Shown here piece by piece: positions 1 to 64,000 of a DNA stretch of 64,000 nucleotides. The position numbers and the translations under genes were made by a program. Position 1 is the stretch's first letter; every line of letters starts with the position of its first letter. The notes beneath the pieces are model-generated. The model saw nothing but the letters and a program-made list of their open reading frames with translations, ran no database searches and was not told the origin of the DNA. Origin of the DNA: Ectobius pallidus (taxonomy: Eukaryota; Arthropoda; Insecta; Blattodea; Ectobiidae); assembly GCA_964059195.1 (NCBI GenBank), contig CAXKWD010000003.1, positions 22,984,606 to 23,048,605 of the forward strand. Direction: 5' to 3'.

Positions 1-188
1 ACAGATATTTTAAATAATTAACATTATATTTTAATAAAATGAATTGTGATGAAACTTAAAAAAAAATTATGTGTAGGCCTAAGTGGTAAAGTCATATTTT
101 TAATTTTATTGGTCATATTTTAATGTTTTTTAGGTCATAAATGCATGCATATTCCTATTTTTTAGGTCATAGAAATCCGCCCCCTAAT
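1..188 (+). repeat. Probable relic of a hAT-type MITE end
   Basis: AT-rich stretch with repeated 'ttaggtcat' phrases, ending in 'aggtcatagaaatccgccc' near 164-183. This resembles the right end of the hAT MITE family seen intact at 35694-36246 and 51078-51844, which ends 'aggtcatcagaatccgggcc'. The left part lies outside the window and no target duplication can be tested. It may be a diverged related family. Confidence 0.35.
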
Positions 189-1329
189 AATAAGGAATAA
201 TTTATTGGTACCGTACTTTTTAAATAAATGTATTTCTTATTTTGCACTTTTCCCTATTTTTTGTAAATTAAATGTCTTGCCCTGGACCTCACACAATGGA
301 ATAATAGTTTTAATACATTCATCATACTAGTAAGCTATAATTAAGAAAGTTTGTTAGAAAGGATCGCTTTTGAAGCATGGGTAGTAAACGCGATCTCGTA
401 TCTCAGGTTCTAAATGTTCCTGCACTTAGTCTCTGGTTGGATTTCGCGTCATTTAAGAGGAATGCCCGGTATTCTAACACTCCACAGTGCAGGAATTCGT
501 AATAATAAAATAATGGCTCGATACTATTAAGAAAAATTTGAAAATACCGACCTTGTCTGTTAACAATCGTGTGTTACTATGCGAGCGATCCAATTAGCTT
601 CACCTCAAAACATAATCTTGGTCCTCCAAGTCATTTGTTCTCTCTCCTTACTGCCACCGACATTACATTGCATCTCTGCAAAGATTTCGAAATTAGCCTA
701 TATTCCTGTACTTTAAATTCAAGGAATGACAGACGTGTTCATTTAGCCATTTGCAAAAATGTTTATTTATTTTTCCCTTTTATACGGAAAAATATAATTT
801 AGAAGACATCGAAGTACGAGGAATAATGGTGGGTGCAAGAGCACTATCCCTCAAAAGTGTTTCACTCTACTTCAAGATCTGGGAGTTCCAACATCGATCT
901 ATAAAGAAATTGCCTTACAGGCGTTAAAGTTTTCTGTAAGAATACTCAGATACCATCTGTATTCGAAACAGTAGATTTCTTATTTCTTCTCCTTCTTTAG
1001 AGATAACTCAATAACACATTTATAGTGCATACAAAATACTTCTTTGTTGTAATTATTAATTGTTATGCTATTCTTTGTCAATTGGCAGCCTCTGATGTAG
1101 AAGAAGATTGTTAAAATAAAATAGTGTAAAATAAAATAGACGTAAAACCAGCTGGTCAACAATGTTTTATATTATGATTCGCCTAGGCCTTTCGGCGTAT
1201 GTCTGCCACCTTCAGGGCATCTTGTTTGCTGGTTTAGATGTTTCAATAATTAAAATCAAAACTGCATCGTTGACACAACGAAGAAGCCACAGAAAACGAT
1301 TCAGTGTTTTTACAGAGTTTTTTTAGAAA
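189..1329. other. AT-rich DNA, no supported gene
   Basis: Nothing coding is supported. The open frames here are short, with low-complexity composition and no recognisable domain. No terminal inverted repeats or tRNA-like boxes were seen. Confidence 0.5.
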
Positions 1330-1334
1330 ATTTT

Positions 1335-1449
1335 GTGAGGCGATGGGCTTTTACCACCTGTCCCTCTGCCCTCTCTCGGAAAATAAGCGTAACAAAATTA
1401 ACATAGGTATCAGAAACCTCCAATTGGAGACCCTTCGCCCCTTCACTGG
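1335..1449 (-). repeat. SINE family E fragment, interrupted by a hAT MITE
   Basis: Reads as the reverse complement of the 5' half of the repeat at 62036-62390: the phrases 'ggcgatgggctt', 'ctgcc..ctctcggaaaataagcg' and 'cccttcgcccc' match in order. After the hAT insertion the host sequence appears to resume at 2150 with 'acagagtcagt', matching 'atataggacacc' on the other copy's opposite strand. So the SINE is older than the hAT insertion. Confidence 0.6.
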
Positions 1450-2149
1450 GATATAGGTAGACGTGGGATTTTAAGGCAAATGCCTATTTTGTTCCTTATG
1501 AAATAACATGAAATTTTTTTAATATATTGACATTTCATGATATATCAGTTATATCTATAGAGTTTTATAGTACCCTAAAATGCCTATTTGGTCCTTTGGA
1601 GCCTATTTTTACTATTTTAGTGGCTAAAATGCCTATTTTGTACATTTAAAATAAAATTCAACTTCTGTAACTTTCACAATCATTGAATGGACATCCCTGA
1701 ATGAAGAGCAGAACAGCAGAGGATGGATTTTTCGCAGAAACTTGATTTTCCTAAACAACTGTCACGAAAGGAATGCTGACTGACGGGGGAGGATTCGCTC
1801 AAAACAAGGAGCAGGTATATAATTATATAGTAAGAAGGGACATACTGTGTCTATTTTTCATATAATCCAAAACTGTTTTTGATAAATGTATTTTTAATTC
1901 TGTCTTCATTTTGCAATTATTTTTGTTGAGAATAGGTATACCACGTTTTTTACAGTAAAAAACTCACGTTACAGTTTAAGAGCATATTGTAGTATTTTAA
2001 AGTCTATTTTCTGTCCATTTACACATATTTAAAGCTTATTTTAAGTGCCTATTTTCTCTTTTAAAAGCCTATTTACTTGTTTTAAAAGCCTATTTTAGGT
2101 GCCTAAAACTAATTTTTTTAGAGCCTAAAATCCCAGGTCTAGATATAGG
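1450..2149. mobile_element. Non-autonomous hAT-type MITE with 8-bp target duplications
   Basis: The element spans 1458-2141 (684 bp). It begins 'tagacgtgggatttta' and ends with the inverted counterpart 'taaaatcccaggtcta', differing at one position. It is flanked by a perfect 8-bp duplication 'gatatagg' at 1450-1457 and 2142-2149. The interior is AT-rich and full of 'gcctattttg' phrases in both orientations, typical of subterminal repeats where hAT transposase binds. No transposase frame remains, so it would have been moved in trans. Assignment to hAT rests on the 8-bp duplication and terminal structure. Confidence 0.8.
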
Positions 2150-2161
2150 ACAGAGTCAGTC

Positions 2162-2215
2162 AGTCAAACAAAAGCATTCTGGCACTTTGTTATATCAGTT
2201 TGCCTGATTTTATTT
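2162..2215 (+). repeat. Short dispersed repeat shared with 37780-37830
   Basis: About 49 bp running from 'aaacaaaagcattctggc' to 'tgcctgattttatt' recur in reverse complement at 37780-37830 with only one or two differences. The sequence type is unknown; it may be a fragment of a SINE or LINE 3' region. Confidence 0.6.
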
Positions 2216-2640
2216 TAATTTAATTAAGACGAAGTTACAGGAATGATGATGTTTTTGAAAGCAGGCCCACATAAAGTACACAAAAGCAAGAGGAAGAAGT
2301 ATACAAACAATGGGCAGTGTGGAGACAGCTGAAGCACGTAGGTGATGGGTAAATTCTAGGAATTACCTGGCAAGCAAGCCGAGAAGAAGACTCTGTGAAG
2401 ATGTGTGTGAACATACCTGCGTCGCGAGAGAAGATATGTTGTGGTGGTATAAATAAGTTACTTTAATTACTGAACCTTGATAAGCAGTTCTCAGAAGGAT
2501 GGCTTGGCTTAATACGACCTACCTCAACAGAATATACGCATGTGTGCTCTTAATTTCTCAGATATCAGCTTTTGTTTCAGCTATATTATTGCAGTATGAA
2601 AGATGCTGTATACAGAAGGAGAACTTTGTATTGCATCCTA
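2216..2640. other. No supported feature
   Basis: Moderately AT-rich sequence. A 106-codon open frame begins at 2499, but its second half reads through the SINE-like block downstream, so it is not treated as a gene. Confidence 0.5.
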
Positions 2641-2649
2641 AGGAGGGTT

Positions 2650-2825
2650 GCCAGGTTTTATCACAACGCTGTAATCTCGAATCTCGGTGGATCCATGTGG
2701 AATTTGTGGTGGACAAATTGGGGTCAATGCAGGTTTTCTCGGGGTGCTCCTGTTTCCCCTGCCATATATCATTCTACCGTTGCTCCATTCATCATAGTAT
2801 GACCATTTGGTTGCAATAAAGACTT
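2650..2825 (+). repeat. SINE-like 3' core
   Basis: A GC-richer block with 'ctcggtggatccatgtgg', 'gcaggttttctcggggtg' and 'ctcctgtttcccctgcc', followed by a low-complexity tail. I recognise this 'ttttctcgggg-tactcc-gttttcccc' phrasing from 3' cores of dispersed insect repeats. No target duplication was found and no second copy lies in this window, so the assignment is tentative. Confidence 0.4.
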
Positions 2826-2829
2826 ATTG

Positions 2830-3240
2830 TGGTCAATTTCAACATAAAAGTTGCCAAAATCTCGATATTTCATAAATCCAACGAAAGGGGGGGTATAGCC
2901 TAAAAGGTAGTATAGACAAAATTTCATATTAAATTTGAACTTGTATTATAATTCCAGCTTAGCAAACTATGGTCAAATAAGGTTTTCATACTTTGATATT
3001 TCATAATGATAATATTTACTGAAATAAAAAAAATGTAATATTCAATCTGCAATAATTTAAGCAAATATAATTTATTCATTGTTCTATTACTTACACATTT
3101 TATTAGCCAACTTTAATCGTCAGTTCCCGTTTCAATTAGAAAGAAAAAGAAAGCCAAGAAAAATCGCCACATATTCCGCAGGTTGTGACACATTACAAAC
3201 ATGTGTCCACATGTTTTACAAATAAATAAGCAAAAGAAGA
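2830..3240. other. AT-rich DNA, no supported feature
   Basis: Low-complexity AT-rich sequence with no coding or repeat signal recognised. Confidence 0.5.
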
Positions 3241-3254
3241 GAAAACCGACCCCA

Positions 3255-3355
3255 TTTTGTCCATCACAAATTCCACAAGGAACGACAAGATTCGATCCCG
3301 GTTCCCTGTGGTGGAAGGCCGCTCGTCTAACCAGTCAGCCATGGGGGTGGCTAGT
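3255..3355 (-). repeat. tRNA-like SINE head, degraded
   Basis: On the minus strand an A-box-like 'ggctgactggttagacgag' is followed about 30 bp later by 'gggatcgaatc', a poor B box. The plus strand contains 'gattcgatccc', a better B-box match, so orientation is uncertain. GC content stands out from the AT-rich surroundings. Confidence 0.35.
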
Positions 3356-3359
3356 CAAA

Positions 3360-4165
3360 TTTAATAGAAACAAGTTTAAAATGTCAATTCCTTTATCTTC
3401 TGTTAACTAGGATTTAGGATCTATGTCGAAACGAGACGATTGCAAAACCTCAATAGTCTATATGAAAGGTATTTGCACTTTCCTTTGTTATGTTCACAAC
3501 CAAGCACAATTTAAATAGTGTTATGCTAAATGATTATTCGAATAGTGAAAAAATAGAAATAACTAAATGCGACATTTATTGAATAGCTCCAAATTTGGAA
3601 GGAAAGAGAAAACGTGCTTTGAAGAAGTCAGCTTGTTAGTTTTACAGCTACCGAATATGGCGACCAATTTCCATGTTAAGAACAATGTCTTTTGCCACCT
3701 TAATGCAGTCAGCACAATTAAGGATTCTATGCCAAAGGTCAGGCATAACGTTCAAGATCCACACTTTCTATGTCTTCCTCTTCGTTAGCGGCTCCTTACT
3801 TGGACAAATGCACAGTATCTTTATTAAGAACCTTTTAATATTTCATTACAGCAGGAAATCAAATCTTCTCTACAAGGATAAGAAACCGTTTGGCATAGAT
3901 TTTGAATGCTTCGATTTTATGTGTTAGTAAGGTGTTTTCTAAGGAGGCCGTGGAGGACCTAAGAAACCCAGGAGATTGAGGCTCCCACATTTTACACATA
4001 AGCAATATTTACTAATAATTTAGAGCCATTAACTCATAACTTAACTACTATTAAACATACTAGCTCGCAAAATAAAATCTCGTTTCTACCACTTGTTTCA
4101 TAAATAACTATTACAGACCCAGGTAATTCAATGCTAGAATATATTATGAAAAATTTTGGCGAACC
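3360..4165. other. No supported gene
   Basis: AT-rich. The segment near 4001-4035 ('gcaatatttactaataat') is repeated in modified form at 5250-5290, inside the putative TIR element that follows. Otherwise nothing is recognised. Confidence 0.5.
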
Positions 4166-4167
4166 TG

Positions 4168-5390
4168 GGGCCTGTTTCACAGAACTTGCTAATAATATTA
4201 GAACTCATAATATTTATTTGTTAACAAAATCTTGTTTCATAGAGATATGAACACTACTCATAAAATTTCTTCACTAAGTTCATCAGTCAGCTGATTGATT
4301 CGGAAGCACTGCCTTCTAAACTGTATTAATCGTGTATACACTGCCTGTCCTATACGGCTAATTTTGCGTACTCGGCGACATTACAGATGGCAGCACCTTT
4401 CACACCCAGACTGCTTCTTGTTTTTTGCTACGACATTGTTGATTATGTAGTGCTGTCACCGCCGTCTCGTAATCACTGCCTTCTAAACTGTATTACTCCT
4501 CGAGACGGCGGTGCTCATAATATAGTCTATCAATGCGTCTAATTAATTTACATTTATTTTAATTATTGCTCCAAAATTCCATTTCAAGGTAAGTGTCATA
4601 TACTGGAATAATATTACGTTCTAAACAAATAACACAAGTAGGCCTATCTGTGTCTGTTTAATGCTTATTTTGATTAGTGATTGCTGCAATCTGGGTGTGA
4701 ACTGTGTCGCCTCTACTGGATAAATTAGGCAATTTAACAATACTCTGAACTCCATGTTCAAATAAAGCATAGGACAGGCAGTGTAATTCTCGAGACGGCG
4801 GTGTTCGGAAGTTATGTCTGGATTGTTGTTTGTGTTTTTTTCCCTTCTTAGTCTTTTTGTCAATAAAAATTTCAAAGCAGCACGGCCTACATAGCCCATA
4901 TCTTCATAAATGTAACAATATGAACTAGCTCTGAGAAATGAATAAATCTGCCGGGCATTCATTCAAGATAGCAGTAGGATTATGTACTAAAATCTAACCT
5001 CAAACCCTAAAAACTTGTTATGACAAAAATTATCTTGATAGCGTACGTAAGACTTTGCTAAATTTATAATAATTAATTAGCAATTAAATTATTAAATCAG
5101 AGTGATTCATTTTTCACAAATTTAAGATCACGAACTCTGAATTACATGGATTTGAGTTATTGGTCCAAAAACACTTATAGAAAAATACCTAATATTATCA
5201 GTAAATTTTATTAGTTATGCAAGTCTATGAAACTGTTTACTAATAACGTTAGCAATATTTACAAATAATTTAAAGCCATAAATTCACAGGTAATATAAAA
5301 TATTATTAGAAAATTTTCTTAAGAAACACAAGATTATATTATTATGTATTTGCTAATAATATGAGTGTAAAAGTTCGATGAAACAGAGTT
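4168..5390. mobile_element. Possible degraded TIR element
   Basis: The left edge reads 'ggggcctgtttcacagaac', a start reminiscent of PIF/Harbinger-type ends. The right edge near 5365-5390 reads 'gttcgatgaaacagag', its approximate inverse. Inside, 'cactgccttctaaactgta' occurs twice (4306 and 4476) and 'cgagacggcggtg' recurs near 4501 and 4791 with an inverted copy near 4463. No clean target duplication is visible and the ends are diverged. It may be a nest of more than one element. Confidence 0.3.
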
Positions 5391-5539
5391 CTGAAGATAT
5401 GTTCTCGGAGGATAAAGATGAAGAAGCAATTCTTACAAACAAGGCCTTCTATGTTCAATCTCCATTCATATGTTTACTGCTTAAAGTGTTGGGCAGTAAG
5501 CAAGAACAGGAATAGAGTATTTTGGGATATGGATACTGT

Positions 5540-5732
5540 TCCAGGCTAGATGTCCAGAAGGAACATTGAAGAAAGATCTGCAGGCAGGATTATTGTAGTG
5601 GATGGTCGCGCGCTGGGAAGCTGCTGGATGCGTGCAGGAATCTTGCCTGACCGCTCTCTACAGACCGGGCGGGGTACCACACACACAACCTGTGGCCCGC
5701 GTGTCATGACCATCCAACCGAATCCACCTTAA
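5540..5732 (+). other. GC-rich island of unknown nature
   Basis: About 190 bp that are clearly GC-richer than the surroundings and contain a 60-codon open frame. The translation has no recognisable domain. It could be a retroposed fragment, the remains of an exon, or an unidentified repeat. I do not call it a gene. Confidence 0.3.
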
Positions 5733-5734
5733 TA

Positions 5735-6320
5735 GTTCAGATAGAAGTTCAGTGCCATTATGCATCAATAAACTAATTTTTTATTTTCCAACAAAATTAG
5801 TTTTTTAAAATTAAATTTAATGTTATAAACTTATGACTAATGCTGCCCACTAGTTTATAAGAAATCATATTTTTAAATAATGTACTCTATTACATTATAG
5901 AGTTAAAATGTGTAGAAGACATGAAAGAAATTACAAAAAATATATGGCCAAATTTTGCATATTTTTGCAAATTTTGTTAGTTATGCGATAATGTACCACA
6001 TTTGCTTGATATTAAAATATTTGTGCACATTTTATTAATTTGCTACTTTTTCTGTTTCTGAAAGATTTTTAATATTGTTCATATCTCTGTTAATTCACAC
6101 GTTTACAGCATATTTGGCTAAGTGAATGTTATGAGAGCCGACAGGAAAAATATTGACAGTACGTAGTCTAATGTTTTCGGAATTACTGTATAATATTAAT
6201 ACGACATTTCTGTTCACAAGTTTTCAATTTACTAAAATTTGTTGCATTGATCTTGTTCTTTCAAAAGTTTTATGATGAAATGTATACAACTTGCACAATT
6301 TTTTAAATTTTATTTGTGAT
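5735..6320. other. AT-rich DNA, no supported feature
   Basis: No frames, inverted repeats or tRNA-like boxes of note. Confidence 0.5.
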
Positions 6321-6324
6321 GTAT

Positions 6325-6652
6325 TGCAGAAGTTGGTTGGGAGGTATTTAAACATCCACCCTAGAGCCCGGACCTCACTCATCGATTTCCATCTTTTCCT
6401 GCACCTCAAGAAATGACAGATAATGACAGAAAGGCGTAGATGGTTGTCACACAGTAGTCCAAATCCCAGGAGGCAGACTTCTACGGCGCATGTATTCAAA
6501 AGTTGGTCCCACAGTACGACAAACGTCTCATTTCCGGTGGAGAATATTTTTAAAAATAGCTGAACGCGTGCTGTACCTGTTGCAAGAAATATTTCCATGA
6601 AACTGTGTTTTGTTTCTGTCTCCAGGGAAACCTACTTTATGGACGATCCTCG
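6325..6652 (+). pseudogene. mariner element remnant: transposase C-terminus and 3' TIR
   Basis: Plus-strand translation in shifting frames gives the mariner C-terminal landmarks: HPP-SPDL (the conserved block before the third catalytic aspartate), then QEADFY. A PRYDK-type stretch can be inferred from 'ggtcccacagtacgacaaacg'. The 3' end 'actttatggacgatcctcg' at 6634-6652 matches, inverted, the mariner ends at 18203 and 51977, so the three copies belong to one family. Stops and frameshifts abolish function, and the 5' two thirds is missing. The long frame on the opposite strand is a shadow. Confidence 0.8.
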
Positions 6653-6654
6653 TG

Positions 6655-7345
6655 AACCAAGTATGAAAACCCAAACTAGAGAAATGAGGGCACAGAAATA
6701 TTTGAATTTCTATCTACGTCTCGCCGATATGTTACAAGATATGAATCTCCACATTAAAACAATGTGAGAAAATGCGTTTCATAAATATAACAACTTACAA
6801 ACTGCAGCATTGGTGCGATCTGCAGTTAAGTTATAACGCCCAGGTTTCAATTAGTTGGCGAAACTTTTATTGCCTAGGCTATAAATACCAGAATGTTAAC
6901 ATCTTTCATAAGAAGATTTAACTTAAAAAAATGATAAACGCCAAAACCATTAATGTTAACAACATATCAAAATTAAATTTGGTAGAGTATAAAAGAACAA
7001 GACAGAAGAGTCGTTAAGGTGCAGACGGATGAAGGTTTGTTTCACATCAATCTTTCGCAAAATGCAACCGGTTATAAAAGCGTAGTCAGAAACTGAAATA
7101 AAAAAAGGGTAATGTTTCCACATTCTCCAAATTTATTTTGTATTGCTTTGTAACTAATAATTAGCTAATATTACTTGTTCCAGCGAGGCATAATTAAAAT
7201 TGCCTTTTCATAATTTCATTATGATTCGGCATTATTATAAATTATACCTTAGCAGTAAACCTACATCACTCCTTTGTTAAACCTCAAGTACCGATATTTT
7301 TTAAAAATAATAACAGATCATTATTTTCCAAATACTTCATTATCA
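6655..7345. other. AT-rich DNA, no supported feature
   Basis: Nothing recognised. Confidence 0.5.
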
Positions 7346-7349
7346 TTCA

Positions 7350-7570
7350 TTAGATTACACCTTACATTACTTGTCCACATAGTCACCGCCATTATTCGGG
7401 AACTTTTAACGGGAAACTAGTCAAAGAATGATGTCCTCTGTTATGAAAGCCAAGTCTGCACTTCTTGTTTCACATCATCGTCGTTGAAATGCTTTCCACC
7501 AAGGAATTTCTTCAGATGAAGAAACAGATGAAAATCGCTTGGTGCCAAATCCGGACTGTAGGGAGGGCGT
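7350..7570 (-). pseudogene. mariner transposase C-terminal remnant
   Basis: The minus strand from 7570 downward translates without interruption for 43 residues beginning RPPYSPDLAPSDFHLF and ending in TWLS before a stop. This is the classic mariner segment that includes the third catalytic aspartate (SD of SDFHLF) and the GG-F-D/N-D-V helix. Further down, after frameshifts, PNNGGDYVDK corresponds to the end of the protein (usually GDYVEK). It is a different mariner subfamily from the copies at 6.3, 18.2 and 52 kb, which share another TIR. The catalytic domain upstream is missing, so it is non-functional. Confidence 0.88.
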
Positions 7571-7628
7571 CAATTAGTCATTTCAATACACTTCCCATAA
7601 AAAAAAAAAATTGGGAAAAAGGTAAATC

Positions 7629-7712
7629 ATGTCGCTCCCGAGTCCCCCACTCCTACTCATATAATTGTGAAATATGATTTTTGGTGCAAGGGCCTTTTTT
7701 TATTATGAAATA
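7629..7712 (+). repeat. Dispersed repeat X, copy 1
   Basis: The phrases 'cccgagtcccccactccta', 'tgtgaaatatga', 'ggtgcaaggg' and 'tttttttattatgaaa' occur in the same order at 41585-41658. The family is unidentified. The shared length is about 75 bp. Confidence 0.6.
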
Positions 7713-7714
7713 TT

Positions 7715-8695
7715 ATTTTGTTATAATTATAGTTGTGAAATATTATGTTTGCTGCAAGGGTTTTTTTTTATTATTATTATTCAGTGGAAGGGGAGTTTGC
7801 GGGCGCCATTACCCTTATGCCAACATTTTACTGAATAAATGTATTTCCAATAGTTTATCTATTTTGAATCTGCCTGTTCGAAGTCCTTACCGTACACTAT
7901 CATCGACTAATAAAATGGAACAGCAATAATGCACTTTTATGGATCTCGTTTTAGGGTAGCCTATACACTTGTGAATAAAAAAAAATCAACTTAGTCGATA
8001 TATTCCGAGAAGTTAGATAAAAATAGTTAAGTAGCCGATTCAAGTGTTGGCTCATGAGAAATAAAACTAAACTTACATTATGTGATTTTCGGCACATGTA
8101 CTCTGTCATAAAAACACTAACAGAAGTAGAATCCGCCCACAAGTAATCACATTTCCACGAACCACAGTTTTGGAAAACCACAAGATCTGGTTTCGTGTCC
8201 GAAACGCAAGCCCTCGGGTTCAGTCAATTTAAAAGATCGAGCTTCCAAACGCCGTGGCAATGTTGTAAAATCAACAATCCACCTGTGGGAGAAATTACCT
8301 TTCTTCAATTAATTTAGAGTCGTTTAAGAAAAGACAAATTGAGACCAGAGGCCAGAATCCAATTTAAAAAGGCAACTCGGTGTATAATACAGGTATCCTG
8401 AAATGCTGTCAATAAGAGAACCGCAATATGTTAGGGCCTATAAACTACTAATCTAAACTACCTCGTGCGAATGTTGTAAAGCTCATGGTTTTGGCATCTG
8501 TTGAACGGTCTTTAGATTAATCCAGATAACTGTCATTAAGATCATATAGTAATATATGCTCAAAATTAACTCTTGAGGCACAATGTTTAACTTTAAGGAC
8601 ATAATCTACAGGAGACCCGTAATAAAATAGTAAAAAATACCTGAAATTGCATACATGTAAGTTAATATTTTCCCGTTATTCATATTCTTGCCTGT
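7715..8695. other. No supported gene
   Basis: AT-rich sequence with short open frames of low-complexity composition. Nothing recognised. Confidence 0.5.
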
Positions 8696-8699
8696 CTTT

Positions 8700-8925
8700 G
8701 TGACAGGACTAACAGGAAGTAGTAACACCTTGAACTCGCATTCGGGAGGTCCCAGGTTCAAATCCCGTGACCGGCCAATTTGACATGGGTTTTTTCATGG
8801 TTTCCCCAGTCGTAAAGGCAAACGCCGAATTGGATATTTACATACCATGAATCATCCGTACCATTTCATCTTGTAGCCTATCATATCCATTTAAATTAAT
8901 ATCAGTTGAAATTTATTCCATAAAA
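8700..8925 (+). repeat. SINE family B (tRNA-derived), copy 1
   Basis: B box 'ggttcaaatcc' at 8755-8765, followed by the family core 'gtgaccggccaatttgaca', 'ggtttccccagtcgtaaag' and the tail 'atatcagttgaaattta'. Other copies lie at 10805-10980, 28166-28380 and 28686-28730, with a possible one near 21315 (all minus). The best-preserved head, at 28.3 kb, has the Ser/Leu-type A box 'tggccgagatggc'. Pol III-transcribed SINEs are mobilised by LINE enzymes. Confidence 0.7.
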
Positions 8926-9920
8926 ATACACCATTAATAGAAATAATTGACAATCAATAGTTCCATGGCCTACCCTACTGTGTAGACACACATTCCAAAC
9001 TCTTGATATGGTTTCAGCTAAAAGGAGTAAAAACACAGCTGAATTAAAAAAAATATATACATTAAATAGTGTTTTTACCTCATTATAAATCACAAATATT
9101 TATGCTACTAATACAGTACTTTCATCATAGAGTATTTTGTTTATTTCGTCTTTCGAAAGGCCCTGGAGAACAATCCTGATATAAAGGCTGATCATGAAGT
9201 AGCCTATTTTACAGTTCATATTTCAGACTAGGCTAGGCCTATACAAAAATACTGGCGCCTTAACGTCCAGGTAATCTCTGGGCATCTAAGGTTTCATAGG
9301 GAGCAATTTTTTGTACTAGAAGAGAAATATTTCCATTACGTGACTAATTCATTGTATTAATAGGTCTATGCCATTTTTATAATAAAATTTATCGATATAA
9401 AGTAAGACATTAATATCCCAAGAAGCAGTTTAAAAGCTCTTTAGGAGTTTATACTTCTCATAAACGTAAGATGAAAGGTGAAAATGTCTCCATTAGAGTC
9501 TGCAGTCTCCCTTCATGATTTCATTGCTGCATTTCTTGGAATAGAATAAAGGGAGTAATAAAATTCGACGTCTGTAGACCTATTCACTCAAAGAAATTAA
9601 AAAAAAAAAATCCCAATGCAGATCTCAACTTCGACATCTATATTGCCAATAGCTATCAGAATAAATAAAAAGTGAGATTCGTATGGTCATTTGCTCGTTT
9701 TGCGTCTCAACGAGGCAGTAAAACAATATATTCGGTTAACATGTGAAAGGTATGTCTCATTGCCCTGCTAAATAGACAGGGGAATAGGTAAGAAAACAGG
9801 TGTATTTCTCACAAGCTGATAATCTGCTCCACGCGTCATGCTGCCATTTATCCGAGTTCGTATTTTCTGGAGACACTGAGATAAAACTAGTTCATAGGAC
9901 AGGTGTATACACTGCACTGC
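8926..9920. other. No supported gene
   Basis: AT-rich, with a poly-A run near 9600. A 64-codon frame at 9800-9994 overlaps the tandem duplication that follows and has no recognised domain. Confidence 0.5.
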
Positions 9921-9925
9921 GTTTA

Positions 9926-10257
9926 GAATCAACAAAGCTAAGGAGATCGCATTCTGTTACAAGATCTCGGCCTTCTGTTCAAAATCTACCATAGCAACTA
10001 TTTTTATTGAGTGTAATATTTTGAGGGTTTTTCTTCTTCCTCTTAATAAACGCCTGTTCAATTATACATTCATGTAACTATAGGCTATTATTTTGGAATC
10101 AACAAAGCTTAGGCGATCGCATTCTGTTACAAGATCTCGGCCCTCTATTGAAAATTTACCATAGCAACCATTTTTCTTGAGTATTATTTTGAGGGTTTTT
10201 CTTCTTCCTCTTAATAAACGCCTGTTCAATTAAATATTCATGTAACTATATTATTTT
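9926..10257. repeat. Diverged tandem duplication, unit about 170 bp
   Basis: Unit 1 (9926-10095) and unit 2 (10096-10257) share 'gaatcaacaaagct', 'gcattctgttacaagatct', 'gagggtttttcttcttcct' and 'aataaacgcctgttcaatt' in order, with scattered substitutions and small deletions. The unit is unrelated to the other repeats recognised here. Divergence suggests an old local duplication. Confidence 0.8.
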
Positions 10258-10259
10258 CT

Positions 10260-10800
10260 AATAAACTCGTGTTAAACTTTCGCACTTCCCCCTTTTTGTC
10301 ATAAGCCAGACAAATTTGGATTTAGCTAAGTAGGCCTAGTATAATTAGTTTCATCATTATACAGTCGTTTGTCGTCTATAAATTACATAACAAATGCTTA
10401 AAAATGTATGCCGACTTCACAGAATGCACTAGCAATAATTAATGATGCGATGTCACAGAATATCTGGGAGAGTATTGTATGGTTGAAAAATTAATGACCT
10501 ATTTAGAAACTTCTGTACGTTATTATAATTTACTTGAAGAAGGCTCAAAAGTTGTGATTTATGCCGACGGTTCCCCTGATATAATAATAGCCTAATACAG
10601 ACATGAAAAAGTTTAGCTTATTTAAAAGGAATCAGTGTCGCATAGCCTATCTCATATAGGCTAATTAGATAACATAAACAATGCTCTAAGGTATTTTTTT
10701 TTTAATTCAGCTGCATTTATACTCCTTTGAGCTACAAGACCATATCAGGAGTTCATGATCTTATCTATACAATAGGTCATGCAACCTTTTTACTGTAGGT
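10260..10800. other. AT-rich DNA, no supported feature
   Basis: Nothing recognised apart from one TAGGCCTA octamer near 10332. Confidence 0.5.
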
Positions 10801-10804
10801 GTAT

Positions 10805-10980
10805 TTTATGTGAGTAAATTTCAACTGATATTAATTTAAATTAATTTGGTACAGGGCAAAATAGTGAGAATGAGTCATGGTAAATAATTATCCATTTCTC
10901 CATTTGCCTTTACGACTAGGGAAACCAGGATTTGAACCCGGGACCTCCCAAATGCTAATCCAAGACGTAACCAACTAAGG
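10805..10980 (-). repeat. SINE family B, copy 2
   Basis: Reverse complement of the family: tail 'aaatttcaactgatatt' at the left, core 'gcctttacgactagggaaa', then the B box as 'tttgaacccggg' near 10932. The tRNA-like head is degraded and part of the core between them is deleted relative to the 28.2-kb copy. Confidence 0.65.
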
Positions 10981-10984
10981 TAAT

Positions 10985-11680
10985 TATAGAATGCTCTTAT
11001 TAATGAATCAACATTTTAAAATATATATTAATTTGTAGCCTGAAAAGTATTAATAGGCCTACTACAAGGATTTACGGATTTGCCTACTTTTCAAACGATG
11101 TTGGCATAAGATAGCAGCTAGTAACCTATTCCACAATTGGAAAAGTTTTTTTTTATTAAAAAAAAAAAAAAGAACCCATTGAAGCATTACATGCTTAAGT
11201 CTACAAAGCCGCCTTGTAAAATTATTATCTGAAGTAAATAAATCTATATCAAGATCATTTATCACTGTGCATTGTACACCTCCTTGTTAGAAGCGTTTCA
11301 AAACTATCGCTATTAATGATCGTTGACTTTGTTTTGTAACCGGTCCGTTCTTACCGAAGAGAAGTTAATTACGATCGTCATTTATAATGATTGTAATGAA
11401 GGATTACAAACTTTCCTGTATTACACAAAAACAAGAAACTCCCTCTTGCCCACGTGAAAATCCCAGACAGTGCAAACTGCTCTCTTTTTCCTTGTACAAC
11501 GAGGAAAGTCGGCTAACGAGTTTCCGAAGCCAGACATTAAATATTTTTTTTTATTTTAGACGCCATGTAAACCCATCTTTACTTTTGTAGTAATTGGATT
11601 TTTAAAGTACTATCGAGTTGTCTTATCCATTGATTATTTTAATTGTAAAAACACTGTCGACCGAACTCCAATACAGGAAA
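10985..11680. other. AT-rich DNA, no supported gene
   Basis: Contains a mixed T/A run near 11147-11172 and short unsupported frames. Confidence 0.5.
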
Positions 11681-11683
11681 AGT

Positions 11684-11922
11684 AGAGTATATTACTGCGG
11701 TGCGTCGCTGACTACAGATCCGTCGGCCCGGGTTCGATCCCCGGTACCTCCTCGGATTTTTCTGAGGTAGGGAGGTCTGGTAAGGGTGCACTCAGCCTCG
11801 TGATTCAAACTGAGGAGCTACTTGATAGAGGAATAGTGGCTCCGGTCATGGAAACCACCGGTCGGGTGGTAAGCCTTGTCCCTTCTGGAATGTTAGCGCC
11901 ACGGAGTTAGAGTTTATTACTG
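11684..11922 (+). repeat. SINE family A, copy 1, with 14-bp target duplications
   Basis: The body (11698-11908) carries the B box 'gggttcgatcccc', then 'tttttctgaggtagggagg', 'ggagctacttgatagag' and 'ccggtcatggaaaccacc'. It is flanked by 'agagtatattactg' (11684-11697) and 'agagtttattactg' (11909-11922), a 14-bp duplication with one difference. Compared with the copy at 55 kb, about 80 bp after 'aaaccacc' are missing, so this is an internally deleted member. Confidence 0.75.
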
Positions 11923-12011
11923 TACTTGTTACATACAGGTGACTCTTAGGGCTTCAGAAGGTTGAGACTCCTGGACTTACTATTTGGTACAGGAAAGTGT
12001 GTAGTTGTCAG

Positions 12012-12064
12012 GTTGTAAGCCTTAGGTCTCCACCTTTACTCCAGGATTGATCCTGGGGGCAAAA
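12012..12064 (-). repeat. SINE family C fragment
   Basis: 'taagcctt..ggtctccaccttt' and 'actccaggattgatcctgg' match the reverse complement of the middle of the SINE at 32367-32653. Only about 50 bp are recognisable. Confidence 0.5.
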
Positions 12065-12074
12065 TCAGAAACGT

Positions 12075-12495
12075 GTCTCCAGAAGAATTAAAGCAATTGA
12101 AAATTAGCCCATATTGATGTCAATCGGGAAAAGAACCTACGTCTTCTAATTCAATACAGTTAAAGAGTTGTAAAGAGTTGTCCTATTAGAATTATCGTTC
12201 ATTATTATCATATATTCAATTGGGTCATCTTAGGACCACCTAAAACAGTTTTCTTCTTCTTGTCTGACTAAACTTCTTCATCCTTTAGGCCTACCGAAGT
12301 TGCTGTTTTCGTTTTTCCGTCCATTTGCCTTACTTCCCATTTCCTTTTCTATGGGATTCGCTGGAAAATTCTCTGTTTATAGTTTCCTCTTTTCTGGTGT
12401 TGAGTAAGTAGAACCAACTCTTCTTCAACTTCTTTGAAAAATGCTGGTTTAATTTTCTTATTAACGTACTTATCAAAAATTTGTTTAGTAAGTCT
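12075..12495. other. No supported feature
   Basis: Nothing recognised before the TTA microsatellite. Confidence 0.5.
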
Positions 12496-12500
12496 GTCTC

Positions 12501-12536
<36 letters not shown>
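12501..12536. repeat. (TTA)n microsatellite
   Basis: About eleven uninterrupted TTA units. Confidence 0.9.
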
Positions 12537-12537
<1 letters not shown>

Positions 12538-12539
12538 TG

Positions 12540-13750
12540 TGGTTCCATTGCGGTTTACAGTTTGGCTTTTCCACAATTAGGACGACCATAAGTAATCTTG
12601 TTCTTTTGTTTCATGAATGACAAGACACATCATAGATTTCACATAGATTTCACCTAAGCGCACTGTTTTTAGACCTTGATTTTTTTAAATGCCCCTAGTA
12701 AAAGTTAGAAGGTTAGTTTTTGCATAACAGCGGATACAGTAGACTGAAACGTTTTCGGCTTTTATTCGACACTTCGCCAGTATAATTTTTCAAAGCCATA
12801 TGAATGCCACATACTTACAGATCTACTGTATTAACAAATTTACAGACACCACTCAAATTAATAATATTGGATTTTAAGTTACGAGGGCTTCTACTGAAAT
12901 CCAAACTGTTAAACCTAAGTCAATATTTCCATTATTTTTGCAAGGGTTCTGACACAGAAAACAAAGGACACTCGTAGGTGGAGAAAGAGCAAAGTTAGTC
13001 GTGACATCGATAATCCGACATCGCTGATACAACAGCACATGAGACAGCCCCGTTAAGCTCAGACATGGCTTCTCAGTGTAAACAATGATTCCTCTTCGGA
13101 CACATGAATGCCCGATGTGTTACATTGCTTGAAATAATCTGATAAAGTGTTATAAAACACTGGTGAAAGAAACTGTTAAGTCCCTGACGCCTCTAGTGTT
13201 GTGGCTCATTGAAGGAGGACAGCCTTTGATTTCAATAGACTGTAGCTAGGCAACAAGCTGAATGAGAACAAAAGAAGAGAGGAGGGATATGAGCCAATAT
13301 GATGAAGAAGGACTTGTATAGAAGACAGCGACAACATGTGAGCCCTTCTCCACAACAAATTACTTACCATGACTTTTAAATTAAATACGTTCCATGTTAG
13401 AAAGAGACGCGGCAAAAGCTGGTTGCTAGGATACTACATACAGTGAAATTTAAATGAGTTACAAAAGTTCTCCACTTTGTCTCCGTTCATCTTTTTTGAC
13501 GTGGCCTCAGCTATGACATATTTCATGTATGTAAAGTTATATGTTTTGAAACCGAATGATTGACTCGTATGACTGTTTTATTGTTTCTTCCGTGACAGTT
13601 TAACGGGAGGATTGTATTATGCGAAGCCGAACGAGCTCTAAAAGATGACGGTTAGACTAAATCCATTATCGTATTTCACTGCACAAGATCATATTGGTTT
13701 TTAATGGATTGGATGCACCACTGAAGGGTAGACTATATTGAGCACTGAAT
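12540..13750. other. No supported gene
   Basis: Mixed-composition DNA with short frames only and no recognised repeats. Confidence 0.5.
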
Positions 13751-13756
13751 TTGGAA

Positions 13757-14205
13757 TAAGATACAATGAGATTAGACAAACTCTGATGGCCTTCATTCTA
13801 CCAGGAAAATTACGGTATTATTATTATTATTGTTGTTGTTGTTGTTGTTGTTATTGTTATTGTTATTATTATTCTCCGTTTCACACTACTTTGGAGTACG
13901 TTGAATCAATCACTTCTTAGTGTTTTGTGTTTTAATTGCTTCATTCTTTCTGATCTTGCTTTTCATTCGTCTTCACTGATCTGGATCATTCGTTTGGTTT
14001 TGATTTTGACTTGGAACCTCTCTTTCTTGACTTATTATTATTATTATTATTATTATTTTTATTATAAGATATAATGATAATAGAAAAACTCAGAATGCCT
14101 TAATTCCACCAGAAAAATTACTGTATTATTATTATTATTGTTATTAGATACAATGTGATTAGACAAACTCTGATGGCCTTAATTCCACCAAAACATTATT
14201 GTTTC
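13757..14205. repeat. Three copies of a ~60-bp unit separated by TTA/TTG microsatellites
   Basis: The unit 'gatacaatg-gattagacaa' followed by 'actctgatggccttaattc' and 'cacc-gaaaattac-gtatta' occurs at about 13757-13820, 14064-14127 and 14142-14205 in the same orientation. Each of the first two copies ends in a triplet array: (TTA)(TTG)n at 13816-13873 and (TTA)n at 14118-14145. Another (TTA)n lies at 14032-14066. The layout suggests expansion between microsatellite anchors. Confidence 0.75.
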
Positions 14206-14209
14206 ATTA

Positions 14210-15825
14210 CTACTATTAATAATTTTATTATTAAGTTATTGTTATTATTATCATTATTATGAACCCAGCTTCATGTATAATTAAAGTACAATAGAATTCC
14301 CCTAATCCCTCAAAAATCTAATTTTATAAAACTTACTTGCTAATAAGTTATAACAGCTTAATGAAGCCTCGTAAAAATCTAAAAGTTACAATTGCCAATA
14401 TTATAAAAACATACATTAAACAGGCATGACAACATTACAAAATGTAAGAGCTTTGAAATATTGATGATCAAAATTGGCCTGAACTATATATTTCGGCTAC
14501 TCAGCCATCTTCATGCTTTTAAAACCCTTTTTTGCTATTATCCTACGTTTTGTATGCTTACATTATAATAAAGTTTTACAAAAAAAAACCTCAATTATTC
14601 CATGACCATTGCCCAGAAGCTTTTGAAAAATGTCAAGGCAGACCTGAACTTTTGTGAAAGGATGAATACGTCAAATGATATTAATGATTATATTGGTCTT
14701 GGAAGAGAGATTGCAAATTCAACATAAGAACATGGTAGCCAATAAAGAGAGAAATAAGGAAATTCATTTAGTAAAGAAGGTGTTAAGTTGCAGGTGTTTA
14801 AGTAGGCGTGTCTATGTACTTATTGATGGGCTGTCTGCTCAAAACACAAGAACAACCTGTGCTTCTAACTTGTCACCATGGAGACTGACAGCAACCAACT
14901 CTCTCTATTTGCATATGACTACACCAAAGTAAACACATGCACCATGTTCTCCCTAAGCCCAAAAGTTTCTTACCAGAAGCGTAGGATTATTTTATTATCT
15001 TTTAATATTGTTCCTATCTTCTTCAACTACAAAACGTCTGCAAGTTTACGAAAACAAAAATGAAAAATGACTTACGACCATATGTCTAAACATCTTTATT
15101 TTAAATTCTATAGCTTCAGCCAACCTACACTTTTCGCTTCTTGTCTTTTCACATTGCATGATTGTTGTAGGTTTTGAATTAATAAGCTGCGGATAGGACA
15201 GAACAAAAAAAGTGGCTTTCTACATGCAAAGAATAAACCCCTTCTCCAAATAAGGGAGTGGATATAATATATGGAGTGCTATGCAAGCGTGGACTTCAAC
15301 ACAATGAAATAGCTCTATTTATGAAGTTGCTCAATTGAAGCGATAAAATATTTACTTTAAAGTTACTGGGGCATAAATAATATATTATATTTATGCTAGG
15401 TTTTTTTCTTCCCTCCAGAAATTCAACCACCTGAACCTAACTCAATTTTCGGAGAGCAATCATTTGAACCCGGATGTATATGACATGCGATTTTTCTAAA
15501 TTTTTATTTCAGTACCGGTAATATTATTTATAAAAGAAGAATTGAACGTTCCTGATTATTTTTTAGATATATTTTATACGTCATTTATTTACATATTTAT
15601 GTCATTTTTCAGTTTTGGTCATATTGTGCATGTTTTCGCAATTTGTTATATTTTTGTTACATTTATGGATTTATTTGTTTGTTATTTAAAAAACAGTTGT
15701 CCCTCTACTGGAAACAGATATTAGCGTTCTACTGGACTAGTATTTTCTGATGACGGTAGGCTACATAATACAGATTTATTCCAATGCACTTTGATAACAA
15801 GAAGGTTCTGTGAAGTTAAGTAACC
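14210..15825. other. No supported gene
   Basis: AT-rich; short frames at 14675-15063 lack recognisable domains. Nothing else recognised. Confidence 0.5.
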
Positions 15826-15828
15826 CCA

Positions 15829-15925
15829 AAAAAATAAGAAAAGGAGAAGTGAAAGTAACATAGGGAAGATAAGGGAAGAAAGGAGGAGAAGAAAGAGGAG
15901 AAAAAGAAATAAAATAAGTAGCAAG
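15829..15925 (+). repeat. Polypurine tract
   Basis: Nearly 100 bases of almost pure A and G on the plus strand, e.g. 'gggaagaaaggaggagaag'. The interspersed open frames on the minus strand (rich in Leu, Phe and Ser) are a by-product of this composition. Confidence 0.8.
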
Positions 15926-15929
15926 AGAT

Positions 15930-16860
15930 CGGAATGTTTTTAAAAAAATAATTATATCCCATTTCATAAAATTTCCTGCTTCCAATTATGTAGACTATTT
16001 TAATTTATACATTTAAATATTTTGAACAGAAAACGCAATAAAGATCCTAATGCTGCAAAAGACATTAAAAAATACCAACAGCGCACAATAAATACACAAA
16101 ACTATAAGTTAAATATACTTTATGCCTGAACTGACAAGAACTTTCTTTACGCCCCAGTCACTAACTCATAATGAAGTTTCATGGCATGGGAAAAATAACC
16201 AAAAATAGCGAAGGAATAACTCTACATGAAAGGATGCCGGTTACCATAATCATTCTTTGATATTAACGAATGTTACCTGCCTTGGAAGCTCCGAAATAAA
16301 TACTTTTTAACGTTAGTTTTATTTGGCTGTAGCTTTTTTTGCGATCTATATTAAGATAAAATACCTGTTTTGTCTGCAATGATTCAGAGACTTGGAAGAA
16401 AGAACCTGAGGAAGTGTCGTCCTTGAACATCTACTTGTGAACTTATTATTCATTTTCTAGCACATGAATGAACTCATGGAATAGAACTCCGCTTAAAATG
16501 CCAAGAAAACCTTAAAAATAGTTTACTCCTTCCGGTCGTAAAATTTAAGAACTTGTTTACTGAGTAATTAGTGACAAAACAAAGTCACACTGTTGCTTAT
16601 TAGGAATGCAGGAGAAAATGCATATATCATATCTTAAAGACGTGCTTTTACGTCAGAAGGGAGCTATGAGAAAACCGAGAGCATAGCTTCATGACCTAAC
16701 TCGTTTTACGGTAGAAAATATCTTAGTTAAGGCGACACACAGGATGATTTTCTCAAGTTTACTTACTTCACAGCTGAAATGTGAGAAATGAGCCAACGGT
16801 TTGAAACAATTGTACATTAAGGCCCTAGCCAGCACTGGGATGTTATTGGGCTAATAATAA
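15930..16860. other. No supported gene
   Basis: AT-rich, nothing recognised. Confidence 0.5.
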
Positions 16861-16914
16861 TAATAATAATATTGCTAATATTGCTAATATTGCTAATATT
16901 GCTAATATTGCAAT
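16850..16914. repeat. (AAT)n followed by a 9-bp minisatellite
   Basis: About six AAT units, then about five repeats of 'aatattgct'. The array abuts the 5'-truncated SINE that starts near 16915. Confidence 0.85.
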
Positions 16915-17165
16915 AATTTTTCTGAGGTAGGGAGATCTGGTAGGGGTGCACTCAGCCTCGTGATTCAAATTGAGGAGCTACTTGATAGAGAAGTAGCGGC
17001 TCCGGTCATGGAAACCACCATTAACGGCCGTGGGTGCCGGCATGCTGACCACATGCCACCCCCCCCCCCCAATCCTGACATCTGCCTATAGGTAATGACG
17101 CAGCGGTCGGGTTGTAGGCCTTGTCCCTTCGGGGATGTCGCGCCACGGTGTTTAGTTTTCGTTTA
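16915..17165 (+). repeat. SINE family A, copy 2 (5' truncated)
   Basis: Begins at 'tttttctgaggtagggag' without the tRNA-like head and continues through 'ccggtcatggaaaccacc', 'aacggccgtgggtgcc', a C run of about 13 at 17058-17070, 'gacgcagcggtcggg' and 'cgccacggtgtttag'. It carries the internal segment missing from the 11.7-kb copy. Confidence 0.75.
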
Positions 17166-17169
17166 TGTT

Positions 17170-17720
17170 TAATAACCATATAAAAATATTTTTTCCAATG
17201 ACGATACCACAAATTTGGAATGGCAGAAAGTTTATTCCACTAGTGCGATTGTATGCAACTTTTACAACATGTGTCTTATTTTAGAAGTTATAGTCTACTT
17301 TTAATTCAAGCTGCCTAAAAAAATATATTAACCTGTTTTGAAGTAAGTACCGATGTCACAAAGTAAACAATTCACTGCCTCCTACATAAAAATATTTTCA
17401 AGAGAAAGGCAAGTTTACCAATACCAGGAAAAAGACATAAAGATTGATCTACCTGGCCTAATCAAATCCAATCTTATTACAGTATATTGCTGTTTAGAGA
17501 AGTCAGATAATGGTCTGGGCAAGCTTCGCCTTTACAGCCCAGTTAAAAATCTTTTACACGTAATAAAGTTTTATGGCAGCCCTTCTTCTACATTGGGGTC
17601 GCTCCCACGATATAAACTCAATCACAACTTCACCACAAGATGAATAGAGTTCTTTGTGTCGCACCAGCAGGAAGCCTGCCTCTATCATCCACCTGTTGTT
17701 ACTGTGCGGATAACAATTGC
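17170..17720. other. No supported gene
   Basis: A 96-codon frame at 17353-17643 has ordinary-looking composition but no recognisable domain, splice context or homologue that I know, so it is not called. Confidence 0.45.
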
Positions 17721-17725
17721 CACTT

Positions 17726-17800
17726 CTGTGCGGCAGAGGATTCTGCAGAGGAGATAACGGAGGAAAAAAAAAACATATCCTGAACTTCACAAATCCTACG
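17726..17800 (+). repeat. Direct repeat, left member
   Basis: 'ctgtgcggcagaggattc' through 'acatatcctgaacttcac' to 'atcctacg' recurs at 18124-18204 with small differences. The pair brackets the tRNA-arm foldback at 17905-18123. The right member is cut by a mariner end at its TA (18201-18202). Confidence 0.85.
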
Positions 17801-17904
17801 TCATAAAGCGGGTAGGAAAAATTGTAAAATCAATCGGGTTCACGAGAGGATATTCATAAAGTTTTGACTTGGAAAAACACTCCTAAATATCTATTTACAG
17901 TATA

Positions 17905-18123
17905 ATATTGTAGGAGAAAAATTCCTCTGACACTGGGATTTGAACCCAAGACCTTTGGCTATCCGTGCCAATGCTCTACCAACTGAGCTAAGCCAGAGTG
18001 CTATTTACAGCGCCAGATAGAATCTCTCTACTATGATAAACAAAGATCCTGGGTTTAAATCCCAGTGTAAGAGGAATTTTTCTCCTATAATATTATCATG
18101 TAATGTCCAATAGAGACAATAGT
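17905..18123. mobile_element. tRNA-arm foldback element, copy 1
   Basis: The left arm, starting near 17902 with 'tataatattgtaggagaaa', reads on the minus strand as the 3' half and then the rest of a tRNA-like body: A box 'tagctcagttggtagagc' and B box 'gggttcaaatccc'. The right arm (about 18050-18100) is the inverted 3' half, ending 'gaggaatttttctcctata'. Arms pair over roughly 50 bp around a core containing 'cagcgccagatagaatctc'. The right tail 'tgtaatgtccaatagagac' is shared with the copies at 57.8 and 63.5 kb but is truncated here. Confidence 0.75.
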
Positions 18124-18202
18124 CTGTGCGGTAGAGAATTCTGCAGAGGAGATAACCAAGGGGAAAAAACATATCCTGAACTTCACAAGGCGTTAAATCC
18201 TA
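18124..18202 (+). repeat. Direct repeat, right member
   Basis: Partner of 17726-17800. It is interrupted by the mariner remnant beginning at 18203, directly after a TA dinucleotide, which fits a mariner target site. Confidence 0.8.
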
Positions 18203-18545
18203 CGAGGCGCGTCCATAAAGTAAGTTTCCCTGGGACCGTTTACAGAAACAAAACACAATTTCAAGGAAATATTTATTGCAACAGACGCTGCCAGTGTTCA
18301 GCTATTTTTCAACATATTCGCCACCGGAATTGAAACATTTGTCATACCGTGGAAACAACTTTTGAATACCTGTGTCGTAGAAACCTGCCGCCTGGGATTT
18401 GAACCACCGAGTAACAACAACCTTCGGCTCTCTGTCATTCCTTGTCATTTCTTTAGATGTAGGAAAAGATGGAAATCACTGGGAGCGAAGTCTGGGCTTT
18501 AGGGTAGATTTTTAAACATATCCTAGCAAGTCTCGAGCTAAGCTG
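18203..18545 (-). pseudogene. mariner remnant: transposase C-terminus and 3' TIR
   Basis: Starts after TA with 'cgaggcgcgtccataaagta', the inverted 3' TIR. On the minus strand the translation gives YDTGIQKL, PRYDKCF-like and SGGEYVEK in nearby frames, which is the end of a mariner transposase, followed by a stop. Further in are degraded landmarks of the catalytic domain region. The element ends near 18545 without a matching 5' TIR, so it is truncated and dead. Confidence 0.83.
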
Positions 18546-18549
18546 TCCA

Positions 18550-19760
18550 CAGGCAGACATATAGACGCACATAAAGATATATCTGAACATTTGGAATCGG
18601 GAGACGTCATAACTTGTACAAATGCTGAAAATGAGATATCGAGTTACAGGGTGGAACAAACCTACTCGCAAAATAAAATTTCCCTTTTATCACTTTATCA
18701 TAAATGTGTATTGCAAAATGTGTTAAATTTATTAACAGACTTCATAATTTAATTATAGTATTTTAATGTTGGAAAACCTTCGACACGACCTTTTTTCCTC
18801 TTACACTGAAATTAGGTTATTTAAAAATTAATGTTCCTGTAGAAAAAAGGCCTACTGTACAAAATATAAATCTCTTGAGTGAGATTAAACTGAAAATCTG
18901 ACACCAGGCCTACTTAAAATGTTCCAACTTCAACTAAATCTCGGTCTACAAGAACCTATAGGCCTAACAAGAATTTACTTGGACGGATACAGATCCTAAA
19001 TAATTAAACAATGAATGGAACAATGGGTAAAATATTTATAACTAGTATTTAATATTGCCAATGCATTATCATTTATCCGAACAGTTCTAATGTATATTTT
19101 ATTATATTAAGTTAGGCAGGCAGACGAAGAGAACCAAGGCTGTTTGGAAACAAAGTTCATAGCCACCTCCTAAATATTTCAACTGTTTTCCTAAAATGGA
19201 AATCCTGATACACCTGTGAACATATTTTACATGTCCGTTCCTATGGAGACAATTATTTCTAATTTGTGATCTTAACGCTAGATCTCGCTACTGTTATATT
19301 TTGATTTAACGAGCATTTCGTTTTAATAGAATTAACTTTTAGAATGTGTCTATCCGGCCTTGATGTTAATTAAATAACAAGCTTTAACGGGTCGCAAGTA
19401 GGACCACTCTATTACTTAGATTAACGATTGTGATAATTACAAATTCTCACTTCATGGATCGACTCTGTGAGGTGGGCAGGACGAGCTAAATATCGTCTGA
19501 CTATAAAGTAGATTCTTCAACCTCATAAGAACAGATGCTCCATGCCAATTAAAACAACTAAGTTAGTCTATGTTATATTGTGGAGTAAAATGTTGGAACC
19601 CATGTTAAGTTTTGCATGAAACTCGAACAATTAAGCAATAGGTCAATAGGACACATTCGAATACAGAACACATTGTTTAAAATTCAAAGATTTACTAACT
19701 TTCCTAGTTTAATCAATTTTATATTAATTAAGCAAGATTTAGTAACTATACTTTTATTAA
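18550..19760. other. AT-rich DNA, no supported gene
   Basis: Nothing recognised. Confidence 0.5.
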
Positions 19761-19767
19761 TTTGGGG

Positions 19768-19990
19768 TACGCCGTAGCGTAGTGGCTGAGGCGCTGCGCT
19801 ACAACCCGGAAGGTCGCGGGTTCGATTCCCTAATCCGATATTCTGCACCGACAGAGAACAGGTGCTCTTGTAGTCCCGTGGATTTCCCCAGTGTTTCCGC
19901 TGTCATTCATCACTTCTCAAGTGAAGTAAATGTGCTGTGGTACGGATTTGATAGGATTGTACTGGACTGCAGACAAGTGTGAATACGCCT
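19768..19990 (+). repeat. tRNA-derived SINE (family D)
   Basis: A good A-box-like 'gtagcgtagtggctgaggc' at about 19772-19790 and B box 'gggttcgattccc' at about 19817 are spaced as in a tRNA gene. They are followed by a non-tRNA body containing 'gatttccccagtgtttccg'. The open frame across it is incidental. Target duplications were not resolved. Confidence 0.7.
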
Positions 19991-20284
19991 AATTACCTTT
20001 TTATTCACTGTTCGACAGGTCGAAGAGAATTAGGGTGGCAGCAGGTAAAGGCAGTTCTTGTGAAAAGAAAGTCTTTAAAAAATGGCACCCACAATATGTT
20101 ATGTTTTGTAAAGTAGGTTAGGTTTCTACTGTTTTAAATACTGATCATAGGTGGAAATTACAAATTAGAAATTAAAAACAAATAAAGCTCTGTAGGAAAA
20201 TGAAAATGATTGAAATATCGTCCTATGTGTTCTTGCTGTCTCGGAGGTGGCCCCGGCACTGGGCTGACTACTCATCTGGAAAGG

Positions 20285-20680
20285 ACCTCCATCAGTGCCG
20301 TATTTAAGCCTAGACAGACTAGGCAGCTGCCTAGGGCGGCAGATTTGAAGGGGCGGCTTTTAAGCTGTTATTGTTCTGTTTAAACATATTAAACATCTTA
20401 TTCATAACTCTTCAAAATAGAAAACTAATGTAACGCACAATGAAACAGAAATGAATAACATTGACAACAATACGCACCTGTTTAATTATTTACTAATTTA
20501 TTTATTATTATTATTACTATTATTATTATTACTTCTATTATTATTATTAGCCTACTATTTCAGTTACAATAATGCTTATTGTAGGTTACTTTGTGGTACA
20601 TTCATGTTGAAATAAGGGGGCGAAAATATTTTTCTCTGCCTAGGGACGCTTAAGTAGCTAAATACGCCCCTGACTTCCAT
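20285..20680. mobile_element. hAT-type MITE, 380 bp
   Basis: The element (20293-20672) starts 'cagtgccgtatttaagcc' and ends in the approximate inverse 'agctaaatacgcccctg'. It is flanked by 'acctccat' (20285-20292) and 'acttccat' (20673-20680), an 8-bp duplication with one change. A second inner inverted pair, 'gcctaggg' and 'ccctaggc'-like, also occurs. A TTA microsatellite (about 20508-20550) lies inside. No transposase frame. Confidence 0.72.
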
Positions 20681-20684
20681 GTCC

Positions 20685-21310
20685 TTCTTTGGTTAAAACG
20701 TATACAGGATATGCGATTCATAAAATCTCTCTCCCCGGTGGGTCACGGTCCTATAAGGCCCGGGCGGCATGGACAGCGTAAACGTAGCCTACCTACAAGA
20801 TGGAAGTAAAACTCAGCGAAAGAAGAAGATGAGTCTAACATTAAATATTCCAGCTGCAGATGGACACCCATTTGCACAGCGCTAAGTTGTGTCCATCCAA
20901 TAAGTAAGAAGGTTTTGCAATCTCGCGTGGACTGGACGAATATCAATTACTGCTTGTATAGGAGCAGACCACGAGGATGAGCCGACTTTGATCATTACAT
21001 TTCATAGTGGCACTATTAAAGCGACTTTATGGGACCTTGCTATTACATAGATTGAATTGACTTACTGTAGTCATCGTAATCATCTCCAATCTTCTCCGTC
21101 TGGGTCCACACACACACCCCCTTCTCCTCCTTGCGCCAGTACCTGTGTGCATTTGCTCCTCTGAGAAGCTGCATCTTCAGTGAGGTTGCGTTGCATCCCG
21201 TTTCATGTTTCTAAAAACTACGCCAAGACTAAAACATTTCTTTTCAGTTATTATAATGAATTATAAAAATTACCATTTGTTCGACGTGATACTCTGAGAG
21301 ATTCTTTTTT
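20685..21310. other. No supported gene
   Basis: Contains a short GC-rich block at 20745-20790 ('gcccgggcggcatgg') that resembles a phrase near 29346. Otherwise nothing recognised. Confidence 0.45.
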
Positions 21311-21314
21311 TAAT

Positions 21315-21375
21315 TTAGCTATGTCGGTTACGGAATTTGAACCCAGGGCCTCCCGAATGTGAGTCTAAGACGCTA
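21315..21375 (-). repeat. Possible SINE family B head fragment
   Basis: 'gaatttgaacccagggcctc' and 'ccgaatgtgagtctaagac' match the reverse complement of the family's head region (B box side). The 3' core is absent. Confidence 0.5.
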
Positions 21376-21379
21376 TATA

Positions 21380-22765
21380 TACAGTATATACATACATCTA
21401 AGTCTAATTTGAAGTGAGATAATTTGTATGCCCACTCTTTAGGGTAGAGAAAGAGAGTGTATAAGATCAAGTTTTTAAAATAGAACATTTATTGATTTAA
21501 TTTAAAAAAATCATTTATTCGTTTAATTATTTATAGCGTAGGCCTATACAGTATCGCTCGGGTGTAGTTAAGGTCTTAAGGCTTTCTCTTCCACTAACCA
21601 GAGTTGGATAGGCTACATTCAAACATTACCAAATAATATATTTTAAAATAAATGAGACATATGTCATATGTCAATGAAAACTATAAAAAAAACACATTTT
21701 AAACTAGGCTATAATAAGGAAAATTCAACATGGTAGTAGAAGGAATGAAAGAGAAAATAATAAGAAAGAAAAAATTAATGAAACAATACAAAAAGTTCGA
21801 AAATTTTTAACACGAAAGTATATAACTTAATATAAATGTTAATGGTTGGTGGTCAAGTGGTTAAACTAACTTGATCTTGAACGTTCCGAGTTTTCTGCAG
21901 CCTTTTATATCCTCAGGTAAGAAATTCCACAGACGAGCTGTCCCGACAGTGAAGGATGAAGAATAAAATACATTGGTGGTAATAATTTATAATACAAAAT
22001 AAAATAGCCCTACCTCAACAACAAAATTTTATAATTTGAATAAAATAGCTGATACTTCGAAATATTGATAGTTTATTTCACATATCCATCCAATAGCTCC
22101 CAATGATTACTCTCTAGATTTGCTTCCATATTAAATAATTTATTAGTAAATATTAACAGAATATTGTATCAATGTATTTTAGGATATATCATTTAATGCC
22201 ATTTGTGTAATTTAATGAATTTTTATCGTTCAATGTATTATTATTTCTTACTGAAGTGAAAGAATAGACTTTATGGTCTTAATTTTCATTATCATTATTA
22301 TTATTATTATTAAGAAGTTCACTGAATACTCCTCACACAACTACTTATGCTTAATATTGTAACACATTCAAGCTGTTTCTGTGAAATCTGAAGTTCAGTC
22401 TAGCTTTTACGTAAAAGTGTGTTATATGAAGTGGTAATTTGACAATCATAAACTCGTTTTGAGGCTTCAATATGAGATCGTGAGTTGAGAATAGCGATGA
22501 GGAAGTTCTAACTTGGCCTCGGGTGGGAATCGCAACCTGTTAACTCCAGGTCTTCTCTTCTCACAACTAATCCCAGTTTCATTTTATAAAACGTCACATC
22601 ATATCAGAACTGCTATGCAATACATAGAAACATAATGTATTTTTTACACAGTCGAAGGTAAAAGAGGAACTTTTAACGGTAGATGATATTAATTGAAAGT
22701 GGAAAATTATGCCACTGAGTGGTATAAAATTATAACACTCCAGGATAACCAACTTTACTTGCTTC
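21380..22765. other. AT-rich DNA, no supported gene
   Basis: Includes a short TTA array at about 22289-22312. No other feature recognised. Confidence 0.5.
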
Positions 22766-22769
22766 AAGT

Positions 22770-23380
22770 GGAAAATATCTTTAACTTACTTACTTACTCA
22801 ATGGCAATATACAATTCCTAAGAAAGCTAAAGGAACATGATCAATTTTATGGAACCCGAAGGTTCATTACCGCGCTTACCTGAGCCCGCCATTCAACCCT
22901 ATTTTGGGCTCGCTCCAACCATCCCTCTCAAATCCTACTTCTCTTAAATCCATCCTAATATTGTTCTCCCACCTACGTCCAGGTCTTCCACGTGGTATTT
23001 TCCCTTCGGGTCTCCCAGTCAGTATTTTTTTTATGTCTTTCCTCCCCCATGCGTGCAACATGTCCAGCCCATCTCATCCTCCGTGATTTAATTACCCTTA
23101 CTATATCCGGTGACGAGTACAGGTTATGAAGCTCGTCGTTTTGCAGTTTTCTCCAGACCCCATTTTCATCTCTCTTAGGCCCGAATATTTTCCTACGCAC
23201 CCTCTTTTCGAATACTCTCAGATTATGTTATTCCCGAAGAGTAAGCGACCATGTCTCACATCCATAATATACAATCGGCAAGATAATTGTCTTATAATTT
23301 TTTATTTTTAGATTTCTGAACAGAAGACGAGAAGATAAGAGTTTCTGAACTGCATAAAAGCAGGATTGGAAAATATCTTT
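22770..23380 (-). mobile_element. LINE 3' insertion with 13-bp target duplications (copy 1)
   Basis: The insertion (22783-23367) lies between perfect copies of 'ggaaaatatcttt' at 22770-22782 and 23368-23380. On the minus strand it encodes the region after the reverse transcriptase core: VLRKIFGPKRDE-like, LHNLYSSPDIVR, MRWAGHVARMGEE and GRPGRRWENNIRMDLREVGF, with frameshifts. The tail on the minus strand is a (TAAG)n array after 'caatggcaat' read inversely. Non-LTR retrotransposons insert by target-primed reverse transcription, giving such duplications. The 5' end coincides with that of the copy at 47432-48021. Confidence 0.9.
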
Positions 23381-23384
23381 TAGT

Positions 23385-24980
23385 TCTAAAAATTTGCAAA
23401 TGATTGTAAAATGGGCTCATTTTCATAAAATTTGCAAAATTTACCATTCACACTACGCCGTTTTAAATGTGAAATTTTTCTTGGTATCTATGATGTCACA
23501 GGAGGCCTGGGAGGAAAAACAAAAGAAAGGCGAGACTCCACGCGTATTTAGCGGTACTTTTTCTTGATTCTAGGACTTGCTGCAGTTATGATACATGGCT
23601 AGTGATGTCTAAGCAACCATAACAAAGAAAGAGAAGTGATTCTTAAACACCAGACATTCGAATTTCTATATTCGGGTGCTTCAGAAGGCTTGTTGTTGAA
23701 TAACGTATGTCTTTGTGCGAGATGTCTCGTAAATTTTTGGATGTGTATTTTGGAATGCCAGTTCTTTTGCATAACACGTTCCTTTGAAGAAGAACCTGTT
23801 GTGGTGGCCTACAAATACACAAGAAATCGTTCAGTCCCTTACTCAATATTCAGGCCGAATCCGTCTTAGCACGCGCGTGACTCTCATCCCAGAATCCATC
23901 GGAACGCAAATTTAAACCCTCGGCTGTTAGAAAACATGTGAAAATATTTCACGCGCAGATCTTATCTATCGACAGTGGCGTTTTAATTTGTACTGGTTTC
24001 TACAAATCTGTATCATGAAAGCTAGGTTTCTTTTAACAACTCCTTTCTGATAAAGAAATCCCCTGTCTAAGATTGAATATATCTTCAGAAATCGACTATT
24101 TATGGCTTAGTTTTCTATTCTAGTTATTTAGTATGGTAGAGCTAAGGCCATCTGGCCTTCCTTTCCGCTCTACCAATCAAAACATCAATATATGTTATGT
24201 ATAACAGAGGGATAGAGCATACGTCACAGTAACTATTTTTTTTTTTATTATTTTTTTTTTATACTCAAAGTATAGCGATGGTACCATGAGATGTCGTATG
24301 TAACACAGGAGAGTGTGACACTTCATTTCGTAGCTTTGTGATGTACGGTTACATCAATGGAGGCGATGGTAATTTAGTTTTGAGTCAGTGTTCAGACGTA
24401 TATGAAAACATGTGAACAGTATTTTTACGTCAAATTAGTCACTATCCAAGGGAGAAAGGATATTAAATTCCTGAAGGAGCTGATGAATAACGCCCATCCG
24501 TACCGAAATTTAAGGGGTCATGAGTGGGTATGTGTGTTTTAATGCTTCGAACTACAACAATGCATTAGAGTGGCACGATGCAGTCGCATATGGATGTTTA
24601 AGGGTGTCTGTTTCCTTCGTACATCTAGTACCCATAATCTGCATTGCTTACGTGCATTTCATACCCTGCTCTTTCATTTGTATATTTCAACATTTTAAAA
24701 TGTCCCAATTTTCAAAAGAAAAAAATTATTGCCTTGACTTAGGCTATGTCCCATCCCTTGAACATCGGATGAACGTCCGGTAAAGACGAAACCTCTAAAA
24801 CCTTAAAAACAAAAAGCTATTAAAATCAGCTGGAATGAATAAATTTTGAAGAATTCTTTAAGAAAGCCCCAGATTAGAACCTACAGGATGCGAACTAAAG
24901 AAATAACTTAAGAAAGTTGGGGAAATAATGGAATGAGGAAGTAAAATGGGCAGGCGACAACATACATCTCTTCTCTTCTC
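23385..24980. other. No supported gene
   Basis: Contains a long T-rich run at about 24235-24261 and an 87-codon frame at 24520-24783 with no recognised domain. Confidence 0.45.
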
Positions 24981-24983
24981 TTC

Positions 24984-25586
24984 TCTCTATATATAAAAGG
25001 CTTTGTCCTGACTGACTGACTGACTGACTGACAGGAATCAACGTACAGCCTAAACTATAACAGGTAGAGACTTGGAATTTTGACAGTACCTTCGTTTCAT
25101 AATGTAGGTGCTCACTAAGAAAGGATTTTGAAAAATTCTGATTTTAAATGCCAAAAATCAAATGTTTTTGAGAATACTTAATCCCTTCTTACACAGAATT
25201 ATCGAATCTGAATCACATTTGGCATTAAAAAACATTGTTGCCAGTGGGTTTCAGATGGGTTTGGAATTAAATTAAATGGAAGTTTGACAATTACAGTTGG
25301 CTTTGTCTATTTTTGTCATACCTTGAAATAAAACTTTCGCCATCGCTTGAATGTTGTAAGCCCTAATATGGTCAAACATTGTTTTATTTGGACGAAACTC
25401 ACTATACAGGGGTTTTCTGGACCAAGGAACTCGAATCTGAGATCGCTTTTACCAGGCGACGCTATCTATTCGTGGTATGTAGTCCACGTGATTTAGGTGT
25501 TAAGAAATATAATGATTTAACTATTATGCTCTTAATTTTTAATTTTTGAAATAATTATCACGGGCGAAGCCGAGGGTACATGCTAA
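24984..25586 (+). mobile_element. Non-autonomous Helitron
   Basis: The 5' end 'tctctatatataaaaggc' starts with the TC expected of Helitrons. The 3' end 'cacgggcgaagccgagggta' followed by 'catgctaa' has the GC-rich hairpin a few bases before a CTRR terminus (CTAA at 25583-25586), followed by T. No target duplication is expected. A (CTGA)n array follows the 5' end. About 600 bp, without Rep/helicase coding capacity, so it depends on an autonomous relative. Two other loci in this window have the same design. Confidence 0.75.
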
Positions 25587-25734
25587 TAAAAATATACAAA
25601 AGAGAACCTGGCCCCTGAAAGATGAATCCTCATTTAGATATCACTAGAATCAAAGACGTGTGATCAGAAACAGACAAAAGCCTAAGAAATGATGAAGACA
25701 AGCACGTTTGTCTGGACAATTAATGCAAATGGCC

Positions 25735-26005
25735 TATTCTCAACCTTTGGTTCGCGGACAACGGTAGTCCGCGAAGATGGTGCAGATAGTCCGCAGACAT
25801 AATTTTAAAAAATATAAAGCTAGTGGAAAGTAAAGAAGTAAAATTTTTTCACATATTTCGTTATAATGATCCATAATTAATACCCCAAATATTAAGAATA
25901 TACGCCTTCTTTTAAAAATGGGATGTAAAATTAGGGGCCCGTAAAATTTTTAAGCATTTTAGAGGTCCTCGGGTTCAAAAAGATTGAGAAACGCTGGGCT
26001 ATATC
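25735..26005. mobile_element. Degraded hAT-like MITE
   Basis: The left end 'tattctcaacctttggttc' and right end 'gattgagaaacgctggg' are approximate inverses of the form seen in hAT MITEs whose TIR begins 'cagcgtttctcaacc'. 'agtccgcgaagatggtgcag' and 'gtccgcagac' repeats lie near the left end. The left terminus is mutated and no clear 8-bp duplication was found. Confidence 0.5.
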
Positions 26006-26009
26006 TTTT

Positions 26010-26600
26010 AAATACATTATCATGACAAGAATAATTCTGTTGTACCAAGTATTGGCGGAAGCATAACAAAGTGTTTGGAAGATTAAGACTTTCACTGTTA
26101 CGAGTGTTTGGAAGATTAAGTGTGTGTTGTTTTCATTAATTGTTTTAGTGTTCTTTTGTTGTTCTTAACGTTTTTTATTTTTACTGTCAATAGTCTATGT
26201 CATTTTTTTTTAGTTTAGTAGAGTTAAAATAAAATCACATAATTGGGGAAAAAAAAAATCCCTTTAGGCAGGCCTACAGGCGGAGGTAGATTTCGAAGTG
26301 CTTTTGGTTTAATTTTATTGTCGCTGCATAGCACTCTTTTTCTTTAGCCTTGGCATGGTAAACCTGCAGTAATAAGAACTGAATTCGGTAAAGAGGAAGA
26401 GCCTACAATCATTTGTTTCGACAACAAGAATAGGATATAATATTCTGGGAGGCCGTGCGCAAGATCAACAATGAATAAAATTAGCAAAGCCGCTAAACAA
26501 GACAAAATTATGATATTATAATAATTCTTTTAAGTGTTATTATTTTCAAACATTAAAATCTCGCGTCATATGAGAGCTATCAAGAAACTATTTATTGATT
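26010..26600. other. AT-rich DNA, no supported feature
   Basis: Nothing recognised. Confidence 0.5.
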
Positions 26601-26609
26601 TGTAGAGTA

Positions 26610-26905
26610 CTCATCAAGAGCTTTTCAACGATACCCCACAAGACGTGGTTTCAAAAGTTTCGAATTTTCATCCCCCACCCCCACCCCCACCCCCACCCTC
26701 ACTCGAACCCCCGAATTGTTGGTGTCACTGTGAACTCCATAGGGAGTACTCTAATTTATTCAAACAAAGTTTCCCTCTATACTTCATAGGGGCCGAGATA
26801 TAAATGTTTTAAAATTTCAACCCCCTCCCCCGACCACCCCCTTGGGCCAATTTTGCCCATTAACGAACTTGTCCGAACTATTGGGCCTAGAAATAACATA
26901 ATAAA
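26610..26905 (+). repeat. C-rich block with (CCCCCA)n
   Basis: A (CCCCCA)n array at about 26670-26697 is embedded in sequence with related phrases: 'gaattttcatcccccac', then 'aaaatttcaaccccctcccc' about 140 bp later. This suggests a diverged internal duplication of a longer C-rich unit. Its strong strand asymmetry stands out from the AT-rich surroundings. The 64-codon frame here is a by-product. Confidence 0.6.
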
Positions 26906-26909
26906 ATTT

Positions 26910-27495
26910 GGTTCAAATATCTTCAAAATTACGGCCGCTATCGTGTAAAGATATATATATATATAAATATCACAAATTTTTTTTTTGAACGGGCGGTGGT
27001 TTCGTACTTAGGGGAGCATGAAACGTAAAGATATGAAAGAATTTTTCGAAAATCATAAAGTGGTATCCATTGCAATAGGTAGATTTTTCTTCGAAAATCT
27101 ACCTAAAAAAAGCCTATAATTTAGAAGTTGTGCTATAGGCTACAAAATAATCTAGATGAATTTTTAAGGACGGAAAAGAATCAAAGGTAGGCAAGATCTG
27201 GACCATGCGGAGCTTGAAATATAACTCTTGAGCAGGAATTTGATGAGGTGTTGAAAATAAACAAAGCCACGGATGTAAGGTAATTCAATACAGGCATTTA
27301 TCCATGCGACACCTTGCAGGCATGTGCAAGACGCCGAGTAATCTTCCCAAACCGCTATTACAACATTTCGTCAACATCCAACATGTCTCCTGTACAATCA
27401 GAAACCGTTACTACAATCTAACACAATGTGCATAAATTTGCATTATATGTTTAACCAATATCAAATCCAGCATGACACTGTGGGAAAAGTACCTA
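26910..27495. other. No supported gene
   Basis: Contains an (AT)n run near 26950-26966. Nothing else recognised. Confidence 0.5.
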
Positions 27496-27501
27496 TAGTC
27501 C

Positions 27502-27673
27502 GCATGGTTTTAGAAGGCAAATAAGCTGAGCTAATGCTTGCATTAAAACAAGAATATCCAATAGTAGGCTATTTCTGGGGGACTGAAAAATAGGAAATTC
27601 TGTTGCTCACGTTTGTGATTTAGGCGTCCGAACAATACAACAGAGCTTCTAAATACGCCTTCTAAAACCGTGC
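27502..27673. repeat. 172-bp unit bounded by 17-bp inverted repeats
   Basis: 'gcatggttttagaaggc' (27502-27518) and 'gccttctaaaaccgtgc' (27657-27673) are inverse with one mismatch. This could be a small MITE; target duplications are not evident. Confidence 0.45.
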
Positions 27674-27736
27674 AGTTTTTTGTTTAATTCAGCTGTGTTT
27701 AATTAATTAGTTTCATTTTTCCTGTGGTATAGTAGA

Positions 27737-28090
27737 ATATATGGTAGTTTTGTAGAATCCGCCTATATACCACAAATGTAACAATAAGCTGAAGTTTATG
27801 AGAGAGAGGAAAATAAATGAATGAACTATGAAATAATGTGGTTTATTAAGATATTTAAAAGTAAGATTGTATATTAAGTGTATCAATTAATCTAAAATAT
27901 TATAATATATATATATATTATATTTAATATTTTAGATTAATTGATACACTTAATATACAATCTTACTTTTAAATATCTTAATAAACCACATTATTTCATA
28001 GTTCATTCATTTATTTTCCTCTCTCTCATAAACTTCAGCTTATTGTTACATTTGTGGTATATAGGCGGATTCTACAAAACTACCATATAT
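27737..28090. repeat. 354-bp near-perfect palindrome
   Basis: Every segment compared obeys the symmetry i + j = 55827. For example 'atatatgg' at 27737 pairs with 'ccatatat' at 28083, and 'tctaaaatat' at 27891 pairs with 'atattttaga' at 27927. The arms are about 177 bp each, with no spacer and mismatches only in the central AT run (27901-27926). The right arm ends at 'tcagctgtgttta' (28090-28102), which also occurs at 27689-27701. A transcript would form a long perfect hairpin. It could be a foldback element, a template-switch inversion, or an assembly artefact. Confidence 0.93.
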
Positions 28091-28165
28091 CAGCTGTGTT
28101 TATACAGTAGGCCATGGCCATGGAAATATTGCTTGTCAATTGTTTCTATTGTTAGTGTATTTTTA

Positions 28166-28380
28166 ATGAGGTAAATTTCAACTGATATCAATTTAAATGG
28201 ATATGATACAGGACGAAATGGTGAGGATGATTCATTGTATGTAAATATCCAATTTGGCATTTGCCTTTACGACTGGGGAAACCATGAAAAATCCATGTCA
28301 AATTGGCCGGCCACGGGATTTGAACCTGGAATCTCCTGAATGCGAGTCCAAGATACTGCCATCTCGGCCACCTCGCTCGG
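28166..28380 (-). repeat. SINE family B, copy 3 (best preserved)
   Basis: Reverse complement begins at 28380 with 'ccgagcgaggtggccgagat', containing the Ser/Leu-type A box 'tggccgagatggc', then 'ggttcaaatcc' (B box), 'gtggccggccaatttgaca', 'ggtttccccagtcgtaaag' and the tail 'gatatcagttgaaattt'. It includes the whole known family length, about 215 bp. Confidence 0.8.
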
Positions 28381-29090
28381 TAGGTGTATTTTATAGCATT
28401 ATCCAAAACCTCAACTAAGTTATTCCACTACTAAGGACGGAAAAATGAGTTACATAAAAAAAAATGTTTAATTCCACAGTCAGCCCACATAGGGTTAGGA
28501 TATGTTATATTCAAAATGCGAGGATTTTTATCCTCGTATTATGACTGTTATTCGTAATGATTGCTTATATAAACATAATAGATTCAAAACTGTAAGAGTT
28601 AATACTTAAAATTGTCCACTAGGCATTCTTAGGGATTTTTATTTTTTAATCATAAATATAGTCGAACATAACCAATTCGTCAAACTGGCCGGCCACGGGA
28701 TTTGTACCTGAGACCTCCTGAATGCGATCAAACCTCAACTAAGCCTTTCCACTATGACGGACGGAAGAATGCGTTGCATAAAAAAAAAAGTTGTTTATAT
28801 GCAGATATTATATCATTGGTACAGTGATGTTCTATTCAAAATGCGAGATTTTTATCCGCATATTAGGATTGTTATTTTTTAAGACCAGCTGTTATACTAA
28901 AATGTTCCTTATTAATTTCAAACTTAGAGCCCACTGATAGTTTCATGTAATGATTGCTTATATAAATATATAGATACAGCTTTGTAAGAGTTAACCCTTA
29001 AAATGTATACTCCTCACTCCTCAGATGAGGATTGATTTTTATTATTATTTATTAATCATAAATACAGTCGAACATGACCAAATCGGAATC
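28304..29090. repeat. Diverged tandem duplication, spacing about 382 bp
   Basis: Unit 1 starts at 28304 within the SINE B head ('tggccggccacgggatttg') and unit 2 at 28686 with the same phrase. Matching landmarks follow in order in both: 'cctcaactaag', 'ggacgg', a poly-A run, 'tattcaaaatgcgag', 'atgattgcttatataaa', 'gtaagagtta' and 'aatcataaata-agtcgaaca'. The SINE predates the duplication. The SINE fragment at 28686-28730 is therefore a passenger rather than a separate insertion. Confidence 0.8.
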
Positions 29091-29394
29091 TTAACAATTA
29101 TTCGAACGGATGAAAAATAATTTAATTTCATGACTTGGTCATAGATATAATTTTTTCAATTATATCGTTTTAGTGTAAGGATGAGCACAGGGTTGTCATA
29201 CGTATGACTATAGGCGTGCACATACGACTATTTCATAGATTTGTACGATGTACAACGCAACCATGAGTCGCACGCCTATTTGTACGACTATTTTTAACAT
29301 AGGCAAAATTCGTAAATAAACTGAAATATTTCCCTGAGAACTATCAATGTGCCCGGGCGGCTTGGGTAGCTTAAATCCTAAAAGGCAGAGGTAA

Positions 29395-29688
29395 AACTAA
29401 GACAAAGGCAGACCACAAAAGGATGTGCCGAATTTTGACTCACCAGTGCCTCAGTGCCAATATAAATTTTCGTGAGAAAAGGTCATTCACAATATTACAG
29501 TTATTTACAGTTTTTACAATTATGTAAAAACTAGCATATAACTTTGTGTGTACAATAATAATTTTTCATAAATAAAATATCAGTTTTTAGGTCATTTTTT
29601 TAAACCATTAACTTATTTTCTTTAAAATTTAGGGTCATTTTATAGGTAATTTTTTAAGCAATTTTAGGTCATCAGAATCCGGGCCCTG
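29395..29688 (+). mobile_element. Truncated hAT MITE (family of 35.7 and 51.1 kb)
   Basis: 'ggcagaccacaaaag', 'gactcaccagtgcctcagtg' and the end 'tcatcagaatccgggccctg' (29669-29688) match the 51078-51844 element inverted. The left end is missing. Family-specific 'ggtcattttata' phrases fill the right part. Confidence 0.7.
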
Positions 29689-29814
29689 GTTATAAGTTAC
29701 TATACAGAGTGGACCAAAAGTCGCGATCGGATATTTTCTATGTTAGTTTATGCAATAATAAAATGCCACAATTAGCGTAAAAACTTTATTTATTGAAGTA
29801 GCAAGTATTAAGGG

Positions 29815-30022
29815 ATGGAAATATGGTAAAATAAAGTACCCTAGGCCTGTCAGCATCATTGTTAAACGTCCAAAGTTTCGGCATGTGCACCATCGTTTTC
29901 CGCGGACAGTTGAATGCGCCGCCATTTCTTCTGCTTTCCCGCCTCAGCATTTCGGGAGTTCTCGCTCCGAAGATACGGATGATCTCTCTCTTCAGTTGTT
30001 CAACAGAATCTTTCCGAATCAT
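29815..30022 (-). pseudogene. Transposase C-terminal remnant of the same element
   Basis: The minus-strand frame contains SVEQLKREIIRIFGARTPEM followed by LRRESRRNGG, the typical C-terminal tail of this transposase group (usually ending GAHIE-like). Position relative to the N-terminal piece shows that several hundred codons, including the catalytic triad, are missing between them. Confidence 0.7.
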
Positions 30023-30061
30023 TCCAAGATTTTCTTTTAAGTAGGACCACAGCCAGTTGTC

Positions 30062-30391
30062 CTACAATGAAGTTCTTGAGAACTGCATTTCTGCCGATCG
30101 CTTCCTTCTTGATTTCATCGGTGAACGCTCCAATGATTCACTCAGACGATTACTGACATCATCGGCGCAATATTTTTTAGGTCTTCCACTGCGTTTTGCA
30201 TCCAAATACACAGCCTGTTGAAAAAGTCTTCTTTTCCAGTTTCCGTAGATTGGCATCAGTGGGAGCTGCTTTATTGAAACGAAGAAAGAAGTTCTCTCTG
30301 ATTTCTTCGTATGTTTCGCCAGTTTGTTCTTTTTCAAGAACCCACACACTAACAATGAGACGTTCCTCAATCGTATGTGCTTGTATCCCAA
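30062..30391 (-). pseudogene. Transposase N-terminal remnant within the 29.7-30.5 kb element
   Basis: A 109-codon frame whose second half reads YGNWKRRLFQQAVYLD, RSGRPKKYCADDVS and SLERSPMKSRRKRSAEM. This is the DNA-binding (helix-turn-helix plus GRP linker) region of mariner-type transposases that resemble the DUF4817/Tc3-like group. The frame is truncated before any catalytic aspartate. It starts close to the right-hand TIR, as expected. Confidence 0.75.
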
Positions 30392-30539
30392 CTAATGCTA
30401 CAAAAATTATATGAAGGGGGTGAATATTCCTCTGAGCCTAGGAATAGTTTTTAATTTGTTTTAGGTTTCGGAAAACGAGTTATTTCAATATAAACATTAT
30501 CCGATCGCGACTTTTGGTCCACTCTGTAGATTCGCACGA

Positions 30540-32345
30540 TGCCTTAATATGGAAATGAGAAGATATAATGAATCTCCCTATGAGCATCCGTTGTGTCGAA
30601 AGTAGTGTAACCTGGTAATTATATATGCATAATTTGGCTTGAATTATGTAAGCTGAATCCCTTCAGATCAAACTTAATAGTTGTAAAAAGCAGGAAAGAT
30701 GTCTGGAGCGGAAGTTATGTCATCTGATGAGCCTGCATGTGCACGTAGGTGCTTGCATCATCATTAATATAATAATCTGTTACAAAAATAAGCTAACCTC
30801 AACTATTTGGCCTACGTTTAACCCAATCTTTGACACTAGATGATAATGTCGACACTGGACGTTCTTGTAACTTATTTGCAAAGATGTCACGATTAGCCTA
30901 TATTAGTACCTGCTACGATAAGCAATTATTTCTAATGAGAAGTAGGCCTAAAGTTTGATAGTTTCTACCGAAGAAATTTTATATTTTAATTACAGTATTC
31001 TATTTCTTGCTTCATGTATTTCATTTTTGCGTCGAAATAAATTTGACAAGTTGATACATTTTATTTAAAATTAATTTAAAGGATCAATTCAAATTTAACG
31101 TTTTCACTGCCCCTACGTATAGCCTACATGCATCAACGAAAAAATTGCATAAAAGCAGATAAATTAAAATTAATAGAGTAATGCTTTATGTTACAATGTG
31201 AATAATTTTATCTACGAGTTAAAATTGCCCTCCATGAAAGTCAGCTAATTATTTTCTTATGGATTTCAACTTATAAATCCGCTGATATCACTTGAAGAAT
31301 GCTTTTATTGATACAATTCAGCAGTAAATAGTAAATACCATAATGTATTCATCTAAGACTTTAATATAACGTCGGTAGTTTTTCTATATAATTTAATTTA
31401 AGCTCCAAAATGAATGGGAAAAAAAAACTTAAAATGTAAAACATTAGTTTAAGAAGGAAGTTCTAAATTCTGTCATAGCACATAGCTCTAATTTTGAATA
31501 AATAGTGCATACATTTACTTGCGTGTTACAGTTTGAAAATGGTTTTAAATAGTTTATAATCATTGTAACACAGGCTACCTATTAGTTTGATAGCCTCAAA
31601 TATGTTCAGACATATGTAGGAGTAAGAGAAAATCCTCAACTTTTACTCCATCAGTGTTTCTTCAAACAAAAAACACTAACCATTTTGTTAAATGAAGACA
31701 CAACAATTTCGATTTCATATCAATTTACGCTTTCGAGCTATGCCATTTAGGCTTATTAATATGAATATATTATTTTGCTCATTTTACATTTTCTAGCATG
31801 TAGAGAAATTTAGTCTTCACACTCCTGAAAGAGAAAATTTGTATTCAGAAGGCAGTCCACTTGCAAATAATAGCCTAATAATAATAAAATGATAGAATGA
31901 CCTGATATAAAACACGCTGTCGTAACTAATATGCCTATAAGTTATTTTCTGTTTTATAATACTGGATATTTTTAGAATTTCTATTACACAAACTTGGTCC
32001 ATAGTTGTTGCCGTGTTTGAAACAAAGAGATGTGGAATAGGCTATCTGGGTTTATCTAATTGCCTTAAATTTGTTCTTTTAGCCCTATATTATGTGTAGC
32101 CTATACAAATGTATACATAGGCCTACATTTTCAGAAAATATTTCTCTTGATCTCTAAATGTAATCAAATCAAATATCAAAGGCAAATACAACCTTCTCCT
32201 CTCGTAGATATGATACTGGTGTTTCTATATTTGAAGATTCTTCAAGCTTCAAGCTTCTGAAGCTTTTCAGTGTCCTTACGAGGTTAATCGCATCCCATTC
32301 CAGACCTACATCTGTAGTCAAAGTACTAACCACTGGAATACCATA
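30540..32345. other. AT-rich DNA, no supported gene
   Basis: About 1.8 kb without recognised repeats or coding potential. TAGGCCTA octamers occur near 30943 and 32118. Confidence 0.5.
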
Positions 32346-32356
32346 AATAATAGCTA

Positions 32357-32663
32357 TATATCATAATAATTGGGGTTGTGGTTGAGGAGCTGCGCTAAAA
32401 ACCGGAAGAACGCGGATTCGATTCCCGATGAGGTCGTTGGAGTTTTTCAATTGGCCTAATATTTCTGGTGGCACTAGGGTCGACTCAGCCTCCAACAGAA
32501 ATGAGTACCAGGAGCAATCCTGGAGGTAAAGGCGACCGGTGCGTAAGACTGACAACCTTACCACCTTCACGTGCCGAATGTCCAAAATCTGGGAGCCTCA
32601 ACCTCCTGGAATCCTCTGGGCCTCCATGGCCCGTATATGGATCACTTTACTTTTATATCATAA
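32357..32663 (+). repeat. SINE family C with 10-bp target duplications
   Basis: The body (32367-32653) has an A-box-like 'gtggttgaggagctgcgc' and B box 'ggattcgattccc', then 'gtcgactcagcctccaac', 'aatcctggaggtaaaggcg' and a CT-rich 3' part. The flanks 'tatatcataa' at 32357-32366 and 32654-32663 are identical. About 287 bp. The open frames on both strands are incidental. Confidence 0.75.
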
Positions 32664-32744
32664 ACTTAATAGTTATAGCCTAATAAATCAATTGAATACT
32701 AATCAGTGGGCATATAGACTATTGAAATGCAATTAGGCCTAGGT

Positions 32745-33177
32745 CTACACCATTTCAACCTCAATTTCGGAAAAAGTAATTTCAATTTCGGAAAAAGTAA
32801 TTTCAAATTCGGAAAAAGTAATTTCAATTTCGGAAAAAGTAACTTCAATTTCGGAAATACGAGGGCTATTTTTTAAAACATTCGATGGGGCATAAAATGA
32901 AAACCACAGTGAAAATCAAAACTGTTTTATTTGGAACATTTATGAGCACCTTCAAGCTACTTCTCTACATAATCTCGCTCCGATTGAGTCATTTGTCCTA
33001 GCGTGGTACCAACTTTACTATACCCTCTTCATAGCCCTCGTATTTCCGAAATTGAAGTTACTTTTTCCGAAATTGAAATTACCTTTTCCGAAATTGAAAT
33101 TACTTTTTCCGAAATTGGAATTACTTTTTCCGAAATTGAAATTACTTTTTCCGAAATTGAGGTTGAAAAGGTGTAGT
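32745..33177. mobile_element. Foldback of 21-bp tandem repeats split at its centre
   Basis: The left arm (32745-32857) holds about five units of 'ttcaatttcggaaaaagtaa', period 21. The right arm (33043-33177) holds about six units in inverse orientation. Both outer ends carry the same 'ctacacc-tttcaacctcaa' cap. Without the central insertion the arms meet as the perfect palindrome 'cggaaatatttccg'. Arms built of short tandem repeats are characteristic of Foldback-type transposons; the family here is otherwise unknown to me. Confidence 0.9.
32858..33042 (-). mobile_element. 181-bp mariner-derived MITE inserted at the palindrome centre
   Basis: Element 32860-33040 is flanked by TA on both sides (32858-32859, 33041-33042). 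Ends 'cgagggctat' and 'atagccctcg' are inverse. On the minus strand the right part resembles the end of a mariner transposase gene (LVPR-DK then SERDYVEK). It is therefore an internally deleted mariner copy. Confidence 0.82.
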
Positions 33178-33179
33178 TG

Positions 33180-33585
33180 TTTTTATCACTCCTAGTAATA
33201 ACTGTATTTCTATTGTTTCTACTGCTTTGTCCAAGTCGTCATAAAAGCAATGTTACACATGTCCTGTACGGCTGATAGTGCGCTATGTAACAATAACCCA
33301 GTTACAGCGGAAGATATGATAGTGTTAATTGGATAAATTCGACGCCACGTTTAAACTCCCATTCAGTCGCCTTTCATTCAACCCATCTCACTACACATAC
33401 TCGCTCATGTCAGAAACTGTCTACCAGTTTCAAAATACCATACAAAGCTGGCCTATCACAATAATGAATATTCTGCAACACAAAAAACAGGCTGGCTGTT
33501 TTGTGCTGCTTAATCCATCATCGTCGCCGAATTTTGCCCCGTAAGAGTTATTTTACATGCATATAAATTCTAGACACGAACTGTC
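33180..33585. other. No supported gene
   Basis: A 71-codon frame at 33329-33544 lacks recognisable domains. Confidence 0.45.
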
Positions 33586-33665
33586 GCACTGAAGCATACA
33601 TAAATACCATCAAACAGGTCCGGGATCGAACCTGTGATTTTGGTCACAGAAACCTATTGTCAGGT
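33585..33665 (+). repeat. SINE family F fragment
   Basis: 'acataaataccatcaaac' and 'ggtccgggatcgaacctg' match the repeat at 62620-62815. The B-box-like 'gggatcgaacc' suggests a tRNA-related head. Confidence 0.45.
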
Positions 33666-33740
33666 TGTCATATTGTCTGCGGCACTGAAGCCAATCGCAA
33701 AGAAAGCATAACATAGTTTACGTTCAATGTAATTATTCAT

Positions 33741-34477
33741 TTAAGGGGAGATGGTAGTTACCGCTAGCAAAATTATAGAAAATATGCCGTATTTTCAAGA
33801 TGCCATAACTCAGGTGTTAACAGTCAGATTTAGTTGAATTTTTTTATGCTTTGCATGTGGACTCTGTAGTTTAAAATAAGCAGAGAATGGTTGTTCTAGA
33901 TATCACTGTTTGGTAGGAAAGAATTTTTTAACACATAGGTGATAATTTAGTTTTACGGTTTCTTCCCTTGACATAGGTACGCTTTTTTCCATTTCTGTAG
34001 CTTAGATTTTTTGAAACTTTGGTAACTTACTAACAATGGGTACTGCTATTTACCCTACCTCAATCAGTCTAATATATACAATATTACTGCCTGAGAACTG
34101 CATGAAAACTTCACGACTACAAAAAAAGACTTTTTTTAAATAAAAATAGTTGTAAATTCTGTATATTCAAGACTTTTCCCAAAATTCTGGTAAGGGAGAT
34201 TTGTCATCCATCCATAAGTTTCATTATTTTAGCGTGAATATTTTTTTAGAAAATGGTACCTGAAGTACAAAAAATGTAATTTTACAGGAGAGTGAAAAGA
34301 AAATTACATGCATGTTCTAACCTTATGGTATTTTATCCATCCAGGTCGCTCTGCTTGGCTTAATAATAACGCAACATATAAGACCTATATATCAAAATGT
34401 TCAGAAAACTATGGTCTATTACATGAGCCAAAGAAAAAAATATATTTTTTGACATGGTAACTACCATCTCCCCTTAA
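33741..34477. mobile_element. TTAA-flanked MITE with 18-bp TIRs (piggyBac-like)
   Basis: TTAA occurs at 33741-33744 and 34474-34477. The 729-bp element begins 'ggggagatggtagttacc' and ends with its exact inverse (34456-34473). TTAA target duplications are diagnostic of the piggyBac superfamily. No transposase frame is present. It sits just upstream of, and apparently within the edge of, dispersed repeat Y. Confidence 0.85.
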
Positions 34478-34690
34478 TTGGAACTCAATTTCTCATGCAA
34501 ATTATAAATACGTGGCGGACTGCAAAGAAAACAGTTAATACAATGAATAGGTTGCTAGTTTATTTCTTGTATTCTATTCTGTAAATTTTATATGAATTTA
34601 AAATTTTCTGTTTGGTTATTTTTATTACAGAATAAGTTATTTAAGGCAAACTATTGTACACCGTAGGATGCATTATGCATAGTCTATCAG
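34478..34690 (+). repeat. Dispersed repeat Y, copy 1
   Basis: 'gcggactgcaaagaaaacag', 'ttaatacaatgaatagg', 'cagaataagtt' and 'ggcaaactattgta' recur in order at 41690-41885 and 63035-63225. The three copies have the same orientation and are diverged. No coding capacity or tRNA-like boxes. Confidence 0.7.
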
Positions 34691-34694
34691 GGTT

Positions 34695-35685
34695 AAGTTT
34701 CCGATGCATCCTTTGGCGAAACATGAAAGAAAAAACAAAGATTTTTTTTTCTAATCTGCGCCTTATTAAAATCTAGAACGTAAAAACCTGTGTAACATCT
34801 TAAAGCAATGTCAAACTATACAAAAAATAAAAAAAAAATATTCAGAGTCGGCCTAAGTGCAATATGCAGAGTAACAGAGTTAGATCAGTAAAAACGGATA
34901 AGATGCATCTTCCATGTTCGATTTTAGATAATAGGAATAATTTTATGTAAACTACAGTAGCCCTAGATTCATGGAGAATGCAACGAAAATTGCCTGAATA
35001 CAAGAAAAGATAGTTCTAAATCCAAACCGTGGCCTACCTTCTTGTTTGTCAATAAAATGTAAACAATAAGAATCAAAGCCTTCTGAATTAAATAAATGGT
35101 TCAATTCCAAGCACGGCCTTCTTAACTAGAGTTCCTGCATAAAAATATTGCTTAAGAGCAACACTAGTTATAGGAGGTCATGGTTGGATCAGCCAATCAG
35201 AAATCAATCCCACTGTCCAAACTTTATCTTATGTAGAAACTCCAGTTAGAACTAGATCCACTGCTCCGTATTCAGTCGAATCCAGGTACTCTAACCAATG
35301 AAACAAGAAGACTTCTATGAAAATAAATTTTAAAAAGTGGCAATGCCGCAAGGAAGGACATGAATCAATGATCTCATCTACACAATAATTCTGCTATTTG
35401 ATCCTGAAGCCTGGCTGCTGACGCGGAGGTATGCTTGGCTTCGCAGGAAACGGATCTAATGCCGCATCCACACATACTTCTTGAGGCGATGCGGAATCTT
35501 AATTGCATAGCCTCTTACGCATTATACATAAATACAAAATCCCTGCCCGCGAAGGAACCTCGATCTGCTAAACTATAATTATTTCAGTCAAAAACCTTGT
35601 TTTTGTTTTTGTTTTAGTTGGCTATGCAGGAAACACTGGTTTATACTTCCTTAATTCGTAAGATTCGAACAACCGGGAACAAATA
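34695..35685. other. No supported gene
   Basis: AT-rich with scattered GC-richer segments. Nothing recognised. Confidence 0.5.
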
Positions 35686-36254
35686 ATGATTGCCAGGGCC
35701 CGGATTCTAATGACATGTCATCTTTTTATTGATGCTGCCTAGACATTGCCAACTTGTAGATAAATCCTAATCATGGCCTCTAGATTATAGAAATGCATTT
35801 TTATTAGGTCATTTTTTGTCATTTTATGCAATTTAATATTTTTAGAGCATTTATTACAATTTTGCATCATTATTTTGTCATTTTCGTGTCATTTGCTTCC
35901 TTATTTTGTCATTTTTATGCATTTACTTTAAATATAGGCCTATGACTAGGTTACTATAATGCAACATTGTTGTAGAATCTACTTTAAAAACAATTTTCTT
36001 ATTTTTCTTCTCAAATGCTCCATTCAAGAACAAAGCTTTTAGACTTACGATGTCCTTTCTACATTTACAGTTTTTAGAATTATGTACAAATTAGTCTATA
36101 TCTTTGTGGGCACAATAATAATTTTTATAAATAAAATATGAGTTTTTAAGTCATTCTTTGCAATTATTAAGTCATTTTCTTTAAAATTTAGTGTTATTTT
36201 ATAGGTCATTTTTCATACAATTTTAGGTCATCAGAATCCGGGCCCTGATGATTA
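35686..36254 (+). mobile_element. hAT-type MITE, 553 bp
   Basis: The element (35694-36246) starts 'cagggcccggattctaatga' and ends 'tcatcagaatccgggccctg', inverse apart from one position. Flanks 'atgattgc' and 'atgattac' form an 8-bp duplication with one mismatch. The interior is dense with 'ggtcatttt' phrases. It belongs to the same family as 51078-51844 (opposite orientation) and the truncated copy at 29.4 kb. Confidence 0.82.
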
Positions 36255-36259
36255 CCTTG

Positions 36260-36830
36260 TTTAAAAAATAAAATATGTATGAGTTTATTATAGCTCCACT
36301 TTATTCACTTAATAGAATTGTAAGTTATTTCCGTTAGGTTATTTTCGTAGATAAAGGATAGAGGACACTGGTACAGGGCGATCCGAGGCACGTCAGCCAT
36401 ACAGAGGCTTATTGGACACCCTGATTAATGGGATAAATCACTGTGAATTTTTTTCCCGGCCCACCGGCTGCAGGTGACCCCTTAGCCGCTCACAAAAACA
36501 TACCTCCCACTCCATCTCCAACTTCACCTGTTAGTCTACCAAATTCCGAATCCACTCTGCTGAGTGTTTGTTTCTTGCTGTTTTGTATTCTTTACATAAA
36601 TTTAGTTTTACAATGTATGCTCAATTAAGTATCTTCAAACTGTCTAAATGTACTAACTTATTTTCCAAAAGGAATGTTGCTACAAATATTCTTGCTAAAT
36701 ACATTTACCTCTTTTTTTACTCTAAACTTTTTAATGGCATTTTAGCAGTAGATTATTAGTATTTAGGCTATGTCACAAAATGCATTAAATAAAGATAATT
36801 ATAGACAAAAATTGATCTTAAACTAAACTA
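36260..36830. other. No supported gene
   Basis: Frames at 36443-36628 and 36568-36759 have no recognised domain. Confidence 0.45.
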
Positions 36831-36835
36831 AACTC

Positions 36836-36965
36836 CGTTGCGGTACATTCCCCAATGTGACAATGCCTACCACCCGACCGAAGCGTCATCTACCACAGGA
36901 AGATGGCAGGATTGGGGGAGCATGTGGTCAGCATGCCGACACCCACGGCCGTTAATGGTGGAAAA
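36836..36965 (-). repeat. SINE family A, 3' fragment
   Basis: Reverse complement of the family's 3' half: 'accattaacggccgtgggtg' and 'ccggcatgctgaccacatgc' equivalents, 'ccaatcctgccatct' and 'ggtcgggtggtaggc'. The head and middle are absent. Confidence 0.7.
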
Positions 36966-36969
36966 TAAA

Positions 36970-37615
36970 CCTTAAGGAAAATACCATCTAATCACTCCGC
37001 TTCCTTCTCCTAGGAGTTACTAAAAATTTGTTCTTCACTCTACTGTATACAGAACGTTTAGGATCGTCCTAAGATAATAATAGAATATGTTTTCGTTTGT
37101 CCCTTCAGGGTAATACCTGAAATATATAATTACATTTTGGGTTAGAGTTAAGCGTTCATAGTTTATTTCGTTACGGAGCAGCTTGATTTCCCTAATAGAA
37201 TTAAGCGTATTTCCGCCAGTTTCTTCTTCTTTACAGTTTACGTAATCCGTATTACATTCACTTACATAAATTTCCCTTGACCGGAATGTTCATCTTCAAA
37301 CATAAAGAAAGAAACTGTTATTAAGTTAGGTTCTTTTAAAGTAGCTAGGATTTCTTTCACCAAGCTGAAATTAAAAGAAGTTCAAGCAATTACAATTTCT
37401 CAAAATTTTTTCAGTAAATAAATAACTTACGCTGAAGCAGATAATGGCACACACAGTCTTAGAGATCAAACATAAAAATCGTTGACGGATGAGTTACCTC
37501 ACTTGTTTAATAAGTACATATTAACTGGTCCGCAGGGCAAGCGGATTCAAGGGGTTCTCAAAAATACTTTGTTAAGACGAATTAAGGTTTGTTAATATAC
37601 TAATATTTTAATTAT
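36970..37615. other. No supported feature
   Basis: AT-rich, nothing recognised. Confidence 0.5.
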
Positions 37616-37617
37616 TA

Positions 37618-37673
37618 ATATTATGATTGCTATTATCATTATTGTGATTAATATTATTGTTATGATGATGATG

Positions 37674-37710
<37 letters not shown>
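37618..37710. repeat. TTA-rich microsatellite
   Basis: Imperfect ATT/ATG array that becomes about 13 uninterrupted ATT units at its right end (37671-37709). Confidence 0.88.
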
Positions 37711-37779
37711 CTATACTCACTTTAAGTTGATGAAAGAATAAAAAGTCAGAAGAAAGGTTCTTAACATTTGTCTGGATAC

Positions 37780-37830
37780 AATAAAATCAGGTAAACTGAT
37801 ATAACAAAGTGCCAGAATGCTTTTGTTTAA
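37780..37830 (-). repeat. Short dispersed repeat shared with 2166-2214
   Basis: Inverse of the 49-bp sequence at 2166-2214, including 'cagaatgcttttgttt'. Confidence 0.6.
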
Positions 37831-38099
37831 TCAGAGATAATTGCAATTATGATATTCAGAAGATAAGTTATTTTTTTAATCGATTTCCGAGTTAAGCTCC
37901 AGATCGATTCATTAAGCAGGGCTTACGGAAAAACAAAGGTCTAGTTTGATAAGAATGAGTGAAGGAGTATGTATGTAGTGTTATTTGCCAAAGCTAACTG
38001 TATTGCAACTTCCAAAGCCATATATGAACATTGTAAACAATATGTTGTCATGAGAACTGATTTACATTTGATATAATGTATTACCATGAAATAGGCACT

Positions 38100-38290
38100 A
38101 TATTGGGCATTACTCCGGTATCGTCAACCTATTTGGTCCAAAATCAATAGGCTTCTTCCCATGGACGTTATAAATGCGTATACCAAGTTTCATGAAAATC
38201 CTATAAAGCGTATTTGAGTTATCGCGCGTACAGACACACGGACAGACAGACAGACAGACAGACATTTTACCGTCCACCATACAATCTCAA
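38100..38290 (+). repeat. Dispersed repeat ending in (ACAG)n
   Basis: 'taccaagtttcatgaaaatc', 'gcgtatttgagttatcgcg' and then (CAGA)n at 38229-38262. I recognise the phrase 'aagtttcatgaaaatc..(a/g)agttatcgcg..acagacagacagac' from the 3' ends of widely dispersed arthropod repeats. The class is not determined. Confidence 0.55.
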
Positions 38291-38294
38291 AATA

Positions 38295-39530
38295 TACCAT
38301 TTTGGCACTTAATAAATAACGATCCAGCAACTTTCAGTACGCCATGAAATTATGAGTGACATCGAATCTAACAGCAAGCTCAGCATCTTTGTAATTCTAG
38401 CTTCCTTCGTACGATTTATTGATCTGGCCAGATTTATTGAACTGATCTAACTTATTTGAAAATGGAAAATAGCAAAAAAAACTAAATTAACGTAGGAATG
38501 TAAAAAAAAATCGTCACAAATAAACTTTGAGATAACTCAAGTTTTCACACAAAATGTAAAACCTTGTTTGAATGCAAGAAAAATAATTTCCACAATGATT
38601 AGACCCATCGCAGGAAATTAAATTGGAAGAATTTAAATTTCACGTAAAATTACAGGATAAGGTACAAGAATATAATAAACTATTGGCTTAATCATTATGT
38701 TAACTGTTTTCTACGCAGTCCGGCATGGATTTGTATATTGTGTGAGAAATTTATAGGATCTAATTTTTAAATTTATTTTTCTATGGAGCGCTTTGACAAC
38801 CCCACAAACTAGAAAATCAATCAAATCCAATACAAAAAAATGTTCCGAAACGTCGAAACATTTGTGTCCCAAAGGATGTATTACTATTTAAGGTAGTCAT
38901 ATAAAGTAAACTATTTTTGTAATTAACATTTTTTTCTTTTAATAGGACATTTCATGTGGTTTATTAAAAAGAGTCTTGATTATGTACGTAATTCTAATAT
39001 TCACATGTAAAAAAAATATTTATTGCTAGGGTCGTTCAGCTGATACACTCTTCTGCTTGTTAAAGAAATATAATAGACTACATCTTTTCCTGAACAAAAT
39101 ATTATACTTTTTGAGTTTCCGGTTACTTTCATATAGCTGGGACCTTCTTCGAATTATCATAGACTATACAGTTTTAATCAGATAACATCTGTTGGTGCTT
39201 CTGTAGATTAAACCGTGGCTTCACAACCCAATCCAATTTTGCGTATAAAGTAAAAAATATATTTGCATGCAATTTACCGCAAAGTAATTTTCTTAGCATT
39301 TCTCTATAGGCTATTTCAACAACGATAACTTCTGTAAGAATAAAGATATTTGCAAGATTTTCTTTTAAAGCTAATACACTGCTGTATTTCACAGACTACC
39401 AGAAATTAAACAGCTAGAAAATTAATTTTAAGACATTTTTAAACAATGTAACTAATCTGTATTTGCAAAAGTTAGAAAATAATTACAATATTTACAATCT
39501 TTAAACAGTTACCTTTATTGGAATTCAATA
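38295..39530. other. AT-rich DNA, no supported gene
   Basis: Nothing recognised. Confidence 0.5.
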
Positions 39531-39536
39531 TAAGTG

Positions 39537-39637
39537 GTAGGGACAATATCTTGATGAAGTGTTCGGCCTGAAGGCCGGTACTGTCCTGGGACAAAGCAGA
39601 GGGACACCAGGCCGGATGATACTACGTAGGGACAATA
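39537..39637. mobile_element. 77-bp GC-rich insertion with 12-bp target duplications
   Basis: 'gtagggacaata' occurs at 39537-39548 and 39626-39637. The 77 bp between (39549-39625) are much GC-richer than the surroundings. They contain the hairpin 'cggcctgaaggccg' and a second stem, 'cctgg...ccagg'. The size and duplication fit a retroposed small structured RNA, but no known RNA is recognised and there is no A tail. Confidence 0.7.
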
Positions 39638-39639
39638 AA

Positions 39640-40820
39640 TTAAGGTTGCAAATTCTTTCTGTAAAATGTTATGCAGTTTGGTGCGCAGATAGGAAGGAAG
39701 TTTTGAATAGGTCTACTGTAGTATAAATATCAACAAACGAAAATGTTATAAACACAAAGAAAGAAAAAACAACAACAAAAACAACAAATGCTGAAGTTGT
39801 GTTCGTTAAAGGTTATACAAGAAAAGAAAAAAATAAATTATATTACCATGGATAAAACATTTCGAATTGTTAAGTGGGCCCATGACCACCTCAAAGGTTA
39901 GAGCTACACTAATGCTTTCTATGAACTCTTAAAGTAATTAAAGAAATTCTACTGTACTGTAAAATACAGGCCTATTTCAGTTATTAGTTGTACGATAAAT
40001 AACATAGTAGCCTGAGTATATCGTCATCAATTGCACTAAACTTCAAGAAGATTCCAAAAAACACAGAAAACCAGACGCAAGAAGTAGACCACATACTGAG
40101 AAATAACCTACTCCCCTTCCAAAAAGTAATTTCAGCTGTCGTTTTCCAAAGCCCACTACGAGATGAGATTTTGAGATAGCAGGAGAAACACAAGACTATC
40201 TACACATAAGTAACAAAAGATGTCACTCCATTGTTATTGGACAGTGTTTGATTTATGCGTTACGGTGTGAAATTTATAGACTCTGTCAAGTTGTGTCAAT
40301 GACGAGTTCTTTGACAAAGCATCTTTATTACTACAGCACATACACACACACATACACGTACCGAAAACTCGATTAATATTTAAAATGCAGTGTTCCAAGG
40401 CCTGGGCGAGGCTTGGCGACTCATAACATTGAATGTCAATTCGAAAATCTTGAACAAGCTGGCTTTGACACTTTGGAACTGGTCCCAGAAACCATCATCA
40501 CAAATTCATATATTGTTTCCCACCGTCTTTTACTAGGTGGTTTTAATGTGGGCCTATAATTTTATAGCCGTCATATTTATTAGCGTGTAATTATGTTTCT
40601 AATAAATTACCAGACACATATTTTAATTCTTTAACGTAGGATTCGAAACAGTAATTTATTGGTTAGATTTATGATGCAACAACACCTGAAGCCGATAAAG
40701 AAAATTGAAAATTCATACGCCTTTTTTTGTTCGACACTTGCTTACCGCCGTGAAATAATAGCAGAAAATTTAAATAGAAAGGAATTTAAGGGCTACACTA
40801 AATTATTCCTTATTCGAATA
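39640..40820. other. No supported gene
   Basis: AT-rich. A GC-richer portion at 40385-40500 has no recognised identity. Confidence 0.5.
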
Positions 40821-40823
40821 CAA

Positions 40824-40847
40824 AGAGAGAGAGAGAGAGAGAGAGGA
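40824..40847. repeat. (GA)n microsatellite
   Basis: About eleven GA units. Confidence 0.9.
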
Positions 40848-41144
40848 GAAAATGCCAATTGACATACAAACACCAAACGAAATCCATCAAACGAGGGTGC
40901 AAATATGAACGGCAACCGAGGGAGACGGTAGACTTAAAAGAATCGGCCAACCCTTGGTATACGTACAATATGTAGGAAATACTAGAAGGGTCTTGAGAAA
41001 CACCAAACATAAGATTCGTTGAACTATGATTTAAATCTCTCGAGAAGGGGTGGTTTCTTCGATGTTGGAAGGATTCATAAAATCCTTTGGTTATATTTGG
41101 AATGGCGAGTTAGATGGATCTCTAGAAGCCGATATTGAGTAAGG

Positions 41145-41310
41145 CAGATGTAATTCTTTACTAATGAACTTCATTTTGTCAATGAGGGAAACTTGAATAA
41201 AAGTATTAAAATTAGCCTTATGCTTTAGCTTTATGCCCACTTCTTTGTGTTGCTTTATTAATGAGGGCATAAGGCTAATTTTAATACTTTTATTCAGATG
41301 TAATTCTTTA
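41145..41310. repeat. 29-bp perfect inverted repeat between 16-bp direct repeats
   Basis: Arms 41195-41223 and 41267-41295 are exact inverses ('gaataaaagtattaaaatta' and on) around a 43-bp loop. 'cagatgtaattcttta' lies at 41145-41160 and again at 41295-41310, directly abutting the right arm. The same layout occurs at 27.69-28.10 kb. Confidence 0.88.
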
Positions 41311-41584
41311 TTCGTATGTTTCCCTATTGCAAGTCAATAAAATATGTTTTTGCAATGTATATCAAACTAATTAGTTCGGAACAATATTATATTCATATAA
41401 ATACTATTATTATCTAGATCTAATGTGTGAGAGGAAAGGAAAATTAGAAATGCGAGCCTAGTTTGCAATGTTTGCATCCTCAGTGCTACCAAATAGGCTA
41501 CTGAAAAATAGTCATTACCAACAATGTACGGCACATAAAAATTTAAATAAGAAATATGAATATAAAGGGAAAATGGAACTTTAG

Positions 41585-41658
41585 GTCGCCTCCGAGTCCC
41601 CCACTCCTACTCCCTATGTGAAATATATGGTGCAAGGTCTTTTTTTATTATGAAAGAG
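41585..41658 (+). repeat. Dispersed repeat X, copy 2
   Basis: Matches 7629-7712 in order, with the middle shortened. Confidence 0.6.
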
Positions 41659-41689
41659 ACTCGGACAAGAAACGAAAAACATTAATTTA

Positions 41690-41885
41690 TTCGAGACCAA
41701 ATTTCTCACCCAAGTTATTATAAATCCATGCCGGACTGCATAGAAAACAGTTAACACATTGATTAGGCGCATAGTTTAATTTTTGTACCCTATTCTGTAC
41801 GCCTAATATTTTACAAGAATTCTGTCGAGTTATTTTCCGTTATTTTATTACAAACTTAAGGCAAATTAAAGTATATGCTGTGTAC
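41690..41885 (+). repeat. Dispersed repeat Y, copy 2
   Basis: 'catgccggactgcatagaaa', 'acagttaacacattgatta' and 'ttaaggcaaattaaagta' match the other copies at 34.5 and 63.0 kb. Confidence 0.7.
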
Positions 41886-41889
41886 TTCA

Positions 41890-43095
41890 GAGATAAATTC
41901 ACCAAATTTTATCTTAATTATTTTAATTTTGATAAATAATTTATTACCTCAATGAAGTCAAAATTAAGAGAGTAACATAGCCTAATATAAATTAAACTAA
42001 AAATCAAATTTAAAAAAAATATTAAACACCGGTTGCAGTTTTGTCTTTAAAAGATTAATAAATAGCCCTAAAATTAATTTTAAAATATAAAATAATCATA
42101 TTGCAAAATAGGATAACTTTTAAGGTCTTAAAAAAGATTTAAATTCTGTAAAAATTCTGTAAGAATGGTTGAAGTGCTACAAACTGTTATGGGATGCATA
42201 AAAAGCGTTCCAAATTAGGATTCTATGAAAAAATTAACCGGTTGTATCAAAATTTAATTAACACATAAGGTATGAAAACACTAAAAAACTATCTAGGGAC
42301 GCTCCCTGTTTTGGAGAGGGGACGGTTTGTCTTATCCCCCTCTCTAATCGAGGTGGTTATGTGGTTTAAAAATATATTATAAAAAGTCACAGCTTGCCGG
42401 CATGCGAGAAAATCTATTTACATAATAAATCCGGTGTTCATAGAAGTTTTATTATCGAGGAAGGGACGTTAGAGGATGTTAACATTCATTTTAATAATTT
42501 CTTCAGAAAGAATCATTATCACCGCATTCTAGGTGTTTGTTATGCATAGCAGGTATGCGGCTATTTAATATTCTTTTGTTTAAGAGAATATAAGGGGGCT
42601 TTTACTCTCAGAAATAAAGTATTTATACACGCTTTTAAATATTCGAATGAAAATTACGAGTATAACTTGGTATTTCATCAACATAGAAATCCAAGCCCAC
42701 CCATTATCTGAAGAACTGAATGGAAAAAGAGAAAGATAGAAGTTACTAATACAAATGTCAAATTTAAAATTCAAATGAGGTTTTTCTAAATACATATTTT
42801 ACTGTACCTGTAGCAACTGGAGGAGCGTAATGAAGAAGAGCAGCAAATATCCATGGCACATTGTTCTACACAATAACCGCCATACAATTCGGCACATTAT
42901 AGCCGGGAAACACAAACTTATGCATTTAGGGGAGCACTCTAATTGTATTTTTGTTAAACCACAATCATCATAGTAATCCACACGATACACACATAATAAT
43001 TAAAAAAGTATTTATCTTCTCAAAACAGAATATTATTCAAATCGTATAAAACAAACCAGTCGTCAGCTGATAGGCACTTGTTTGATTCTGATATA
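41890..43095. other. No supported gene
   Basis: AT-rich with short unsupported frames. Confidence 0.5.
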
Positions 43096-43119
43096 TCGGA
43101 ATTGTTTAGAGATTATCAC

Positions 43120-43460
43120 TGAGTTACTATGGCAACACCACACGCTAGTTTGTCTTCTGTTTATAAAATATTGTTTGGAACTTAAACATTCCACTGAGTT
43201 GTGGTTTTTAAAAACCCGCTCCAACACAAGCACACCACAAACAATCCTCCTCGCTAGCCACTAGACAACTAAGCCCTGGAAGCTGTGAGGTTAGGGAAGG
43301 GGCGGAGCGGAGCGGGGGACCGGAGGCAATCTTCCTACCGAAGCTATGCGCATGTCCGTAGCCCCGCTGGGCCAATGGGAAAGCCCCTCCGCTAGCAGCA
43401 TCCTCACTATAGATAGTCTGCACGCTATTCAAAATGGTCCAGCGAGTAATAATAATCAAC
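43120..43460 (+). promoter_or_regulatory. Promoter-like GC-rich patch with RFX, Sp1, NRF1, CCAAT and YY1-like motifs
   Basis: Within about 340 bp: 'gttactatggcaac' at 43123-43136 (one mismatch to the RFX X-box), 'ggggcggagcggagcgggg' at 43300-43318 (GC boxes), 'tgcgcatg' near 43347 (NRF1-like half site), 'ggccaatggg' near 43370 (CCAAT box) and 'caaaatgg' near 43430 (YY1-like). An ATG at 43434 has a good initiation context (A at -3, G at +4) and opens about 39 codons, or could splice at the GT of 'gcgagtaata'. The composition is unlike the rest of the window. No downstream exon was found, so a host promoter is an inference. Confidence 0.35.
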
Positions 43461-43464
43461 AAAC

Positions 43465-43900
43465 CGTGGATCGTGACTATCTTTTGTTTTATTAAACAAC
43501 GAGAAGGGATTCCTTTTTTTTTTTTTTCGTCGCTCCTTTATTCGTCTTTGTAAATGCGAAGCTTAAATAAAGTTAGCGATTTTCATGTGCACTGATATAG
43601 CCTACTCACTTAGGTACTTAGGGGGAGCTGAGGGAAGAGGGACAGCTGCATTGATATAATATTTGAAAGGAATTAAACTCTCCTCCTGTAAATGGATGGC
43701 AAACATCACATGTCCCTATATAAATAACCGTCACTTATACTCTCATTTTAATTTTTAAAATCTAGTGAACATATTATAAAAAATAATAAAATAGCTGCTA
43801 ATAATAATAATAATAATAACAATAATAATGATAATATTAAATTAAAATAATAGGCCTATATTTTAAAAGAATCTTATGTGAAATTCACATAACTTCCTCT
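43465..43900. other. No supported gene; AAT microsatellite
   Basis: A T run near 43515 and an (AAT)n array at about 43799-43838. Nothing else recognised. Confidence 0.55.
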
Positions 43901-43904
43901 GCCC

Positions 43905-44560
43905 AAATGAAAGTAGCCTCTTAGTACGGAGCCGTTTTCGAGAAAATCGCGACAAAGGAAATTTTCATCATGTAAAGTCCACTTAAAAATAAGAGAAAGT
44001 TGTCGCTAATCTTCGTGTCATATCCCCATAAGGTACTTAACACAAATACAAAATTTTGTTTTCGTACGATTTTTCGTTACAAGAGGCCATATTGCAAAGA
44101 GCGCGTATTTAGAATGGGTGCTTAAAACTACCTTTCAGAGAATTTTTTCGATAAAATGTTTCAAATAAAAGTTTTAGCTCTTTGTACAAGAAACCCTTGT
44201 GCAAAATTTAAAGAAAATCATTAGAGCCGTTTTCGAAAAACGAAAATTTCTTGATGTAAAGTCCCCTTAAAATTAAGAGAAACTTGCCCCCAATCTTCGG
44301 TTCACATCTTCAGAAGGTAACTCCAAATTTTGTTTTCATACGATTTTCCTTACTGGAGCTAGATTTTTCACGGACGTCTACACAGACACACTGACACACA
44401 CACAGATATGTTTCTGAAAAAGGTATTATTGGATTCAGGAACCTCAAAACGTGTATTTATGTTAAAAACTCAACTTCGAATTTGAGGATCTAAAACAATA
44501 CTTCCTCTACCTATAGTACTTACAGTATGGGCAGAGGAAGTAAAACAATGTGTATAAAAT
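43905..44560 (+). repeat. Dispersed repeat with internal duplication, tail shared with 62.5 kb
   Basis: 'gagccgttttcgagaaaatc' and later 'gagccgttttcgaaaaacg' mark two related halves of about 300 bp, each with 'gtaaagtcc-cttaaaa-taag' and 'aattttgttttc-tacgattt'. These lead into a CA-rich run ('cacactgacacacacac'). The segment 44430-44535 ('ggaacctcaaaacgtgtatt', 'caatacttcctctacct') recurs at 62470-62575. This looks like a LINE 3' region or satellite-like repeat of unknown class. Confidence 0.55.
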
Positions 44561-44689
44561 TCAGATACAAAGTTCATTTTAGACCAATTGATAGAGCCAG
44601 CTCAATTTCTTCTGCTTACTTTGAAGGCATTCGTGGTGATAGAAGGCTCCTATTTGCTCTGAAGTATGCTGGATATCCAACCAACATCC

Positions 44690-44764
44690 TACAAAAGCAA
44701 TTTGAACTTCCTGTAATTCACCTTGATTTTATGTGTTGCCACTATTAAACATCCAACCCTCGTA
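44690..44764 (-). mobile_element. mariner-type terminus
   Basis: Inverse of 'cgagggttggatgtttaata' ending at 44762, followed by TA. The next ~40 bp ('gtggcaacacat', 'ggtgaattac') match the terminus at 55642-55720. The opposite end was not found. The frame at 44527-44748 overlaps it and is not a host gene. Confidence 0.6.
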
Positions 44765-44798
44765 TAAGACCCTAAAGTCTGTTTATCTAATTTAGATG

Positions 44799-44970
44799 TA
44801 CTCTGTATTGGGGACATTCCTGACTATTCGGATTTGTACTTAGAAAGAAACAGGTCTGTCAAAATTTTTCAGGTTTAAAAAGTGAGGTACCGGTACTCCC
44901 TATTCAGTTCTTGAAAAGCTCTTAGAGTATCTCGAGGTTAAAGTTAACTGATTTTACTTTCTCTTATATA
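44799..44970 (+). repeat. Direct duplication bracketing a transposon, left member
   Basis: From 'tactctgtattggggacatt' to 'ttactttctcttatata' (172 bp), ending exactly where the transposon starts. Closely matched by 45740-45898, which lacks a few bases in the middle. Confidence 0.9.
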
Positions 44971-45739
44971 CAGTCGGTCAAATAAAAAACGGCGGGCGGT
45001 ATTTGATTAAGTATCACGAACGAGCATATGGGCATGTACAGGAAGACTTAAGGTTAGGTTCACACCTGCCTCTTGTCTCTCCATGTATTTTCTTGATTAT
45101 TTAGTCAGTTTTGTTCCAAAACAAACATGTATAGAAGGCTGTGGCTATATGCCTCAAATCCGCCATATTCTTGGTTGCAAATTTTTATAATATTAATAAT
45201 TAATAGATTCGCGAGGAATATGTTTATTCAAGGAGCATTTTTTAAAGATTTTATTTTATAATACCGGTACTTGTATTGCAAAATCAATAACTTACGTTCA
45301 ACTTCTGCAACCAATCTAGCATCGAAATACGAGCCTTCCGCAGATCCACGTTTCCTATGAAAACTTCCGGTCGCATTATAGTGACGTTCCTACTTCTGAG
45401 CTGCTCTTTCATAAATATGGAACCTTTTCGCTGCTTCAGAGGCCGAAAAATGCAGGTCAATTACAGCCCTAACTACACTTTCTCTCACTTTAGCATTTGT
45501 ATGTGGCGATGACACAAAGCAAAATGAATTATGACAATACATCAAGTTGAATATGGTGTGTTGCGCTCTTCGCGTTGTTCATTTTTCCCTCGTTCATTTT
45601 TTCCCTCCTGTCGCATGGCCTCATATGTTCCGAGAGTTGCCTGTATTTTATGTTTTTTTATAGGAAACTTGTGAACTAATGCGTTAAAACTTTAATTTTA
45701 TCTGCATACGAGTCCCGACGTTTTTTGTTTGACCGACTG
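44971..45739 (-). mobile_element. Tc1/mariner-superfamily element, 769 bp
   Basis: Ends 'cagtcggtcaaataaaaaac' and inverse 'gttttttgtttgaccgactg', with TA immediately outside on each side (44969-44970, 45740-45741). On the minus strand a frame gives REKVRESVVRAVIDLHFSAS-like sequence continuing EAAKRFHIYERAAQK (approximate, through one possible shift). This is a helix-turn-helix region like the N-terminus of transposases. The catalytic part is absent, so it is non-autonomous. Confidence 0.78.
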
Positions 45740-45898
45740 TACTCTGTATTGGGGACATTCCTGACTATTCTTTTTTTCAATGAACAGGTCTGTCAAAATT
45801 TTTCAGGTTTAACAAGTGAGGTATTCCCTATTCAGTTCTTGAAAAGCTCTTAGAGTATCTCGATGTTAAAGTAAACTGATTTTACTTTCTCTTATATA
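45740..45898 (+). repeat. Direct duplication bracketing a transposon, right member
   Basis: Starts exactly at the transposon's right boundary with 'tactctgtattggggacatt' and ends 'tttctcttatata'. The segment after 'ctgactattc' differs ('tttttttcaatgaacagg'); the rest is nearly identical to 44799-44970. Confidence 0.9.
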
Positions 45899-45899
45899 C

Positions 45900-47415
45900 A
45901 TAGTATAAAGAAAGCATTGACAAAAGTAATGACCAAAAATAGAAATTGAGATAACACAGTGAAAAAATTTCTAGAAACAGAAAAAAAGTGTTTTGGTCTA
46001 ATGTCTGTCCGTTTGTCTATCAGTGGGGCTCATTGTGTCTCAATTCTTTTTTTCAATGAAGACTTTTTTTTAATTTTATGGAACCTCCTAGAATTTGGTT
46101 TTTATAACTGAAATTTTAAGGGGAATTTTCATGAAAGCTATTTCAAAATTTTTATTTTTGAAAAAGAAAAGGTTCTAACGATTTTATTAAAAATATAAAT
46201 TTTGAAATACCTATCGAAGGCAAATAAAACGGCTATATTTGTTTCTCTGTAAAAAGTACTTAGGAGGTACTTTACTCGTCTCTATTTTTTATTTTTCTAA
46301 GCTACTTACTGTTACTTGTTCGTCTAAGCTCCATTACAATAGGAGATATATGAAAATCTAGCACAGTAAAGTTGTAGAGAAAATAGAAATGAATGTTTCT
46401 TGCCAAATATATTTCTTTATAAAATTTTAATACATGTCAAGATAAAAACGAAATAAGTATGACTTACGCAGAATGTTAGAACACATTAAAATATGAATGA
46501 TACTCTTTTGTTTCCCATAGTAACAAGAAAATGAGCCTTCTTACTCACTCAATGAACGAGATCATTATATTTATTGTCCTATGGAGACAAAATCTAGTTT
46601 AATATAGCCTACGTCATTGACCCTTCTAGTTGGAAATTTTCTGAAACCCAAAGCGTTTGTGCTTCCCACCCTTAAAATTTTATTAGAAGTAATGGCTTTA
46701 ATTTTTTTAACAAACGATTTGGTGGCTCCACTAATCCTTAGTCGGCATCATATAATAGAAATTTATCAGTATACTAAATAGAACCAGTTTTTTTTCACCC
46801 GAACACCTGACATCTAGTGTTTACACACGACTCCTAAAAGAAATCTCGTTCTGTGTAATAAGAGAAGAACCAGTATTTTAACAAATTTCAACTTAATTCT
46901 TGGTAGGCTACATATTGATTTCTATCTCGTCTCCAATAAACAAAACCAAGGCTCATAACCAACTGAAAAGAAACCTACCTCTAATCATGACCATAAGAAA
47001 CTTTCCCACCTAATTGATCGGATGTAATGTGATATTTGTTTAAATGAGATCGTCATTATTAGGTGTCTACCAGTAATTGAGCTGGTACTACTACTAGAAG
47101 GAAATGTTACTTACATATTTTATTGAGACTCCATCCACATGGTCTCCGATTTCAATTCCCTTAATTAAGATAAACACGGAAGAGCTTACAAATCTCTTTA
47201 ATTTACTCTTGGTAAGTATTAAAGATAATAACGTTCTCGAACAAATAATTAATTAAAAGGTCTAATAATGCTCCATACGATTATTAAAAAATAAGTATCT
47301 AAGCCCCGCAAATAAAAGAAAAACATCTATAAAAAATGCAGTCCATTTTATGAAGAGAAATTCCGAGAGAGATTTGGGAAAAGAAATTATGATGTCCATG
47401 GATTACTCTTTAATG
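45900..47415. other. No supported gene
   Basis: AT-rich. 'ttctttttttcaatga' near 46040 repeats a phrase from 45771. No other repeat or coding signal. Confidence 0.5.
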
Positions 47416-47419
47416 CCAA

Positions 47420-48033
47420 AGGGACAGTAAACTTACTTACTTACTCAATGGCAATAGACAATTCCTCAGCAAGCTAAAGGAATATTATATATTTTATGGA
47501 ACCCGAAGGTTCATTGCCGCGCTTACCTGAGCCCGCCGTTCAATCCTGTTCCGTGCTAACTCCATCCAACCATCCCTCTCAAATCCTACTTCTCTTAAAT
47601 CTATCCTAATATTATCCCACCTACGTCTAGGTCTTCCAGGTGGTCTTTTCGCTTCGGGTCTCCCAATTAATACTTTTGAGATATGTCTTTCCTCCCCATG
47701 CTCGCAATATGACCAGCCCATTTCATCCTCCGTGATGTAATTATCCTTACTATATCTAGTGACGAGTACAGCTTATGAAGCTCGTCGTTATGCAGTTTTC
47801 TCCAGTCCCCATTTCCATCTCTCTTAGGCTCAAATATTTTCCTAAGCACCCTGTTTTCGAACACACTCAGATTAGCCTATGTTCTTCCCGAAGAGTAAGC
47901 GAACATGTCTCACATCCATATAATATAACCGGCAGGATAATTGTCTTATTAATTTTTATTTTTAGATTTCTGGACAGAAGACGAGAAGATAAGAGTTTAT
48001 GAACTGCATAAAAGCAAGCAGAGGGACAGTAAA
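47420..48033 (-). mobile_element. LINE 3' insertion with 12-bp target duplications (copy 2)
   Basis: The insertion (47432-48021) lies between identical 'agggacagtaaa' at 47420-47431 and 48022-48033. On the minus strand the LINE protein reads, with frameshifts: LLSSRLLSRNLKIKINKTII then LPVILYGCETCSLTLREE, VLRKIFEPKRDGNGDW, LHKLYSSLDIVR, GRPRRRWDNIRIDLREVGF and VSAAMNLRVP. This region follows the catalytic reverse transcriptase motifs. The tail on the minus strand is (TAAG)n. The 5' end falls at the same position of the element as in the 22.8-kb copy. Confidence 0.92.
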
Positions 48034-48167
48034 GACGTTTGAAAATCTGATGCTTCACAAAGAATATCGCCTATCTATTTATTTTAGCAGGTACTGTAGC
48101 AGGAACAGCGAAAATATTTGGACATCAATTTTATAAATATTGTTGAATATGTGGAAACGATTATAAC

Positions 48168-48360
48168 CACTTTAATAAGTTAGATATATAAGCATTCATG
48201 AGCCACAATCGGTCATAGGAGGGAAGTTCCATCTGGTGCTGTGAATTGGGCTCCGGCTTAGCTCAGTTGGGAGAGCATTGGCGCGAATAGCCAAAGGTCC
48301 TGGGTTCAAGTCCCAGTGCCGGAGGAATTTTTCTCCTGTAATATTCTCACTTTAATAAGT
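48168..48360 (+). mobile_element. Solo tRNA-bearing mobile unit with 13-bp target duplications
   Basis: Identical 'cactttaataagt' at 48168-48180 and 48348-48360 flank a 167-bp unit. It contains 'aagcattcatgagccacaat', a linker 'ttccatctggtgctgtgaat', the tRNA-like body at 48252-48324 and a short trailer ending 'ctcctgtaatattct'. The tRNA lies at the 3' end of the sense strand and there is no A-rich tail, unlike ordinary tRNA-derived SINEs. Outer ends match those of the foldback at 63457-63678. Confidence 0.85.
48252..48324 (+). tRNA. tRNA-Phe-like sequence, probably a mobile pseudo-tRNA
   Basis: Cloverleaf by eye: acceptor strands pair at 6 of 7 positions (T-T at 7-66), D stem GCTC/GAGC, anticodon stem TTGGC/GCCAA and T stem CTGGG/CCCAG all pair perfectly. 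A box 'tagctcagttgggagagc', B box 'gggttcaagtccc'. The anticodon position reads GAA (Phe), but position 33 is C instead of T and position 37 is T instead of a purine, so decoding function is unlikely. A TTTTT Pol III terminator starts four bases downstream (48328-48332). The D arm equals that of typical tRNA-Phe. Confidence 0.6.
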
Positions 48361-48364
48361 GTTT

Positions 48365-48785
48365 AAAACTCACATTTTGTATCGAATTTTGTAAGTACAA
48401 TACAATTCATAACTTTTTAAAAAATCCAGGAAGAAAGGATTGACTGATAGCCTGTGTCATATGTAAATTTCTTATAGGTATTAGTTCATATTGTAGGATA
48501 AAATAAAATCGAACTCAACGGCGCTATATCATATATTTTATCAATTTGTAGGGTTCCTTAGAACTACTCCTAAAAGTAGTAGACTGTCTTACTCATACGG
48601 ATCCTACGAGCATGTCGCTTATCTTTAAAATTATTTACGAGGTAAGGTTCTTTAATTTATTCTAGAATATGTTTTCAACACAGCGGTACCATATATTTTC
48701 GTAAAACATTCACCAGCACCCATGGGTAGAATAGGTTTATTTCCTCATTTACTAACACCTAGTTTTCCCATAGCAACTTATTTTT
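48365..48785. other. No supported feature
   Basis: AT-rich, nothing recognised. Confidence 0.5.
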
Positions 48786-48788
48786 CTA

Positions 48789-49310
48789 GTTTATTTATTT
48801 ATTTATTTAACCTGGCCTTCTCCAGGGCAAAAACATAAAATACATAATAATCATCAGGATCTAAAGGCAATGCCTTGTTGTAGTAGCCATGTCTTCCTCT
48901 TCATCGCTGTTCTCTTTAGATTTTCGTATGACAGCACGTCCATATCCTTTATCATGTTTTTAATAAATGAATTTCTTGGACGTCCTCTTGATTTCTTTCC
49001 CAGTATTTTCCCTTCAAAAATGTTAATGAGTAGATCATTGTGCCGAAATGTATGACCCACTAACTTTGCTCTTCTACTCTTAATTGAATTCAGAAGGGAT
49101 CTCTCTTCCATCACTTCATTAAGCACTTCTTCATTTGTTTTCCTATCCACCCAACTCGTCTTTGTTAGCCTTCTCCATATCCACATTTCTGCTGCTTCTA
49201 GTTTCTTGGCTTCTGCTTTTCCTATTGTCCATGTTTCGCAACCATAGGTTAATACACAACTTACAAATGTTTTGGCAAATGTTTTCCTTACTTCCATGCT
49301 TAAATGGTTA
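48789..49310 (-). pseudogene. Non-LTR retrotransposon 3' end (RTE-like reverse transcriptase C-terminus)
   Basis: A 147-codon minus-strand frame (49297-48854) contains VLTYGCETWTIGKAEAKKLE, W-RRLTKTSWVDRKTNEEV, AKLVGHTFRHNDLLI and FEGKILGKKSRGRPRNSFI. This is the conserved region following the reverse transcriptase domain in RTE-like and related LINEs. The frame is intact over this part but lacks endonuclease and catalytic RT domains, so the copy is 5' truncated. Its 3' sequence leads to an (AAAT)n array at 48789-48811. The opposite-strand frames are shadows. Confidence 0.85.
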
Positions 49311-51065
49311 TTTACATTACATAATATTACATAATAATAGTAAAAATAAATAGAAAAACAAGAAATGATATACCTGAATACAATAAACGTACATTAAATA
49401 CAAAGACGAAAATTAAAACATAAAGTACTTGAATAATATATAACACAAATGACTAAAATAAATAAATAAATAAATAAATGAAAAAATTAAAGACTAAACA
49501 AATACGTTCTTAGTTATTACAAATAATGACATTAAAAAAAATATTTTACAACTTAGCATCAATTCCTAAATGTTATTGTATACTTAATTTTACTGTACTT
49601 TTCACGACTTAATTGGCATTTAACGAAGCAAGGTAGGCCTACCTACTGTGCATGTCATGCCATTTTATTACTTTTCTACAAAGTCTTGAATTTCATCGCT
49701 CGGTTCCTGGGAACGTCACAATCTGTCGGCGAATAACCAACCACCTAAGAAGCGACAGGTCTGTTTGCAATGAAATTGATATTTCCACAAGTGTCGTCGC
49801 AATTATCAATAAAATATATTTGTCATCCAACTACCTCATAATTTATGCAGGTTTCATCCTCCCTATGCATAAAATCGCCTGTCCTCATTTGTAGGTACTG
49901 AAATAATTAATGCTTTTGCAGCTTGCTTAATATAATATTTTATCAAGCTAGTTTATATAACTTGTCTTAACACTAATATATTGCTTACCATAGTGGGGGC
50001 AGTTTGTTTTATTAGCGTTCAGGTTATACTAACAGATTCGTCTGTCATTTGAAACACACAGAAGACTGATTTGGAATGATTCCCTGGCACTATTATCACT
50101 AAATTTTCGATTGAAATGCTCTGTTTTAGTTCTTCGCGAAGTAAAACTTATTTTTGTATTAATCGCACAATATGTTCAACCTCTTTTCATGGAAATGTCA
50201 TGTTGGGTTTTTAGTCATGCTAAAGTATTTGCTGAAGGACAAGGGTTTCCAAACAGTGGTATGCCGAGTGTCCTTAGGTGGTACACAAAAAAGTCTATAA
50301 AAATATTTACCTTAAGATATTTAATACTACCAATTAGATTCATCCAGTTAGTATTGTTTTAAAAATAATTTTCCAGTGTGTAGTGTCAGAAAACCCGGAA
50401 TTTAGCTAATAAATAAGTTCACTTTTATACAGTCGTTTATAATCATACAAAAATTGCTTAGAAAATACATGCAGATTTAACAGAATGCACAGATTTCAGC
50501 GAATACATTAATACTGGCACATAAATAGGTAACGGTGTTTAAAATGAAATATAGGTTACACATATATAAAGTTTAGTGAAAAATAATTTTATTTTCAAGT
50601 TGACCATAATCCCTAGCATTTATATAATTTGTTATGTATATTCGAGCTATCGTTGAACCTTCTTATATAAAAGATGCAAAATCATTAAATACTAGAAATT
50701 AATAATTGAAACATATTTAATTAATTTCATTTCAGTATAATGTGAATGTCTTCATTTAATAGGTGGTAGGCCTACATTTAAATACATTATATGGGCTCAG
50801 CGGTATTCAAACGAGAAAGTATGAAAACGCTGTTATAGGATACACAGTGACTGAACTTAGTAAAATGAATGCACACTATGGATGCCAATAGAGTTGAGTA
50901 TGCATGTTCAGTAGGAGAATGCAGGATCTAATAAAAATGCATGGGAGCAGTGTCGTGACCCGAAGACAAGGGAAATAGATCCCGTCATGTATATCAGGCG
51001 CATCCCAGACAATAGAAAATGTTTACAACCACTATTGTCATATCCTATAGTAAGGGGTGCTCAAA
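49300..51065. other. No supported gene; (AAAT)n near 49460
   Basis: AT-rich. (AAAT)n at about 49458-49481. Short frames (e.g. 50111-50362) lack domains. TAGGCCTA occurs near 49635 and 50766. Confidence 0.5.
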
Positions 51066-51069
51066 CATA

Positions 51070-51852
51070 GTCATGACCAAGGCCCGGATTCTGATGACCT
51101 AAAATTGTTTGAAAAATGAAGTATAAAATGATCCTAAATGTTAAAGAAAATGACTTAATATCTATAAAAAAAATGACCTAAAAACTGATATTTTGCTTAC
51201 AAAAAATTATTATTGTACACACAAAGTTATAAACTAATTCCTACGTAATTGTAAAAATTGTAAATAGCTGTAATGTTGTGAATGTTCTATTCTCACGGAA
51301 ATGTATACTGTCACTGAGGCACTGGCGAGTCAAACTTCGGCATTTTCTTTTGTGGTCTGCCGGATTATATTATTGTTTATTGAGGGTTAACAGTAGTTTG
51401 GACTCACAAATCCAAGCAGGTGGCAGACTCTGGTGCCAAGTCAATCTAATAACAAGAGTAATATAATACAAAATTTTGGCGTTTCTTTGATTCTCATTTC
51501 CGACTGACACACGACAACACTTCAACACCGAGTTTTTCCTTCTTGCATTAAACAAAGATCACTTCAAAGATGGCACCGGTAGCGACGAAAAACAAAAGTT
51601 AATACACTCAATGTAAATGCATGAAAATGACTAAATAAGGAAGCGAATGACACGAAAATGACAAAATAATGACGTAAAATTGAAATAAATGCCCTAAAAG
51701 TGTAAAATTGCATAAAATGACAAAAAATGACCTAATAAAAATGTATTTCTATAATCTAGCGGCCATGATTGGGATTTATCTAAAGTTGGCAATGTCTATG
51801 CAGCATCAATAAAAAGATGACATGTCATTAGAATCCGGACCCTGGTCATGAC
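51070..51852 (-). mobile_element. hAT-type MITE, 767 bp, with perfect 8-bp target duplications
   Basis: 'gtcatgac' at 51070-51077 and 51845-51852 flank an element starting 'caaggcccggattctgatga' and ending 'gtcattagaatccggaccct' plus g. It is the same family as 35694-36246 in opposite orientation, with an extra internal segment ('cactggcgagtcaaacttcg', 'tttgtggtctgcc') also found in the truncated 29.4-kb copy. This is therefore the longest member here. No transposase frame. Confidence 0.88.
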
Positions 51853-51976
51853 ATACTGAGAGTTTTGACTTTCAACAGATTGAAGGCCTAAAATTCAAGA
51901 AAATTGATTTACCTCAAGCTCCCAGTAAAAGACCTCTCACTTTATCTATTTAATCAATATTTTTTTACCGAAAATA

Positions 51977-52330
51977 CGAGGACCGTCCACAAAGTAAGTT
52001 TCCCTGCGGCTGTTTACAGAAATAAAACACAATTTCGTGGATATATATATTCCAACAGATACAGCAAATATTAAGCTAATATTCAACATAATTTGCCATC
52101 GGAATTGAAACATTTGTCATGCCGTGGAACCATCTTTTAAATACCTGTGTCGTAGAAGTCTGCCGCCAGGGATTTGAACCACTGTGTGACACACTTCTTC
52201 GCCTTTCTGTCATTATTTGTCATTTCGTGAGGTGTAGGAAAAGAAGAAAATTACTGGGAGCGAGGTCCGGACAGTAGGGTGGATGTTTAAACACCTCCTA
52301 GCAAGTCTCCTGCAGAAGTTCGGCTATTTC
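51977..52330 (-). pseudogene. mariner remnant: transposase C-terminus and 3' TIR
   Basis: Begins after TA (51975-51976) with 'cgaggaccgtccacaaagta', an inverted 3' TIR like those at 18203 and 6652. The minus strand contains degraded counterparts of the PRHDKCFN and FYDTGI segments and, further in, HP-TVRTSLP from the SPDLAPSD block. Frames are broken throughout. Confidence 0.8.
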
Positions 52331-52496
52331 AAAATCATACCGAACGTTTAATACACCTGACTTTATTCAATCGAAGATCGGTCACCCCTAGCTAATCTAG
52401 AGATATTACCAGAGAATGTTACTTCTCAGGATGACGTCACTGTGAACCTGCCGACTATCATAAATCAGCAGGATCAGAAATTATTATGACAGACGG

Positions 52497-53335
52497 AAGT
52501 TACGTTACATAGCTCCTATTTCCTAGAGGACAACACTGGAACATGCAGGGAAGATAAGGGGCAGAAAGTTAAAGATAGTGCCAGACTTCAAATATTTAGG
52601 CATCACGCTGCAAACAAGCGCAAAATTCTTCACAAAACACGTCACAGAGAAGGCAACCCAAGCAATAATGGCATCGCACGAAATAAAAAACATCAAAACC
52701 CTTAGCCTAGAGACAGCAATGTTACTATTCAGAGCAAAAATTCTTCCAATACTAACATACGGCATCGAAATCATCTGGCCACATTTAACAACAAAGAATC
52801 TATCCACCTTAGAAAGGGTGAAAGCAAACTACATAAAGAAAGCAATAGGAGTTTCAAAAATGACCCGGTCAAGACTCGCATATCTCCTGGCAAAGGAAAC
52901 CTTCCTCGTTGAAGATCTCAGGACAAGCATACCTCTACCCAACACCAGCGCATCAGAAAAACTGCTGGCAGCACTGACAGGAAAAAGAGATGAAGTACAA
53001 CCAGAATTCTATGGCAGAGGAGCCATGATAGACAGATCATGGTCAAAGGCAAACTTCGAAATGAGACACGCCATTACAAGATTGGCAGTCCACGGGTTTC
53101 ATCACCTAATGTGCAAAAACACACACTTCCATGAACCTAGTGTCGATTGTGAATGCTTACTATGTGAGAAACCGTGCGATCGGTACCATATCGAACTCTG
53201 TACAAAAAGAACAAAGACAATATGTGAATATGCAAACATGTAAACTACCATTGTAAACTATCTTTGAAGTATGGCTATTTGGCTGCATTTTATTTATTAT
53301 ACAAGGTGGAAGGGATATAACAGTGAAGAGTCGAG
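52497..53335 (+). pseudogene. Non-LTR retrotransposon 3' end with zinc-knuckle C-terminus
   Basis: The longest open frame in the window (52578-53243, 221 codons, continuing upstream in frame as GRKLKI). Landmarks: VPDFKYLGITLQT, ILPILTYGIEIIWPHL, LERVKANYIKKAIGV, RLAVHGFHHLM and a C-terminal CLLCEKPCDRYHIELC, which fits a CX2CX7HX3C zinc knuckle. This is the part after the catalytic RT motifs. No ATG is present at the frame start and catalytic residues are missing, so it is a 5'-truncated copy. Codons are GC-richer than the neighbourhood, suggesting a fairly recent insertion. Clade not determined. Confidence 0.88.
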
Positions 53336-53373
53336 GGGGCAGTAGATAAAATCAAAATAAATATAACATTGTA

Positions 53374-53929
53374 CTAGCAGGTGCCCGCGACTTCGTTCTC
53401 GATAATTAGTTAAAATCGACCTCATAGTCGAGTTCTCTGGCCCAGAAAACCCCTGCATAGTGAGTTCAAATCGATCAATGTTTGCCCATTACGTCTACAT
53501 TTATTAGGCCTATCCTTCTTCCGTCTATGTTGAAAATTTCATGACATTTTAAACAAACGAATCGATTAGGGTGAGTCATAGAATCGATGCGATCGATTAT
53601 TCCATGCGATATATTTTTAAAAATCGCGATGCTTTTATTTCCAAGTTATGAAAAAAAAAAAAAAAAGCAAAGCCACCTGAAATTGATTTCACAATTGAAA
53701 TGTATTACCGAAAACTCATTCTTCGATAGCACAAAAAAAATTAACATATTCTGCCAGATTTTCACTCATAACTCGCGAACGAAAGCGAAAATTAAAAATT
53801 CTGTTTCAAGGTGCATTCGGTCACCCTTCAGTCCGTCTATGATTAAAATTTCGGATCTCTGCATGCAGTCGATTTCGCTGGGCATTGCGCTCAGACAGAC
53901 ACACAAACACTTCCTCTTATTATTATAGA
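53374..53929 (-). mobile_element. Non-autonomous Helitron, decayed
   Basis: On the minus strand the 5' end is 'tctataataataagaggaag', with TC start, and the 3' end is 'gcgggcacctgctag' followed by T, i.e. a CTAG terminus preceded by a degraded GC hairpin. The interior includes 'gtgtctgtctgagcgcaatg' and a poly-A/T run at 53648-53666. About 556 bp; no Rep/helicase coding. Confidence 0.65.
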
Positions 53930-54079
53930 TTTTGTGAATACGTTTATGGCTTAAGAGCTAATTGGGTCAAAATGTTCTGCGGAATATCAACAGCGCACTG
54001 CCAGATAATTGTTCCGGTGGCAATTACTTCTTTGATGCGTATGAACAAAATATTACTATGGTATAGTGCCTTCTAAATC

Positions 54080-54360
54080 CACGTTAACCACAATGCCGGT
54101 TCTACCTCCAAGACAATAGGAGACACATAGTACAAGACACACCAGTCTCACACAGACACTAATTGCCGAACAAGGTGCTGATGGGATGAAGGTGATAATG
54201 ACGACCAGATAATGTCCGTGGACCACAAGGGCCTAAAGTTCCCGACATTCGTCTCAAGAGGGGCCAAAAAAAATCCCACTGAAAATCTTTTCCCAATCAG
54301 GAATCGAACCCGGGCCCGCTGAGGGAAAAGACCGAATGCATCGCCTACGCCACAGTAAAT
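54080..54360 (-). repeat. tRNA-derived SINE (family G)
   Basis: The minus strand from about 54352 gives A-box-like 'gtggcgtaggcgatgc' and B box 'gggttcgattcc', then 'tgggaaaagattttcagtgg', 'ggcccctcttgagacgaatg' and a body ending near 'ggtagaaccggcattgtgg'. Target duplications were not identified. Confidence 0.65.
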
Positions 54361-54364
54361 TCTC

Positions 54365-54985
54365 TTGACGAGGGACGGTAATAAGATTGTTTATACTGTG
54401 TGTTGGTAAATTATAGGCCTAGTTGTTTATATGTTAGTAAATTAAAGTTGTACGAGTGTTTCACATGATATTTTCTATAAAATAATAGACTATGATTGTT
54501 TACGGTGCAGTATACGACAATACGAATAGCTGGAGACTGCATATAGAAGGCCATGGGGGATGTGTAATGCTATAAGATAAGCATTTTCACGGCCACCGAA
54601 TAAATACTGGCTAGAAGGCTTTGCAGCATGCAACCCAAGAGCGGTTCCGGTTATTCTTTAATATTTTATCGGTCGATACACGTATTTCACACTGCAGGCA
54701 TCGGCTGCTCCGTATCTTGACCTTTTCCATATTCTCTGAGGTATTTCCACCCGAGGCAATGCACTTGTTCGTCTGGGCGAATTAATATAGGCTGGGGGTG
54801 AATATTATAGGGCAGTCCGTTTCCTATAAAAATTGAAACTTTGAAAAATCTGCCAGAATGCGAACTTTCCAACCCTTATTCCTCTGAAGGAGTGATGTTC
54901 TTCGTAACTCACATTTTTCTATGCTGTCACTCCCTTTCTATCTCTATAGCCAACTATTTCTCTACCTCTATTTTTGTCTCCCTAT
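54365..54985. other. No supported gene
   Basis: Mixed composition; a 61-codon frame on the minus strand has no recognised domain. Confidence 0.45.
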
Positions 54986-54989
54986 ATAG

Positions 54990-55321
54990 ATCAGTGTGAC
55001 CGCCGGCGTGGTCTTGTGTAGCGTCGCTGACTACAGATCCGTCGGCCCGGGTTCGATCCCCGATATCTCCTTGGATTTTTCTGAAGCAGGGAGATCTGGA
55101 ACGGGGTGCACACAGCCTCGTGAGGAGCTACTTGATAGAGAAGTAGTGGCTCCGGTCATGGAAACCACCATTAACGGCCGTGGGTGTCGGCATGCTGACC
55201 ATATGCCTCCAATCCTGCCATCTGCCTATGGTAGATGACGCAGCGGTCGGGTGATAGGCCTTGTCTCTTCAGGGATGTAAAGCCATGGAGTTTAGTTTAG
55301 CAGTTTAGTATATATCAGTGT
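54990..55321 (+). repeat. SINE family A, copy 3 (full length) with target duplications
   Basis: The body starts near 54998 with 'gaccgccggcgtggtcttg', contains B box 'gggttcgatcccc', 'ctacttgatagagaagtag', 'ccggtcatggaaaccacc', 'aacggccgtgggtgtcgg' and 'gacgcagcggtcgggtg', and ends in a (TTTAG)n-like tail. 'atcagtgt' occurs at 54990-54997 and 55314-55321, extended by TATATA on both sides with one indel. The 80-codon frame through it is incidental. Confidence 0.8.
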
Positions 55322-55324
55322 ATC

Positions 55325-55600
55325 GCTGTAACTCCTTCTATTCGTAGTTATTCCATCGTCTATTCCTCTCTTACCTACACTTTCATCCTCTCTCATAATC
55401 TCACACTTGTCTCCTCTTTTTCATCCATATCCCCCAGTCTCTCCCTCTTATCACCATTAGATCATTAATATATATATATATATCCTTCTCTCTCTCTCTC
55501 TCTCTCCCTTTCTCCATATCATCTTTATGCTTCGTATATGTCTCCCTCCGCTTCTTTCCTTCCTCTCTCCATTTCTTATGTGTCTAATTCTCTATCTAAT
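55325..55600 (+). repeat. Pyrimidine-rich tract with (TA)n and (TC)n
   Basis: Strongly C/T-biased plus strand; (AT)n at 55470-55483 followed by (TC)n at about 55488-55506. Confidence 0.8.
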
Positions 55601-55639
55601 TATTGTATAAGCCATTATATAAAACGTAGTTTTAATTTA

Positions 55640-55725
55640 TACGAGGGTTGGATATTTAATAGTGGCAACACATCTATAAAATCACGGTGAATTACACGAA
55701 GTTTGAATCCAGGTAGTATGAGTAA
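55640..55725 (+). mobile_element. mariner-type terminus
   Basis: TA at 55640-55641, then 'cgagggttggatatttaata', 'gtggcaacacat' and 'ggtgaattacacgaagtttg', matching the inverted terminus at 44762. The other end was not found, so its extent is unknown. Confidence 0.6.
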
Positions 55726-55729
55726 CTAA

Positions 55730-56275
55730 CAGCACTCAGAGACAGTAAATATGAAGAAGGCGAAGGGAATGATGAAGAGATTGGAGTTCAAACGCTCAAA
55801 ATGACCAAACAAGCGTGGAAAAGGCAGATTAGGAGGGAAAACTCCGGTTTAATTATCATGCCCAGAAAATTATTCTCACAAATAGTGCAATAATATAGAC
55901 AAACAAAGTATCCATTGCACTATGAACATGGAACCAAGCTGAACCTAAGATTGTCTTGTAGAACAGGGACAGACATCCTGTCTGGTGACTGAGTTGCCTT
56001 GCCGAAAGCACTGGTTATTTAAATGAGAAGTTTCTGATGCAAATTCCCGGTTTAAATTCAACTGAGCAGACGCATAAGATGAAAGGTGTGTGGATGCCTA
56101 CATGCTTACGTTTGTTTGCGGGAAAACACACACACACGTGTGCCCACTCTTTGAAAGGAAAAGATTTGCGTTAATAGGACAATTAAACTATTGTGGTGGT
56201 AAATATGAAAACCACTCTTAATTTTTTTTAGCAATGATTGTTGCTGTTGCTGAACTATTTCATATGTTCTATATT
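55730..56275. other. No supported gene
   Basis: May include the interior of the mariner-type element above, but no transposase motif is recognisable. Confidence 0.4.
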
Positions 56276-56978
56276 TAAGAGTATTGTATTGACTGGGAGA
56301 CCCGAAGGGAAAAGACCACGTGGAAGACCTAGACGTAGGTGGGAGGACAATCTTAGAACGGATTTATGGGAAGTAAAATTTGTGGGGGATGATTGGATGG
56401 ATTTAGCACAGAATAGGGTTGAATGGCGGACTCAGGTAAGCGCGGCAATGAACCTTCAGGTTCCATAAAATAGATAATATTCCTTTAAGATAGCTTGCTT
56501 AGGAATTGTCTATTGCCATTGAGTAAGTAAGTAAGTAGGTAAGTAAGTAAGTAAGTAGGGTGGCCATTTCTAAGATGTCAGAAAGGAGGACACACTTCTT
56601 CGGTAATCTTGCACAGTATAAAACTTCGGGCAGATATTACATGGTATAACCCTGACTAATTTTACTTAATAACTGCATTTATATAAAATCAATGATTACA
56701 CACTGCAAAAGGGATTTCATTTATATTTATATTTCTGTCCTTTCTTTGACAACCGCAGGAGGTTTTTGTTGTTCAGGAATTCCTTATACAGGAAGTTACA
56801 TGGAATTATACTCTTCCGAGAACAAATTTTATTAATACGCTTTACCGATCCATCAGAGTCTCGAAAAGGGGGACAAATCAACGTCCGGCATAAAGCTGCG
56901 CCGGATGGAGGATTGCTTAGCAAAAAGCCTTACAGTCCGGCCACCCTATAAGTAAGTAAGTAAGTAAGTAAGTAAGTA
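56276..56978 (+). mobile_element. LINE 3' fragment (copy 3), tail split by a MITE
   Basis: The frame at 56289-56468 encodes TGRPEGKRPRGRPRRRWEDN, WMDLAQNRVEWRTQVSAAMN and LQVP, the same C-terminus as the 22.8- and 47.4-kb copies but in plus orientation and truncated further. The 3' sequence 'aggaattgtctattgccatt' leads to a (TAAG)n tail at about 56522-56557. The tail resumes at 56947-56978 after the inserted MITE. Confidence 0.85.
56556..56948. mobile_element. TA-flanked MITE inside the LINE's (TAAG)n tail
   Basis: TA at 56556-56557 and 56947-56948. The ends 'gggtggcc' and 'ggccaccc' are inverse over 8 bp, with partial similarity beyond. About 389 bp, no transposase. The position inside an otherwise continuous microsatellite shows it inserted after the LINE. 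Confidence 0.7.
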
Positions 56979-56984
56979 CAATAG

Positions 56985-57430
56985 TTTTATTTAAACTTTA
57001 GCAAAACAGGGTACTCTAGTATGCAAGAAAACAGGTACATTATACATTGTAATTGACATAAAACTACAGCCCTAATGTACCTTATGGTGAAATAGGGCTA
57101 AAAGAAATTGTATATTAAATAAATAAATAAATTCAATATTTTAGTAAATTAGCCATAATTAGCCAAAATCAGGTGGGTAATTTTCAGAAAATATTTTTAG
57201 CCTCATTGCACGCAAATTAGCCACATTGGCTAAAATCTGGCAACCCCGATTTCAACAGTAATCTTTAAAAATAAACAACATTCAATGATACAGAGTGAAT
57301 GAGTCTGTGTAGTAGTGCTGAGAGAACTACCTTGCCGGGAGAACTACTACTGGGTAGCCTGCAGAACTTCTCGTGCACTGAAATCTCCTCCGACGGGCAC
57401 GCCCCGTACATGCGTGACTCCCGGCTCTCG
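56985..57430. other. No supported gene
   Basis: 'aaattagccataattagcca' and 'aaattagccacattggctaa' form a small repetitive patch (57145-57235). A GC-rich block at 57320-57430 precedes the poly-T run and is unidentified. Confidence 0.45.
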
Positions 57431-57432
57431 CA

Positions 57433-57458
57433 TTTTTTTTTTTTTTTTTTTTTTTTTT
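57433..57458 (+). repeat. Poly-T run (26)
   Basis: Uninterrupted T run following a GC-rich block. Not clearly attached to any retroposon. Confidence 0.9.
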
Positions 57459-57777
57459 CATATTCTCAGAACCCTTGAATTAGTACACGAGAACATAAAC
57501 ATTATTTTCCCATGTCCTTGCATAGATTTGCAGGTTTCACTTTGTGTATCTAATGAAGCGTTCTTCATTAATTCCATCTACCAAAGTCCAGTGACGATGG
57601 TGTCAATATTGCTAGTAAACATGACTTTTTCCACACCTAACAATGTTCAGTGCTACTTCACTTCAACAGTTGGTATCCCTCCCCAAGAATTTACCATCTC
57701 TAGTAACAACAGGAATTTTAATGCCAGGTCTTTAGGGGGTGTAACTGATGGCTATTTAAAGGGAACACAGCCTATAG

Positions 57778-58031
57778 TATTATAGGAGAAAAAATCCTCT
57801 GACACTGAGATTTGAACCCAAGATCTTTGACTATCCGTGCCAATGTTCTACCAACTGAGCTAAGGCAGAGTTCACTTCATAGCGCCAGATGGAACCTCTC
57901 TCCTATGACTGATTGCCCATAATGTTCTACCTCACTCCCAGTGTCAGAGGAATTTTCTCCTATAATATTATCATGTAATGTCCAACAGAGACAATAATCT
58001 GTGGTTCATGAATGCATATGCATATTTCTAT
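57778..58031. mobile_element. tRNA-arm foldback element, copy 2
   Basis: Left arm 'tataggagaaaaaatcctct' onward, with the inverse tRNA-like body (B box as 'gatttgaacccaagatc', A box as 'accaactgagctaaggca'). Core 'tagcgccagatggaacctct', right arm 'cccagtgtcagaggaatttt' and tail 'tcatgtaatgtccaacagag' then 'ctgtggttcatgaatgc'. Arms pair over about 30 bp. A weak 9-bp flanking duplication ('agcctatag'/'agcctacag') may mark its ends. Confidence 0.75.
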
Positions 58032-58044
58032 AGCCTACAGGTTT

Positions 58045-59150
58045 TACCACTATAAAAAACTTGGGTAAGCTGTATCAGGGAAGCAGGGTACGTGCAAAAT
58101 TTAGCGAACTCGGTATGTTAGGGTTTTTGTTTCATACTTTGCAATCAGTAGCGCCAACTTTTGAAAAACATTGGGTGAGCTCAAATTTTCACACTCCCGC
58201 CCCTTATTTGATTAATGAAAAGGACTTATATGGCTATTCGGATAAATATAGAACTGTGTAAGAATAATAATTCGTAATAATTAATGACAATCAACTTAAT
58301 TCAACCGTCAGAAAAAGAGTTGTTATAGCCTATTTAACGAAAACCCTTCAATATTAATAATGTTATATTATGAAATTTTATTTCGGATACCTACTAAAAT
58401 AATGTAGCACAGCACGTTCCAAAATGTGTTTCTCCTGCCTGGAGTAAATTATCGTGTGACTGGGTGTCTGTGGTTGCTTTTCATATATGCCCTTCGGATT
58501 TTTTTTATTTTTTATAAATTGGAATTTAACGTAAGAGCCCGCTATTCTCTAACTAGTAACTAGTATCTAATAAACGAACATGTTAAGGGTCGTTGGTTTA
58601 TTTTGTAATATTGGGTGCACACCTGATATTAGTCCCAGACTTTCTCCATCCTTTTGTGGATAAATGAAACATACATATAATATATTAATTATCATAGGTA
58701 ATCCCACATAGGTAACTTATCTGATAAAACTCATCAACTTGATTTGGATTTATTAAGACTATTCCATGAATAAAAATGTAACGGATTATACAAATAATAA
58801 TTACTTTCGTCCGTTGTTACATAAAAACAAAACTAACAGCTGCGAGATCACGGCATACCATGAATCAACCATCCATGAATCGATTCGAGTTACCATGTTG
58901 TGACCAGTGCGACCAATTATGCATATAAGACATGGTTAACTTAATTCAGGTAAGATAAGAGCAGAACAGAATAAAAGCACAAGAACTGGCTTGCACCGAA
59001 TCGAAATTGTATTTTTAATCAATGTAAATTTCTATTATTTCAATTTCCAAACAAGTTATGATTTCGTGCTTGGCAGCACTTGATGTAGGCCTATTAATCA
59101 CTGCACACTGATGGTTACGTGTGCAGTAAAGAGCAGCACGTTTTACCCGA
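58045..59150. other. No supported gene
   Basis: A 66-codon frame at 58061-58261 has no recognised domain. The rest is AT-rich. Confidence 0.45.
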
Positions 59151-59154
59151 TAAA

Positions 59155-59280
59155 ATGGCATCCTCGCGATTCCTACAAGAATATTGTAAGATAAACGGCC
59201 GTGATTGGTCTATATCCGAGGAACTGCTAAACGTTATTGGTCAATATCAAACACGCGGGCGTATGAGTGGAATAGTCTAA
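59155..59280 (+). CDS. Possible small open frame or first exon (41 codons)
   Basis: ATG at 59155 in a strong context ('gataaaatggc': A at -3, G at +4) opens MASSRFLQEYCKINGRDWSI and continues to a TAA at 59278-59280. Composition is GC-richer and more protein-like than other frames here. A possible splice donor 'gtatgagt' lies at about 59260. I do not recognise the protein. Two 'attgg' (inverted CCAAT) motifs lie inside the frame rather than upstream. It may equally be chance. Confidence 0.25.
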   Translation: MASSRFLQEYCKINGRDWSISEELLNVIGQYQTRGRMSGIV

Positions 59281-59488
59281 ATAAAATAACCTTTTAACAC
59301 TCACTTTTTCAAACCGGAGCTGAACCCAAATTCAGAGTACATCATCTCGCTCTGTCTTCCTGCACCAAGTCAGCGACCTGCAAAAAAAAAAAAAAAAACA
59401 TAGTATTATCATAAGTTCATAGCCTGTAACTTAATATTAAGAGCATTGCAGTTATAGCAATTTCTCTGTTGCATTTGGTAGAGTATTA

Positions 59489-60663
59489 TCTAATATATAA
59501 AGTCGAAAGTGTGTATGTATGTATGTATGTATGTTTGTTCCTTATACAAATCTACATTTCTTTACCAATTTACACGACATTTTGCACACATACCCAGTTA
59601 AGCCCGGGAAGTATAGCTGTCAACATTAAAATTGAAACAAATTAGTCCTTTCCTTGAAAATTATATAATTTCTGCGAATATTATGCAAAAAAAAATGAAA
59701 TCCCATTCAGTTGTCAAGTCAACAGTGTATTGTTTACACAGTTCATTTAGGGCTTTGGGCCTAATAATACTGAGCTATAACAAATTCTGATGCTATCGAT
59801 GTAATACATTGGTGAATATATTTAATGAATAATGAAATATACGAAAATGAAGCACAATATGATAGTCACATAACTGTCTCTACCCTCTACATGGTAAATA
59901 TCGTTTTCTCACTTCACATTTTGATGTAGGATAAGAAATCATATTGCAGGGATAGCTTAAGTGTGTGCCAACGAGTATGCTATTACGTAAATGATGCAAT
60001 GCGATTAGGTTTTCTTTCTATATAGCTACCATTACATTTTCAATTAACTGATACGTTATTCATAACTGTAGGCTTTGTATTAGTTGATAAATAGGAATGT
60101 TTATCATACTTTGATTTAGAAAAAGAGGTCGTATTGCAGGGAGAGTCTTTTCTGATATCTCAGCCTGGGTGACGATACTTTTATCGTTTTTAATGTTTGT
60201 GAAAAAGAGATTCAGATCGATTTCAGTATACTGCTCTTCGCTTATGCGCTCATTAATTTTTACTCTTCATGAAAACGTGGAGATTGAAAAATTATCTTCC
60301 ATGTGTCACCGTATCGCTTTGAAGTATGTAATTAGTAATTGAAATTGCAGATGGCCTTGACATTCTGTTATAACAAATGAATGTGCTCTTGCTACCACAT
60401 TAATCACAAGTCTCAGACCATTACCCAATAATATTTTTAACTTTGAACTATGGTGTTATAGTATCCTCTAGGAGCCATAAAAAGCTATAGGCCTATCTAG
60501 CGTTTTCTGATGGAATAGTTTGAGTGTGATAAATCTTTATCTTCATTTCAAGTTCTACATACATATTATATAAGGACCTAGAGTTTCAAAATCGAAAGTC
60601 CTCCATAAGTTAATTTCAAATTAAAAAATACAAAGCCCGGGCGATGCCGGGCCTTTTCAGCTA
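59489..60663 (+). mobile_element. Helitron, first unit of a head-to-tail dimer
   Basis: Starts TC after A at 59488 ('tctaatatataaagtcgaa'), with a (TATG)n array near the 5' end. It ends with the hairpin 'gcccgggcgatgccgggc' and 'cttttcagcta', running straight into the next unit's TC. The repeat offset is 1175 bp throughout. About 1.17 kb with no Rep/helicase coding capacity. The expected terminal G of CTAG is missing at this internal junction. Confidence 0.8.
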
Positions 60664-61839
60664 TCTAATATATAAAGTCGAAAGTGTGTATGTATGTATG
60701 TATGTATGTTTGTTCCTTATACAAATCTACATTTCTTTACCAATTTACACGACATTTTGCACACATACCCAGTTAAGCCCGGGAAGTATAGCTGTCAACA
60801 TTAAAATTGAAACAAATTAGTCCTTTCCTTGAAAATTATATAATTTCTGCGAATATTATGCAAAAAAAAATGAAATCCCATTCAGTTGTCAAGTCAACAG
60901 TGTATTGTTTACACAGTTCATTTAGGGCTTTGGGCCTAATAATACTGAGCTATAACAAATTCTGATGCTATCGATGTAATACATTGGTGAATATATTTAA
61001 TGAATAATGAAATATACGAAAATGAAGCACAATATGATAGTCACATAACTGTCTCTACCCTCTACATGGTAAATATCGTTTTCTCACTTCACATTTTGAT
61101 GTAGGATAAGAAATCATATTGCAGGGATAGCTTAAGTGTGTGCCAACGAGTATGCTATTACGTAAATGATGCAATGCGATTAGGTTTTCTTTCTATATAG
61201 CTACCATTACATTTTCAATTAACTGATACGTTATTCATAACTGTAGGCTTTGTATTAGTTGATAAATAGGAATGTTTATCATACTTTGATTTAGAAAAAG
61301 AGGTCGTATTGCAGGGAGAGTCTTTTCTGATATCTCAGCCTGGGTGACGATACTTTTATCGTTTTTAATGTTTGTGAAAAAGAGATTCAGATCGATTTCA
61401 GTATACTGCTCTTCGCTTATGCGCTCATTAATTTTTACTCTTCATGAAAACGTGGAGATTGAAAAATTATCTTCCATGTGTCACCGTATCGCTTTGAAGT
61501 ATGTAATTAGTAATTGAAATTGCAGATGGCCTTGACATTCTGTTATAACAAATGAATGTGCTCTTGCTACCACATTAATCACAAGTCTCAGACCATTACC
61601 CAATAATATTTTTAACTTTGAACTATGGTGTTATAGTATCCTCTAGGAGCCATAAAAAGCTATAGGCCTATCTAGCGTTTTCTGATGGAATAGTTTGAGT
61701 GTGATAAATCTTTATCTTCATTTCAAGTTCTACATACATATTATATAAGGACCTAGAGTTTCAAAATCGAAAGTCCTCCATAAGTTAATTTCAAATTAAA
61801 AAATACAAAGCCCGGGCGATGCCGGGCCTTTTCAGCTAG
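60664..61839 (+). mobile_element. Helitron, second unit of the dimer
   Basis: Sequence identical by eye to 59489-60663, ending 'cagctag' with CTAG at 61836-61839 and T following, as expected for a Helitron 3' end inserted at AT. The 6-bp hairpin stem GCCCGG/CCGGGC lies 12 bases before the end. Confidence 0.85.
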
Positions 61840-62035
61840 TCTACAATATAATTCGCCTCAACTAGGGATGGTATTCTGTACGAAAACATATGACTGCAGT
61901 TATATTCAAAATCTTCTTTATTGAATAGCAAGTACAGTCAAGGTCCTCTTTATTCAGTACCTTTATTCAATATGTGATGAAACCACAGTCTATTAGGTCA
62001 TACAGCTGCGAAGCTCTGTATAATTTCTCTATCTG

Positions 62036-62390
62036 GTGTCCTATATTCCCTATGTTGGGGCGAAGGGCTTCCAAGTGGAGGTATCTGTTACCTATGTGAA
62101 TTTTGTTACGCTTATTTTCCGAGAGAAGGCAGAGGGGCAGGTGGTAAGCCCATCGCCTCTCAACACCCTTCCGGAAACTAAGGCATTACTTGGACGTGAC
62201 AGGGCCGAGAAATTTTGTCCAGGGGCTCTAATTTTGGCTTGGAGTTCTTTTACGTGCCGTAAATCTACGACACGGGCCCCCCAGCTTAAAGTCCCTCCCG
62301 GAGGACTCCGTGCCCAGGATTTTTATGTCCTGAAAAATCCATCGACCGGGGCCGGGTTTGATCCTGCGACCTTTTTCCCTAAATAAAAAA
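62036..62390 (+). repeat. SINE family E, long copy
   Basis: 'ggggcgaagggcttccaagt', 'ttttccgagagaaggcagag', 'taagcccatcgcctctcaac', a middle with 'gacagggccgagaaattttg', then 'ccctcccggaggactccgtg' and a B-box-like 'gggtttgatcctgcgacc'. The first half matches the inverse of 1335-1449. The 116-codon frame across it reflects GC-rich repeat sequence and has no known domain. Confidence 0.6.
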
Positions 62391-62465
62391 TGCATCCTTT
62401 TGACAGCTGGTGCGATACTAGCGCTTCCCGTGGTACACAAACAGCACATAAAATTTCTGTGTTGT

Positions 62466-62580
62466 AGCAGATAATAGAGGACCTCAAAACTTGTATCTAT
62501 GTTAAAATCTCAACTTAGAATTTCGGGGTCGAAGACAATACTTCCTCTACCAATAGTAACTATGGTACGGGCAAAGAAAA
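62466..62580 (+). repeat. Repeat shared with 44430-44535
   Basis: 'aggacctcaaaacttgtatc', 'atgttaaaatctcaactt' and 'acaatacttcctctacc' match in order. Confidence 0.7.
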
Positions 62581-62619
62581 TAAAAATACAGTCCCTATAG
62601 ATTTCTTGGTTGGTTGGTA

Positions 62620-62815
62620 TATGTTTATTTAACGGCGGGATGTACTTTAACTTAGGCCTGTAGCCGTGACCGGTGTGCCAGAATTTTGTCCCGCAGGAGT
62701 TTTTTTTACATGTCAGTAAATATACTGACATGGGCCTTTCACATTTATGCATATATAAATGCCGTCGACCTGGGCCGGGATCGAACTCGCAACCTTGGGC
62801 CTACAGATTTCTTAT
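62620..62815 (+). repeat. SINE family F, longer copy
   Basis: 'taacggcgggatgtac', 'ccgtgaccggtgtgccagaa', 'tgccgtcgacctgggccggg' and B-box-like 'gggatcgaactcgcaacc'. A fragment lies at 33585-33665. Phrase structure resembles family E ('catcgaccggggccgggttt'), so the two may be related. Confidence 0.55.
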
Positions 62816-63034
62816 AACCAAGTAGAACAGAAATAAATATATTCCATATTATTTTACAGCTAATGCACAAAATATTCTCCGTCAATACTTCTCCGTCTGC
62901 CCTGTGGTAGGCTGAAATCGCAAAGTAGAGAACAGAAAGTCACTGCCCAACCCATGTCTACAGGAATTAAGTTAAAAGTGAGAGACTAACTTTAGAAACA
63001 AAAATACATCAGAGAGAAGCGTTAGAAATTAATT

Positions 63035-63225
63035 CGGGATCTAATTTCTCACTCAATATACAAACCCGTGTCGGACTGCGAAGAAAACAGTTAATACAAT
63101 GATAGGCCCACAGTTTATTTCTTACTACTCCGTGACTTTACATGGAATATAGATTTTTCTTCCTTCTTGTCCATAATTTCAATACAAATTTTAGGACGAA
63201 CTACTGTATCCTACAGAATATATTT
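63035..63225 (+). repeat. Dispersed repeat Y, copy 3
   Basis: 'gtcggactgcgaagaaaaca', 'gttaatacaatgataggc' and 'aggacgaactactgta' match copies at 34.5 and 41.7 kb. Confidence 0.7.
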
Positions 63226-63444
63226 TTCCTCGTTAGTTAGTTTATTCATACATGGGATACAGCAATAAGCAAAGTTCTGTCAATCTCTCCATTTACCTCA
63301 TCGATGTATTAAAGTTCAATAAATACACAAAACTTTGTAATGATATCTAGTTGATTTTGTAAATCCATTGTAGTTTAGTGTTGTAGTCGCGATATGACTT
63401 TTAGTTAAAGCGACGTTAATATGAATAAATTTAATATCCATAAC

Positions 63445-63690
63445 TCAAGATGTAGGGGAATATTATAGGAGAAAAATTCCTCCGACACTAGGACTTGAAC
63501 CCAGGACCTTTGGCTATTCGCGCCAATGCTCTACCAACTGAGCATTGATCTAGAGCATTGGCGCGAATAGCCAAAGGTCTGGGTTTAAGTCCCAGTGTCG
63601 GAGGAATTTTTCTCCTATAATATTCTCATGTAGTGTCCAACAGAGACAATCTGTGGTTCATGAATGCTTATATATCTATCAAGATGTAGG
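63445..63690. mobile_element. tRNA-arm foldback element, copy 3, with 12-bp target duplications
   Basis: Identical 'tcaagatgtagg' at 63445-63456 and 63679-63690 flank a 222-bp unit. Its arms (63458-63533 and 63551-63625) are tRNA-like bodies in opposite orientation, pairing over about 76 bp around a 17-base loop, with one single-base gap and a few mismatches. The right arm is followed by the family tail ending 'catgaatgcttatatatc', as in the 48.2-kb unit. Each arm carries 'aatttttctcct', a Pol III-type terminator, outside the tRNA body. Confidence 0.88.
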
Positions 63691-63694
63691 CCTA

Positions 63695-64000
63695 ACTTAC
63701 TTGATTAATAAGCATCCTTTTCATCATTTGATATGTAACCTACATATTTAGACGTTACAATAAGATTCCTTCGCAAGATATTCTACAGTAAACGTCAGAT
63801 GTACTATGTAGACGGCAGAGCTGCAATTGAATACTTCAGTAACGCTTTTGGGCAATGGGAAATACAGGTTGGAACTATTTTAACACTTCTTTCTACCGCC
63901 GAGTGCGTTTTTGCCCATCAAGCATTTAACAGGATAACATAATGGAGTATGAACAAAAACATCAGCTATCATTGGCACGTAAGACAGAAAATGGAGTGGC
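63695..64000. other. No supported gene to the window end
   Basis: Mixed composition, nothing recognised. Confidence 0.45.

Follow-up and report, generated by a model that had tools for sequence, protein, structure and literature searches.

SINEs depend on LINEs. Penelope-like retrotransposons (PLEs) are poorly understood, and the descriptions of two of them come closest to the insertions considered here. The PLE of Anolis (Poseidon PAc) cuts and extends both target strands, preferring 5′-ATT-3′ on each, and starts at two adjacent internal sites of its RNA, the stretch between these sites being the genomic "tail"; as far as that account goes, the start site does not differ between the strands and has no homology to the target (PMC11167929). 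In Adineta vaga, Penelope copies have head-to-head pLTRs, one of which bears a 31-bp tail, and 8-10-bp duplications, which some copies lack; the palindromes were attributed in this account to self-priming on an antisense template (PMC3846280). According to PMC7229834, PLEs are also strong candidates for the helpers of animal retrozymes. As to a parasite of the Penelope class with a small-RNA or tRNA promoter, none was found in the literature searched, which covered few subscription papers. The insertions described here look as though the RNA of the element had been copied onto each of the two ends of a cut chromosome, which is a Penelope-like signature and not that of ordinary short mobile elements.

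The 63-kb insertion and its repeat family

The window, i.e., the whole 64-kb stretch of Ectobius pallidus DNA that was analysed, contains at 63445-63690 a single insertion derived from a tRNA-Phe-like repeat, in which an antisense arm is joined through a turn to a sense arm, with perfect 12-bp duplications outside. Its parts, followed by the other copies present in the window, are listed below; monomer positions refer to the 314-nt repeat unit.

63445..63456, no strand: left target-site duplication TCAAGATGTAGG, 12 bp
63458..63543, minus strand: antisense arm, its start being site C, monomer 97 down to 12
63544..63551, no strand: turn, an 8-nt filler ATTGATCT separating the arms
63552..63678, plus strand: sense arm, its end being site T, monomer 23 up to ~153
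63626..63678, plus strand: "tail", the part of the sense arm past the antisense-arm start, monomer ~98-153
63679..63690, no strand: right target-site duplication TCAAGATGTAGG, 100% identical to the left copy
17895..18128, no strand: older member, antisense 105>278, sense 39>130
48168..48360, plus orientation: member including 13-bp duplications CACTTTAATAAGT, antisense 157>127 (48177-48207), sense 273>100 (48208-48349)
57778..58019, no strand: older member, antisense 94>252, sense 62>146

The initial annotation had described the 63-kb copy as a foldback pairing over about 76 bp, with a 17-nt centre and perfect 12-bp duplications, and all of this was confirmed. Indeed, one pair of inverted arms (63458-63504/63579-63625, 47 nt, 96%) and a second pair with a one-base offset from the first (63498-63533/63551-63586, 36 nt, 92%) jointly give ~76 bp around a 17-nt centre. 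The antisense tRNA body (63488-63543, minus strand) matches the Rfam tRNA family with 32.6 bits, and two further bases are common to the sense arm and the duplication. A single pair of duplications encloses both arms; therefore two facing, independent solo insertions fail to explain the copy, which is one element, as had been proposed. The copies at 17.9 and 57.8 kb had also been rightly called inverted, an antisense and a sense segment being mapped in each; the count of three inverted copies out of four becomes four out of four, because the 48.2-kb copy, in which 31 nt run in one direction and 142 nt in the other inside 13-bp duplications, is inverted too.

No duplication was found around the 17.9-kb copy, and its right end does not lie at site T; a stretch (tctgtgcggcagaggattctgcagaggagataac...) seen by eye to be directly repeated on both of its sides (~17723-17800 and ~18127-18205) may be another repeat serving as insertion target. 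At the 57.8-kb copy, the flanks AGCCTATAG/AGCCTACAG were read by eye, and the script detected no duplication. Elsewhere in the window, 52578-53243 is an open frame, some relatives of which carry a reverse-transcriptase domain; its best named relative is from Blattella germanica (72% over 86%).

The family unit is a 314-nt monomer, and related loci hold tandem units of 314 nt. An exact 29-mer of the monomer (TAGAGCATTGGCGCGAATAGCCAAAGGTC) has 10,163 occurrences (5007 on the plus and 5156 on the minus strand) in the genome to which the window belongs (2.12 Gb, 410 contigs), while its reversed control has 0 occurrences in the same genome. When the 100 listed occurrences of the 29-mer were compared, neighbours no more than 1 kb apart were arranged -+ in 18 cases, ++ in 4, -- in 4 and +- in 0, the same-strand spacing being 313-314. 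The monomer comprises a tRNA-like body with A and B boxes (Rfam 52.6 bits in locus L003), a T5 run after this body and then a tail with a predicted hairpin. Its longest ATG-started sense ORF has 51 aa, and no reverse transcriptase or GIY-YIG ORF was found in it; a hammerhead core, which is reported in PLEs but is not taken as universal, was found in the monomer neither by Rfam nor by a custom scan, and a hammerhead retrozyme was thus discarded.

Upstream of the tRNA there is a diverged inverted copy of the tRNA 3′ half and trailer (score 17.5; the maximum of 500 shuffles was 13), which corresponds in L003 to monomer 279-314 against 53-92 and through which a long stem is predicted in the RNA; it is probably the fossil of an earlier two-armed insertion or turn. 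The acceptor pair 5-72 is C-G in 94 of 113 runs, T-A in 9 and other in 10. The longest element of the samples is a 2.1-kb palindromic array (L009:2667-4773) of ~6.7 units of 314 nt, with 1037 nt in antisense and 1070 nt in sense arranged head-to-head; its identity is 1.00 as printed, against a monomer cut from L009 itself. In L004, a short tandem array AATAACTAGAAGTTATT adjoins the insertion (~1973-2034).

Compared with the PLEs as described in PMC11167929 and PMC3846280, the family shares head-to-head copies, here within a single insertion, tandem units, short duplications, a one-sided tail between two adjacent internal start sites, apparent cutting and extension of both strands and a T-rich cut motif. 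Unlike them, it has no ORF, a tRNA-derived body, no hammerhead that could be found, a ~55-nt tail, one C and one T end per complete element and clear end microhomology; in particular, one start site per strand and microhomology between start site and target distinguish it from the Anolis PLE as reported. With the animal retrozymes of PMC7229834 it shares a non-coding tandem unit of ~300 nt, a non-LTR nature and duplications of more than 4 bp; it differs in having a tRNA in place of the hammerhead, type I hammerheads not being found in the monomer, and in its head-to-head arms, the word "inverted" being absent from the main text of that paper. A tRNA body, boxes A and B and 10-15-bp duplications are found also in the tRNA-derived SINEs Sbg1-9 of Blattella germanica (PMC9191728), which were compared by description only; unlike these, the family is two-armed and its 5′ end is off the pol III start. 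The tRNA-SINE layout, with a pol III start and a LINE-like 3′ tail, was not found, the antisense start being at C, nor was any sign of LINE dependence, as judged from the elements themselves. As in the Helenus and Ajax TRIMs, a non-autonomous retroelement that belongs to neither LINEs nor SINEs has acquired a small-RNA promoter; these TRIMs, unlike the family described here, belong to the LTR class, with 5-bp duplications in the Selaginella family, and the main text of the paper makes no mention of Penelope (PMC10886601).

Outer ends, arms and turns

Each base of a locus was assigned by a script to a position and strand on a 314-nt circle, position 1 being the first base of GCTCCGG. Three sets were used: the four copies of the window; 39 loci (41 elements) found by similarity to the 63-kb copy and hence biased towards its turn; and 40 sampled loci, which follow the order of the 29-mer list from the beginning of contig C1 (40 of 60 planned stretches, leaving out the places at 3.76, 3.81 and 4.83 Mb). 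Since a sampled locus had to contain this exact 29-mer, which lies in the tRNA body, copies without it are absent from this set. An element was called complete when its antisense arm started at 86-112 and its sense arm ended at 140-175.

A complete element, which runs in antisense from C, through a variable turn, and in sense to T, was found in 32 of the 40 sampled loci. These loci hold 45 elements: besides the 32 complete two-armed ones, 13 are not complete, 6 having the C end only (2 of them two-armed), 5 the T end only and 2 neither; complete elements are 32/41 in the biased set and 3/4 in the window. Two-armed inserts are the commonest form, and therefore the foldback is not a variant of a solo family, as had been initially supposed. 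Only 2 of the 90 elements are sense-only with a start near the tRNA start (L030 at 6, L067 at 311).

Among complete elements the outer ends are fixed and the inner ends are scattered. With the maximal duplication removed, the antisense arm starts at 95-100 in 39/44 cases and the sense arm ends at 150-155 in 46/50, as counted in all sets among elements whose duplication was at least 9 bp and which had no extra bases at the given end. Two-armed inserts with both ends assigned were CT in 67 cases, CC in none and TT in one, and this lone TT (L025) is a CT element interrupted by a later insertion. A DNA transposon with terminal inverted repeats, or a foldback element, would have the same palindromic look; however, the tail is one-sided and the ends are consequently not mutual inverted repeats, the duplications range from 9 to 16 bp and the arms are unequal in unit number. 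Such an origin is hardly conceivable and was rejected, as the structure of the ends refutes it.

In the 35 complete elements from the sampled loci (32) and the window (3), the median arm length is 186 nt in antisense and 186 nt in sense, with maxima of 636 and 539 nt; 11 antisense and 6 sense arms are longer than one unit, and the lengths of the two arms are uncorrelated (Spearman -0.004, P 0.98, n=35). The turn offsets, 19 positive and 16 negative, show no clear departure from uniform (KS P 0.12); small values are overrepresented (14/35 within 35 nt vs 7.9 expected). Microhomology at the turn junction is slight (mean 1.23 vs 0.70 random, n=31), and fillers occur at 4 turns. One turn, at monomer 16/24 with a GCTC/GAGC hairpin, recurs in the biased loci L005, L008 and L018. 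Inner ends are more frequent at 275-295 and 82-94, where a predicted RNA stem has its base (P 0.001 and 0.0005, post hoc); since the best 21-nt window gives P 0.13, no weight was placed on this excess.

These measures bear on self-primed (snapback) cDNA, which had been suggested for the 63-kb copy. Palindromic junctions are explained in this way in PMC3846280, where an antisense template is invoked for the head-to-head Penelope of Adineta, and the hairpin turn recurring in three biased loci would suit such priming. An antisense arm formed by snapback cannot exceed the length of the sense arm once the tail is subtracted; this limit is exceeded in 21/35 elements, and by more than 50 nt in 18/35, so that self-primed hairpin cDNA is excluded as a general route. 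The uncorrelated arm lengths, the antisense arm that ends at C and not at the target junction, and the turn offsets of both signs also argue against it. As the origin of the family snapback is highly improbable, having been refuted as the general route, though it may have made a minor contribution. Template switching within one cDNA, the other mechanism suggested earlier, fits less well than two cDNAs primed from two cut ends.

In classical twin priming a single linear RNA serves both primers, and twin-primed segments should therefore not overlap. The arms of the present family often cover the same sequence, at times more than one unit; moreover, two-armed inserts are its commonest form and its second start site has a fixed position, C. 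Twin priming driven by a LINE, acting on an ordinary tRNA SINE as in the 5′ inversions of L1, would account for the use of both cut ends and for duplications of 10-20 bp, but in human cells such inversions were seen only with L1, bar one Nimb-2_DR insert, in the data given by PMC4245944; this origin is very unlikely.

Another possible route is a pre-formed hairpin RNA, which would be transcribed across a foldback copy already in place, beginning at C in antisense and ending at T, and then reverse transcribed; its turns would vary because the polymerase jumps between the stem arms. Outer ends at fixed positions, microhomology at these ends and turns that vary would likewise result, and the offsets within 35 nt are somewhat enriched, as noted above. 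This route, however, requires an antisense promoter at C, whereas the tRNA promoter of the 5′ arm faces outward; the arm lengths are uncorrelated, and antisense starts inside C are few among the 90 elements (L042 at 88, L039 at 86, L013 at 59). Arms would presumably shrink at each generation, yet arms of 1-3 units in the 314-nt register are found, including those of L009. Copying of a hairpin RNA is accordingly considered unlikely.

Target sites and shared haplotypes

Duplications of 9-16 bp are present in 60 of the 90 elements of all sets. Those of at least 9 bp flank 30/35 complete elements (32 sampled and 3 from the window), the other 5 having no duplication of 9 bp, compared with 15 of the 1190 combinations obtained by exchanging left and right flanks between elements. 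Thus the foldback forms do have their own target duplications, a point that the initial annotation had listed for checking, and its claim that the foldback is due to a mechanism and not to chance is borne out.

The duplication extends into both insert ends: at C (n=44) the mean microhomology is 2.34 nt, as against 0.36 in random sequence of equal base composition, and at T (n=50) it is 1.54 nt, as against 0.39. AAC precedes the left cut in 21/60 targets, and the cut motif appears on both strands, with AA at -3,-2 in 29/60 and TT at +2,+3 in 22/60; TT lies immediately past the cut on either strand, and the cut preference of the two strands is similar.

At 17 marker sites, compared in the loci up to L062 and in the window, pairs within an element agree in 271/303 cases on the same strand (188 expected from allele frequencies) and in 540/603 cases across strands (380 expected). 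In the 35 complete elements, arms of the same element mismatch at 191/5953 (3.2%) and arms of different elements at 9747/194954 (5.0%); none of 5000 permutations gave a value as low as that observed. Mosaic elements exist (e.g., L050, L046, L058), and therefore a second template was at times used or inherited.

Proposed priming from two cut ends and resident GIY-YIG elements

The family is very probably a non-autonomous retroelement with a tRNA-derived 314-nt unit, moved in trans by a PLE protein through two-ended priming. The tRNA-derived unit would be transcribed, probably by pol III, and a PLE protein would be the putative enzyme; both target strands would be cut with a stagger of ~9-16 nt. 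Each 3′ overhang may then anneal to the sense RNA over a few nt and prime reverse transcription, one overhang starting at T (~150-155) and the other at C (~95-100). The two cDNAs would extend inward to independent lengths, on an RNA that may be circular or tandem, and their joining would give the head-to-head insert with a ~55-nt tail on one arm. What the sequence shows is consistent with this course: the outer ends cluster while the inner ones are scattered, every complete element has a single C and a single T end, duplications and microhomology at the ends are present, the arms share a haplotype, and the GIY-YIG elements described below have a like layout. Against the PLE reading, pol III should be halted ahead of T by the T5 run that directly follows the tRNA, and the Anolis enzyme is described as having no strand-specific starts and as starting without homology between RNA and target (PMC11167929). 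The failure to find a hammerhead core, the 13 incomplete elements among the 45 sampled and the 5 of 35 complete ones with no 9-bp duplication also count against it.

The family acts like a PLE, and its best description is that of a non-autonomous, tRNA-bearing passenger of PLEs. PLEs would represent the third class with such a passenger, beside LINEs, with their SINEs, and the LTR class, with TRIMs such as Helenus. More tentatively, and with slightly more doubt than confidence, the family could be the Penelope-dependent counterpart of a SINE, in which a PLE dimer holds the 314-nt, probably circular RNA and each cut end uses its own site, C or T; if so, its thousands of inserts would be a natural record of PLE integration chemistry. 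So many short inserts make the Penelope question, namely self-priming on an antisense template versus priming from both cut ends, a countable one; the counts speak for priming from both ends, each end having its own start site, and such a rule is not reported for the Anolis enzyme in the account of PMC11167929.

In the same genome, a profile of GIY-YIG (PF01541), which is the PLE endonuclease domain, gave 149 scored matches of 8401 candidates; among these 149, neighbours within 6 kb form 27 pairs, of which 26 are head-to-head, 1 is same-strand and 0 are tail-to-tail. Three GIY-YIG inserts belonging to two families were examined, having been picked for short separation. L083 (45-nt tail, 12-bp duplication) and L084 (41-nt tail, 14-bp duplication) belong together in one family and nearly agree in their outer ends; L085, from the other family, has a 48-nt tail and a 13-bp duplication; all three have the tail on one arm, a layout as in the tRNA-bearing family. 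The frames of L083 and L085 score above the GIY-YIG cut-off, and PDB relatives of L083 are chains 1mk0 and 1ln0 of "intron-associated endonuclease 1". On the basis of GIY-YIG, repetition and layout, the three inserts are probably PLEs. Comparison of the three with the monomer by blastn gave no convincing match (best E 0.17); a PLE with a tail or RNA-binding region like that of the monomer was thus not found in these two families, a further point against the PLE reading. Both GIY-YIG families have, as seen by eye, a common tail motif near CTTCACTGTA..TTCCATC, which is a possible conserved recognition site.
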